Assembly (NCBI RefSeq): GCF_029946185.1
Contig: NZ_JAQSEA010000143.1
Coordinates: forward strand, 1 to 39,000
Direction of reading: 5' to 3'
Length of the DNA stretch: 39,000 bases
DNA from: Prosthecobacter sp.
Lineage (GTDB): Bacteria > Verrucomicrobiota > Verrucomicrobiia > Verrucomicrobiales > Verrucomicrobiaceae
The translations under genes and the position numbers were made by a program. Shown here piece by piece: positions 1-39,000 of this stretch. The notes under the pieces are model-generated. The model was not told the origin of the DNA and did not search any database. It saw only the letters and a list, made by a program, of their open reading frames with translations. Each line of letters opens with the position of its first letter. Positions within the stretch are counted from its first letter, which is position 1.

Positions 1-608
1 ACGATGGCGGCGATGCGCTGGCGGTCTTCTGCGGTCAAGGAGTGGAGGGCGTCAAGACTTGAGACGGTGATGACGCGGTAGCCGAAATCATTGCCACTGC
101 CTTTGAAGAGGGGGATGCCGCCCAGGCTTGCTGCGCCGAGAGTATCGCCGTGGTAGGCGCGGTCGAAGGCGATCAGGGTGTCACGCTGCGGCCTGCCGTT
201 TTGCTTCCAGTACTGCAGGGCCATGCGCACGGCGGACTCAATGGCGGTGGAGCCGTTGTCAGTGAAAAAGGCACGCGTGATTTTCCCGCCGGGGAGGAGA
301 TCAACGAGTTCCTTGGCCAGGCGGATGGCGGGCTCGTTGGTGAAGCCGAGAAAGGAGGTGTGGGCCACCTTGCCGAGCTGCTCGATGATGGCGGCATTGA
401 TGACCGGATGCGTGTGGCCGTGGGAGTTCGTCCAGATGGAGGCGTTGCCGTCGAGATACTCATTGCCGAACTGATCGCGCAGGGTGCAGCCATGCCCCGC
501 GACGAGCATGAGAGGGGTGTGATCCGGCGCGCACCACTGCCGCATGGGGGTGAAGGGGTGCCAGAGATGTTTTTGATCGAGGGAGGTCAGGTCCGAGGGA
601 GATGGCAT
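1..608 (-). CDS. bioA: Adenosylmethionine-8-amino-7-oxononanoate aminotransferase, N-terminal part (runs off the window)
   Basis: The product is a PLP-dependent aminotransferase that converts KAPA to DAPA with SAM as amino donor, in cytoplasmic biotin synthesis. About 202 N-terminal residues are visible. The BioA signature HLWHPFTPM lies at residues 14-22, followed by GNEYLDGNASIWTNSHGH, a FTDNGSTAIESAVRMAL stretch (PLP phosphate-binding region) and AYHGDTLGAAS (region of the PLP-stacking Tyr). The catalytic lysine would lie beyond base 1 and cannot be seen. The ATG at 608 fits the family N-terminus and begins 15 bases after the stop of the symporter gene, so both are probably on one transcript. 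Reading is open to the window edge. The family call is firm; whether other bio genes follow is unknown. Confidence 0.9.
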   Translation of the reverse strand, partial: MPSPSDLTSLDQKHLWHPFTPMRQWCAPDHTPLMLVAGHGCTLRDQFGNEYLDGNASIWTNSHGHTHPVINAAIIEQLGKVAHTSFLGFTNEPAIRLAKELVDLLPGGKITRAFFTDNGSTAIESAVRMALQYWKQNGRPQRDTLIAFDRAYHGDTLGAASLGGIPLFKGSGNDFGYRVITVSSLDALHSLTAEDRQRIAAI

Positions 609-623
609 GAGGCGGGCGTTCTT

Positions 624-2162
624 TTACATTTCGCCTGTGCGATGTTTTGACCAGGTATTCACGATCCAAGAACCTGTCACGCCGATGAAAATATTCAGCA
701 GCAGTCCGTAGAGGCCGGGGTGGAAGCCGGAGTTCTTCAGCAGCGTCAAAAATCCATCCCCTTTGGCCGGCACCCAGAAAAATAGGAGGGCAAACACCAG
801 TCCGGCGAACATGCCTGCAAACACGGGTCCGGCGCGCATGCGCTGCCAGTGAATCGCGATCATGAAGGCGGGGGCAAGCTGGAGGAGCATGTCGAATTTC
901 ATTTCCAGCAGCTCCACGAGGGTCAGTTTGGTGCCGGAGTTGTTGAGCCAGATCGCCAGCGCTGCAAGTGCGACGACGAAGATCGTTGAAATCCATTTGC
1001 CGAGGCTGGTCAGGGAGGCCTGACTGGCCTCCGGCCGCACAAAGCCCATGTACAAGTCCTTCGTCACCATGCTGGACATGGACAGCAGAGTGGAGTCTGC
1101 GGTGGACATGATGGCGCCAAGAATCGCGGCAAAGATGAGCACCACGAGAGCATAGCCGAAGGCGCTCTGCTCCTGGATGTGGCGCAGCATCACTCCCAGC
1201 ACGGCATCTGAGCTGGCGCCTTGGAGTTCTCCTGCCAGATGCGCCGCCGCCGTCACTCCCACCAGCACAGCAATCAGCGCCGTACACAGCGGCATGAAGG
1301 CCATCACCGCCAGGCTCTTGCGCAGCGTCTTCGCCGACCTCGCCGCATAGATCCGCTGGATCGCCTGCGGATACAGCGCCGCACCCACACCCAGCAGAAG
1401 GATGTAGCTGATCCAACTTCGTACCTCCGGTGCTTTCGGCGGCAGCACTTTTTCAGGGGCGATCTGCAGCAGCGTGCGCGTCGTCTGCTCCATGCTGCCG
1501 TACTCTTTGAAGATCAGCACCAGCAGGACCATAAAACCCAGCGCGAGTACTCCGCCCTGAATCACATCTGTCCAGGCCACGGCGCGGAAGCCGCCCATGT
1601 TCTCATACACCAGCATGATGCCGGCCAGCACCACGACGCCCCACAGGAAGGCCGTCTCGGGGTCCAGAGTGGTCAAGCCCTCCACGGCACGTCCCATCGC
1701 CGTGAGCTGAGCAAGGTAAAAATTCATCAGCGAGGCCACCATGATCAAAGTGGCCAGCAGATTCAGTCCGCGATGATTGAAACGGTGCGCGAGGTAGTCT
1801 GTGGGCGTGATGAACGCATGCTGCTTCGCCAGTTTGAACAGCTTTGGGGCGAACAGCAGGTAGGTCACGACGATCGTGGTCATGAAGTGCACGCAGGTCA
1901 GCCAGGCAAAACCGATGCGGTACGCCTTGCCTGAGAATCCCAGGATGGTGTTGCCGCTATACTGCGTGGCAAACAGCGTCAGCAGCAGCACGAAGAAGCC
2001 CACGCCTGATCCGCCGATGAAATGATCGCGCAGCGAGTTCTCCTTCTTGGCCCGCATCCCCAGCCAGCCGATCCCGACCATGGACAGCAGATACACAGCA
2101 ATGAACGCCAGCGCTCCTGCGCCAAACGGAATGACATTGGTCTCCGCAGCAGCAGCGATCAT
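624..2162 (-). CDS. Sodium:solute symporter family (SSS) transporter
   Basis: This 512-aa protein is an inner-membrane cation-coupled transporter with about 13 hydrophobic segments. Family hallmarks include the N-terminal GIGWLGMRAKKENSLRDHFIGG, which precedes the second helix, then TQYSGNTILGFSGKAYRIG in the core, AWTDVIQGGVL, and the late ILGAIMSTADSTLLSMSSMVTKDLY, typical of SSS proteins near the Na2-site helix. The substrate cannot be read from sequence; the architecture is like PanF or other organic-acid, amino-acid or vitamin symporters. The ATG at 2162 overlaps the stop of the upstream DUF3311-like gene as ATGA, indicating translational coupling. bioA follows 15 bases downstream, so a link to biotin-precursor uptake is possible but speculative. 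Confidence 0.88.
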   Translation of the reverse strand: MIAAAAETNVIPFGAGALAFIAVYLLSMVGIGWLGMRAKKENSLRDHFIGGSGVGFFVLLLTLFATQYSGNTILGFSGKAYRIGFAWLTCVHFMTTIVVTYLLFAPKLFKLAKQHAFITPTDYLAHRFNHRGLNLLATLIMVASLMNFYLAQLTAMGRAVEGLTTLDPETAFLWGVVVLAGIMLVYENMGGFRAVAWTDVIQGGVLALGFMVLLVLIFKEYGSMEQTTRTLLQIAPEKVLPPKAPEVRSWISYILLLGVGAALYPQAIQRIYAARSAKTLRKSLAVMAFMPLCTALIAVLVGVTAAAHLAGELQGASSDAVLGVMLRHIQEQSAFGYALVVLIFAAILGAIMSTADSTLLSMSSMVTKDLYMGFVRPEASQASLTSLGKWISTIFVVALAALAIWLNNSGTKLTLVELLEMKFDMLLQLAPAFMIAIHWQRMRAGPVFAGMFAGLVFALLFFWVPAKGDGFLTLLKNSGFHPGLYGLLLNIFIGVTGSWIVNTWSKHRTGEM

Positions 2163-2383
2163 GCCTCGTCCTCCTCTTCATCATCGGGCCAGCGGCAGAT
2201 AAAGAGCCATGCGGTGAAACACGAGACCGCGAACGAACCGGAGACGGAGACCACCACCCACAGAGGAAATCCAATCACCATGCGCGTGTCCGCTGCGGGC
2301 CAGTACCAGGGGATGGAAATTCCGGCGAGCAGGGCATACACGGCCCAGATCCACCAGGAGAGATAATTGTGCGGACGTTTCAT
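2159..2383 (-). CDS. DUF3311-like small membrane protein, partner of the SSS symporter
   Basis: This 74-aa protein has two predicted membrane helices (about residues 8-24 and 33-58) with a PWYWPAADTRMVIGFPLWV linker, and ends in a very acidic cytoplasmic tail (DDEEEDEA). Small proteins of the DUF3311/YhdT kind usually sit directly before an SSS symporter, as here. They may stabilise or regulate the transporter, but no mechanism is established. The ATG at 2383 is preferred over the TTG one codon upstream. The gene overlaps the symporter start by four bases (ATGA). The 79-base gap behind it (2384-2462) holds nothing I recognise. Confidence 0.72.
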   Translation of the reverse strand: MKRPHNYLSWWIWAVYALLAGISIPWYWPAADTRMVIGFPLWVVVSVSGSFAVSCFTAWLFICRWPDDEEEDEA

Positions 2384-2462
2384 CAATGGGGCGATCCATG
2401 ACGGCGGCGGGATGGTTTGTCGAGCGGGAAGACGGAACCGCTTGGACGAGCTCCGTCGGGCT

Positions 2463-5400
2463 TCACTTCGCCAGAAGCTTCTTCACCATCTCCGCGACTT
2501 CCTTCGCCCCACCGGGCTCATAGCCGGACTTCACATACGCCACCTTGCCATCCGGGCCGATGACGACGGTATGGGGGATGCCTTCAACTCCGAAATTCTG
2601 ACCGACGCGTTGATTGGCATCTAGGGCGACTTCAAATTTCCAGCCGCGGGTTTCGAGGAAGGTTTTCACGGTCTCCTTGTCTTCGGCCTGATTGATCCCG
2701 ATGAAGCGGACTTTGTTCGAATCGAAGGCCGCCATTTCATCCATCATCTGCGGCAATGATTTGATGCAGGGACCGCACCACGTGGCCCAGAAGTCGAGGA
2801 CGATGACTTTGCCCTTCTCCTTGCCCAGATCAAAATCCCCACCGGCGAGCAGCGGCAGTTTGAACGGCTTCGCATCTTGGTTGAGCAGCGGCGAGCTTTG
2901 CCCGCCGGATTCAGGAAGCACGGGTTCAGGGGCGAACTTCAGCTTCCATTCACGCAGGGCCAGCATGGTGGCGCTGTCTGGCGGGGAGCTGGTGCGAATC
3001 ACATAAATCTGCGACAGCGGCACGCGGCAGCTGCCGAGGAGCGGACTGGTGCCGAACACGGCATCATTGGCGAAGCGCTCCACCTTTAACCCAAGGCGTC
3101 CGCCGTTGTTCAGCAGCAGCCAGTGGGTGATGACAGGCGGCATATCTTCATTGTCCTGGGCTACGAAGGCGGCGCTGACGGCGTCTGCGGGTTTGATCAA
3201 CCACACAGCGGCCTTCACGCGGTCGCGCGGCACCTGGATGGTTTCCATACCGGAGCGTATGGCAAAATGCTGCGCCGTGGCAGCTTCGATCACGCCGCGC
3301 AGCAGGTCACCGTTCGCGGCGAGCAGGGCATGGCGCGGCGGGTCTTCTTTGCGGAAGCGCGGGACGGTTAGGGCATGCTCCTTGGCCCGTGCATCCACAA
3401 GGGGGACGGCGACACGTCCGGGTGCGATGCGTGCGCTGAAGGCGTTGATCTTCACCGCGCGCTCCCCATTTCCCCACAGGCTGAACGGCTCGATGATGAT
3501 GCCGCTGCCGGAGCGCATTTTCGGAGTGAGCGGAATTTTCCGCGCGGAGACGCCATTGAAGAAAACTTCGAGGGTGTTCTCCGCGATGGCGATGCGTACC
3601 GGCATTGACGCGCTGGTGCGCAGGCGGAACTGCCGGTCCATCTGCTCATTGGCGGCTTCGAGGCCGAAGCAGACCTCGCTGCCCATGTGGCCAAACAGGA
3701 GGTTCGTGCTCGGCGCGGCCGGATTGATGCCGTCGCAGAACAAACGCATCCGCAGGGCAGAGAAGCCGTTGTTGAGCAGGGTGAAGTTGATTTCATTCAC
3801 CTGCATGAAGGCGGGATGTCCCCATGAACCGCCGGTGGTGAAATCGATCCCGGCCTTGCCGTTGCGTTTCACCTGCTCGGCTTTGCCACGCACGCGCTGC
3901 CAGCCTGGATCTTCGAAGCCGTCGAGATTCAAGGATGCCCCCACGAACTGGATCGCCTGAAGCTTTTCGCTGGGCAGTTGTTTCAGGGCAGACACGTCGG
4001 ATTCCAAATCCACGTGTTTCGCATCAATGGCCCGCAGCCTGCCGGGGACGACATCACCGTCATGAAGATAAAACAAGGCCTCGCTACGCATGCCCGCCGG
4101 CTTGTCTGCCACCGCACGGGTGATTTCCATCTCGCCCGTGCTGGTCATGGCGACTGGTTTCAGCGCGCCAAAAGGCTTCCAGAGCGGCTGCGTCTCGCCG
4201 TCGGCGGCGAGTGTGCCGTGCAGCAGATTTTTGTTGATGGTGAGGGTGTCGAGCGTTGCGAGGTCGATCTTCTGTTCGGTGGTCTCGAAGCCTTTAAACT
4301 GGAGGTGATGCAGCGTGGTGATCTTGAAATTGACCGGCGTGGTGGAAAACGTGGTGTTAAACGTGGCCACTTCATTGCGCACCTGCACCAGCGTCCCGTT
4401 GATCCATTCACCATCCGTGAACCACATCTCCGTGAGCGGCTGTGCGGCTTGGTAAAACGGTGAGGCTTCATGGGTCATCTCCACCGCCAGCACCTTGTCC
4501 CATGGCAGGCTGGCCTCCTTGCCATCCAATGCACGCACGGTCAGAGACGTGGCGTCGGCGCGCACGGCTTTCGCCTTGAGGTAGCGCCCGTCAGTGAGTT
4601 CGATGCGTGGCCGCACATCGGTGAGGTCCTCGGGAAGTGAGCCATCCCATTCACGGACTCGCAGCGCCTCCAAGGTCAGATCAGGCCCCTTGTTTAACAG
4701 AGTCAGGCCGGTGGGGCTGGCTTCTGCAGCGCGGTCGGCAGCATCCGCCTTTGCCTGTGCCACAGCATCAACCCGGCCTTGGACTGCGTCTTGCACCACA
4801 CCGAGCAGCGCACCAAAAAGACCACCACCGCCGGCTGGGGCGTCTGCTTTTTTTTCTTCGGCCTTCGCTTCAGGCTCCGCCGCGTCCACCGGCGGCTTGG
4901 TTGTTTGCGCCAGCTTTTTGCCGTCTGCTCCATAGATCGAGCACAGGCCGGTTTGACGATTCCAGAACAAGGTTAGCGTGACACGACGCACGTCGTTGCT
5001 GAGTTTTTGCGCACTTTCAAACACGCGGCCTTGCAGCACCACGTCATCCACCCAGGTCTCCACGATCACACGATCATCATCCGACGCCTTGAGTTCGATT
5101 TTAAACTCCGGCCTGACCGTCGAGCTCAGGGTGAACTGCATTTCCACCAGTTCAGGAGATTCAAGGGGAAGACTGACGCGGTGATTCCAACCCACCTGCT
5201 GCAACGCCGCGCCGGGCACCATGCGCCAGAGCTTCTCTTTGACGGGCGCACTTTGGTTGTTCTCAGCCGGGATTTCGGTCCAGCCGCTGGTGCCTGCCAG
5301 TGCGGGGAAGGGCATGCCTTTGGCTTTCAGGCGCTGCACGCTGACCACCGAGTCACGCAGTACCTGGATGCTGCCAAAGCGCGCGGATTTCACGCTCAGT

Positions 5401-5690
5401 GTCTTCTCATCCAGCCCGGTGACCGTGCCAAACAGGCGGCTGCCGTCGGCGAGGCGAATGCTGAAGGCTTCTTCGGTTTTGGCATCTGTCTTGTGCCGGT
5501 TCACGCGCTTGAGCACGTCCATGCTCACCTGGAAATCCTCGCTGAACATGGGGGTGCGCCAGATCACATGACCGTTTTCGGCACCCACAAAATGTCCGCC
5601 GACCCACTCGCCGTTCTGCCAGTGCAGCTCGGAAGCGTGGCTGCTGCCGCCCACCATCAGCAGCGCAGTGATGAGGAGTTTAGCGTTCAT
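2463..5690 (-). CDS. Secreted multi-repeat protein with C-terminal TlpA/ResA-type thioredoxin domain
   Basis: This 1075-aa protein begins with a signal peptide (about residues 1-19). At least seven short beta-rich modules of about 45 residues share an 'xDG-x3-G' core, for example near residues 27, 82, 366, 424, 541, 794 and 861 (NGEWVGG, DGSRLFG, DGRYLK, DGEWING, DGDVVPG, NGDLLRG, NGGRLG). Two longer stretches, about 130-345 and 595-780, look like concanavalin-type beta-sandwiches. An Ala/Lys/Glu-rich linker with AGGGGLFGALLG lies near 270-320. The last 130 residues are a thioredoxin fold of the TlpA/ResA/AhpC type, with the redox motif WCGPC near residue 970 and the cis-proline segment GIPHTVVIGPDG. 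It probably acts outside the cytoplasmic membrane as a thiol-disulfide oxidoreductase tethered to a binding scaffold. It overlaps the preceding toroid gene by 11 bases and is the last gene of the MoxR operon. Confidence 0.8.
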   Translation of the reverse strand: MNAKLLITALLMVGGSSHASELHWQNGEWVGGHFVGAENGHVIWRTPMFSEDFQVSMDVLKRVNRHKTDAKTEEAFSIRLADGSRLFGTVTGLDEKTLSVKSARFGSIQVLRDSVVSVQRLKAKGMPFPALAGTSGWTEIPAENNQSAPVKEKLWRMVPGAALQQVGWNHRVSLPLESPELVEMQFTLSSTVRPEFKIELKASDDDRVIVETWVDDVVLQGRVFESAQKLSNDVRRVTLTLFWNRQTGLCSIYGADGKKLAQTTKPPVDAAEPEAKAEEKKADAPAGGGGLFGALLGVVQDAVQGRVDAVAQAKADAADRAAEASPTGLTLLNKGPDLTLEALRVREWDGSLPEDLTDVRPRIELTDGRYLKAKAVRADATSLTVRALDGKEASLPWDKVLAVEMTHEASPFYQAAQPLTEMWFTDGEWINGTLVQVRNEVATFNTTFSTTPVNFKITTLHHLQFKGFETTEQKIDLATLDTLTINKNLLHGTLAADGETQPLWKPFGALKPVAMTSTGEMEITRAVADKPAGMRSEALFYLHDGDVVPGRLRAIDAKHVDLESDVSALKQLPSEKLQAIQFVGASLNLDGFEDPGWQRVRGKAEQVKRNGKAGIDFTTGGSWGHPAFMQVNEINFTLLNNGFSALRMRLFCDGINPAAPSTNLLFGHMGSEVCFGLEAANEQMDRQFRLRTSASMPVRIAIAENTLEVFFNGVSARKIPLTPKMRSGSGIIIEPFSLWGNGERAVKINAFSARIAPGRVAVPLVDARAKEHALTVPRFRKEDPPRHALLAANGDLLRGVIEAATAQHFAIRSGMETIQVPRDRVKAAVWLIKPADAVSAAFVAQDNEDMPPVITHWLLLNNGGRLGLKVERFANDAVFGTSPLLGSCRVPLSQIYVIRTSSPPDSATMLALREWKLKFAPEPVLPESGGQSSPLLNQDAKPFKLPLLAGGDFDLGKEKGKVIVLDFWATWCGPCIKSLPQMMDEMAAFDSNKVRFIGINQAEDKETVKTFLETRGWKFEVALDANQRVGQNFGVEGIPHTVVIGPDGKVAYVKSGYEPGGAKEVAEMVKKLLAK

Positions 5691-6774
5691 AGATCGGCAG
5701 GAAACGGTAGTTTAAAGCCAGGGCCAGCAGGGACATGCCGGTCTCGTACGCGCCACCACCAAAGCTGCCGTCCGCAGACTGGCTCTCGCCCAGCGCGCGT
5801 GCTGTGGCGGCGTTCCATTTTTGCCAGGAGGCATAGTCACCCTGAAACAAGGCCTGGGCCATGTAGTAGCGGAAATATTCCTTGTAGCTGCCCTCGCTGT
5901 GCTCCAGACGGTCGGAGATGTGCTTGAGCGTGGCCTTGAACTCCTCGCTGTCCTTGTGCTTGGAAACGGCGGCCACCAGAGTGGCGATGGCGCTGCGGTT
6001 CATCGATTCACCAAAGCCGCCGAAACCCCCGGCATAGGCCACGCTGCCATCCTTGCCGGTGCTGCGCCGCATGTAGTTCAGCGCGTTGTCGATGACTTCA
6101 TCGGGCACGGCCATTCCCGCGTTGCGCGCGGCGAGCAGTCCCATCAGCACGGCACCGGTCACCGAGGTGTCCGCGTCAGTGGAGTTGGGCATGTACCGCC
6201 AGCCGCCCCAGCGGTTCGCTTTCTGCGCGGTACCGGCGCAACGGATCGCGAGATCGAGCGCCTGGCCGATCGTGCGCAACGGCTTGCCGCCCTCCCACAG
6301 CAGAGATTCGTCCACCGCGCCGTAGGCTTCGGAAAGCGAGAGCATGGCAAAGCCGTGATGATACATGCTGTTCGGCAGGTAGCCGCTGGCCGCATCCTGG
6401 CTGCGGATGATGGCACGCAGCGCGCGGCGGATGTTGGGCGCATAACGGCCGAAGTTCGGATCTTCACCGCTGGCGAGAAAGGCCATGAGGCAGATGCCGT
6501 CGATGCCTGCACCATCGTGCCCGCCCTGCCAGCCGCCTGCGTCGCTTTGCTTCGAGGCCAGCCACGCCAGGCCGCGCTCATACACGGTATCGACTTCCTG
6601 AGGGATCGCGCTGCCGAAACGGAGGGATGGGTCTTGGGCGGAGATGTTTGACGAGAGAAGAAGGAATGCCGAAACTGGAATGACGAATGACGAAAATCTG
6701 CGCCAGCAACGCTGGGCGTTGCCGCCGTGTTCGGCTGCCGGTGCGGTCTTCGTCATGGAGGTTTCTTGATTCAT
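5680..6774 (-). CDS. Secreted alpha-alpha toroid protein (prenyltransferase/squalene-cyclase-like repeats)
   Basis: This 364-aa protein has a cationic N-terminus, a hydrophobic export segment (FVIPVSAFLLLSSNISA) and then helical-pair repeats like those of terpenoid cyclases and prenyltransferase beta subunits: GGWQGGHDGAGIDGICLMAFLAS, RWGGWRYMPNSTDADTSVTG, GKDGSVAYAGGFGG and ADGSFGGGAYETGMSLLAL. The DxDD and zinc-ligand sets of true cyclases or prenyltransferases are not evident, so it is more likely a binding scaffold than an enzyme. Proteins of this kind are common in Planctomycetes and Verrucomicrobia. The ATG at 6774 overlaps the stop of the upstream gene (ATGA). A second ATG at 6756 is also possible. 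A longer reading from 7002 would overlap the upstream gene heavily and is rejected. Confidence 0.8.
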   Translation of the reverse strand: MNQETSMTKTAPAAEHGGNAQRCWRRFSSFVIPVSAFLLLSSNISAQDPSLRFGSAIPQEVDTVYERGLAWLASKQSDAGGWQGGHDGAGIDGICLMAFLASGEDPNFGRYAPNIRRALRAIIRSQDAASGYLPNSMYHHGFAMLSLSEAYGAVDESLLWEGGKPLRTIGQALDLAIRCAGTAQKANRWGGWRYMPNSTDADTSVTGAVLMGLLAARNAGMAVPDEVIDNALNYMRRSTGKDGSVAYAGGFGGFGESMNRSAIATLVAAVSKHKDSEEFKATLKHISDRLEHSEGSYKEYFRYYMAQALFQGDYASWQKWNAATARALGESQSADGSFGGGAYETGMSLLALALNYRFLPIYER

Positions 6775-9122
6775 TGTTCGATGATGATTCCCCCGTTGAA
6801 GAAGACCTGGGGGCCGTTGGCCTGCGCACCCTGTTTCTTCCGCTGTTCGTGATTGTTCTTGATGCCCTCCCAGTACTGCATCGCGTCGGGCAGGTCGCGT
6901 TCTTTGCAGAGCTTCCACTGCTCCGGAGTGAGGATGGCCTGCATGTCTTTTTCCGCCACGCCTGCCAGCGGGACGAGGGCGTAGTAGTATTGTAAAAACC
7001 ACTGGCCGGACATGTAGCGTTCGATGTCCGGGAGATATTCGGCCAGCACCTGCTGGACGGCGGCTTCAACTCGGGCGCATTGATCGGCTGAAAGCTTTCG
7101 GCGGCGGTCCAGTTCGGAGACACACATCGCCGCCATGGACTTCAGACGGTACGTTTGCCTCTCTTCCGCCACGTGCTGGAGCTTTTTAAGCTGGGCTGCA
7201 TTCAGTGTGGTTTGCAGCGCCGTTTTCCAGAGTTCTGTGTTTTGCGGCTTGGTTTCCTGACGGCTGAAATTCGCGCGCGAGGTGCCTGCCAGCATCTGCA
7301 GGAGATTCTGGGGAGTGGCGCTCTGCACGGTCTGGCGCACGAAATTTTCGGTGAACTGACGCCAGTAGTCCAGACTGGTCTCCACCGCTCCTTTGGCTGC
7401 TGTGGTGAGTCTTGCGACCGCCGGTTCGGGGAGGGACAGCAGGCGTGAGGCTTCTTCGACTTGCGGCATCATCGCCGCCAGCGTCCTGCTCCGCTCCGCG
7501 ACAAACATCTTGTACAGGTGCTGCGAGATCGCCACTTCCATGTCCGGCACCTCGGGGAAAGTACCGTTTATGTCGGGCATGATATTGCGTGATGAACTGT
7601 TGTTGGAGACGATCAGTTCCTTCCAGTGTTTCAACTGCACATCGTCCAAAATGGCGCGCACCGTCTCATCCTTTACTTTGCCCGCGTTCTGAAACAATTG
7701 GGGGGCATTGTAACTCCAGTACTGCTGACGGCGCTGATCCAGGAGCGGCTTCATCAGCTCTCCCAGCAGAGGTTCAAACTGGATGCGCTGCTCTTGGGAA
7801 AGTGCGAGCATCTTGTCCATTTCTGCCAGGCAGACGCGTGAGATTGCCAGGCTCGCGCGCTGCTCACGCTGCTTGTTTTCGGTCGCCATGCGTGTGCGCT
7901 CCTCTTCAGTCAGCAGCTTCTTGACCCCGTCTGTCCAGATCGGCAGCTTGATGGCCTGGAGATTTTCCATGACGCTAAAATAGACATTCCCACGGACGCG
8001 CTTGCGGTCCGTGACCGAATAATTTCTTGCCTGTTTCAGCCAGCCCACGCGGGCCTGCTTCAGCGATGCTTGAATCGCTTCTTTCGAGAGCTGCTCCAGC
8101 GCCTTTTGCCGCTCCTTGGTCAAGCCCAGCGCCGTGACCATGCCGTCGATCTCCGTACCCATGGCAATCTCCATCTGCTGCTCTGCCTGCTGCTCGGAAG
8201 GCTTGATCATCTCTGCCACCTCGGCTTCCGCCTTGCTACGCTCCTCCTTGTCGATCTTTTTCCATTGGTCGATCTGCTCTGCACGCAGCACGCCAGCCGC
8301 CGCCTTCTCCCAGGCCTTGTCCAAGGCTCCGCCGCGCGGACGATCAAAGCGGATGTAGAATGAACTGCGGGCCATCAGGGTCTCACGGGCTGCGGGCGGA
8401 AGTGTGAGCAGCATGTCGGCGGCCCGTTTTTTCTCCGCGTTGCTGAGCTGGTCCAGCAAGTTGTCCGCCGCCTTGTTCAGGACGGTGGTCTGCGTATCTG
8501 GGAGTTCGAGCCTCTTTTTCATCAGTCCGATCCTGGCACGCAGGTCTTCATTGATCGGTCCGCGTGATTCACGCACCCAGCGTTCGAGATAGGCGGAGAT
8601 TTTTTTTTCCACCTGCTGCCGGTCCTTCACATCCGCCTCATGCCAGGTGGCATAGCGCACTTCGCCGAGAGTGGCTTTCAAAGCAGCGAGCCATGCTGCG
8701 TCTTGATCGGGCGGCGTCCAGTCTTCGATAGGCTCGCCGGGGCCTGCCACTTCCGGCTTCCACAGGCCGATGTGCCGGATGGCCGCCGAGTCGGAGGTGC
8801 GTGTCAGAAAAGTGCGCATCATGACCACGGCCAGCGGCTGCCAGGATTTCAGCGTCGTCTCCACAGCCTTGACGGACTCTTCCAGCAACGCCTTCTTTTC
8901 CTCCGCCGAGAGTTTAACCTCCCCGTCGATGGTTTTGACCACCTCCTCCATGTGGGCCGTGAGCTGCTTCTTCTTTTCCGGTACGCAGGATTGTACAAAC
9001 TCTGCCAGCACCTTTTCGACCGCTTCTGAAAGCGGCTTCTTCAGGTCGGCACGCGACGGCACCTGCGCCTGCGGACCACCTGAAATGGTTAGGACGACGG
9101 ATAGCAGCATCAGCTTGATCAT
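6771..9122 (-). CDS. Secreted, helix-rich protein of unknown function
   Basis: I do not recognise a family for this 783-aa protein. It has a signal peptide (about residues 1-19, ending near GGPQAQ) and is otherwise almost all charged amphipathic helix, rich in Lys, Glu, Gln and Ala. Two segments look like internal copies: one near 429-520 (CLAEMDKMLALSQEQ followed by VRAILDDVQLKHWKEL) and one near 665-765 (CVSELDRRRKLSADQ followed by MQAILTPEQWKLCKER). The motif 'L(S/T)xEQ...W' recurs and resembles periplasmic helical proteins that sense or bind partners. ATGA overlaps on both sides place it firmly in the MoxR/vWA operon, between the DUF4175-like membrane protein and the toroid protein. It may be an extracytoplasmic subunit of the same complex (inference). 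Confidence 0.75.
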   Translation of the reverse strand: MIKLMLLSVVLTISGGPQAQVPSRADLKKPLSEAVEKVLAEFVQSCVPEKKKQLTAHMEEVVKTIDGEVKLSAEEKKALLEESVKAVETTLKSWQPLAVVMMRTFLTRTSDSAAIRHIGLWKPEVAGPGEPIEDWTPPDQDAAWLAALKATLGEVRYATWHEADVKDRQQVEKKISAYLERWVRESRGPINEDLRARIGLMKKRLELPDTQTTVLNKAADNLLDQLSNAEKKRAADMLLTLPPAARETLMARSSFYIRFDRPRGGALDKAWEKAAAGVLRAEQIDQWKKIDKEERSKAEAEVAEMIKPSEQQAEQQMEIAMGTEIDGMVTALGLTKERQKALEQLSKEAIQASLKQARVGWLKQARNYSVTDRKRVRGNVYFSVMENLQAIKLPIWTDGVKKLLTEEERTRMATENKQREQRASLAISRVCLAEMDKMLALSQEQRIQFEPLLGELMKPLLDQRRQQYWSYNAPQLFQNAGKVKDETVRAILDDVQLKHWKELIVSNNSSSRNIMPDINGTFPEVPDMEVAISQHLYKMFVAERSRTLAAMMPQVEEASRLLSLPEPAVARLTTAAKGAVETSLDYWRQFTENFVRQTVQSATPQNLLQMLAGTSRANFSRQETKPQNTELWKTALQTTLNAAQLKKLQHVAEERQTYRLKSMAAMCVSELDRRRKLSADQCARVEAAVQQVLAEYLPDIERYMSGQWFLQYYYALVPLAGVAEKDMQAILTPEQWKLCKERDLPDAMQYWEGIKNNHEQRKKQGAQANGPQVFFNGGIIIEQ

Positions 9123-12100
9123 TTCGCCCCGCCTCCTGCTTCCAGTTTGTTAAAGTACGCATCCAGACCAGTCTTGAATTCTTCTGGCAGCTCACGCCCC
9201 GACTTGCCCGTCGCCTGGCCCACCGGGCGTGCGTTCACATTCGCTTCTGCATCCGAGCCCGGCCCCAGATCCGCCAGCGCCGCTTCGGCGGTTTCTGCGC
9301 CTGAGCCTCCGCCGCCTCCCGGATTCGATCCGCCGCCGCCGCCACCTTTGCCCTGACGTTTCGTCTGCAGCAGCAGTTCGATGGCTTCCGTCTCTGCGGC
9401 TATCGCCGGCGCTCCCGTGTCCGGCTTGTCGAGAATGCCCGCCGCTTCATCCATCACCGTCATCACCGCGTTGAGCAGCTTCAGTTCCTTGCCAAATTTT
9501 TCATTCCCCTGCGGCAGACGCAGGATGTCATCAAACGCACCGCGCGTATTGGCCTGGATGCCAAACTGCTTCGAGGCCAGGGCGGCCGACTTCTTCCCAT
9601 GCTCTCCCTCTTTGAGCGCGGCCTTTGCGGATTCCAGTTCGCGGGTTTCGTCGCGCAGCTTCATCTCATCGCGCAGGGATTTCATCACCTTGAGAACGAT
9701 CTCCGGCGGCAGGCTGTCGGCGCTGCAACTGCTGCATGATTTGCACTCGCTGGCCGCGACCATTTCCTCCGCCCAGCGGTCCAGCGTGTCAGCCCAAAAC
9801 TCCGCGCCCGCCATGCTGTTGCCGCTGAGATTCACCGCGGCTTGATCGCCCAGATACGTCAGCATTTTCACCACCTGCGTGTCCTTCATCTGACCGATGA
9901 TGTTCTTGAAATGCATGTCCGGCTTGCGCGCGAAGTAGGCCTCCATGTCGCTTTGGATCACGCGGACGGTTTCGCTCTGTGTCTTTTCATTCTCCGCGAT
10001 CGCCACCGCATCCTGCACCGGCTTGCGCTCCAGACCGAAGGCGCTGAGAGTCTTCGTGTTCAAGTCCTTCGCCACAACCAGTTGCTGGCGAGACGCCGCC
10101 TTGAGGCGCTTCACGAAAGTGCTGGCCTCCAGGCTTGCCAGAATCGCGCTCAGTTCATCCGAGACACGCGCAAACTCAGCCAGCAGCAGTTTCTGCTCAT
10201 CCAGCGCATCCTGCATTTTCTTCTGGGCCTGCGAGGCTGGCTGCTCCTGCGGTTTCTGTTCCTCTTCGGCTTTGTCATCCTTCTTCTTGCCGCCCGGAGC
10301 CGCCGCCATCTGCGTCGTCGGCAGTTTCAGGGTGCTGGGCTTGGGTGGGGAAGGCTTGGCATTGGGGTCCGCCGGCGGTGACTCTGCCTTGCTCATCGAG
10401 CCTTCCTTGTCGGTAATGCTGGGCATGTTGTCCTTCTTCTGCTCTTCCGTGGACGCCTTGCCGCCACCCTGCGAGGCTTTGGGCATGTCGGGCCCGTTGG
10501 CAATCTGGGGCGCGCTGGCCTTGCTCTGGCCAGCTTTGCCTTCACCCGGCTTGCCTGGCTTCGAGGGCTGCTGGGATGCATTCGACGGCGGAGTGGCAGC
10601 CGTGGACTGACCGGGCTTTCCACTCTGCGCATTCGAGCTCTGCTTCAACAAATCCGCCACGCTGGGCATGCGCTTGGCCGAAATGTCCTGCAGCGACTTA
10701 AGCATCGTCGCCCACGATTCGAGACGTTTGGCGTCAAACTCATCATTGCGCGTCGCCTGCTCCACCAGACTGCGACCACTTTGATTCAGCATGCCCAGCC
10801 GCGCCGCATTCGCATTCTCCGCGCTGGCCTGCTGCGCGATTTTTCGGCGGTTCTCCGGGCGGTCGAGTTCCGCTGGAGTCAGTGCGCGCAGTTCTTTGTT
10901 GGTGGCGTGCAACTGCTGCTCACGCTCATAGCTTTCGCGGGCCGCTTCGAGCCATTTGCCAAACTGCTCCGTCAGCCACAGCGCGTGATCCGTCTTGTTC
11001 AGCACATGCAGCAGAAATGCCGTCGAGTAGGCCCGCTTGCGCTTCGGCAGGTAATCCTCCGCCCAGGCGCGGATCTCCAGCGTCTGCGGTGCCACACCGT
11101 CACGATCCGCACAAAAGGTGGCCCTCGCTGCCAGCGTCTTCTTCTCGGGTTCGCCTGCGGCGGCGATCTTGTCGCCCTTCGTCTTGTCATCATTCACGCT
11201 GCGCCATTCGAGGCCGGTTCGCTGAATGCCAAAATCGTCCTGCACATCCATGTCGAAGACAACGACTTCCGAATCCAGCACCACCTGCTCCTGCGTTTCA
11301 CGCCGTGCCGCCAGCCGCGGGGCTTCGTCTTCAATCGCGTTAATCTTCAAGACCAGCGGCTCGCGGGGCGTCAGGCCGTCGCGATCCTTCCACATCACAT
11401 GCTTTTCAGCATCTGCGGTGATGGGATGAAAAGGCGTCGTCACCTTCATGCCGGAAACCTTTTCCGCTTCGCCATCCACCTCAGCCGAGGCCAGCTCGCG
11501 CGATGCCGTGGCCTCCAGCGAAGCCTGCGCTCCTTTCAGCACGCTCACCGAGCCTCCACGCACTTCGGTCATGGGCTCCGTCTGATACTTCAAATACTCC
11601 GGCAACCGTGTGCGCACGGACAAGGCCGTCAATTCCGGGCGGGTGCGCGGCAGCACGTTCACCGTCTTGCGCACATCGCCGAGTGAAAGGGACAGCGCCG
11701 CATCCTCCTTCTGCGGCGGAAACGCCAGCGGATAAGCACCTGCCTGAAGATCACTCACCACGGCAGGCTGATCGCTAATTTGCGCCTTGGCCGACGCAGG
11801 CGACCACCGGGTGTCTTTGTTGAGCTGCACCTTCAGATCAAACGGCTCCGCATACGGCACCACGAGCCGGTTTGGCAGCGTCTCGATCTTCGCGAAGGTG
11901 TAGCGCTCCACGTCACGCCATGGCGTCCCCCAGCGTGCGAGGGCATTCCACGCGGCATCTGGGACCCACGTGAGCGCTGCGACTGCGATTAGTGCTGTCA
12001 CACCCGCCGCCCAGCCCCACTGAAAATGTTTCGCCTCCGGCACGGCATGCGAGAAGTCCTTGTCCTTCACCGCCTCCGCTGCCTGATCCATCGCCGCCTG

Positions 12101-12475
12101 CACGAGGCGCTCACTGCGCCCCGCCGAACCCGCCTCCATGTGTGCCAGCTCCACAATGCCGAGCAGTTGATCGCCAAGCCGTGGGAAGGTGCGCTTCAGC
12201 AGCCGTGCGGCATCCTCCAGACTGCGCTGCCGCCACACCCAGCGGTGCCACTTCAGCGGCAGCCCCAGCCCCAGCACCGCCGCACCTGCGATCAGCAGCG
12301 TGGCACGCAGCCAAACCGGCGTCTCCATCACGCGATCCAACGCAAACACCAAAATGTAGGAAAACACGATGCCGAACGCCGCCGCCAGCAGCCCCTCGGT
12401 GAGCTTGACGATCCAGACGCGCTTGCGAAAATCCGCGAGCTTCGATTCGAGGATGACAGGCAGTGCTGTTTTCAT
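9119..12475 (-). CDS. DUF4175-like large membrane-anchored protein
   Basis: This 1118-aa protein has two membrane helices near the N-terminus (about 24-50 and 58-75) and a third near 155-175. The N-terminal region (RRSLEDAARLLKRTFPRLGDQLLGIVEL) is typical of DUF4175-type proteins associated with MoxR/vWA operons. A beta-rich extracytoplasmic region follows (about 180-480), then helical segments, a low-complexity Pro/Ser/Ala/Lys/Gln linker (about 615-760), more coiled helices, and a Gly-rich stretch near 1045-1065. A compact cysteine cluster, CKSCSSC, lies near residue 910. The start at 12475 lies 53 bases after the upstream vWA gene. The last bases overlap the next gene as ATGA. The exact function is unknown; a scaffold that transmits MoxR ATPase action across the membrane is a reasonable inference. 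Confidence 0.75.
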   Translation of the reverse strand: MKTALPVILESKLADFRKRVWIVKLTEGLLAAAFGIVFSYILVFALDRVMETPVWLRATLLIAGAAVLGLGLPLKWHRWVWRQRSLEDAARLLKRTFPRLGDQLLGIVELAHMEAGSAGRSERLVQAAMDQAAEAVKDKDFSHAVPEAKHFQWGWAAGVTALIAVAALTWVPDAAWNALARWGTPWRDVERYTFAKIETLPNRLVVPYAEPFDLKVQLNKDTRWSPASAKAQISDQPAVVSDLQAGAYPLAFPPQKEDAALSLSLGDVRKTVNVLPRTRPELTALSVRTRLPEYLKYQTEPMTEVRGGSVSVLKGAQASLEATASRELASAEVDGEAEKVSGMKVTTPFHPITADAEKHVMWKDRDGLTPREPLVLKINAIEDEAPRLAARRETQEQVVLDSEVVVFDMDVQDDFGIQRTGLEWRSVNDDKTKGDKIAAAGEPEKKTLAARATFCADRDGVAPQTLEIRAWAEDYLPKRKRAYSTAFLLHVLNKTDHALWLTEQFGKWLEAARESYEREQQLHATNKELRALTPAELDRPENRRKIAQQASAENANAARLGMLNQSGRSLVEQATRNDEFDAKRLESWATMLKSLQDISAKRMPSVADLLKQSSNAQSGKPGQSTAATPPSNASQQPSKPGKPGEGKAGQSKASAPQIANGPDMPKASQGGGKASTEEQKKDNMPSITDKEGSMSKAESPPADPNAKPSPPKPSTLKLPTTQMAAAPGGKKKDDKAEEEQKPQEQPASQAQKKMQDALDEQKLLLAEFARVSDELSAILASLEASTFVKRLKAASRQQLVVAKDLNTKTLSAFGLERKPVQDAVAIAENEKTQSETVRVIQSDMEAYFARKPDMHFKNIIGQMKDTQVVKMLTYLGDQAAVNLSGNSMAGAEFWADTLDRWAEEMVAASECKSCSSCSADSLPPEIVLKVMKSLRDEMKLRDETRELESAKAALKEGEHGKKSAALASKQFGIQANTRGAFDDILRLPQGNEKFGKELKLLNAVMTVMDEAAGILDKPDTGAPAIAAETEAIELLLQTKRQGKGGGGGGSNPGGGGGSGAETAEAALADLGPGSDAEANVNARPVGQATGKSGRELPEEFKTGLDAYFNKLEAGGGAK

Positions 12476-12528
12476 AATAGGCGAATGTTATCCTGATGAA
12501 ACGTCTCTGACGAGCTTTTGATTGGGGG

Positions 12529-14733
12529 TTAAAACGTTCCGGCGGCCTTTCTTCCGACCCAGAAAAGGCTCATCAGCAGCACCAGCAGCCCGGCCCAGGC
12601 GGGATGTGACCAGATTTGCAACCTGCGCTCCTGCACCGCCGGTTCCGGCATCGCGGAAATCGCGGCGAGGATCGCGGCGGGGTTGCTCGCATCAAGCACT
12701 TCACCTTTGGTGAAGCGCGAGATCTCACGCATCACATCGAGCCGCGCCGGTTGCCCGCGTTTCTCACGGCTCGTGCCCTGGATCGAAATCTTCGTCTCCA
12801 GCGACGACCCCGCTTCCGCGCAACTAAGCTGCACCACATGCTCGCCCGGCTCCACAGGGCTGAAGACGCCGTTGAACAATCCCCACGCTTCCTCACCGGC
12901 AGGCATCAGCCGCACACTGCTCACTTTACCACTGGGCGCAGCGATCTGCGCGATCACCACGCCGTCGCGCAGCGGTTCGCCGGTGAGGCTCATGACGTTC
13001 GCATTGAGTGTCAGCACATCGCCCGTGCGCGGGCGGTCGGGCGAGTAAAACAGGCGCATCTTGTCGCCGCTGCTCATGTTGCGCTGATAGGCCATCCAGC
13101 GCACCACCTGGCCCCAAAAACGGTAGTGGTATTTGTCCTCCACCCCTCTTCGCCAGCGCCACGCGCCATCCGTACCCATGAAGAGAATTTTGCCCGCTCC
13201 ATACGTCTTCGTCACAATGAGCGGCACGCGGCCAAACTGATTCGACTCCGTCGCATGCGTGGCCAGCACCTCACTGCCGGCTTTGGCGCGCAGCGCGGGC
13301 GCATACCACTGAAAGCCCGGCAGATTGCTCCACACACGGGTGCTGGCCTCGTCGCTGTCTTCGAGCTTCGTCAAAAGGCTGCGCGTGCCAGCCTCCGTAA
13401 GCGCAAACTTACCCGGCGACGACGAGCCCCAGCCGCGCGGCTGCGCAGCGTCCCAGACCACCGGCAGCAGATCGGCCAGGGGCGTCTCCTGCAGTGTTGA
13501 TTGGAAACCATGGAAGCCCGGCATGAAGACGAGGCCGCCTGCCTGATCGCGCACCAGCTTTTGCAGCGAAATGCAGTTGTCTGCGGTAAGCTGGCCCTTG
13601 GCCAAACCGACATCGCCCAGAAACACGACATCGTATTTCGTGAGTTCTTCATCCTTCGGAAACGCCTTCAAATAGCCGCGACCATCCCCCACTTTGCCAA
13701 GCCCCGGATGCAGCAGCAAGCAACTGACGTCCACGCCCGGATCGCGCTCCAAGGCATTGCGCAGGTAGCGGTACTCCCAGCGCGGGAAGGATTCGATCAC
13801 CAGCACTCGGAGCTGCTCTTTGCGGATCGAAAGAGGAGCCTCCTGCGAGTTATTTTCGGAATAACGCTCGCTCGGCGTCTTCGGGATCATCAGCGTGAGC
13901 TTCACCTCGCCCGCTTTGTCCGGCTTCCACGCGATGGCATCCTGCAAGCGCCCCATGGCAGGCAGCGTGACCTCTTTGGTGACGATCTCGCCGCTGGATG
14001 ATTTCATCTCCAGCATCACGACCTCATCACGCGGCAGCGAACTTTCGATGGTGAACGGAATGCGCAACGGCTTGCCCGCCACCGCGAAAGTGGGCACATC
14101 AAAACTGCTCAGCTCCACATCCGGCAGTCGCGTCTCAGCACCCATGGGTACGGCAAACACCGGCACCTCGCGCATGCGCAGCCGTGTGGTGGCCTGGGAA
14201 GGCGCTGCACCAGTGTTCCAGTCGCCATCGCTGATTAGCACCACCGCCTTCAGATTCGGCTGCTTCTCCAGCACACCGGCGAGCGCCGCATGAATGTCCG
14301 TGCCTTCGGTGGCAGGTGTCTGCGTGGAAGAAAACGGTTCGATCACCACCTCCATGCGTTGCTTCAGCGGCCCCCACAGTTTCTCATCGAGCAAAGGCTT
14401 CGCCATCTCTTCGCGCGACTTCGGTTCTGCGTTCGGTCGCGCTTTGTCGATGACATCCTTCGTGGTCATGCTGCCGGAAACATCGTGCAGCACCGCCAGT
14501 GTGGGCTTCGTCTCCGGTTTGAAGGTCTCCAGCCACTCCGGCTGCAACAGCGTGATCGCAATACCAATGGCGATGACGACACGCAGCAACTCCAGCCACC
14601 CAATGATCTTCCGGTAGCCGCTGCGCCGCCACGCCATCAGCGCGAGGCCCGCAATCGCCACGACAAACGCCACACCGAAGCCGAAAGCGACCGGCGTGGG
14701 ATTGAAGACGAGCTGTGAGGTGGTGGGTTGCAT
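12529..14733 (-). CDS. Membrane-anchored vWA protein with class I glutamine-amidotransferase-like domain
   Basis: This 734-aa protein has two N-terminal membrane helices (about 12-34 and 46-65) and a C-terminal one (about 712-730). A vWA domain begins at TLAVLHDVSGSM with the MIDAS motif D-V-S-G-S, followed by TEGTDIHAAL and VVLISDGDWNTG. An Ig-like beta region follows. Next is a segment like the amidotransferase-fold domain of BatA-type and DUF1355-type proteins (LRVLVIESFPRWEYRYLRNALER...YDVVFLGDVGLAKG...GLVFMPG), with no catalytic Cys apparent. vWA proteins paired with MoxR ATPases mediate metal-dependent protein contacts. In its present form it follows the GxxExxY intruder gene. A repeat element (14744-14773) ends 11 bases before the ATG. 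Confidence 0.82.
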   Translation of the reverse strand: MQPTTSQLVFNPTPVAFGFGVAFVVAIAGLALMAWRRSGYRKIIGWLELLRVVIAIGIAITLLQPEWLETFKPETKPTLAVLHDVSGSMTTKDVIDKARPNAEPKSREEMAKPLLDEKLWGPLKQRMEVVIEPFSSTQTPATEGTDIHAALAGVLEKQPNLKAVVLISDGDWNTGAAPSQATTRLRMREVPVFAVPMGAETRLPDVELSSFDVPTFAVAGKPLRIPFTIESSLPRDEVVMLEMKSSSGEIVTKEVTLPAMGRLQDAIAWKPDKAGEVKLTLMIPKTPSERYSENNSQEAPLSIRKEQLRVLVIESFPRWEYRYLRNALERDPGVDVSCLLLHPGLGKVGDGRGYLKAFPKDEELTKYDVVFLGDVGLAKGQLTADNCISLQKLVRDQAGGLVFMPGFHGFQSTLQETPLADLLPVVWDAAQPRGWGSSSPGKFALTEAGTRSLLTKLEDSDEASTRVWSNLPGFQWYAPALRAKAGSEVLATHATESNQFGRVPLIVTKTYGAGKILFMGTDGAWRWRRGVEDKYHYRFWGQVVRWMAYQRNMSSGDKMRLFYSPDRPRTGDVLTLNANVMSLTGEPLRDGVVIAQIAAPSGKVSSVRLMPAGEEAWGLFNGVFSPVEPGEHVVQLSCAEAGSSLETKISIQGTSREKRGQPARLDVMREISRFTKGEVLDASNPAAILAAISAMPEPAVQERRLQIWSHPAWAGLLVLLMSLFWVGRKAAGTF

Positions 14734-14743
14734 GAATTGAGAG

Positions 14744-14773
14744 GGCCGAAAAAGGGGAAAGAAGAGAAAAAGG
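14744..14773 (+). repeat. Left arm of an inverted-repeat element framing the GxxExxY gene
   Basis: This purine-rich arm begins GGCCGAAAAAGGGGAAAGAA. It matches the arm at 19358-19387 in 26 of 30 positions by my hand alignment, although both are non-coding and 4.6 kb apart. Its inverted partner is at 15245-15273. In both places the arm sits just before the start codon of a minus-strand vWA or DUF58 gene. Confidence 0.6.
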
Positions 14774-14780
14774 AAGAGGT

Positions 14781-15212
14781 TTAGAAAAGGGCGCAGATGG
14801 ATTGGGCGAATCGTTGGAATGTCGAAGTCTGTGTGACGTCTTGTTTGCCGAGTTTGCGGATTTGGAACTTGAGTGCGCCAAAGTTGACGATGGCACCGTG
14901 CTCCATGCCGGAAGCCCGGATGTAGCCGAGGATTTGAGCAATATGTTCGTTGGCGATGGCCTTGGCGGCTTTCAGTTCAAGGATCAATAAATCCTCGACG
15001 ACGAGGTCAGCGTAGTATTCGCCAACAACGGTGTCGTCTTCATCACGAACGATGAGTTGTTTCTGCTGCTCGACCTTGAGGCCAATTTTTCGCAGACGAT
15101 GAGCGAGCGAGTTTTCATAGATCTTCTCCAAATGGCCTGGACCAAAGTAGCGTCGCACTTGATAGCCCGTTTCACGGACAATGTCAGTCAGTTCAAATGC
15201 GCGGTCTTTCAT
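14781..15212 (-). CDS. GxxExxY family protein
   Basis: This 143-aa protein matches the GxxExxY family (about 125 residues), a PD-(D/E)XK-nuclease-like fold of unknown role. The signature appears as FGPGHLEKIYENSLAHRL (residues about 24-41). The core DLVVEDLLILELKAAKAI supplies the D...E-x-K pattern of that fold (VVGEYYADLVVEDLLILELK). HIAQILGYIRASGMEHGAIVNFG is also typical. The gene is not related to its operon neighbours and lies between the BatA-like and vWA genes, flanked by inverted repeats. It looks like a passenger of a small mobile or palindromic element. The last ~15 residues (TSTFQRFAQSICALF) extend past the usual family end. The ATG at 15212 agrees with the family N-terminus. Confidence 0.82.
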   Translation of the reverse strand: MKDRAFELTDIVRETGYQVRRYFGPGHLEKIYENSLAHRLRKIGLKVEQQKQLIVRDEDDTVVGEYYADLVVEDLLILELKAAKAIANEHIAQILGYIRASGMEHGAIVNFGALKFQIRKLGKQDVTQTSTFQRFAQSICALF

Positions 15213-15244
15213 AGTGGCATCTTGGTGTGGGTCAGTTGCAGGAT

Positions 15245-15273
15245 TTTTTTAATTTTTTCCTTTTTTTCGGCTA
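15245..15273 (-). repeat. Right arm of the inverted-repeat element framing the GxxExxY gene
   Basis: The T-rich arm ends TTTTTTTCGGCTA on the plus strand. The last 13 bases are identical to 19425-19437. In both copies the terminal CTA is the TAG stop codon of the preceding minus-strand gene (the BatA-like gene here, moxR there). It pairs with the GCCGAAA of the left arm at 14744. Confidence 0.55.
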
Positions 15274-17262
15274 AGCATTGGTTTGGATAGGTTCCCTTCG
15301 TGCTGGCATGCAAAGCAATGCTTCACCCAAGAGCGCGAGCGCCATCATAAACAGGAACGTGCGCCAAACTTCGCTGGCAAGGCTCGCATCGTTTTCAACC
15401 TGGTCTTCGATGACATGGTAATCGAGTCCGGCAAACAGCTCCGCCAGCGCCGTCTTGCCGAGCGTTTCGGGATGATCCTCCCGCAGCGGTCGATTGAGCG
15501 CGACGAGCCTCTCACCGTTTTCGACAACACCGGCACGCAGCGGCTGCTCGGAACTCAGGATCGTCTGACCGAGGCGCTTCCATGCACTCATATCCCCGCT
15601 GCCCAGAGCAGTGGCACCAGCGTCGCGCTGCTGCGCTTTGCCAAGACTGCGTGCGCCCTCATTCAGCGCACGATGCAGCATGGCAAACATCACCACACCA
15701 TCGCGGGCCAGGCTTGAAGAGCCTGAACCCGGCAGCGTGCCGAGGAACCACGCGTTGCCATCGCCAGGAATGTCAGCGCGCATGAGCAGCGGCAGATTGC
15801 CCGTGAGGCGTGCCAGCGGCGTGCCTTCACCGAGGATCTCGCAGCGGCGGCTCACTTCAAGATCGCCCACCGGCAGCGCGGTGCCGCTGCGGGTATTCGC
15901 CAGCAGGCCCGCATCATTCCGCCACCACTCGACACTGGCCGGCTTGCTCTCGCTGCTCCATGCACCCCAATGCAGCCCACCAAAGGCTTCCGCATTCGCC
16001 GCTTCAGTGGGCAGGAACAGAACACTGCGTCCCGAGCTCAAATGATTCATGAGCTGTTGAGTGATCAAATCATCCGACTTCGGCAGTGCCGCATGCCAGA
16101 CAATGAGCGCGACATCGTCCCATGGAATCTCCGCTGCGCGCGCGGGAGACAGCACCTTAGCAGCATATTTACGCGTGGGATCAGCAGCGGCCTCCAGCGC
16201 CGCCTGCAGCGGTCCCGCCTCGGCTTCATCATCGCTGACGATCACGGACTGCAACACCGCCGGTTCATCAAACACAAAGTGGTACACGTTGTCAGACGGC
16301 GAGGCATCGGCGGGCAGTTCCACCCGGCCCGCACCGCGCTTGGTCGTTTTGTCGATGGGAATGGCGTGCCCTTGCAGCATCAGCTGGGAGTCCTTCATCT
16401 CCACCTTGATCGTGGTGCTCACGTCATTGATCACAAACCGCAGCGGCAGTTCCAGCGGCTCGCGCGATGCAGCATCTCGCGTCACACGCAGATCCAGCAG
16501 CAGCTCGGCCTTGCCCGCCGTCTCATTGCGTACAACACGTTGCACCGAGACCGCCAGATTTTGCGCCGCAGGCTGCGCATAGCTCAGCAGATGCAGCCGC
16601 AGACCCTTCAGCGTGGTGAAGGCACTTCGCAGCGCCTGCCAGCGCCCGCTCGCGGCATCCCAGTCGCTTTGCCGCAGATCGCTCAGCACCCAGACATCCG
16701 TGCGACCCGTTTGATTCTTGGTGATGTAATCCAGCGCACCCTGCATCAGCGCGGGGACATCCGCCGTCGTGTCCGTGGGTCCGGTAAGCGGTAGATCGAT
16801 CAGCGACTCCGGCTTCTCCAACAACTGCGGCTGCAAGTGCGCGTTTTCGATCAGCACCAGCTTCGAGCGCACGCCCACCGTATCACGCAAAGCCTGCGCG
16901 AGTTTCGAAATACCCGCCGCACGCTTGCTCGTGCCGCTGGCAAGGTTCTGCTGCTCCATGCTCGCCGAGCGGTCCAGCAGCACGATCACCGTGTCAGGCA
17001 CCCCCCCCGTGAGCCCGAGCAATCCGCCTGCCATAGGCCGCGTGATCACAAACAGAATCGCCGCCACCGCCAGCACACGAAACGCTAGGATCAAAATCTG
17101 CCGCAGCCGCGACAACCCCTTGTTCATCCGCTGCGCCATCTGCAAAAACATCATCGCCGCCCACTTCACCTGCCGCCGTCGGTACAGGTGGATCAAATGA
17201 ATGATCACCGGCAGCAGCGCGAGCGGCAGAGCAAACAGCAGTGCTGGGGCGAGGAAGGTCAT
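15271..17262 (-). CDS. BatA-like protein (aerotolerance N-terminal domain plus vWA domain)
   Basis: This 663-aa membrane protein has an N-terminal BatA-type domain (residues 1-80: MTFLAPALLFALPLALLPVI with IHLIHLYRRRQVKWAAMMFL) containing two helices, then a vWA domain starting VIVLLDRSASM (MIDAS D-x-S-x-S). Long beta-rich regions follow. A further helix lies near the C-terminus (TFLFMMALALLGEALLCM). In BatA/MoxR systems such proteins sit in the cytoplasmic membrane with the vWA domain facing the periplasm. The start codon at 17262 lies in the inner copy of a 23-bp direct repeat. The outer copy at 17977-17999 preserves the same MTFLAPAL start, which originally overlapped the upstream gene (ATGA). 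The gene therefore seems to have been separated from its upstream partner by the toxin-antitoxin insertion. No Shine-Dalgarno sequence is visible before the present ATG. Confidence 0.85.
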   Translation of the reverse strand: MTFLAPALLFALPLALLPVIIHLIHLYRRRQVKWAAMMFLQMAQRMNKGLSRLRQILILAFRVLAVAAILFVITRPMAGGLLGLTGGVPDTVIVLLDRSASMEQQNLASGTSKRAAGISKLAQALRDTVGVRSKLVLIENAHLQPQLLEKPESLIDLPLTGPTDTTADVPALMQGALDYITKNQTGRTDVWVLSDLRQSDWDAASGRWQALRSAFTTLKGLRLHLLSYAQPAAQNLAVSVQRVVRNETAGKAELLLDLRVTRDAASREPLELPLRFVINDVSTTIKVEMKDSQLMLQGHAIPIDKTTKRGAGRVELPADASPSDNVYHFVFDEPAVLQSVIVSDDEAEAGPLQAALEAAADPTRKYAAKVLSPARAAEIPWDDVALIVWHAALPKSDDLITQQLMNHLSSGRSVLFLPTEAANAEAFGGLHWGAWSSESKPASVEWWRNDAGLLANTRSGTALPVGDLEVSRRCEILGEGTPLARLTGNLPLLMRADIPGDGNAWFLGTLPGSGSSSLARDGVVMFAMLHRALNEGARSLGKAQQRDAGATALGSGDMSAWKRLGQTILSSEQPLRAGVVENGERLVALNRPLREDHPETLGKTALAELFAGLDYHVIEDQVENDASLASEVWRTFLFMMALALLGEALLCMPARREPIQTNA
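17240..17262 (-). repeat. Inner copy of a 23-bp direct repeat covering the BatA-like start
   Basis: On the minus strand this reads from the ATG of the BatA-like gene and encodes MTFLAPAL. It matches 17977-17999 at 21 of 23 bases. The two copies bracket the toxin-antitoxin pair. Confidence 0.75.
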
Positions 17263-17284
17263 GGGTGGCAGAAAATGAGCTTGC

Positions 17285-17310
17285 CAAGTGTATCATAATT
17301 GATACACTTG
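17285..17310. promoter_or_regulatory. Palindromic operator of the toxin-antitoxin pair
   Basis: The arms CAAGTGTATCA and TGATACACTTG are perfect inverted repeats of 11 bp around a TAAT centre. The site ends five bases before the likely GTG start of the toxin. Type II antitoxins of the XRE class normally bind such palindromes to repress their own operon, so this is the expected autoregulatory site. The site also lies 22 bases upstream of the BatA-like start on the other strand, so binding could affect that gene too. Confidence 0.65.
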
Positions 17311-17315
17311 CTTTT

Positions 17316-17666
17316 GTGGCTGCTAAACGTCCTCTGCCCGTGATCTTCTTCCGCACTACTAGCGGGAATGAGCCTGTGCGTGAATGGTTGAAGCGGCTGC
17401 CGCCGGATGAGCGCAGGCTGATCGGCGAGGATTTGCAGGTGCTGCAATATCGCTGGCCGCTGGGCATGCCGCTCGTGGACAGCCTTGGCGACGGCCTGTG
17501 GGAGGTACGCAGCCGGTTGCCGACACGCATCGCCCGAACGCTCTTTTTTGTGCATCACGAGGAGATCATCCTGCTGCACGGCTTCATCAAGAAAACGCAG
17601 AAGACACCCACCGAGGACAGGGCGCTGGCCCTGAAACGCAAACATGGCTACATCCAAAACAGCTAA
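17316..17666 (+). CDS. HigB/RelE-like toxin, phage Gp49-like (DUF891) family
   Basis: About 116 aa. The family pattern is complete: FFRTTSGNEPVREWLKRLP at the N-terminus, then MPLVDSLGDGLWEVRSRLP, RTLFFVHHEEIILLHGFIKKTQKTP and a basic C-terminal helix (DRALALKRKHGY). Members are ribosome-dependent mRNA interferases. The start is uncertain: GTG at 17316 is chosen because it follows the operator palindrome; GTG 17340 is an alternative. An upstream TTG/ATG-type start near 17241 would overlap the divergent BatA-like gene and the operator. The gene overlaps the antitoxin gene by 23 bases, in the toxin-first order of HigBA. The pair lies antisense inside the MoxR operon. Confidence 0.83.
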   Translation: MAAKRPLPVIFFRTTSGNEPVREWLKRLPPDERRLIGEDLQVLQYRWPLGMPLVDSLGDGLWEVRSRLPTRIARTLFFVHHEEIILLHGFIKKTQKTPTEDRALALKRKHGYIQNS

Positions 17667-17955
17667 ATTGAAGAACCCGCATCGTGGCAGCAGTCTGGGC
17701 GACTTTCTCAAGGAGGAAGGCATCCAGGAGGAAGTCGAACTCGCAGCCCTCAAGCGCGTCGTCGCGCTACAGCTTGCCGATATCATGGCGAAACGCGGCA
17801 GCAAAAAATCCGAACTCGCCGGAGCGATGGGAACCTCTCGCGCTGCATTGGATCGCCTGTTGGATCCTAAATGCAAATCCGTGACTCTTTCCACACTGAC
17901 GCGGGCGGCAAGCGCGCTGGGGCGCAAGGTGCGCATCAACTTCGTCGCGGCGTAA
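17644..17955 (+). CDS. HigA-like XRE-family antitoxin
   Basis: This 103-aa protein has a helix-turn-helix in its second half: LADIMAKRGSKKSELAGAMGTSRAALDRLLDP, followed by SVTLSTLTRAASALGRKVRINF, typical of antitoxins partnered with Gp49-like toxins. It neutralises the toxin by binding and represses the operon through the palindrome upstream of the toxin gene. ATG 17644 is used; it overlaps the toxin reading frame. Confidence 0.85.
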   Translation: MATSKTAKLKNPHRGSSLGDFLKEEGIQEEVELAALKRVVALQLADIMAKRGSKKSELAGAMGTSRAALDRLLDPKCKSVTLSTLTRAASALGRKVRINFVAA

Positions 17956-17976
17956 GACCGTTGCGAAATGGGATGA

Positions 17977-17999
17977 AGCGCTGGAGCGAGGAAGGTCAT
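17977..17999 (-). repeat. Outer copy of the 23-bp direct repeat; relic BatA-like start
   Basis: On the minus strand it begins ATGACCTTCCTCGC and would encode MTFLAPAL before running into unrelated sequence. The ATG overlaps the TGA of the upstream membrane-protein gene as ATGA, the overlap style used throughout this operon. An AAGGA motif lies just upstream (minus strand). It therefore marks the original start of the BatA-like gene. Confidence 0.75.
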
Positions 18000-18442
18000 A
18001 GCGTGTCCTTCATGTCGAAGATTTTGAATTCACTGGCTGCATCCTTGGCCGCTTCTTTGCGGCGTTTTTTCTCGTCCCAAATGAGCAAGACTAGAAAAGC
18101 GGCGGCCAAAGCACAGTGCATCTTCGGCCATGTGGCGATCTCGTCCTTCGCACTCCACTTGAGGATGTCTTGGGTGGCATTCGCCAGTTGCACGACGAAC
18201 AGGATTAAAACAGTCGCGCTGTAATGGGTCTGCCGCCTGCGCCATATCAGACAGATGCAGGCAATCATCCCGGTTATGATGATGGCTCCGCTGCTGGACC
18301 ACCCGACATAATCGGGATGTTGCCAGCCTTTGTACATCTGCCATGTGCCCAGTCCAAAGAGCACATACAGCGCAAGCAACAGCTCAAAAATTTTGAGCGG
18401 TGCCGATGAGTGCAAAGAGGCTGGCAGCAGTTTCCTAATCAT
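17996..18442 (-). CDS. Small membrane protein of unknown function in the MoxR operon
   Basis: This 148-aa protein has four hydrophobic segments (about 18-35, 49-66, 76-92 and 108-124) and a charged C-terminal tail (DEKKRRKEAAKDAASEFKIFD). No family is recognised. It starts as an ATGA overlap with the DUF58 gene and ended, before the toxin-antitoxin insertion, as an ATGA overlap with the BatA-like gene. This strict coupling suggests it belongs to the same membrane complex. Confidence 0.72.
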   Translation of the reverse strand: MIRKLLPASLHSSAPLKIFELLLALYVLFGLGTWQMYKGWQHPDYVGWSSSGAIIITGMIACICLIWRRRQTHYSATVLILFVVQLANATQDILKWSAKDEIATWPKMHCALAAAFLVLLIWDEKKRRKEAAKDAASEFKIFDMKDTL

Positions 18443-19350
18443 GCACGCCCTCCTTTCTTCTGCACCCGCGCCAGCAGAAACTTCGCGAGCACATCATCAT
18501 ACTTCTCATGCAGCTTCACGCGGTGGTAGTCGATGGCGGTGGTGCGCACAAGTTCGTCGATCTCGTGCATGTACTGGCGCACGGCTTCGCGGTAGTTGCG
18601 GGCGATGAGGCTGGGATCAGCGAGGATGGCTTCGCCGCCTTCCATGTCGATGAAGCGGGCGGGGCGGTCGAAGTCGAAGTCGAGCTCCTGCTGATCCAGC
18701 AGGTGGAAGAAGGCCACGTCGTGTTTGCGGAAACGCAGGTGCTGAACGGCGGACTTCAATTCGGCGGGCGGCACGAAGAGATCAGAGAACACAATGACAA
18801 GCGCACGCTGGCGGATTTTCTCAGCGGCGTCGTGCAGGGCGGTGAGCAGCGTGGTGCCACCGACTGGCTGAATGCCTGCCATTTGATCGAGCACGAGTCC
18901 GAGATGCGAAGCACCGCGTTTGGCGGGAATTTCGACCGGCTTTTCCGCGAGGCTCCACAGCCCCACCGCATCGCCCTGCTGCGCAGCCACGTAGCCGAGC
19001 GTGCCCGCGAGCTTGCGCGCATAGTCAAAGCGTGTGCTGCCAGCGGGGCCGTAGTTCATACTGCCGCTGGTGTCCATGAGCAGGCAGAGACGCAGATTGG
19101 TGTCGGCCTCAAATTCCTTGATGTAAAAGCGGTCACTCCGCCCCCAGGTGCGCCAGTCGAGGCGGCGCGTGTCGTCGCCGGGGACGTATTTACGGTACTG
19201 CGCGAATTCGAGGGAGGAGCCGCGCACCGGGCTGCGGTGCTTCCCTGACACGCCGCCGAGCATGGCGTGGCGCGCGTTGAGGGGCAGGGCCATGAGACGG
19301 CTGAGGACCGCTGGGTCAAGGAAGCTTCGATCTGACGGTGCAGCGCTCAT
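18439..19350 (-). CDS. DUF58 domain protein (vWA-like partner of MoxR)
   Basis: This 303-aa cytoplasmic protein has the DUF58 hallmark HRSPVRGSSLEFAQYRKYVPGDDTRRLDWRTWGRSDRFYIKEFE (residues about 38-80), followed by a vWA core LCLLMDTSGSM with MIDAS D-T-S-G-S. DUF58 proteins almost always lie next to a MoxR ATPase gene and are thought to be its adaptor or substrate. Here moxR is the immediate upstream gene. The 84-base gap between them is filled by an imperfect inverted-repeat element. The ATG at 19350 is well supported by the conserved N-terminus (LDPAVLSRLMALPLNARH). Confidence 0.9.
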   Translation of the reverse strand: MSAAPSDRSFLDPAVLSRLMALPLNARHAMLGGVSGKHRSPVRGSSLEFAQYRKYVPGDDTRRLDWRTWGRSDRFYIKEFEADTNLRLCLLMDTSGSMNYGPAGSTRFDYARKLAGTLGYVAAQQGDAVGLWSLAEKPVEIPAKRGASHLGLVLDQMAGIQPVGGTTLLTALHDAAEKIRQRALVIVFSDLFVPPAELKSAVQHLRFRKHDVAFFHLLDQQELDFDFDRPARFIDMEGGEAILADPSLIARNYREAVRQYMHEIDELVRTTAIDYHRVKLHEKYDDVLAKFLLARVQKKGGRA

Positions 19351-19357
19351 GAAGGTT

Positions 19358-19437
19358 GGCCGAAAGAAGGGAAAGAAATGAAAAAGGGTGAGTGAGGAGG
19401 GAGTGTCTTTTTTCCTCTTTTCGATTTTTTTCGGCTA
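19358..19437. repeat. Imperfect inverted-repeat element between moxR and the DUF58 gene ('empty' relative of the GxxExxY element)
   Basis: The left arm (19358-19388) begins GGCCGAAAGAAGGGAAAG. The right arm (19407-19437) ends TTTTTTTCGGCTA. AGCCGAAA and TTTCGGCC at the tips pair perfectly; the purine/pyrimidine interior pairs only in part. Both arms closely match those at 14744 and 15245, but here only about 18 bases separate them and no gene lies between. It may act as an intercistronic hairpin (attenuation or mRNA stability). Confidence 0.6.
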
Positions 19438-20442
19438 CTTCTCTTTGCTGAGTTCCTCCACCAACCTCTTCGCCACATCCCTGCTGCTAATTCCATCGCT
19501 CTCCGCCGTAAACGTCGTCATCACACGGTGCCTCAGCACCGGCTCAGCCACCTCCATGATGTCCTCCATGCGCACCATGTAGCTGCCCTGCAACGCAGCC
19601 CGCGCCTTGGCACCGAGGATCAAGTACTGCACCGCACGCGGCCCAGCACCCCAGCTCACCAGCGGCTTCAGCCATGCGGGAGCTTCACTGCTTGCGGGTC
19701 GGGTCTTGCGGACAAGATCAACCGCAAATTCATAAATATGATCTGGCACCGGCACACGGCGGACGAGTTCTTGGAAGGCGATCACCTTCGGGCCATGCAA
19801 GATGTGCTCGAGTTTCGGCAGGCTCGCACCGGTGGTGCTGCGGGCAATGGCGATCTCCTCATCACGGCTCGGGTAATCAACACCGATCATAAACATGAAG
19901 CGGTCGAGCTGGGCTTCCGGCAGCGGATAGGTGCCCTCCTGCTCGATGGGGTTCTGCGTGGCGAGCACGAAGAAAGGAGAATCAAGCGTGTAGGTGCGGC
20001 CAGCGACGGTGACTTTGTGCTCCTGCATCGCCTCAAGCATCGCCGCCTGCGTCTTGGCGGGAGCGCGATTGATTTCATCGGCGAGCACAATGTTCGCAAA
20101 CACCGGCCCCTTGGCGAACTCGAACGCGCGTTTGCCACCGGGCAGCTCCTGCAAAATGTCCGTGCCGGTGATATCCATCGGCATCAAATCCGGCGTGAAC
20201 TGAATACGGCTGAAGCTCAGCGACATCGTTTCCGCGAGCCGCGAGATCAGCAGCGTCTTGGCCAGACCCGGCACACCCATGAGCAGCGCATGACCCCGCG
20301 CAAAGAGGCAGATGGCAAGCTGCTCGACGACCTTCTGCTGGCCAACGATGATCTTCTTGAGCTCGTCGCAGAGCTGGACGTAAACTTGGCGAAGCTCATC
20401 AATGGCGGCGACGTCGTCTTGCGGGAGCGGTGAGTTGGACAT
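19435..20442 (-). CDS. MoxR-family AAA+ ATPase
   Basis: This 335-aa protein has a Walker A motif at GVPGLAKT (K62), a Walker B region LADEINRAPAKTQAAMLEAM, sensor motif LATQNPIEQEGTYPLPEAQLDRF and a C-terminal lid helix domain. MoxR ATPases act as chaperones that mature or remodel proteins together with DUF58 and vWA partners; all these are encoded downstream. ATG 20442 (MSNSPLPQDD) is preferred over a GTG eight codons upstream. It is the first gene of the nine-gene operon, and the best promoter candidate lies in the 100 bases before it. Confidence 0.93.
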   Translation of the reverse strand: MSNSPLPQDDVAAIDELRQVYVQLCDELKKIIVGQQKVVEQLAICLFARGHALLMGVPGLAKTLLISRLAETMSLSFSRIQFTPDLMPMDITGTDILQELPGGKRAFEFAKGPVFANIVLADEINRAPAKTQAAMLEAMQEHKVTVAGRTYTLDSPFFVLATQNPIEQEGTYPLPEAQLDRFMFMIGVDYPSRDEEIAIARSTTGASLPKLEHILHGPKVIAFQELVRRVPVPDHIYEFAVDLVRKTRPASSEAPAWLKPLVSWGAGPRAVQYLILGAKARAALQGSYMVRMEDIMEVAEPVLRHRVMTTFTAESDGISSRDVAKRLVEELSKEK

Positions 20443-20493
20443 AGGTGATTTTAGGAATGCTGACACATGCCATCAGAAAAGCGGCGTTCTGAC

Positions 20494-20522
20494 AAGAGCG
20501 GCTTGTGTAAATAAACTGTCAA
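20494..20522 (-). promoter_or_regulatory. Possible promoter of the moxR operon
   Basis: On the minus strand a perfect TTGACA lies at 20522-20517. The hexamer 17 bases further on (GCTCTT) is a poor -10, so only the -35 is convincing. It lies about 75 bases before the moxR ATG, in the only sizeable gap upstream of the operon. Confidence 0.25.
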
Positions 20523-20544
20523 CGCCGCCGAAACTTGGGTTTGT

Positions 20545-21480
20545 TTACCCGACCAATGTCTGGACGTGATGTGTTACGGCACTGGCGAGGCCCTGAAGGT
20601 TGTACCCGCCTTCGAGGATGGAGACGACCCGGCTTTGGCAGTGGGTGTGCGCGGATTCGAGCAGGAGCTTGGTCAGCGCGACGAAATCCTCGTCGGTCAG
20701 GCGAAACTGGCCGAGGGGATCGTCGATGCGGGAGTCGAAACCGGCGGAGATGAGAATCAGGTCCGGTTTGAACGCATCAATGGCAGGCATCAGACGGTCG
20801 GTGAAGGCCGCGCCGATGTCGCTCATGCCAGTGCGGGCGGGGAAGGGGAGATTCAGCGTGCTGCCGAGGCCTTTGCCGCTGCCGGTTTCGACGGCATGGC
20901 CCGTGAAGGGGTAGAGCGGGCTCTGGTGAGTGCTGCAAAAGAGCACGCTGCCGTCCTCATAGAAGATGTCCTGCGTGCCGTTGCCATGATGAACGTCCCA
21001 ATCGACGATCACGATTTTCTGCGCGCCATGCTGCTGCTGCGCATGACGTGCGGCGATGGCGATGTTGTTGAACAGGCAGAAGCCCATGCCCTGCGCCGGG
21101 CGTGCGTGATGTCCGGGCGGTCGCACGGCACAGAAAGCGTTTTTGACCTTGCCTGCGAAGACAGCATCAACGGTATTCAAGACCCCGCCAACGGCATTAA
21201 CTGCCACGGCATAGGATCTGGCGCAGATGGCCGTATCGCCGGTGCTGAGGTTATCGAGACCAGATTCCACATCTTTCCTTGCCTGAGCGATGTATCCGCG
21301 ATCATGGCAGAGGGCGAGTTCATCCACCGTGGCGGCACGCGGCGCGATGGCCTGCGTTTTGGCAACGAGGCCCGAATCCGTCAGCGCCTGCGTGATCGCC
21401 ACATGGCGTTTGACGCTCTCAGGATGACCCGGACCGGGATCATGCTGTTGATAGATGGGATCGAGAAGCAGGGCAGTCAT
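20545..21480 (-). CDS. Histone-deacetylase-family hydrolase (class II type)
   Basis: This 311-aa protein is a zinc-dependent amide hydrolase of the arginase/deacetylase fold. Visible motifs in order: HPESVKRH near the N-terminus, CAVRPPGHHARPAQGMGFCLFNN (tandem catalytic His), IVDWDVHHGNGT (Asp and His zinc ligands), SAGFDSRIDDPLG (second Asp ligand) and EGGYN near the C-terminus (the usual catalytic Tyr is expected there as GGY). In bacteria such enzymes deacetylate acetylpolyamines, acetoin-related or other acyl-amine substrates; the exact one cannot be told. The gene follows RNase PH on the same strand, with a strong palindrome in the 85-base gap. Confidence 0.92.
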   Translation of the reverse strand: MTALLLDPIYQQHDPGPGHPESVKRHVAITQALTDSGLVAKTQAIAPRAATVDELALCHDRGYIAQARKDVESGLDNLSTGDTAICARSYAVAVNAVGGVLNTVDAVFAGKVKNAFCAVRPPGHHARPAQGMGFCLFNNIAIAARHAQQQHGAQKIVIVDWDVHHGNGTQDIFYEDGSVLFCSTHQSPLYPFTGHAVETGSGKGLGSTLNLPFPARTGMSDIGAAFTDRLMPAIDAFKPDLILISAGFDSRIDDPLGQFRLTDEDFVALTKLLLESAHTHCQSRVVSILEGGYNLQGLASAVTHHVQTLVG

Positions 21481-21485
21481 GCAGA

Positions 21486-21537
21486 GTTTACGATTGTCGG
21501 CAATGGTTTAGCCAAACCATTGCCAACTACCGTAAAC
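21486..21537. repeat. Long palindromic hairpin between rph and the deacetylase gene
   Basis: An 11-bp perfect stem (GGCAATGGTTT at 21499-21509 with AAACCATTGCC at 21514-21524, loop AGCC) is enclosed by a second stem, GTTTACG (21486-21492) with CGTAAAC (21531-21537). There is no T tract, so it is more like a REP-type or processing hairpin than a classic terminator. Confidence 0.6.
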
Positions 21538-21565
21538 GATCGCAAACCGCCGCAAACTTCTGCGA

Positions 21566-22351
21566 TCAGCGTTTGCCGAAAAATTCGGCCAGCTTCTGCA
21601 GGTCCTTGCCTTCAGCAGGCTTCATCGCGCTGGCGATGGCTTCCTCTTGAATGACGAGGAGTTCCTTGATGCCTTTGCGGCCGTATTCCAGCATGGAATG
21701 CAACTGCGCCTCGGTGAAGGTGGCCTCTTCGCCGCTGCCCTGGATCTCGACGAATTCGCCGTCTTCGGTGAGGACGATGTTGCTGTCCACATCGGCGGCG
21801 GCGTCTTCCTTGTAGCAGAGGTCGAGCAGGGTTTCACCGTTGACGATCCCCACGCTGACGGCGGCGAGCTTCTTCTTGAGCGGCTGGCGCGTGATCTTGC
21901 CTTTTTCAAGCAGGCGATTGAAGGCGACGGCGACGGCGATGCAGGCGCCGGTGATGGCGGCGGTTCGAGTACCGCCGTCGGCTTGCAGCACGTCACAATC
22001 CACGCACAGGGTGCGGGGGCCGAGTTTTTCGAGATCAACGACGGCACGCAGGCTGCGGCCGATGAGGCGCTGGATTTCCGTGCTGCGGCCATCGGGCCTG
22101 CCACGTGAGCTCTCGCGGTCTTTGCGCTCAAGCGTGGAGTAGGGGAGCATCGAGTACTCGGCGGTGAGCCAGCCGCCTTTGATGTTTTGCACCTTCATCC
22201 AGCGTGGCACCTCTTCATTGATGCAGGCGGTGCAAATGACGCGGGTGTTGCCAAAGGCGATGAGGACGGAGCCCGCAGCATGTGGGGCGACGTCGAGGAC
22301 GTATTCGATTTTTCGGAGTTGGTCGGGGGTGCGGCCGTCGGTTCTGGGCAT
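21566..22351 (-). CDS. rph: Ribonuclease PH
   Basis: This 261-aa phosphorolytic 3'-to-5' exoribonuclease trims tRNA 3' ends. Family signatures are complete: MPRTDGRTPDQLRKIE at the start, PRWMKVQNIKGGWLTAEYSMLPYST, RGRPDGRSTEIQRLIGRSLR (phosphate and RNA binding) and CDVLQADGGTRTAAITGA (active site). The length is slightly above the usual ~240 aa because of a C-terminal tail (AIASAMKPAEGKDLQKLAEFFGKR). The ATG at 22351 matches the family N-terminus; a TTG eleven codons upstream is unlikely. The 3' end contains GCCGAAAAATTCGGC, a self-complementary stretch inside the coding sequence. Confidence 0.95.
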   Translation of the reverse strand: MPRTDGRTPDQLRKIEYVLDVAPHAAGSVLIAFGNTRVICTACINEEVPRWMKVQNIKGGWLTAEYSMLPYSTLERKDRESSRGRPDGRSTEIQRLIGRSLRAVVDLEKLGPRTLCVDCDVLQADGGTRTAAITGACIAVAVAFNRLLEKGKITRQPLKKKLAAVSVGIVNGETLLDLCYKEDAAADVDSNIVLTEDGEFVEIQGSGEEATFTEAQLHSMLEYGRKGIKELLVIQEEAIASAMKPAEGKDLQKLAEFFGKR

Positions 22352-22504
22352 GCGGGTGCTTAGCACGAAGCTGGGGTGCGCCAAAGCCTTTTATAGCGTT
22401 GTGATGAAGCGATTGAACAAACGCCGAAGACCCTCCGTCGAAACTGGTAATTCAAATTGGCATTCGTTATGCTTAATCTAGCTGACAGTTCAAACTTAAT
22501 CTCC

Positions 22505-23185
22505 ATGACGCGCTTTCCACGCCCGGGTTGCTGGCTCCGTTTTACCCCAACGGATTGGAATTTCATTCGTGACACCCTGGCTCTGACCGAGCGCGGCAAG
22601 GAGGGCTTCAGGGCGATGTTGGATGATCCGGAGGCCGTACCGATCATCCTCGACAACGACAAGCTCTTTGATGCCGCGATCGTCTCGCGCAAGGCGACGT
22701 TGCTTTCGCCAGAGCTGTTTTTCTTCCTCGTGGTACGTCACTCATTGAAGGAATTCGGCATTAAGGAGATCGCCGTGGCAGACTACATGGCCGTGGTATG
22801 CGCAGACTTTGGCTGCTCGCCGACGAAGGGTCCACAGGACATCAATCACAGCATCGACAGCCTGTACAGTGTTGACTACCTGGAGGCGATTGAGAACGCG
22901 AGCCGGCATCACAAATTCTTCCTCCATGTGCAGTGCGCGAACCAGTTTCTGGTGCTGACCTGCCTGTATCCTGACTTTTTACATCGGCGTGCCGAACGGC
23001 GCGGCGCACCGGATGTGGACTACTACGAGCAGGTGGTGGTGAGTCACCTCGATGCCGCACGCAAGCATGTGCTCGCGGATGAATTTGCCATGGAGGAGGT
23101 CTTCGAAAAAGTAGCGCAGTGCTTCCCGCCTGCGCGCAGGGCGATGAACCACACCGTGCGCGAGTACCTGAGCCTGGGCCAGTGA
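22505..23185 (+). CDS. Protein of unknown function
   Basis: About 226 aa, soluble, no signal peptide; I do not recognise a family. It is predicted to be mostly helical: FTPTDWNFIRDTLALTERGKEGFRAML, then VPIILDNDKLFDAAIVSRKATLLSPELFFFLVVRHSLKEF, a central ADYMAVVCADFG, and a C-terminal ADEFAMEEVFEKVAQCFPPARRAMNHTVREYL. Codon use resembles its neighbours. The start is uncertain: ATG 22505 is used, with ATG 22469 in frame as an alternative. It stands alone, transcribed divergently from rph and convergently with the voltage-sensor gene. Confidence 0.7.
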   Translation: MTRFPRPGCWLRFTPTDWNFIRDTLALTERGKEGFRAMLDDPEAVPIILDNDKLFDAAIVSRKATLLSPELFFFLVVRHSLKEFGIKEIAVADYMAVVCADFGCSPTKGPQDINHSIDSLYSVDYLEAIENASRHHKFFLHVQCANQFLVLTCLYPDFLHRRAERRGAPDVDYYEQVVVSHLDAARKHVLADEFAMEEVFEKVAQCFPPARRAMNHTVREYLSLGQ

Positions 23186-23204
23186 GATTGAGTGTTAAAC
23201 GAGC

Positions 23205-24140
23205 CTACTCGTGGTCGGCATCTTTGATTCCTTCAGACTGAGTGGCAGATGCTGCCACCTTGGTACGTTGTTCAGCCAGTTTGGCGTGAAGTTTCGCCAC
23301 CTCCGCTTCCAACTCAGTGATCTTCTTTTCCAAGGCAGCGCAGTACTTGGCCGGATCGCGCTGTTGCAGGCGTTCGAGGAGATTGAAGAGCAGCGCCATC
23401 CGCCAGAGCCGCGTCCAAAGACCTCGAAGGCGGTAGGCGCGCAGCAGTTTCCCAGCGCGCAGCATGCGGGTAAAACGGAAGAGGTTCAATACTCGCAGGA
23501 AGGCGACGAGTGGCAGCAGGATGATGACGAGATTGATCCAGTTTTTGAGGCAGTAGGTCAGTTTGACGGGAGCAGCGGCAAACATCCACAGGAACTCCAT
23601 CGTGAAGCCGATCCAGATGACGCAGGTGGTCAGATGCGTCGCCAGCGCCATGCGCGGATGATTTTCCAGTGTTTCGCCGCCGGTGAGCTCGGCGCCCAAA
23701 ACGGGGAGCACCAGCAGGGTCAGAATGACCATCGGCAGCGCCAGTTTTTGCTCAAGCTGTTCGGAAGTCTTCTCTCCCACTCGCTTCCAGCCGATGCCGG
23801 GCAGCCAGAGCCAGCTACCAGGCTTGCTGCTGGCACTGATCATTCGCAGCGGTGGCAGCAAAGCAGTGAGCAGCAGGCGCTTAAGACGTGCTGGCCAGGC
23901 ATCGTTGGCCACAAATAAACCGGCGATGCCTTCGACGATGACGATGCCCCACAAGGTGAAGATGAGCGGACGGAAATGTGCGTGCGAGAGGCACCAATCT
24001 CGAAACTCCTCGCCGCTGTCTCCATGCGGCAGCACGATTCCGACCATGGTCAGAAAAGCAATCGCGACGAGAAGCATCAGGCCATGGCGGAAGGCACCAC
24101 CCTGGGGTGCCGTGCCGCAGGTGCTCGGAGCGCTCATCAT
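23205..24140 (-). CDS. Pore-less voltage-sensor-domain membrane protein with C-terminal coiled coil
   Basis: This 311-aa protein has two N-terminal helices (about 21-38 and 57-77) and then a segment with the layout of a voltage-sensor domain. S1 is about 133-150. S2 is about 168-190 with Phe179 and Glu182 in the usual F-x-x-E spacing. An AAP-x-K-L-x-Y linker follows, then S3 starts at NWINLVIILLP (Asn203 where an Asp is common). S4 has basic residues at every third position: R216, R222, R225, R228, K231, R234 and R237. No pore helix or selectivity filter follows; instead there is a heptad-like coiled coil (about 264-295). That order recalls Hv1-type proton channels or voltage-sensor-only proteins. 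ATG 24140 is used; GTG 24167 is possible. Confidence 0.72.
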   Translation of the reverse strand: MMSAPSTCGTAPQGGAFRHGLMLLVAIAFLTMVGIVLPHGDSGEEFRDWCLSHAHFRPLIFTLWGIVIVEGIAGLFVANDAWPARLKRLLLTALLPPLRMISASSKPGSWLWLPGIGWKRVGEKTSEQLEQKLALPMVILTLLVLPVLGAELTGGETLENHPRMALATHLTTCVIWIGFTMEFLWMFAAAPVKLTYCLKNWINLVIILLPLVAFLRVLNLFRFTRMLRAGKLLRAYRLRGLWTRLWRMALLFNLLERLQQRDPAKYCAALEKKITELEAEVAKLHAKLAEQRTKVAASATQSEGIKDADHE

Positions 24141-24212
24141 GGGTCGCAAGTTAGAGCCAGCCCGCACCCGTTGGCAATCCCAGGATTGTTTGGCAATGAA
24201 TTGATCCTTGCC

Positions 24213-24344
24213 TAGTTCTACATTGTTAGACTTGATCGTCAGGCAGGTTGCTTTCGGCTGACGTCTCAGCGCAGCAAAGTAGCCTTGTTCCTGTGGAACA
24301 AGGAACGCTCCGCCTCGCCCTAGACGCTTAACAATGTAGAACTA
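24213..24344. mobile_element. MITE-like element with 16-bp terminal inverted repeats
   Basis: TAGTTCTACATTGTTA (24213-24228) is perfectly inverted at 24329-24344. Inside, CCTTGTTCC-TGT-GGAACAAGG (24283-24303) forms a perfect 9-bp hairpin. The element is 132 bp, has no coding sequence and starts and ends with TA, as expected for insertion at a TA target. Seen once in this window, so its mobile nature is inferred. Confidence 0.5.
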
Positions 24345-24610
24345 ATGGATTGACGGCCTCTGCCTTGAAGGCCAACGGCCTTCCGCACCAGAGCGAAGGG
24401 ATGCCAGCTTGTCCTCCGAAGCGAAGGGGGAAGCCTTGGCGAGTGCATCCCTGGTAAAGGGCGCATCCCTCCGGGCAGCAAATCCAGCGCCTTCTTCGTG
24501 CGCCTTTCTCACCAGCAGCGTCTGCCCCGTCTTTCCGCCGCACGCCATCCGCACTCCTTTGGCCTCGTGCGTTTCTGTTCGTGTCAGTCGATTGCGCACA
24601 TGTCAGTGGA
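24345..24610. other. Gene-free stretch, probably intergenic repeat debris
   Basis: No credible gene is seen between the inverted-repeat element and the response-regulator stop codon. The stretch is GC-rich with short self-complementary pieces such as AAGGCCAACGGCCTT near 24367. A minus-strand open frame (24342-24599) lacks domain features and looks like translated repeat sequence. Confidence 0.4.
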
Positions 24611-25282
24611 TCATCCACCCCCGAGCGCATAACCCACGCCACGCACCGTGCGGATGAGCTTCTTGTCGTGGTCTTTGTCGATCTTCGATCGCAGCCGCTG
24701 GATGTACACCTCCACAAGATTGGTCTCGGGGTCCATGTTGTAGCCCCAGACGTGTTCATAAATCTGCATGCGGCCAAACACACGGCCTGGGCTGCGCATG
24801 AGGTGCTCCAGCAGTTCAAACTCGCGCGTGCTCAGCTCAATGTCCATGCCTCCGCGACTGACTTTGCGCTCAAGCAGGTTGATGCACAGATCATCCACCC
24901 GCAGCAGGTGGCTGGAATCTCCCGCCTTGCGGCGAACGACGGTGTGCAGCCGCGCGGCCAGTTCCTCCACGAAAAACGGCTTCGTCATGTAATCATCCGC
25001 GCCGAGGTTCAGCCCCTCGATTTTTTCCGGCAGCGTGGATCGCGCCGTCAGCAGGATGACGGGGACGTTGTTACGCTTTTCGCGCAGGCCGCGCAGGATG
25101 CTCAGGCCATCGCGACCTGGCACCATGATGTCGAGCACCAGCGCGTCGTAGGGAACGGTCGTCGCCATTTCCCAGGCTTCATCGCCATCGTCGACAGCAT
25201 CCACCTGGATGCCCTGCTCCTCCAGCCCCTTCTTGGCAAAGGAAAGCAGTTTGGCCTGGTCTTCGACGAGGAGAATGCGCAT
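24611..25282 (-). CDS. OmpR/PhoB-family response regulator (orphan)
   Basis: This 223-aa protein has an N-terminal receiver domain with acidic pocket E7-D8, phospho-acceptor Asp51 in VLDIMVPGRDG, Thr79 and Lys101 in MTKPF. The C-terminal winged-helix DNA-binding domain shows ELSTREFELLEHLMRSPGRVFGRMQIYEHVWG and VEVYIQRLRSKID...RTVRGVGYAL. It would activate or repress transcription after phosphorylation. ATG 25282 (MRILLVEDQ) is the family start; a longer reading from 25366 is not supported. No histidine kinase gene is adjacent within the window, which is unusual for this subfamily. Confidence 0.93.
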   Translation of the reverse strand: MRILLVEDQAKLLSFAKKGLEEQGIQVDAVDDGDEAWEMATTVPYDALVLDIMVPGRDGLSILRGLREKRNNVPVILLTARSTLPEKIEGLNLGADDYMTKPFFVEELAARLHTVVRRKAGDSSHLLRVDDLCINLLERKVSRGGMDIELSTREFELLEHLMRSPGRVFGRMQIYEHVWGYNMDPETNLVEVYIQRLRSKIDKDHDKKLIRTVRGVGYALGGG

Positions 25283-25425
25283 GCGGCGGACGATGGGGCT
25301 GGATGACGGCTTGTCCACCGACAGCTGTTGAAATGACGAATGATCAATCTGGATGCTGCCTAGCATTTGGGTTTATTTTGTCATTCGGGTTTCGTCATTC
25401 ATCATTTTTCTGTTACTCATCCTTC

Positions 25426-26421
25426 ATGAAGCCCTTGCTGGCATTGCTGCCATTTTTCACGTTCGCGCCTGCGGCGGAGACGCTGCCAGCGCAGGACATT
25501 CAAGCGGCGGCAGCGTATTCCGCCGCGCACGGCGGCCATGCTTTGCTGATCAAACAGAATGGCAAAATTCTGCACGAATCCTACACAAACGGCCACACGA
25601 AATCTGAGCCGCACCGCATCTACAGCGGCACGAAGGCCTTCTGGGGACTCACCGCCTTCGCGGCGGAGAAGGACGGGCTGTTCAGCTTTGATGAACGGGT
25701 GGCAGACACCATCACTGAGTGGAAGGGCGACAAGCGCAAGAGCCAGATCACCGTGCGGCAGTTGCTCGATTTCAGCCATGGGCTGGAGCCAATGTTCGGT
25801 CTGCACGAGAACACGTTTGCAGACCGCACCGCCGCCGCGCTGAAGGCCAAGGTCGTGGGCACACCGGGCAAATCATTCATCTACGGTCCGGCCGCGCTGC
25901 AGGTGTTTCATGAACTTCTCGCCCGCAAGCTGCAGCGGAAGCAGACGCCGACGCGATACCTGGAACGCAAGGTGCTCGGCCCGCTCGGCCTTGGCTCGCA
26001 GCGCTACCTGCCGGACAAGCATGGCGCACCTCTGCTCGCCGCCGGCTTCATGCAAACGGCACGCCAGTGGTCAGAACTTGGCACATGGATGCTCAAGCAC
26101 GAGGAGGTGCTGATGAGACTCCAGGGGAGCAGCGCGAATGCCGCTTTTGCCTTCGGTTTCTGGAACAACCACGCAGCAAAATCCAAAGCCGCCCGCGAGG
26201 TGGATGCAGAGGCCATGCTCGACAAAAAATGGCCCCAGCAGTCCTGGCGCAACGCCTGCCTCAGCCGCTCCGCCCCCGCCGATCTCATCGCCTGCATCGG
26301 CTCCTACGGCCAGCGCCTCTACATCATACCCTCGATGAAACTCGTCATCGTACGGCTCGCGAAGGATTCAAAGCCGAATGACGCGCAGATGCTGCGGCTG
26401 TTGTTTGCGGGAGCGAGGTAA
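25426..26421 (+). CDS. Exported serine hydrolase, beta-lactamase/penicillin-binding fold
   Basis: This 331-aa protein starts with a signal peptide (MKPLLALLPFFTFAPAAE). The catalytic S-x-x-K appears as RIYSGTKAFWGL, as in class C beta-lactamase and esterase-type serine hydrolases. VADTITEWKGDKRKSQITVRQLLDFSHGLEP is the typical segment after it. At the expected Y-x-N site the sequence reads FIYGPAALQVF, so the Asn is not conserved. It probably acts as a periplasmic esterase or peptidase rather than as a true beta-lactamase. ATG 25426 is chosen because the signal peptide follows at once. It is divergent from the regulator gene across 143 bases. Confidence 0.82.
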   Translation: MKPLLALLPFFTFAPAAETLPAQDIQAAAAYSAAHGGHALLIKQNGKILHESYTNGHTKSEPHRIYSGTKAFWGLTAFAAEKDGLFSFDERVADTITEWKGDKRKSQITVRQLLDFSHGLEPMFGLHENTFADRTAAALKAKVVGTPGKSFIYGPAALQVFHELLARKLQRKQTPTRYLERKVLGPLGLGSQRYLPDKHGAPLLAAGFMQTARQWSELGTWMLKHEEVLMRLQGSSANAAFAFGFWNNHAAKSKAAREVDAEAMLDKKWPQQSWRNACLSRSAPADLIACIGSYGQRLYIIPSMKLVIVRLAKDSKPNDAQMLRLLFAGAR

Positions 26422-26447
26422 GTGCAGGCGGGCAAAAATGTCCGGCA

Positions 26448-27605
26448 TCATTGCTCCACCGGTATAGCCTTCAGCGCCTTGGCGGGCGGGAGTGCTGCGG
26501 TAGGCTTGTCCTCCACTACCGGGATCGCCTTGCGGATCATGTTTTTGGAAACGCCGTAAATGAGCGTGCTTTTTCCAGGGTGCCATTGGTAGCCGATGCC
26601 GAAGGGGATGACGGGGACTTCCGTGCTACGATAGTACTCGGCGAGGTCGGGCTGGTAGTGCTGTTTGAACAGGGGGATCGGGCCCGGGTACCAGCCGTAG
26701 GCTCTCACGTCCCAGGCGTCGCGCGGGAAGTCCTTCCACATGATGCCGGAATCATCCTGCGTCATGGTATGGCAGTGAGTGAGGAGGTAGTCGCGGATGG
26801 TGTGAAACTCATCCATGTGCATGAGGTAGGAGGCGGACTTGGTGAAGCCGTTCATGACGCCGAGCCCATCGCAGAAGCGCAGGAAGGAGGCATCCTGCTT
26901 GAGCGCCCAGTTGGCGATGTTGGTGGAGAAGTAAAAGAGCGTCTGCTGTTTGCCCTGCGCACCGAGGAAGGTGATGCGCACACCGGCAGTTTTGGTCTGC
27001 TTGTCGGTCAGGATTTTTCCTTCGGCATCGAGCCAGATGTTTTCCACGTTTTGAATGAAACAGCCGCAGCGCGCCAGGAAGACGTAGAGCACTGGCAGGG
27101 TGCCGGTCAGCTTGGTGGCCTGCAGATCCTTCTTCATGTCTGCGGTGATGAAGAAGCTGAAGCTGAGCGAGGCATTGAGCGTGTTGCGCAGATTGCGCAG
27201 CGATGAGCCCAGCTCGCCCTCAGTGAGTTTCGTCACATCCGGTGGCAGGCCCACAGGCTCCACAGCGGCCAGCACGTAGGCGGAGGCATTGGGGAAAAAG
27301 GTGTAGGCATGCAGGAAATCGGGGCCGCTGAAGGCATAGAGCAGAGGCCCGGTATCGCCGACCGCCTCCGGCAGGCCCAGCGGTGCCCAGGCGCGGATGG
27401 GGCCGAGTTGCCGCTGTTCCGCATCGGCCCAGGTGGCGTCGAGGTCCTTGGCATGGGAGTTGAATTCGCCATGCTTTGCCAACTCCGCCAGCGAGGAGCC
27501 CTCCTGCGGCATGCCGGCGAGGAAGCGCGCCTGCTCATTGGGCGTGGTGGGTGCCGCGAAAGCGGAGTGAGCCAGAACGAGCAGCAGAACGAGTGTTTTA
27601 TTCAT
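26448..27605 (-). CDS. Secreted protein of unknown function
   Basis: This 385-aa protein has a clear signal peptide (MNKTLVLLLVLAHSAFA). No known domain is recognised. The mature part is a single globular mixed alpha/beta protein with aromatic-rich segments (YAFSGPDFLHAYTFFPNASAYVLAAVEPVG; HMDEFHTIRDYLLTHCHTMTQDDSGIMWKDFP) and a Pro/Ala/Lys tail. The start at 27605 forms an ATGA overlap with the upstream APC permease gene, so the two are co-translated. A role in handling the permease's substrate is possible but unproven. Confidence 0.78.
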   Translation of the reverse strand: MNKTLVLLLVLAHSAFAAPTTPNEQARFLAGMPQEGSSLAELAKHGEFNSHAKDLDATWADAEQRQLGPIRAWAPLGLPEAVGDTGPLLYAFSGPDFLHAYTFFPNASAYVLAAVEPVGLPPDVTKLTEGELGSSLRNLRNTLNASLSFSFFITADMKKDLQATKLTGTLPVLYVFLARCGCFIQNVENIWLDAEGKILTDKQTKTAGVRITFLGAQGKQQTLFYFSTNIANWALKQDASFLRFCDGLGVMNGFTKSASYLMHMDEFHTIRDYLLTHCHTMTQDDSGIMWKDFPRDAWDVRAYGWYPGPIPLFKQHYQPDLAEYYRSTEVPVIPFGIGYQWHPGKSTLIYGVSKNMIRKAIPVVEDKPTAALPPAKALKAIPVEQ

Positions 27606-28909
27606 GGGGTGCGTGGAGTACGCGGTGAGATGAAATAAATGATCCAACCCAGCAAAATTAACGCCATGCCAGCGAGCGTTTCTTCCGGATGCTTCTTGGC
27701 GACGAACACCATCATCCAAGCGCTGATACCGAGAAACAGCAGCGGCGTCACCGGGTAGCCCCAGCAGCGGTAGGGCCGCGGCAGATCCGGCTGGCGGATG
27801 CGCAGCACGATCAAGCCCACCACCGTGGCAAATGAACCGAGCTGAATGCTGAACTGCACGCAGGTGAGCACCGTTTCAAAACTCGCGGTGAGCAGCAGCG
27901 TCACCACGATGGAAAGCTGCACAAACAAACCGACCACCGGCACTCCACGGTCATCGCTCACCGCCAGTGGCGCGAGGATGCGGAGATCCTGCCCCATCGT
28001 TTTCATCACCCGCGGTCCCACCCAGGTCATGGCGCTGATGCTTGAGACCAGCCCCAGGCAGATCAGTCCTGACATGATCTTGCCGCCAGTTTCGCCGAAG
28101 ATGTGGACGGCCGCGATGTGCCCCACATCCTGTTTGCCGTTCAATTCACTCATGGGGGCCACGTACAGAAAAACCGCGTTAAGCGCGAGATACAGACCGG
28201 CCACCAGCAGCGTGCCCAGAGCGATTGCCAGTGGCACGTTCTTCTGCGGATCGCGGATGTCTCCGACGATGTAAGTGGCTGCGTTCCACCCGGCGTAGGC
28301 ATACATCACGAAAACGAGGCTCACGGCGAACGGCGTGCTGCCCATCAAATCCAGATCACCTGAGACGGGCAGAAAGTTCACGGGCTGGGCTTTGCCAAAC
28401 CAGAATCCGGTGCCGATGAAGACGAGGATCAGCGCTACTTTGAGCCAGGTGGCCGTGTTTTGAAACTTGGCCGCCATGTTGATCCCGCCCACGTGGATCA
28501 AGGTCACGATCCATACCATGACGAGAGACCAGGTCGTCGCCGGTGCGTTGGGAAAGATGCTTGAGAAGTAGGTCCCGAAGGCCATGGCCGCGAGTGCGAT
28601 CGGCGCGGCGAAACCCACGGTCACCGAAAGCCAGCCGGAGAGAAACCCGATGGACGGATGAAAAATCTTCGAGAGAAAGTGATACTCGCCGCCGGAGCGC
28701 GGCAGTGCTGCGGCCAGCTCGCCATAGCACACCGCACCGCAGAAGGCGCACACACCGCCGACGACCCACAGCATCAAAAGGACAAAACCCGAGGGCAGGG
28801 AACCCACCTGAAAACCCAGAGAGGTGAACACCCCGGTACCGATCATGTTGGCCACCACCACCGCCGTGGCCGTGATCAGCGAAATACCCTGCGTGCGTGT
28901 GGTGCTCAT
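27602..28909 (-). CDS. APC-superfamily amino acid permease
   Basis: This 435-aa inner-membrane protein has about 12 helices. The first helix holds the family's substrate-site motif NMIGTGVFTSLG. CYGELAAALPRSGGEYHFLSKIF is the conserved segment after helix 2, and YAYAGWNAATYIVGDIRDPQKNVP is the conserved helix 6 to loop region. Members exchange or import amino acids, often with protons. The substrate cannot be deduced. ATG 28909 (MSTTRTQG) is preferred to GTG 28933. It is followed by the secreted protein gene with a four-base overlap. Confidence 0.9.
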   Translation of the reverse strand: MSTTRTQGISLITATAVVVANMIGTGVFTSLGFQVGSLPSGFVLLMLWVVGGVCAFCGAVCYGELAAALPRSGGEYHFLSKIFHPSIGFLSGWLSVTVGFAAPIALAAMAFGTYFSSIFPNAPATTWSLVMVWIVTLIHVGGINMAAKFQNTATWLKVALILVFIGTGFWFGKAQPVNFLPVSGDLDLMGSTPFAVSLVFVMYAYAGWNAATYIVGDIRDPQKNVPLAIALGTLLVAGLYLALNAVFLYVAPMSELNGKQDVGHIAAVHIFGETGGKIMSGLICLGLVSSISAMTWVGPRVMKTMGQDLRILAPLAVSDDRGVPVVGLFVQLSIVVTLLLTASFETVLTCVQFSIQLGSFATVVGLIVLRIRQPDLPRPYRCWGYPVTPLLFLGISAWMMVFVAKKHPEETLAGMALILLGWIIYFISPRTPRTP

Positions 28910-29059
28910 GGGCGCGATGGCTACGCTCACCACCAGTTGTCGTCAACCTCACCCTTCGAGATGGCTGAGATAGAGTAAGTCTGCAGGCCACTTATAGAGT
29001 TGCCTTTTTGTTGTTTAGGACGTAACTTGTTGATGTGAAGACTTACTCGCGCCATTTAA

Positions 29060-29317
29060 ACTACTTTGCCAACATGGCTGAAAGTAGTGCGATCAAGCCG
29101 CTCTGCCACCGACTGGCAGCAAGCCGGGCTTAAGCGGGCATCCCCATTGGGGAATGTCCGCGCCTCTTTGCAGGTGACAGAGCCTGCATCCTTCATCTCC
29201 CGCCCGCGTCAGCATGACGTGCAGGCTTAATTCTGATCATCGCTCACGGCACGCGCAGCCGGGTGTTTCGCACACTCGCTGGCGGGTGCTGCCTGTCTGC
29301 GCGCTCGTGCGGCAGCA
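29060..29317 (+). ncRNA. Structured intergenic region, candidate leader RNA of the PqqD/ATP-grasp cluster
   Basis: In the 451-base gene-free gap (28910-29360) at least five stems lie in series. ACTACTTT-GCCA (29060-29071) pairs with TGGC and AAAGTAGT (29075-29088). CTGCCA/TGGCAG is at 29103-29119. GCGGGCATCCCC (29134-29145) pairs across to 29161. AGCCTGCA (29181-29188) pairs with TGCAGGCT (29220-29227) and encloses CGTCA/TGACG. TGCTGCC/GGCAGCA (29287-29317) is followed by GGCTTTTCCCC, a weak terminator form. No known riboswitch class or tRNA is recognised. The strand is assigned because the gene cluster follows on the plus strand. Confidence 0.4.
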
Positions 29318-29360
29318 GGCTTTTCCCCTCTGCTTTGACACACTCAAATATTCTTTTTTT

Positions 29361-29615
29361 ATGAAACTCATGGATCGACTTTTTTACCAGGATGACAAAC
29401 CCGTGCGCGTTGGCAGCGCCCTCCATCTTGAGCGGCCCAACTGGCTGGTTACCTGCGTTTTCGAACGCCACGAAATCTTCGGCAAAGTTTCCACCAAGGC
29501 CAGTTATGAAGTAGCTGCCCGGACCGAGGATGAGGCTCGAGAATCCGTATGCTCCTTCCTGCAGCAGGCGCTGCAAAACGGCAGAATCGAGTCCGTGCAG
29601 GCTCTGCGGCGGTGA
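29361..29615 (+). CDS. Small protein of unknown function, first gene of the PqqD/ATP-grasp cluster
   Basis: This 84-aa soluble protein has a beta-rich first half (VRVGSALHLERPNWLVTCVFERHEIFGKVSTKASYEVAA) and a C-terminal amphipathic helix (TEDEARESVCSFLQQALQNGRIESVQAL). No family is recognised. It is not a typical RiPP precursor: it has no Gly-Gly leader end and no repetitive core, and it looks folded. It contains two cysteines. ATG 29361 follows a T tract; a second ATG at 29370 is possible. It is the first co-directional gene downstream of the structured leader. Confidence 0.62.
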   Translation: MKLMDRLFYQDDKPVRVGSALHLERPNWLVTCVFERHEIFGKVSTKASYEVAARTEDEARESVCSFLQQALQNGRIESVQALRR

Positions 29616-29654
29616 CGATTTCACGCACCGCTTTTTAACACTTCATCCGTCACT

Positions 29655-29708
29655 GGAAGTGTTCCTGCCATCAAAGGCAGGAGCACTTCCACCTGCCTTC
29701 GTGGCAGG
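29655..29708 (+). promoter_or_regulatory. Tandem hairpins with interchangeable stems before the GreA-like gene
   Basis: Hairpin 1: GGAAGTG (29655-29661) with CACTTCC (29684-29690), and inside it CCTGCC (29664-29669) with GGCAGG (29676-29681). Hairpin 2: CCTGCC (29692-29697) with GGCAGG (29703-29708), loop TTCGT. Because the CCTGCC and GGCAGG segments occur twice, alternative pairing (29676-29681 with 29692-29697) is possible, as in attenuators. There is no T tract directly after it. Confidence 0.5.
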
Positions 29709-29741
29709 CATTTCATCTCACACTTTTCTTCATCTACCTTC

Positions 29742-30008
29742 ATGAATACTCTTCCTGTCCGTCACTATGATCGCGTCACTCTACGTCCTCTCAATGAGCT
29801 GGCATCCCTGCACGAATTTGACATCACCATTCAAGTCGTGCCTGGATACGAGGCTGACGCCGACAGTGGCCGCATCTCGGAGGATGCACCACTAGGCCGC
29901 GCAGTCCTGCGCCGGAGCGCCGGTGAAAAAATCAATCTGCAAGTTCACGACCGCAAACTCGCCATGCTCATTCTGGCCGTGGAAAAACCAACGGACAGCA
30001 CCGGCTGA
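29742..30008 (+). CDS. GreA/GreB C-terminal-domain-like small protein
   Basis: This 88-aa protein matches the FKBP-like C-terminal domain of transcript cleavage factors: ITIQVVPGYEADADSGRISEDAPLGRAVLRRSAGEKINLQV parallels the GreA pattern E-A-D-x(4)-G-x-I-S-x-x-S-P-L-x-x-A-L. The N-terminal coiled coil with its catalytic acidic tip is absent, so it cannot cleave transcripts in the usual way. It could bind RNA polymerase or have taken on another binding role. Proteins of the Rnk type are also stand-alone C-terminal domains. It lies downstream of two hairpins and upstream of the 134-aa protein gene. Confidence 0.72.
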   Translation: MNTLPVRHYDRVTLRPLNELASLHEFDITIQVVPGYEADADSGRISEDAPLGRAVLRRSAGEKINLQVHDRKLAMLILAVEKPTDSTG

Positions 30009-30073
30009 ATAGACGGGAAAAATTCTTCCAATGAGGGACTTGCAGGGTGCGAAAAAAGGACTTCATTTTCACC

Positions 30074-30478
30074 ATGAAAACGACATCCTCACCATTATTC
30101 AGGGGGGTGATGCTGATCGCCGCCCTGCTGGTCCCCGCCACCACGTGGTGGGTAAGTTCGCGCCACTACCGTGCGAGCAGGCAGACGGAGACCACCCTTG
30201 TAGCTGAGAAGAAAGCGCAGCAGCTCCCGGCCGGATTGAAACAGAAGAGCGAGACACCCCCACAGCGTTTGAATTCGGGCTCCGTCGAATTTGCGCCGAT
30301 GCAGATCATGCGCACCTCATGGAACGGCCAGACCGATCCGGACAGCGTGTGGCATGACCAGCGCCGCCAGGCAAACATCATGCTGATGAAGCATGGCCTG
30401 CCGACGCTGGATGTGCCTTCTGCCATGCCGGACAGTCCCCCTCCGCCCAGCTCCCTGCGGATCACCGGCCAAAGATAA
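30074..30478 (+). CDS. Membrane-anchored small protein of unknown function
   Basis: This 134-aa protein has one N-terminal helix (about residues 8-26, FRGVMLIAALLVPATTWWVSS) that may be a signal anchor. A polar, disordered-looking region follows (RASRQTETTLVAEKKAQQLPAGLKQKSETPPQRL), then a short folded part (EFAPMQIMRTSWNGQTDPDSVWHDQRRQANIMLMKHGLPTLDVP) and a proline-rich end. No family is recognised. ATG 30074 is preferred to GTG 30047. An AAAAAAGGAC stretch lies about 15 bases before. A terminator-like hairpin follows the stop. Confidence 0.62.
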   Translation: MKTTSSPLFRGVMLIAALLVPATTWWVSSRHYRASRQTETTLVAEKKAQQLPAGLKQKSETPPQRLNSGSVEFAPMQIMRTSWNGQTDPDSVWHDQRRQANIMLMKHGLPTLDVPSAMPDSPPPPSSLRITGQR

Positions 30479-30496
30479 ACGTAAATTCATCTTGGC

Positions 30497-30526
30497 CCCG
30501 GCGGTGTGTTAACCGGCCGGGTTTCT
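30497..30526 (+). terminator. Terminator-like hairpin after the 134-aa protein gene
   Basis: CCCGGC-GGT (30497-30505) pairs with ACC and GCCGGG (30512-30521) around GTGTTA, with one bulged G, followed by TTTCT. The T run is short, so partial readthrough into the PqqD-like gene is likely. Confidence 0.5.
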
Positions 30527-30527
30527 A

Positions 30528-30552
30528 TGTGGTGTGATTCAATCACACCACA
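30528..30552. promoter_or_regulatory. 25-bp perfect palindrome abutting the PqqD-like start codon
   Basis: TGTGGTGTGATT (30528-30539) and AATCACACCACA (30541-30552) are perfect 12-bp inverted repeats about a single C. The ATG begins at 30556. The site covers where a ribosome binding site should be, and no Shine-Dalgarno sequence is visible. It could be a protein operator or an mRNA hairpin that controls translation. Confidence 0.6.
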
Positions 30553-30555
30553 CTC

Positions 30556-30882
30556 ATGAAACTCGCATCCCTTTCCACCCGGATACATCCCAGTGGGCAG
30601 CCGCATGATCCGGCCCTATGCGCCGGATCGGGGTCCTTTGATTTCCACACCGTCACCTGGCAGGCCGACGGTTTTGGTTTTGATGCCACCAGCGGTGAGT
30701 TTTTTACCGCCAGCCCGGCGGCGCTCATCGTCATGCAGGCGCTGAGCGAGGACATGGCGCGCCAGCAGATCCTCGACCGTCTCACCGTGCGCTTCGAAGT
30801 CGCCCGCAGCACGGCGGAGCGCGATCTGGAATCCTTTCTCGCCGAACTCCTCCACATCGGACTGACGCAGGAGTCCATCTGA
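30556..30882 (+). CDS. PqqD-like protein (RiPP recognition element family)
   Basis: This 108-aa protein matches PqqD-type winged-helix proteins: a beta hairpin (FHTVTWQADGFGFDATSGEFFTASP), then ALIVMQALSEDMARQQILDRLTVRFEVARSTAERDLESFLAELLHIGLTQ, which fits the pattern of 'G...e-I...L...f-x-v....a..D...fl..L...g-L'. In PQQ and many RiPP pathways such domains bind the leader of a precursor peptide and present it to a modifying enzyme. Here the next gene is an ATP-grasp ligase and no radical SAM gene is nearby. The start at 30556 directly follows a 25-bp palindrome. Confidence 0.75.
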   Translation: MKLASLSTRIHPSGQPHDPALCAGSGSFDFHTVTWQADGFGFDATSGEFFTASPAALIVMQALSEDMARQQILDRLTVRFEVARSTAERDLESFLAELLHIGLTQESI

Positions 30883-30884
30883 GA

Positions 30885-30912
30885 ACTTGAAACTTGAAAC
30901 CTGAAACTTGCA
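30885..30912 (+). repeat. Four heptamer tandem repeats before the ATP-grasp gene
   Basis: ACTTGAA, ACTTGAA, ACCTGAA and ACTTGCA fill nearly all of the short gap between the PqqD-like stop and the ATP-grasp ATG at 30916. Copy number could vary by slippage and change the spacing of the two genes. Confidence 0.6.
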
Positions 30913-30915
30913 GCA

Positions 30916-32019
30916 ATGAATGCTTCCCCTGTCATCGCCGTCACCGGGCTTCATCGCGGTGAGAATCCCCAGCCGGGTTCCGCCGTCATTCGCAGCCTGC
31001 GCCGTGTCTATCCAGAGCTGCGCATCATCGGTCTCGTTTATGATTCACTCGAGAGCGGTCTCTTCAGCGAAGATGACGCACCTGATGCCGCCTTCACCAT
31101 GTCCTACCCTGGCGCGGGTGAAGAAGCCTTCTGGGAGCGCCTCGATGCGATCCGTGAGATCGAACGCTTCGATGTTTTGATCCCCTGTCTCGACGCTGAA
31201 ATGGAGCCGCTGGTGGATGCCCCGGAAAAACTGCGCGAGCGCGGCATTCACGCCTGCCTGCCGACTACGGCGAGCTTCAAATGCCGCGACAAATCAAACC
31301 TAGCTGAGCTGTGCGACCGCACGCACTGCCGCACACCGCAGACCCTTGCCGTGAGCGACGTGAATTCGCTCCATCAGGCAGCGCTGACCCTCGGTGGCAA
31401 TGTCTTCATCAAGGGCCGTTATTATGAGGCCCAGCACGCCATCACGCCTGCCGCCCGAGAGGCCGCCTACTGGCACATGCTGGAGCAATGGGGCGCCCCC
31501 GTGCTGGTGCAGGAAAATGTGCCGGGAGAGGAATACAACGTCATCGGTCTTGGCGATGGTCGCGGCCGCATGCTCGGCTCCTGCTCCATCCGCAAGATGT
31601 TGCGCACCGCCAGCGGTAAAGGCTTCGGCGGCATGGTGGTTCGTGATCCGCAGCTGGATGCCATCGCTCAATCACTCATCGCGGAACTGCGCTGGAACGG
31701 CCCGTTTGAACTCGAGTTCGTCAAATCCGAAGGACCCAAAGCGGACTACTGCCTCATCGAGATCAATCCGCGCTTCCCCGCTTGGTGTGATTTCCCCTCC
31801 ACGCTGAACTGCAATCTGCCCGCTGCTGCACTCGAACTCGCCCTGGGCTGGCAGCCCCGTGAACCTCTGCGCCACGCCAGCCCCGGCAAGTTTTTCATCC
31901 GGCATGCCATCGACATGACCGGCGACATTCGCGATCTCGCCGCTCTCACCACCAGCGGTCAGTTCTTCCGTCAGCCACGCGAAATCATTCCGCATCAGGC
32001 CGTGTCGCACGGTCTCTAA
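30916..32019 (+). CDS. ATP-grasp ligase (carbamoyl-phosphate-synthase-like)
   Basis: This 367-aa protein has an N-terminal Rossmann-like pre-ATP domain (IAVTGLHRG... VLIPCLDAEMEPLVDAPEKL) and an ATP-grasp domain with GNVFIKGRYYEAQ (phosphate-binding Lys), VLVQENVPGEEYNVIGL (adenine-binding and Glu region) and LIEINPRFPAW (E282, N284 and R286, Mg and phosphate binding). Such enzymes join a carboxylate to an amine via an acyl phosphate. The closest style is PylC/CPSase-like small-molecule or peptide ligases. It lies between the PqqD-like and decarboxylase genes, which implies a pathway joining amino-acid-derived units, perhaps on a PqqD-bound peptide. The C-terminal 70 residues lack a recognised domain. 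Confidence 0.85.
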   Translation: MNASPVIAVTGLHRGENPQPGSAVIRSLRRVYPELRIIGLVYDSLESGLFSEDDAPDAAFTMSYPGAGEEAFWERLDAIREIERFDVLIPCLDAEMEPLVDAPEKLRERGIHACLPTTASFKCRDKSNLAELCDRTHCRTPQTLAVSDVNSLHQAALTLGGNVFIKGRYYEAQHAITPAAREAAYWHMLEQWGAPVLVQENVPGEEYNVIGLGDGRGRMLGSCSIRKMLRTASGKGFGGMVVRDPQLDAIAQSLIAELRWNGPFELEFVKSEGPKADYCLIEINPRFPAWCDFPSTLNCNLPAAALELALGWQPREPLRHASPGKFFIRHAIDMTGDIRDLAALTTSGQFFRQPREIIPHQAVSHGL

Positions 32020-32044
32020 ATTAAACCTTCCGCTGCATCCTCCC

Positions 32045-33478
32045 ATGCAAACACTTCAGCCGTATTCCCCACCGACGATCACCCGCCATCTCAGCGGCCA
32101 GAACAGCGCCGCCAACCGCAACCGCCATGCACACGGCCTCAACAGCAACGTGTGTGAACGCATCGACGGCGTGCCCGTGGAGGATCTTGCCGCACGCTTC
32201 GGCTCGCCGCTTTTTGTTTTCTCCGAGCGCACCCTGCGTGAGAAAATCCAGCGCGCACGCGAAGCTTTCGAGAGCCGCTACCCAAACACACGCTTCGCCT
32301 GGAGCTACAAAACAAACTACCTCAACGCCATCTGCCGCGTCTTTCACAGCGAAGGCTCCATCGCGGAAGTGGTGAGTGAGTTCGAGTATGAAAAAGCCCG
32401 CCGCAATGGTGTGGCCGGTCGCGACATCATCTTCAATGGCCCGCACAAATCTCGTGCAGGTCTCGAACTTGCGGTCAGCGAAGGCGCGATGATTCAGGTC
32501 GATAACTGGGATGAACTCCTGCTGCTCGACACCATCGCGAAGGAGCAAAATCGCAGCATCGACATCGCCATCCGCTGCTGGCTTGACGCAGGCATTCAGC
32601 CCGTGTGGAGCAAGTTTGGCTTTGGTGTCGAACACGGAGAAGCTTGGCGTGCCATCCGGCGCATTGCTGAAAGCAAGGGCCGCCTTCGTTTGCAGGGCCT
32701 GCACACGCACATCGGCACCTACATCCTCGAACCGAAGGCCTACAAGGTAGCGGCGGAGAAACTCATCACCCTCATGGAGCGCTGCCGTGAGAGCTACGGC
32801 TGGACATTGAGCTATCTGAATCTCGGCGGTGGCTTCCCTTCGCTCAGCTCCCTGCATTACTCCTATCAGCCTCCCGAGCAGTTTGTCCCGCCGATCGAAA
32901 AATACGCCGAAGCCATCGCCAGTGCCTTGAACACACTGCCACGCGACCGCCGTCCACGGCTCTACCTGGAAAGCGGGCGCGCTCTCGTCGATGAAGCGGG
33001 TTATCTCATCACCAGCATCGTCGCCGTAAAGCAAACCGGTGCCTCAGGCCCCATCACCCTCGCCGGCAAGGCATCAAAGGCGCCCGCCTACATGCCTGAA
33101 TCCAATGGAGCCGCCTACGTCATCGACGCCGGCATCAACATTCTCTACAGCGGCAACTGGTATCGCTTCAATGTGAAGCCCGCCAAAGCGCAGCGTGAGA
33201 GCGCCCAGCAGCCCATCAAACTCTACGGCTGCCTGTGCATGAACATCGACGTCATTCGCGAGCAGGTCTCCCTGCCCGCGATGACCACGGGCGATCAACT
33301 CGTCATGCATCCCGTTGGGGCCTACAACATCACGCAGAGCATGCAGTTCATCACCTATCGTCCGGCAGTGGTCATGATCGGTTTGGATGGCCGCGTCGAT
33401 ATCATCCGCGAACGCGAAGACCTCGACTACGTGCAGCGTCTGGAACGCGTCCCAGAACATCTGCTCCCTCCCTCTTGA
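32045..33478 (+). CDS. PLP-dependent decarboxylase, diaminopimelate/ornithine decarboxylase type III fold
   Basis: This 477-aa protein is an alanine-racemase-fold enzyme. PLP-binding Lys89 lies in AWSYKTNYLNAI. LQGLHTHIGTYI carries the PLP-stacking His, and LNLGGGFP binds the PLP phosphate. LYLESGRALVDEAG corresponds to the EPGR motif, with Ser in place of Pro. KLYGCLCMNIDVI stands where DAP decarboxylase has C-E-S-x-D: Cys398 and Asp402 are kept, but the Glu and Ser are Met and Asn. VMHPVGAYNITQSMQFI provides the conserved G-A-Y. An extra ~40-residue N-terminal extension precedes the usual start (ICERIDG-like region). The substitutions suggest a substrate other than meso-diaminopimelate. It follows the ATP-grasp gene by 25 bases. 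Confidence 0.85.
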   Translation: MQTLQPYSPPTITRHLSGQNSAANRNRHAHGLNSNVCERIDGVPVEDLAARFGSPLFVFSERTLREKIQRAREAFESRYPNTRFAWSYKTNYLNAICRVFHSEGSIAEVVSEFEYEKARRNGVAGRDIIFNGPHKSRAGLELAVSEGAMIQVDNWDELLLLDTIAKEQNRSIDIAIRCWLDAGIQPVWSKFGFGVEHGEAWRAIRRIAESKGRLRLQGLHTHIGTYILEPKAYKVAAEKLITLMERCRESYGWTLSYLNLGGGFPSLSSLHYSYQPPEQFVPPIEKYAEAIASALNTLPRDRRPRLYLESGRALVDEAGYLITSIVAVKQTGASGPITLAGKASKAPAYMPESNGAAYVIDAGINILYSGNWYRFNVKPAKAQRESAQQPIKLYGCLCMNIDVIREQVSLPAMTTGDQLVMHPVGAYNITQSMQFITYRPAVVMIGLDGRVDIIREREDLDYVQRLERVPEHLLPPS

Positions 33479-33509
33479 ACCTCCTACATCGCGCCAGCGT
33501 CCCCGGAGT

Positions 33510-33530
33510 GCGGCGCTTCAGCGCCGCTTT
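33510..33530 (+). terminator. GC-rich hairpin after the decarboxylase gene
   Basis: GCGGCGC (33510-33516), loop TTCA and GCGCCGC (33521-33527) form a perfect 7-bp stem followed by TTT. It lies in the 149-base gap before the transporter-peptidase gene. It may be a weak terminator or an interspersed REP-like palindrome. Confidence 0.45.
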
Positions 33531-33627
33531 CGCCAGCCCCCACGCTCTCTCCCACCCCACCCATCTCTTCAGCCAAAGCCAGCTACCTCCTCTCATTCCT
33601 CATTCCCTCTAGAGATCCACCCAGCCC

Positions 33628-35907
33628 ATGAACCCAGAAGCCCCATCCACCCTCCCTGCGATGGTCATTCTCCAAGATGCCGCCCTCTGCCCTCCCTCCC
33701 CAAAGGGGCACGCAGTCGCCACCGCCGCAGCCTTCGCCAAAACACTCCGCCCCTATTTCGAAACCCTCACCACGCTCCTGCTCGAAGTCGCGCGTGCCGC
33801 CAGCTCCATCTTCCTCTGCGGCAGTTGGAAAACCGGCGCGCTGCTATGCTCGGCACTGCTGTTCATGCCACGTTACTTTGTCTTCGCCGTCAGCGCTTGC
33901 TTGCTCGGTGGTTGCATCGCAAGACTCCTGCATCTGCCTGCGGCAATGCGGAAGGACGGCACGCTGCTCTACAACGTTTTCCTCAGCGCCCTCGCCGTCG
34001 CATGGATCACACGCGGTTCCGCGCTCGCGGCTCCTGCCATCTGGGGCATTCTGGCCGTCGTCACAGTTTACACGCTGCTGCTTTCTGCTGCCTTGTGGCA
34101 TTGGTTCCCGCTGCGCGCCGGCCTGCCGCCGCTGAGTGTGGCGTTTGTCGTCGTCTTCGGCACTCTGCTGACCTTTTTCCCACATTGGGCTGCGGGTACG
34201 TTATTGCTGGACATGGGATTGCCGAACGAGCCTGCCCTGCCGTTCGTCATCACCGCCTTCCTGCGCAGCATGGGCACGATCTTGTTCCTGCCGAACGTGT
34301 GGGCCGGCCTCGCCGTGACGCTGGCGATTCTTGTATGGTCACGCGTCGCCATGATCAATGCCATCGCTGGTTATGCAGGCGGCATCCTGATTGTGAAGCT
34401 GCTTGAAGCCTGCGGCTTGCAGTGGCTCGGCTGGTTTGCCGGACACAACTACCTGCTGGCCGGCATGGCGCTCGGTGCGGTCTATTTCGTGCCTTCCTGG
34501 AGCAGCCTTGCGCTCGCCTTTGTGGCGGGTGCCGTCGCTGCATTGCACGTTGCAGCAGTGCAGCATTTCCTGCGTGGCTCCGGCTGGGAGTACCTGCCGC
34601 TGCCCTACTTGCTCACAATCTGGAGCATGCTCTGCTGCCTCCGTCTGCGTGAGAAGCCGGGCTCGCTGCTGCCTGTCACAGACGTCTTTCACAATCCCGA
34701 AGCAGCAGCCGCCGCACTGGCTCTCGCAAACGCCCGCTTTCCGCATCGTCATGAAACCCATGTGCTGCTGCCCACCGCACGCGAAGTCACCGTCACCCAG
34801 GGCTTTGACGACAAGCTCAGCCATCGCGGCGAGTGGAAACACGCGCTCGACTTTGAAGTGCATGACGCCGCTGACAACGCCTGCCCTCCCGGCTGCGATG
34901 ACGATCTAAGCCGCTACTACACGCAGGGTCTCGAAGTCCGTGCTCCGGGCACAGGCGAAATCATCCGCGTCATCGATGGCGTGGCCGACAACGCCCCCGG
35001 CGGCTGCAACTTCGCCAGCAACTGGGGCAACCACCTCATCCTGCGCCTCGATTACGGCGGCATCGTGAAGCTCGCGCATTTCATGAAAAACGGCATCGTG
35101 GTCAAAAACGGCCAGCGAGTCGGAGCAGGCGATCTTCTGGGCTACTGCGGCAATTCCGGTCGCAGCCCGGTGCCGCACATTCATCTGCACAACCAAGCCA
35201 CCCCTGAGACGGGAGCGCCCACCACGCCCTTTTGCCTCACGAACTTTTTCACGCGCACCGCCGAAGGCATGCGCTGGAACTTTGCCGCCGTGCCCCAAGT
35301 GGGAGCCCGCATCGCCCCGGCGACAGTCTCCCTCACCGTGCTGGGCACCCTGGCTCATCTGGCCCCTGGAGCAGCCACGTATCGTGTTTGCACAGCCAGA
35401 TCGACTTCGTTTGAAACGATCACCACCACGCTTGATGAATCCGGTCGCTACATTTTCCGCAGCGGCAAAGAATCCCTCACGGCGCTGCTCGGTCTGCACG
35501 CCTTGCAGATCACGCAGGGCAGCCTCAGCGGTCATTCGCAGCTCCTGCGGCTCCTTTCGTTCGCCATGCCCACCGTGCCCTTTGCTTACCAGAGCGGCAT
35601 GATCTGGGAGGACAGCGTCGCTTTGCCGTCAAAGCAGCACGGTCGGGCATGGGCGGACGTTTTGGCACCCTATGCGGGCCATCCCACCCAGCGCGTCATC
35701 ACGCGTCATTCATTGCATCCCACGACGCAGCGCCTGCACCTCACCACTGCCGTCCTCAATGCGACGGGTGATCTCCCGCACGAGATCGAATTCATCCTCG
35801 AACCAATTCACGGACTCTCTCACCTCACCGCGCATTTCAAAAATCACGTCAGCACCTTCACGCAAACCAGTTTCACCCCCACACTGCCCAACGGCGATGC
35901 CGAATAA
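33628..35907 (+). CDS. Urea-transporter-like membrane domain fused to an M23 metallopeptidase
   Basis: In this 759-aa protein, residues about 45-350 form roughly ten helices in two related halves with urea-transporter-like marks: RKDGTLLYNVFLSALAVAW, RAGLPPLSVAFVVVFGT and AGHNYLLAGMALGAVYFVP...YLPLPYLLTIWSML. Residues about 385-545 are a LytM/M23 zinc peptidase: His399 and Asp408 (HRGEWKHALDFEV), G-L-E-V-x-A-P-G-T-G-x-I, and HIHLH at 517-521, so the zinc ligands are intact. A beta-rich tail of about 210 residues follows. The peptidase probably faces the periplasm. Such proteins may move or process a small amide or peptide, or act on peptidoglycan. It lies in the same run as the ligase and decarboxylase genes. 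Confidence 0.8.
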   Translation: MNPEAPSTLPAMVILQDAALCPPSPKGHAVATAAAFAKTLRPYFETLTTLLLEVARAASSIFLCGSWKTGALLCSALLFMPRYFVFAVSACLLGGCIARLLHLPAAMRKDGTLLYNVFLSALAVAWITRGSALAAPAIWGILAVVTVYTLLLSAALWHWFPLRAGLPPLSVAFVVVFGTLLTFFPHWAAGTLLLDMGLPNEPALPFVITAFLRSMGTILFLPNVWAGLAVTLAILVWSRVAMINAIAGYAGGILIVKLLEACGLQWLGWFAGHNYLLAGMALGAVYFVPSWSSLALAFVAGAVAALHVAAVQHFLRGSGWEYLPLPYLLTIWSMLCCLRLREKPGSLLPVTDVFHNPEAAAAALALANARFPHRHETHVLLPTAREVTVTQGFDDKLSHRGEWKHALDFEVHDAADNACPPGCDDDLSRYYTQGLEVRAPGTGEIIRVIDGVADNAPGGCNFASNWGNHLILRLDYGGIVKLAHFMKNGIVVKNGQRVGAGDLLGYCGNSGRSPVPHIHLHNQATPETGAPTTPFCLTNFFTRTAEGMRWNFAAVPQVGARIAPATVSLTVLGTLAHLAPGAATYRVCTARSTSFETITTTLDESGRYIFRSGKESLTALLGLHALQITQGSLSGHSQLLRLLSFAMPTVPFAYQSGMIWEDSVALPSKQHGRAWADVLAPYAGHPTQRVITRHSLHPTTQRLHLTTAVLNATGDLPHEIEFILEPIHGLSHLTAHFKNHVSTFTQTSFTPTLPNGDAE

Positions 35908-35925
35908 ATCACGCTCCACTCAACC

Positions 35926-36555
35926 ATGAAAACACACCTCCTCATCCTCGCCTTCGCCTGCGTCACCGCTGCGAACGCCACCGACAAACTCCCCGCCATC
36001 TCCGAAGCATGGCAGCAATCACTCACCGCTGAATCCAACAGCGACTACGCCGCTGCGCTCGAAAGTGTCCTCGCCTATAAAAGCGCCGGTGGTGCGACCT
36101 ACCTCGCGGCGGTGCGTGCCGGCTGGCTCTCCTATCTCAACAAAGACTACCCCAAGGCCATCCAGTTTTACACCACCGCCGCCAAGCAGGAACCACGCGC
36201 CATCACTCCCCATCTCGGCATGATGAACGTGTACCTTGCTCAGACCCAGCCTGAGGACGCCCTGCGTGCCGCACGTGAAGTCCTGAAAATCGATCAGTTC
36301 CATCGTCCGACGCTGCTCATTGCCGGTGAGATACTCTTCAATCATCAGGACTATCGCAAGGCCGAGGTCTACTTTGAGCGCGCTTACAAGCTGATGCCTG
36401 AAGACCCCATCGGCATGAGCTGGTTTGGCTGGGCGCAGATCAATCAAGGGCAGGCCCGCTTTGCCGCGCCCTTGTTTGAAAAGCTCATGGAGACCAATCC
36501 GCAGGGCTACATGGTTCAAGACGGATTTGCCATCACACGTTCTGGCCCACTGTAG
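35926..36555 (+). CDS. Secreted tetratricopeptide-repeat protein
   Basis: This 209-aa protein has a signal peptide (MKTHLLILAFACVTAANA) and TPR-type helical pairs: YAAALESVLAYKSAGGATYLAAVRAGWLSYLNKDYPKAIQFYTTAAKQEPRA, then PHLGMMNVYLAQTQPEDALRAAREVLKID and LLIAGEILFNHQDYRKAEVYFERAYKLMPEDP. It probably serves as a periplasmic adaptor. The start lies 18 bases after the transporter-peptidase stop, so the two are likely co-expressed. It ends one base from the convergent amidohydrolase gene. It is the last gene of the cluster. Confidence 0.82.
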   Translation: MKTHLLILAFACVTAANATDKLPAISEAWQQSLTAESNSDYAAALESVLAYKSAGGATYLAAVRAGWLSYLNKDYPKAIQFYTTAAKQEPRAITPHLGMMNVYLAQTQPEDALRAAREVLKIDQFHRPTLLIAGEILFNHQDYRKAEVYFERAYKLMPEDPIGMSWFGWAQINQGQARFAAPLFEKLMETNPQGYMVQDGFAITRSGPL

Positions 36556-36556
36556 C

Positions 36557-37423
36557 TCACTTCAGCTTCCGGCCAAAGTGAACCTCAAAGTAGACGCCGA
36601 GTGAATCTGCCAGCGCCTTGGCAAAGCGACGCTGATTTTCCGGCACGTCACGCACATTGTTCCAAGGGCACTCCACTTGAATGGCGCTCACCGTGCCACC
36701 ATCGCGTGAGCCATGCGCAGCGACGTCATACACACCGCTGAAGTAACCCGCCATGAAGTTAGGATTCGCTTTTGAAGGACCCGGCAGGCAGCGGAAGCCA
36801 CGCAGCTCCAGCAAGCCGCCCAAGCTCTGCGGCCCGCGCACCAGCTCGGCAAAGCTTTGCGGCGAGCGCTTGTGCAGATCACGAATGCTGGTGGCGGCGA
36901 TCAGCGCCGCATCCTCGTTCAGTTCCGCGTCAGAGTGCTTCAGCATGTCGCCTTTGATCAGGTAGCCCAGTTCGACTCGTTGATCGAGATGGCGGTGGCC
37001 ATGAATGTCCAGCAGCAGGCCCATGCCGTTCTTGTGCATCACCGTATCACAGGCCCTCTGCGTGCTGTCATGAAAGCGGTGCCAGGCTGCCGTGGCAGTG
37101 GGATCTCCCTGAGCCGCTTCATCGAGTTCACGGTTAGGATCCAGCTTCGTGCGGTGCAGGCGGGAAATGATCGCGTGCGGTTTGCCACCATAGCGTGCCT
37201 CCAGTTCTTCGATGATCATCTCAGCCAGCGGCACCGTGTTGGAATCAATGCCGGTCACACCATAGCGCCGCGCCAGCACGTTCTCCGGTTTCAAGGTGCC
37301 GCCGTGCGGCACGGTGAGAATGATGGGCAGCGTGCCGGAACGTACCTCGATGTACTTTTCGAGTTCTGCTGTCTGGGCCTGCAATGCTGCGGCGAAAACA
37401 AATAGAAAAAACAGAGTGCGCAT
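36557..37423 (-). CDS. Exported N-formylglutamate-amidohydrolase-like protein
   Basis: This 288-aa protein has a signal peptide (MRTLFFLFVFAAALQAQ). The zinc-hydrolase fold of the N-formylglutamate amidohydrolase family is suggested by LPIILTVPHGGTLKPENV, IISRLHRTKLDPNRELDEA (D-x-N-R) and LLLDIHGHRH (metal-binding D-x-H-G). Most characterised members are cytoplasmic histidine-degradation enzymes, so export points to a different amide or peptide substrate. ATG 37423 is chosen because the signal peptide follows. It is divergent from the beta-propeller gene across 55 bases. Confidence 0.8.
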   Translation of the reverse strand: MRTLFFLFVFAAALQAQTAELEKYIEVRSGTLPIILTVPHGGTLKPENVLARRYGVTGIDSNTVPLAEMIIEELEARYGGKPHAIISRLHRTKLDPNRELDEAAQGDPTATAAWHRFHDSTQRACDTVMHKNGMGLLLDIHGHRHLDQRVELGYLIKGDMLKHSDAELNEDAALIAATSIRDLHKRSPQSFAELVRGPQSLGGLLELRGFRCLPGPSKANPNFMAGYFSGVYDVAAHGSRDGGTVSAIQVECPWNNVRDVPENQRRFAKALADSLGVYFEVHFGRKLK

Positions 37424-37478
37424 GATCGCAGCCAGTGAAAGACAGTTCCCCGCCGTCTGCCACGTTTTTTTCCCGCCC

Positions 37479-38777
37479 ATGATTCACCGCATCCTACTCC
37501 CCCTCCTGGTTCTCGCCTCCGCCTCCCATGCCGGCAACTGGCCCGAATGGCGCGGCCCTTCCGCACAAGGTCACGCCAGCGCCTCCGGCCTGCCAGAAAC
37601 GTGGAGCGAGACCAGCAACATCGCCTGGAAGACAGAGCTTCCCGGTCGTGGCCACTCCACCCCTGTAATGTCGGGCGATCAAATCTGGCTCACCACCGCC
37701 ATCGAAAAAGCAGCCACTCCCGAGGAAGCCAAACGCCGCCTCGAATCCAACACCGGCGACCAGCCGCTCACCGTTCTCGGCTCCGTCAGCCTGCACGCCC
37801 TGTGTGTGGATCGCAGCAGCGGCAAAATCCTCCACGACATTGAGCTGCTCCATGTGAAGGACCCCCAGTGGGCGCATCAGCTCAACAGCTACGCCTCACC
37901 CTCGCCCGTGCTCGCAGAGGGCCGCCTCTACGCACACTTCGGTTCCTTCGGCACCGTCGCCCTTGATACGAAAACCCTGAAGGTGCTCTGGAAAAACGAA
38001 GAGCTGCACGTCATGCACGAAAACGGCCCCGGCTCCACCGCCGTGCTTCACGGAGACAGATTGATCGCGCATTTCGACGGCAGCGATCAGCAGTTCATCG
38101 CCGCCTTTGACACCCACACCGGCAAGGTCGCATGGAAAACACCGCGCAGTGGCGAGATGGACCCTCGCCCGCAGCAGCGCAAAGCCTATGGCACTCCGCT
38201 GATCGTGACCATCAACGGCCAGCCACAGGTCGTCAGCTCCGCCGCCAACAACGTCTATGGCTACGATCCCATCACCGGTCACGAACTTTGGAAGATCCAC
38301 TACGGTGACCTCGGCTTCTCCATGTCCACCGTGCCCGTTGCCGACGACCAGCAGATCTATTTCAGCACCGCCTTCGGCAAATCAGCGGTCGTCGCCCTCA
38401 AGCACGCCGGTGTGAAGACGCCCGAAGTCGCCTGGCGCAACAACAAGAACGCGCCCAAGATGTGCTCCCCCGTGCTGCATGCTGGCCTGCTTTTCTACGT
38501 CGATGACGGCGGCATCGTAAGCTGCGTGGACACGAAAAGCGGCGAGGCTTTTTACCGCGAACGCCTCGGCGGCAAATTCAGCGCCTCGCCGATCATCGCA
38601 GAGGGCAAACTCTACTTCTGCAGCCGCGAGGGCGTCGTCACGATCATCAACGCCACCAAGGAATTCAAAATCCTCGCCCAAAACACCCTCGACGGCTCCA
38701 TCATGGCCAGCCCCATCGCCGATGGCAGCGCCCTCTTCATCCGCACCGACAAGGCGCTGTATAAGATTGGGAAGTGA
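37479..38777 (+). CDS. Secreted PQQ-type beta-propeller protein (BamB-like)
   Basis: This 432-aa protein has a signal peptide (MIHRILLPLLVLASASHA), then repeated beta-propeller blades with the PQQ-like 'A-x-D-x-x-T-G-x-x-x-W' pattern: FIAAFDTHTGKVAWKTPRSG, VYGYDPITGHELWKIHYG, VSCVDTKSGEAFYRERLGG. It starts EWRGPSAQGHASASGLPETWSETSNIAWKTELPGRGHSTP, typical of the many such proteins in Planctomycetes and Verrucomicrobia. No quinoprotein catalytic residues are seen. It is more likely a binding or assembly protein than a dehydrogenase. Confidence 0.85.
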   Translation: MIHRILLPLLVLASASHAGNWPEWRGPSAQGHASASGLPETWSETSNIAWKTELPGRGHSTPVMSGDQIWLTTAIEKAATPEEAKRRLESNTGDQPLTVLGSVSLHALCVDRSSGKILHDIELLHVKDPQWAHQLNSYASPSPVLAEGRLYAHFGSFGTVALDTKTLKVLWKNEELHVMHENGPGSTAVLHGDRLIAHFDGSDQQFIAAFDTHTGKVAWKTPRSGEMDPRPQQRKAYGTPLIVTINGQPQVVSSAANNVYGYDPITGHELWKIHYGDLGFSMSTVPVADDQQIYFSTAFGKSAVVALKHAGVKTPEVAWRNNKNAPKMCSPVLHAGLLFYVDDGGIVSCVDTKSGEAFYRERLGGKFSASPIIAEGKLYFCSREGVVTIINATKEFKILAQNTLDGSIMASPIADGSALFIRTDKALYKIGK

Positions 38778-38960
38778 TCTTATATCGCGCAGTTGAAAAA
38801 GGGTCTGAATCCATGGCGCTTAGTAAGGGCCTTTTGCGCTCTTTCGTCGCTTCGTCCCGCCACACACCAGCCCTGAATGGGCTGCGGATGATATAGCGTT
38901 TTCCAAAACTGATTTCCGGAAAGCGGCGCATGGTAACGCGCGCAAGCCCAGCGCTGGTAG

Positions 38961-38982
38961 GGCTGGCTGTCCTCAGCCAGCC
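38961..38982. repeat. Palindromic intergenic repeat
   Basis: GGCTGGCTG (38961-38969), loop TCCT and CAGCCAGCC (38974-38982) form a perfect 9-bp stem. The 223 bases after the beta-propeller gene hold no credible gene. A minus-strand open frame over them reads like translated repeat. Confidence 0.5.
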
Positions 38983-39000
38983 GCCGTCGAAGCCCATGAT

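Follow-up and report, generated by a model that had tools for sequence, protein, structure and literature searches.

A conserved gene cassette in which a PqqD-like protein probably binds the tail of its partner decarboxylase

The PQQ and mycofactocin pathways each combine a PqqD-like protein with a conserved short sequence. A locus in Prosthecobacter sp. has both elements as well, but, unlike those pathways, its main cassette contains neither a radical SAM enzyme nor a precursor peptide. The locus lies in a 39,000-nucleotide stretch of DNA, the window, in which positions 29361–36555 hold eight open reading frames, all on the + strand, as the initial annotation had described. The last five, D to H, concern us here. 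Pfam matches above cut-off were obtained for D (PF05402, 32.6 bits versus a cut-off of 23.4), F (Orn_Arg_deC_N, 114 bits), G (UT, 125 bits; Peptidase_M23, 34 bits) and H (TPR), in agreement with the PqqD, decarboxylase, urea-transporter, M23 and TPR families first proposed. The ATP-grasp assignment of E is likewise clear from PRK12767-type NCBIfam models, though the scores, including that of the best match (4e-17), are below cut-offs; its Pfam matches fall just under cut-off. Searches of the eight window proteins with Pfam and NCBIfam gave no match to radical SAM, cyclodehydratase or HprK families, the same three absences noted initially, and these profile results support the view that the locus is not PQQ, a known RiPP class or the GAK set. 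Indeed, D scores 26.5 bits on PqqD_rel_X, below the cut-off of 35, and the HprK partner is absent among the window genes, unlike in HPr-rel-A/GAK PqqD systems. None of the eight proteins (0 of 8) matched the anti-phage defence models of PADLOC-DB, and Rfam gave nothing above gathering score within 28900–37000. Scans for promoter-like sites (1 found versus 2.0 expected) and terminator-like sites (10 versus 6.1) were uninformative.

The initial annotation had proposed an undescribed system that combines a ligase and a decarboxylase with a peptide-binding domain and a membrane protein, and had named adjacency in this genome only as grounds for refuting it. That refutation fails: we examined 85 F loci, with many different phylum labels, and most keep the order D-E-F-G. 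Among loci with enough flank, E adjoins F in 81 of 82, D is present near F in 77 of 78 (72 by strict distance and five more, L016, L028, L035, L053 and L092, by gene map) and G adjoins F in 76 of 82. The gene map places G upstream in L036 and further downstream in L084; G is not beside F in L055, L068 and L079, and in L043 an F with its tail has D, E and G all absent nearby. The genes also diverge together, with the E, F and G distances correlating at rho 0.83 over 68 loci (permuted maximum 0.202). Of 288 genomes of the phylum, the 6 with strong E matches are also the 6 with full-length G matches; the E and G profiles for this search were built from those six genomes, but the other five had been retrieved earlier by a search using only the G of the window. 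The first three genes (29361–30478) had matches in 4 of the 85 loci (L024, L026, L027 and L039), all close relatives of the window. These genes are outside the conserved unit, which corrects the eight-gene extent first given. Spread of the cassette on plasmids was rejected, as F had no match at 1e-60 among 72,556 plasmid records. A four-gene unit found in one order under so many phylum labels can be expected to yield a product that serves bacteria of widely differing kinds. The cassette is apparently undescribed: we found neither it nor its product reported in the open-licence PubMed Central literature, which is weak evidence given that scope. In the portions of the related papers that were available, PMC8939145 mentions neither a decarboxylase nor M23, the RRE (RiPP recognition element) papers PMC7470986 and PMC13381572 mention neither a decarboxylase nor ATP-grasp, and a further RRE paper, PMC12710340, does not mention a decarboxylase.

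D (30556–30882, + strand) is a discrete PqqD-like protein whose top NCBIfam match is lasso_PqqD_Strm (3e-9, under cut-off), and it carries an Asp-x3-Phe pair (RDLESF). According to the available part of PMC13381572, the Asp of the LPP RRE hydrogen-bonds the leader Tyr while the Phe four residues on packs against the Pro; the Asp and Phe of D are spaced as these LppB residues, a match based on Asp-x3-Phe spacing and not on alignment. In 84 of 85 loci the N-terminal tail of F carries the lasso-leader motif [YFW]xxPx[ILVMF] (against a mean of 3.7 after shuffling); in the window it lies at tail residues 7–18 (YSPPTITRHLSG, 32063–32098, + strand). The motif is loose, as 30 of 80 G proteins also match it, in their first membrane hairpin. 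A small PqqD-like protein and a Y/WxxPx[hydrophobic] motif are what lasso and LPP leader recognition would lead one to expect. However, the cassette motif sits on a decarboxylase, ahead of a folded enzyme and not of a variable core, the aligned F tails being conserved where a core would vary, and no lasso protease or cyclase was matched among the window genes with Pfam or NCBIfam. The first motif residue also co-varies with D. Tyr or Trp is paired with the Asp of D in 71 of 73 cases and Phe or Leu in 0 of 5, the five coming from two lineages (Fisher p 1e-6, without phylogenetic correction); the rule-breaking pairs are L018 (Tyr/Asn) and L052 (Tyr/Gly). Because of this co-variation D is probably an RRE that binds F, and the peptide bound is most likely the tail of the decarboxylase itself. 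The peptide-binding domain of the initial annotation is supported, while the F tail had gone unnoticed there. If D does bind the F tail, RiPP leader recognition has been reused for wiring two metabolic enzymes together, and precursor-less RREs would no longer be dead ends for genome mining.

Precursor peptides are the normal clients of RREs and short ORFs are easily missed, so D and E might instead form a RiPP-like pathway acting on a precursor encoded elsewhere, with the F tail merely a competitor or regulator. We consider this improbable in view of the tail's own conservation and co-variation with D, and because a motif search of ORFs of 20–129 aa in 89 loci gave matches dispersed over both strands, with no recurrence apparent by eye. 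On the latter result a separate precursor peptide within the cassette was rejected. A different role for the tail, as a covalent carrier, is unlikely in our judgment but deserves more weight. Here E, guided by D, would load an amino acid onto the RRE-bound tail, F would decarboxylate that amino acid in cis, and the M23 domain of G would clip it off straight into the channel. This would account for the further conserved NKFG-like stretch that follows the motif, it would suit the predicted cytosolic side of M23, and it has a parallel in BtrK, whose substrate amino acid is bound to a carrier (PMC7857480, available part). In addition, the divergent locus L108, source of the only plausible hit in the short-ORF search, has the motif on a separate 70-aa ORF beside a tail-less F-like enzyme, yet this is a single example and the ORF is unproven. 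Also against it, no post-motif residue is invariant: of 84 tails, 65 have Lys16 and 64 have Asn15, and the F tail of the window lacks both at these positions. Were it true, the cassette would be a metabolite assembly line with a ribosomal leader replacing the acyl carrier protein, F being at once enzyme and precursor.

We favor non-covalent docking of the F tail by D, and turn to what the two enzymes so linked may do. E (30916–32019, + strand) is a carbamoyl-phosphate-synthase-like ATP-grasp ligase. All of 50 aligned sequences, including two from L108, keep Lys126, Lys166, Glu265, Glu282, Asn284 and Arg286. CPS and BtrJ-like ATP-grasps have been grouped in one clade (PMC4431377, available part). 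By description the butirosin pair BtrJ/BtrK resembles the cassette in combining an ATP-grasp enzyme with a decarboxylase of the alanine-racemase fold. No carrier-protein family was seen among the 25 neighbour families that recurred most often, in a count of genes of at least 50 aa.

F (32045–33478, + strand) is an alanine-racemase-fold PLP decarboxylase with its leader-like N-terminal tail. It scores 224 bits on TIGR01048 (LysA) against a cut-off of 297.9, and the LysA of the same genome scores 480 bits. The Glu of the CExxD motif and an Arg of that LysA, which we take to be the readers of the DAP distal centre, are replaced in F by Met (86 of 86) and by Thr or Ser (86 of 86), respectively. 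A housekeeping LysA identity was rejected, since the genome has its own LysA and the DAP residues are gone. Among solved structures F is closest to FigC/FslC. As judged from the available part of PMC7857480, F resembles the group of FigC/FslC, SbnH, AcsE, MccE and BtrK in its fold, in a Cys-Met loop like that of FigC, and in having no acidic reader of a free distal amine, and the nearest solved enzyme uses a conjugated amino acid as substrate. This proximity is what would recommend a rhizoferrin-like pathway to a citrate-conjugate siderophore, with E replacing the NIS synthetase. That pathway is very improbable, however, and is weakened by the missing citrate contacts: the FigC residues H357 and R387 (PMC7857480, available part) correspond to Ile401 and Gln431 of F in 86 of 86 sequences. 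Moreover, F reaches 204 bits on NF041039 (FslC/FigC), far below the cut-off of 500. F also differs from the decarboxylase group named above by its leader-like tail. Lacking both DAP- and citrate-recognition residues, the F active site suggests a side-chain-conjugated amino acid as substrate, which narrows the substrate search. The initial annotation had decarboxylation precede ligation; because the F active site resembles those of enzymes acting on already conjugated amino acids, ligation probably comes first.

G (33628–35907, + strand) is a fusion of three parts: a membrane protein of the urea-transporter fold, an M23 zinc peptidase and, at the C-terminus, a beta-rich domain. Its UT domain (residues 54–336, 33787–34635; PF03253, 5e-36) matches dvUT over the full UT fold (182 bits, TMt 0.82). 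G differs from dvUT in its fusion to M23 and in not keeping the Gln24/Glu187 pair, which we take, with its numbering, to coordinate urea: none of 60 sequences has Glu or Gln at the Glu187 position, and 27 of 60 have Gln or Glu at the Gln24 position. No second UT gene was found in the window's genome. As in LytM-type M23 peptidases, the zinc and catalytic residues (His399, Asp408, His484, His517 and His519; active-site region 34822–35184) are invariant in 60 of 60 sequences. In contrast to those enzymes, the M23 domain of G is predicted to be channel-tethered and cytosolic, a placement made because of the loop charges, the six predicted inside segments having net charges of +0.75 to +1.97 versus −0.90 to +0.27 for the five outside. 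The topology is not clean: a short loop on the outside carries a slight positive charge, and adding five residues moves the charge of the central loop from −0.90 to −0.23. The available part of PMC10541013 does not state the location of the UT termini, and PMC4659628 does not mention urea. The predicted cytosolic side makes trimming of the cell wall unlikely, and a cell-wall role for the M23 domain is weakened accordingly.

On balance, we lean slightly toward a biosynthesis-and-channel cassette. D would be a lasso-type RRE whose partner is the leader-like tail of F instead of a free precursor peptide, and therefore an adaptor keeping F beside E. E would link an amino acid via its side chain to an acceptor, and F would strip the free alpha-carboxylate from the conjugate, as FigC, SbnH and BtrK do on other conjugates. 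With its urea-channel fold and changed pore residues, G may pass the small polar product across the inner membrane, in a presumed direction, while its zinc-peptidase domain, predicted to be cytosolic, would hydrolyse an amide or peptide linkage next to the channel. Channels are bidirectional, and a cytosolic M23 could also serve uptake and breakdown. In that reading a small amide or peptide-like compound would enter through the porin and the UT channel, M23 would hydrolyse it, and its fragments would go to E and F. A gene for a solute-binding protein follows G at the loci labelled Rhodoferax and Alkalilacustris. Synthesis better suits a ligase that consumes ATP and a decarboxylase of the conjugate type, no permease other than the UT domain was noticed next to G, and we find uptake improbable.

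In many bacteria the path of the favored biosynthetic cassette may extend across the outer membrane, completed by a porin resembling OmpG together with a TPR protein in the periplasm. Genes for a porin-like barrel and for a TPR protein are also present at many F loci. The window's own genome yielded no barrel, in a search run without a positive control. The barrel model has 14 strands, with E. coli porin/OmpG as best matches. The TPR protein of the window, H (35926–36555, + strand), has a signal-like start, and 53 of 58 of its homologues begin with a hydrophobic stretch by a crude measure.

The region 29361–36555 contains eight open reading frames, running in one direction as the initial annotation had described and all on the + strand, and the families it assigned to the last five are supported by Pfam and NCBIfam. 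These are D, a PqqD-like protein; E, an ATP-grasp protein of the carbamoyl-phosphate-synthase-like, PRK12767 type; F, an alanine-racemase (AR)-fold PLP decarboxylase; G, a urea-transporter (UT) domain fused to an M23 peptidase; and H, a TPR protein. Upstream of D are three small genes: A, whose family matches all fall below cut-off; B (29742–30008), which encodes 88 residues comprising the GreA/GreB C-terminal domain alone, without the coiled coil; and C, which encodes 143 residues with a hydrophobic stretch, identified by eye, near the N-terminus. Facing the cassette on the – strand (36557–37480) is an N-formylglutamate-amidohydrolase-like protein that scores just under the Pfam cut-off.

The proposed association of D, E, F and G recurs in other genomes. 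A search of 288 phylum genomes with the window's G alone identified five further homologues spanning both the UT and M23 domains, while nine more genomes matched the M23 part only; in all five, E and then F directly precede G. Profiles of E and G built from the six genomes with full-length G gave matches (below 1e-150 and 1e-260, respectively) in the same 6 of the 288 genomes. In this profile search one genome (G206) carried two weaker E-like genes without G, another (G205) matched the M23 part only and three genomes of the same genus lacked both E and G; no further E-bearing genome emerged when 387 genomes were drawn. Scanning the F alignment against 84,980 species genomes yielded at least 568 confirmed relatives, and the locus counts that follow cover the best 80 of these, ranked against the window's F, plus five seeds. 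As read from record titles, which belong mostly to MAGs and in some cases appear wrong, these loci span Verrucomicrobia, Armatimonadetes, Thermodesulfatator, Aquificota, Campylobacterales, Ignavibacteria, Bacteroidetes, Chlorobiota, Deltaproteobacteria, Gammaproteobacteria, Magnetococcales, Myxococcota, Gemmatimonadetes, Calditrichota, Cloacimonadota, WOR-3, Muiribacteriota, Cyanobacteria and others. Records not marked as MAGs include Chthoniobacter flavus Ellin428, Thermodesulfatator autotrophicus S606, Pedobacter paludis R-8, Alkalilacustris brevis and Nostocales cyanobacterium HT-58-2. One MAG (locus L027) is titled Akkermansia muciniphila, probably wrongly; its F is 90% identical to that of the window.

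Among loci with enough flank, E is immediately upstream of F in 81/82, D is upstream of E in 77/78 (72 by strict distance and five from the gene map), G adjoins F in 76/82 and a TPR homologue is nearby in 53/65. Locus L043 has none of D, E and G; G does not adjoin F in L055, L068 and L079 and is displaced in L036 and L084. Across 68 loci, the distances between pairs of E, of F and of G sequences are correlated (rho 0.83; permuted maximum 0.202, 300 permutations per pair), as inheritance of the three genes as one unit would give.

The N-terminal tail of F, parsed in 84 of 86 sequences, has the consensus Y-E-K-P-V-I-x-K-L-x-S-G-x-M-N-K-F-G (commonest residues). The motif [YFW]xxPx[ILVMF] was present in 84/85 tails (shuffled mean 3.7, maximum 10 in 200 shufflings), the exception, L019, having Leu at the first position. 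Within the first 40 residues of control ORFs it occurred in 2/84 of the E family and 0/68 of the TPR family. The pattern alone is nonetheless non-specific, as it also matched 30/80 G proteins, in the first membrane hairpin. According to two studies, discrete lasso and LPP RiPP recognition elements (RREs) bind [Y/W]xxPx[L/V/I/F/A] (PMC13381572) and the discrete RRE leader motif is YxxP with variants to LxxP (PMC12710340), which places the F tail motif in the same class. The top-scoring models for D are lasso PqqD proteins, at 37 bits and so below the cut-off of 70. In LppB, the leader is contacted by an Asp, through a hydrogen bond to its Tyr, and by a Phe four positions after the Asp, which packs against its Pro (PMC13381572); an Asp-x3-Phe near the C-terminus of D resembles this pair, the positions being matched through spacing rather than structure.

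Co-variation between tail and D was assessed in 80 D sequences (79 of the 85 loci and the window), 78 of them with a parsed tail; L046 and L077, left out of the pairing, both have the Asp in D. Where the tail begins with Tyr or Trp (n = 73), the pairs are Tyr-Asp (70), Trp-Asp (1), Tyr-Asn (1) and Tyr-Gly (1). Where it begins with a residue incapable of the hydrogen bond, the Asp is missing in 5/5: Phe-Ala (2), Phe-Tyr (1), Phe-Gly (1) and Leu-Ser (1). The Fisher p is 1e-6; because these five cases represent two lineages (L017, L019 and L020; L059 and L101), they count as two co-changes only. We favor a docking model, in which D would bridge E and F, over one in which the tail is a covalent carrier, because no tail residue past the motif is invariant: Lys16 is found in 65/84 and Asn15 in 64/84, and the window's own tail has Ser and Ala at the Lys16 and Asn15 positions.

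F looks catalytically competent, as Lys89, His222, Glu309, Arg312, Cys398, Asp402 and Tyr427 are invariant in 86/86 sequences. It is not LysA: its 224 bits fall short of the 298-bit cut-off, whereas the genome's own LysA scores 480. In LysA, the Glu of CExxD and an Arg read the distal center of diaminopimelate; at these positions F has Met (86/86) and Thr or Ser (86/86), respectively. Compared with solved sequences, F is closest to FigC/FslC (296 bits), followed by DAPDC (214) and BtrK (150–152). One study of FigC groups FigC, SbnH, AcsE, MccE and BtrK, as conjugated-substrate enzymes, with DAPDC and D-ODC (PMC7857480). Unlike FigC, as described there, F lacks the two citrate contacts and has Ile401 and Gln431 instead. 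We infer that F acts on a conjugated amino acid whose α-amino and α-carboxyl groups are free and whose side chain is joined to a partner other than citrate. E likely makes this conjugate.

The UT half of G is a complete urea-channel fold. In dvUT, Gln24 and Glu187 form the urea-coordinating pair; in G, Glu or Gln occurs at the Glu187 position in 0/60 sequences, and Gln or Glu at the Gln24 position in 27/60. Selectivity of G for urea is therefore doubtful. The M23 residues are invariant (60/60). With ten membrane segments assigned by hand from family hydropathy, net charge ranges from +0.75 to +1.97 in the six inside segments and from –0.90 to +0.27 in the five outside segments. Among the latter, one loop has a slight positive charge, and the value for the central loop is –0.90 with one choice of cut point and –0.23 with another. 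None of the 60 sequences has an extra membrane segment ahead of M23. Given these charges and the lack of an added segment, M23 and both termini of G should be cytosolic; the termini of animal UTs are intracellular.

The single parts of the cassette (RRE, AR-fold decarboxylase, UT, M23) belong to known kinds. We nevertheless consider the cassette a new kind of system because, in the comparisons made with lasso RiPPs, LysA, FslC and HPr-rel-A/GAK, it lacked a defining feature of each; no description of it was found in the open-licence literature. A related set in G206 (G206:C231; L108:5456–10582) comprises D, an ATP-grasp gene, a 70-residue YEKP ORF, a second ATP-grasp gene, a tail-less F-like enzyme and a RaSEA-like radical SAM protein (197 bits, below the cut-off of 212). 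If the ORF is real, the leader in this one example would be a separate peptide, whereas in the main cassette it is fused to the enzyme, and the set is possibly a distinct pathway with a free carrier peptide.

An iterated profile located an outer-membrane-like barrel in the fetched flanks of 38/85 loci. The model from L054 (pLDDT 92.5, 14 strands) best matched an E. coli porin entry (2x9k, 6e-11), followed by OmpG (2iwv, 2e-9), and in L057, L075, L085 and L096 barrel and TPR are fused in a single ORF. By a crude measure, 53/58 H proteins and 29/33 barrels have a hydrophobic start. In a close relative, the region 3′ of H (L024:12386–15234) holds an AMP-binding-like gene that by eye resembles PaaK, and a gene for a second UT protein, whose two halves are separated by TPR repeats. 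Two loci whose arrangement represents one Verrucomicrobia family (L017:1981–5096 and L020:11942–15018) have two genes, named by eye, ahead of the cassette: one is sigma-factor-like, and the other encodes a serine/threonine kinase that carries TPR-like repeats and may substitute for H. The next + strand gene 3′ of G encodes a solute-binding protein (SBP_bac_5, confirmed) in a locus labeled Rhodoferax (L030:11538–13376) and, by eye, a solute-binding-protein-like product in one labeled Alkalilacustris (L035:11969–13555), a possible hint of peptide-like or metal-bound ligand uptake.
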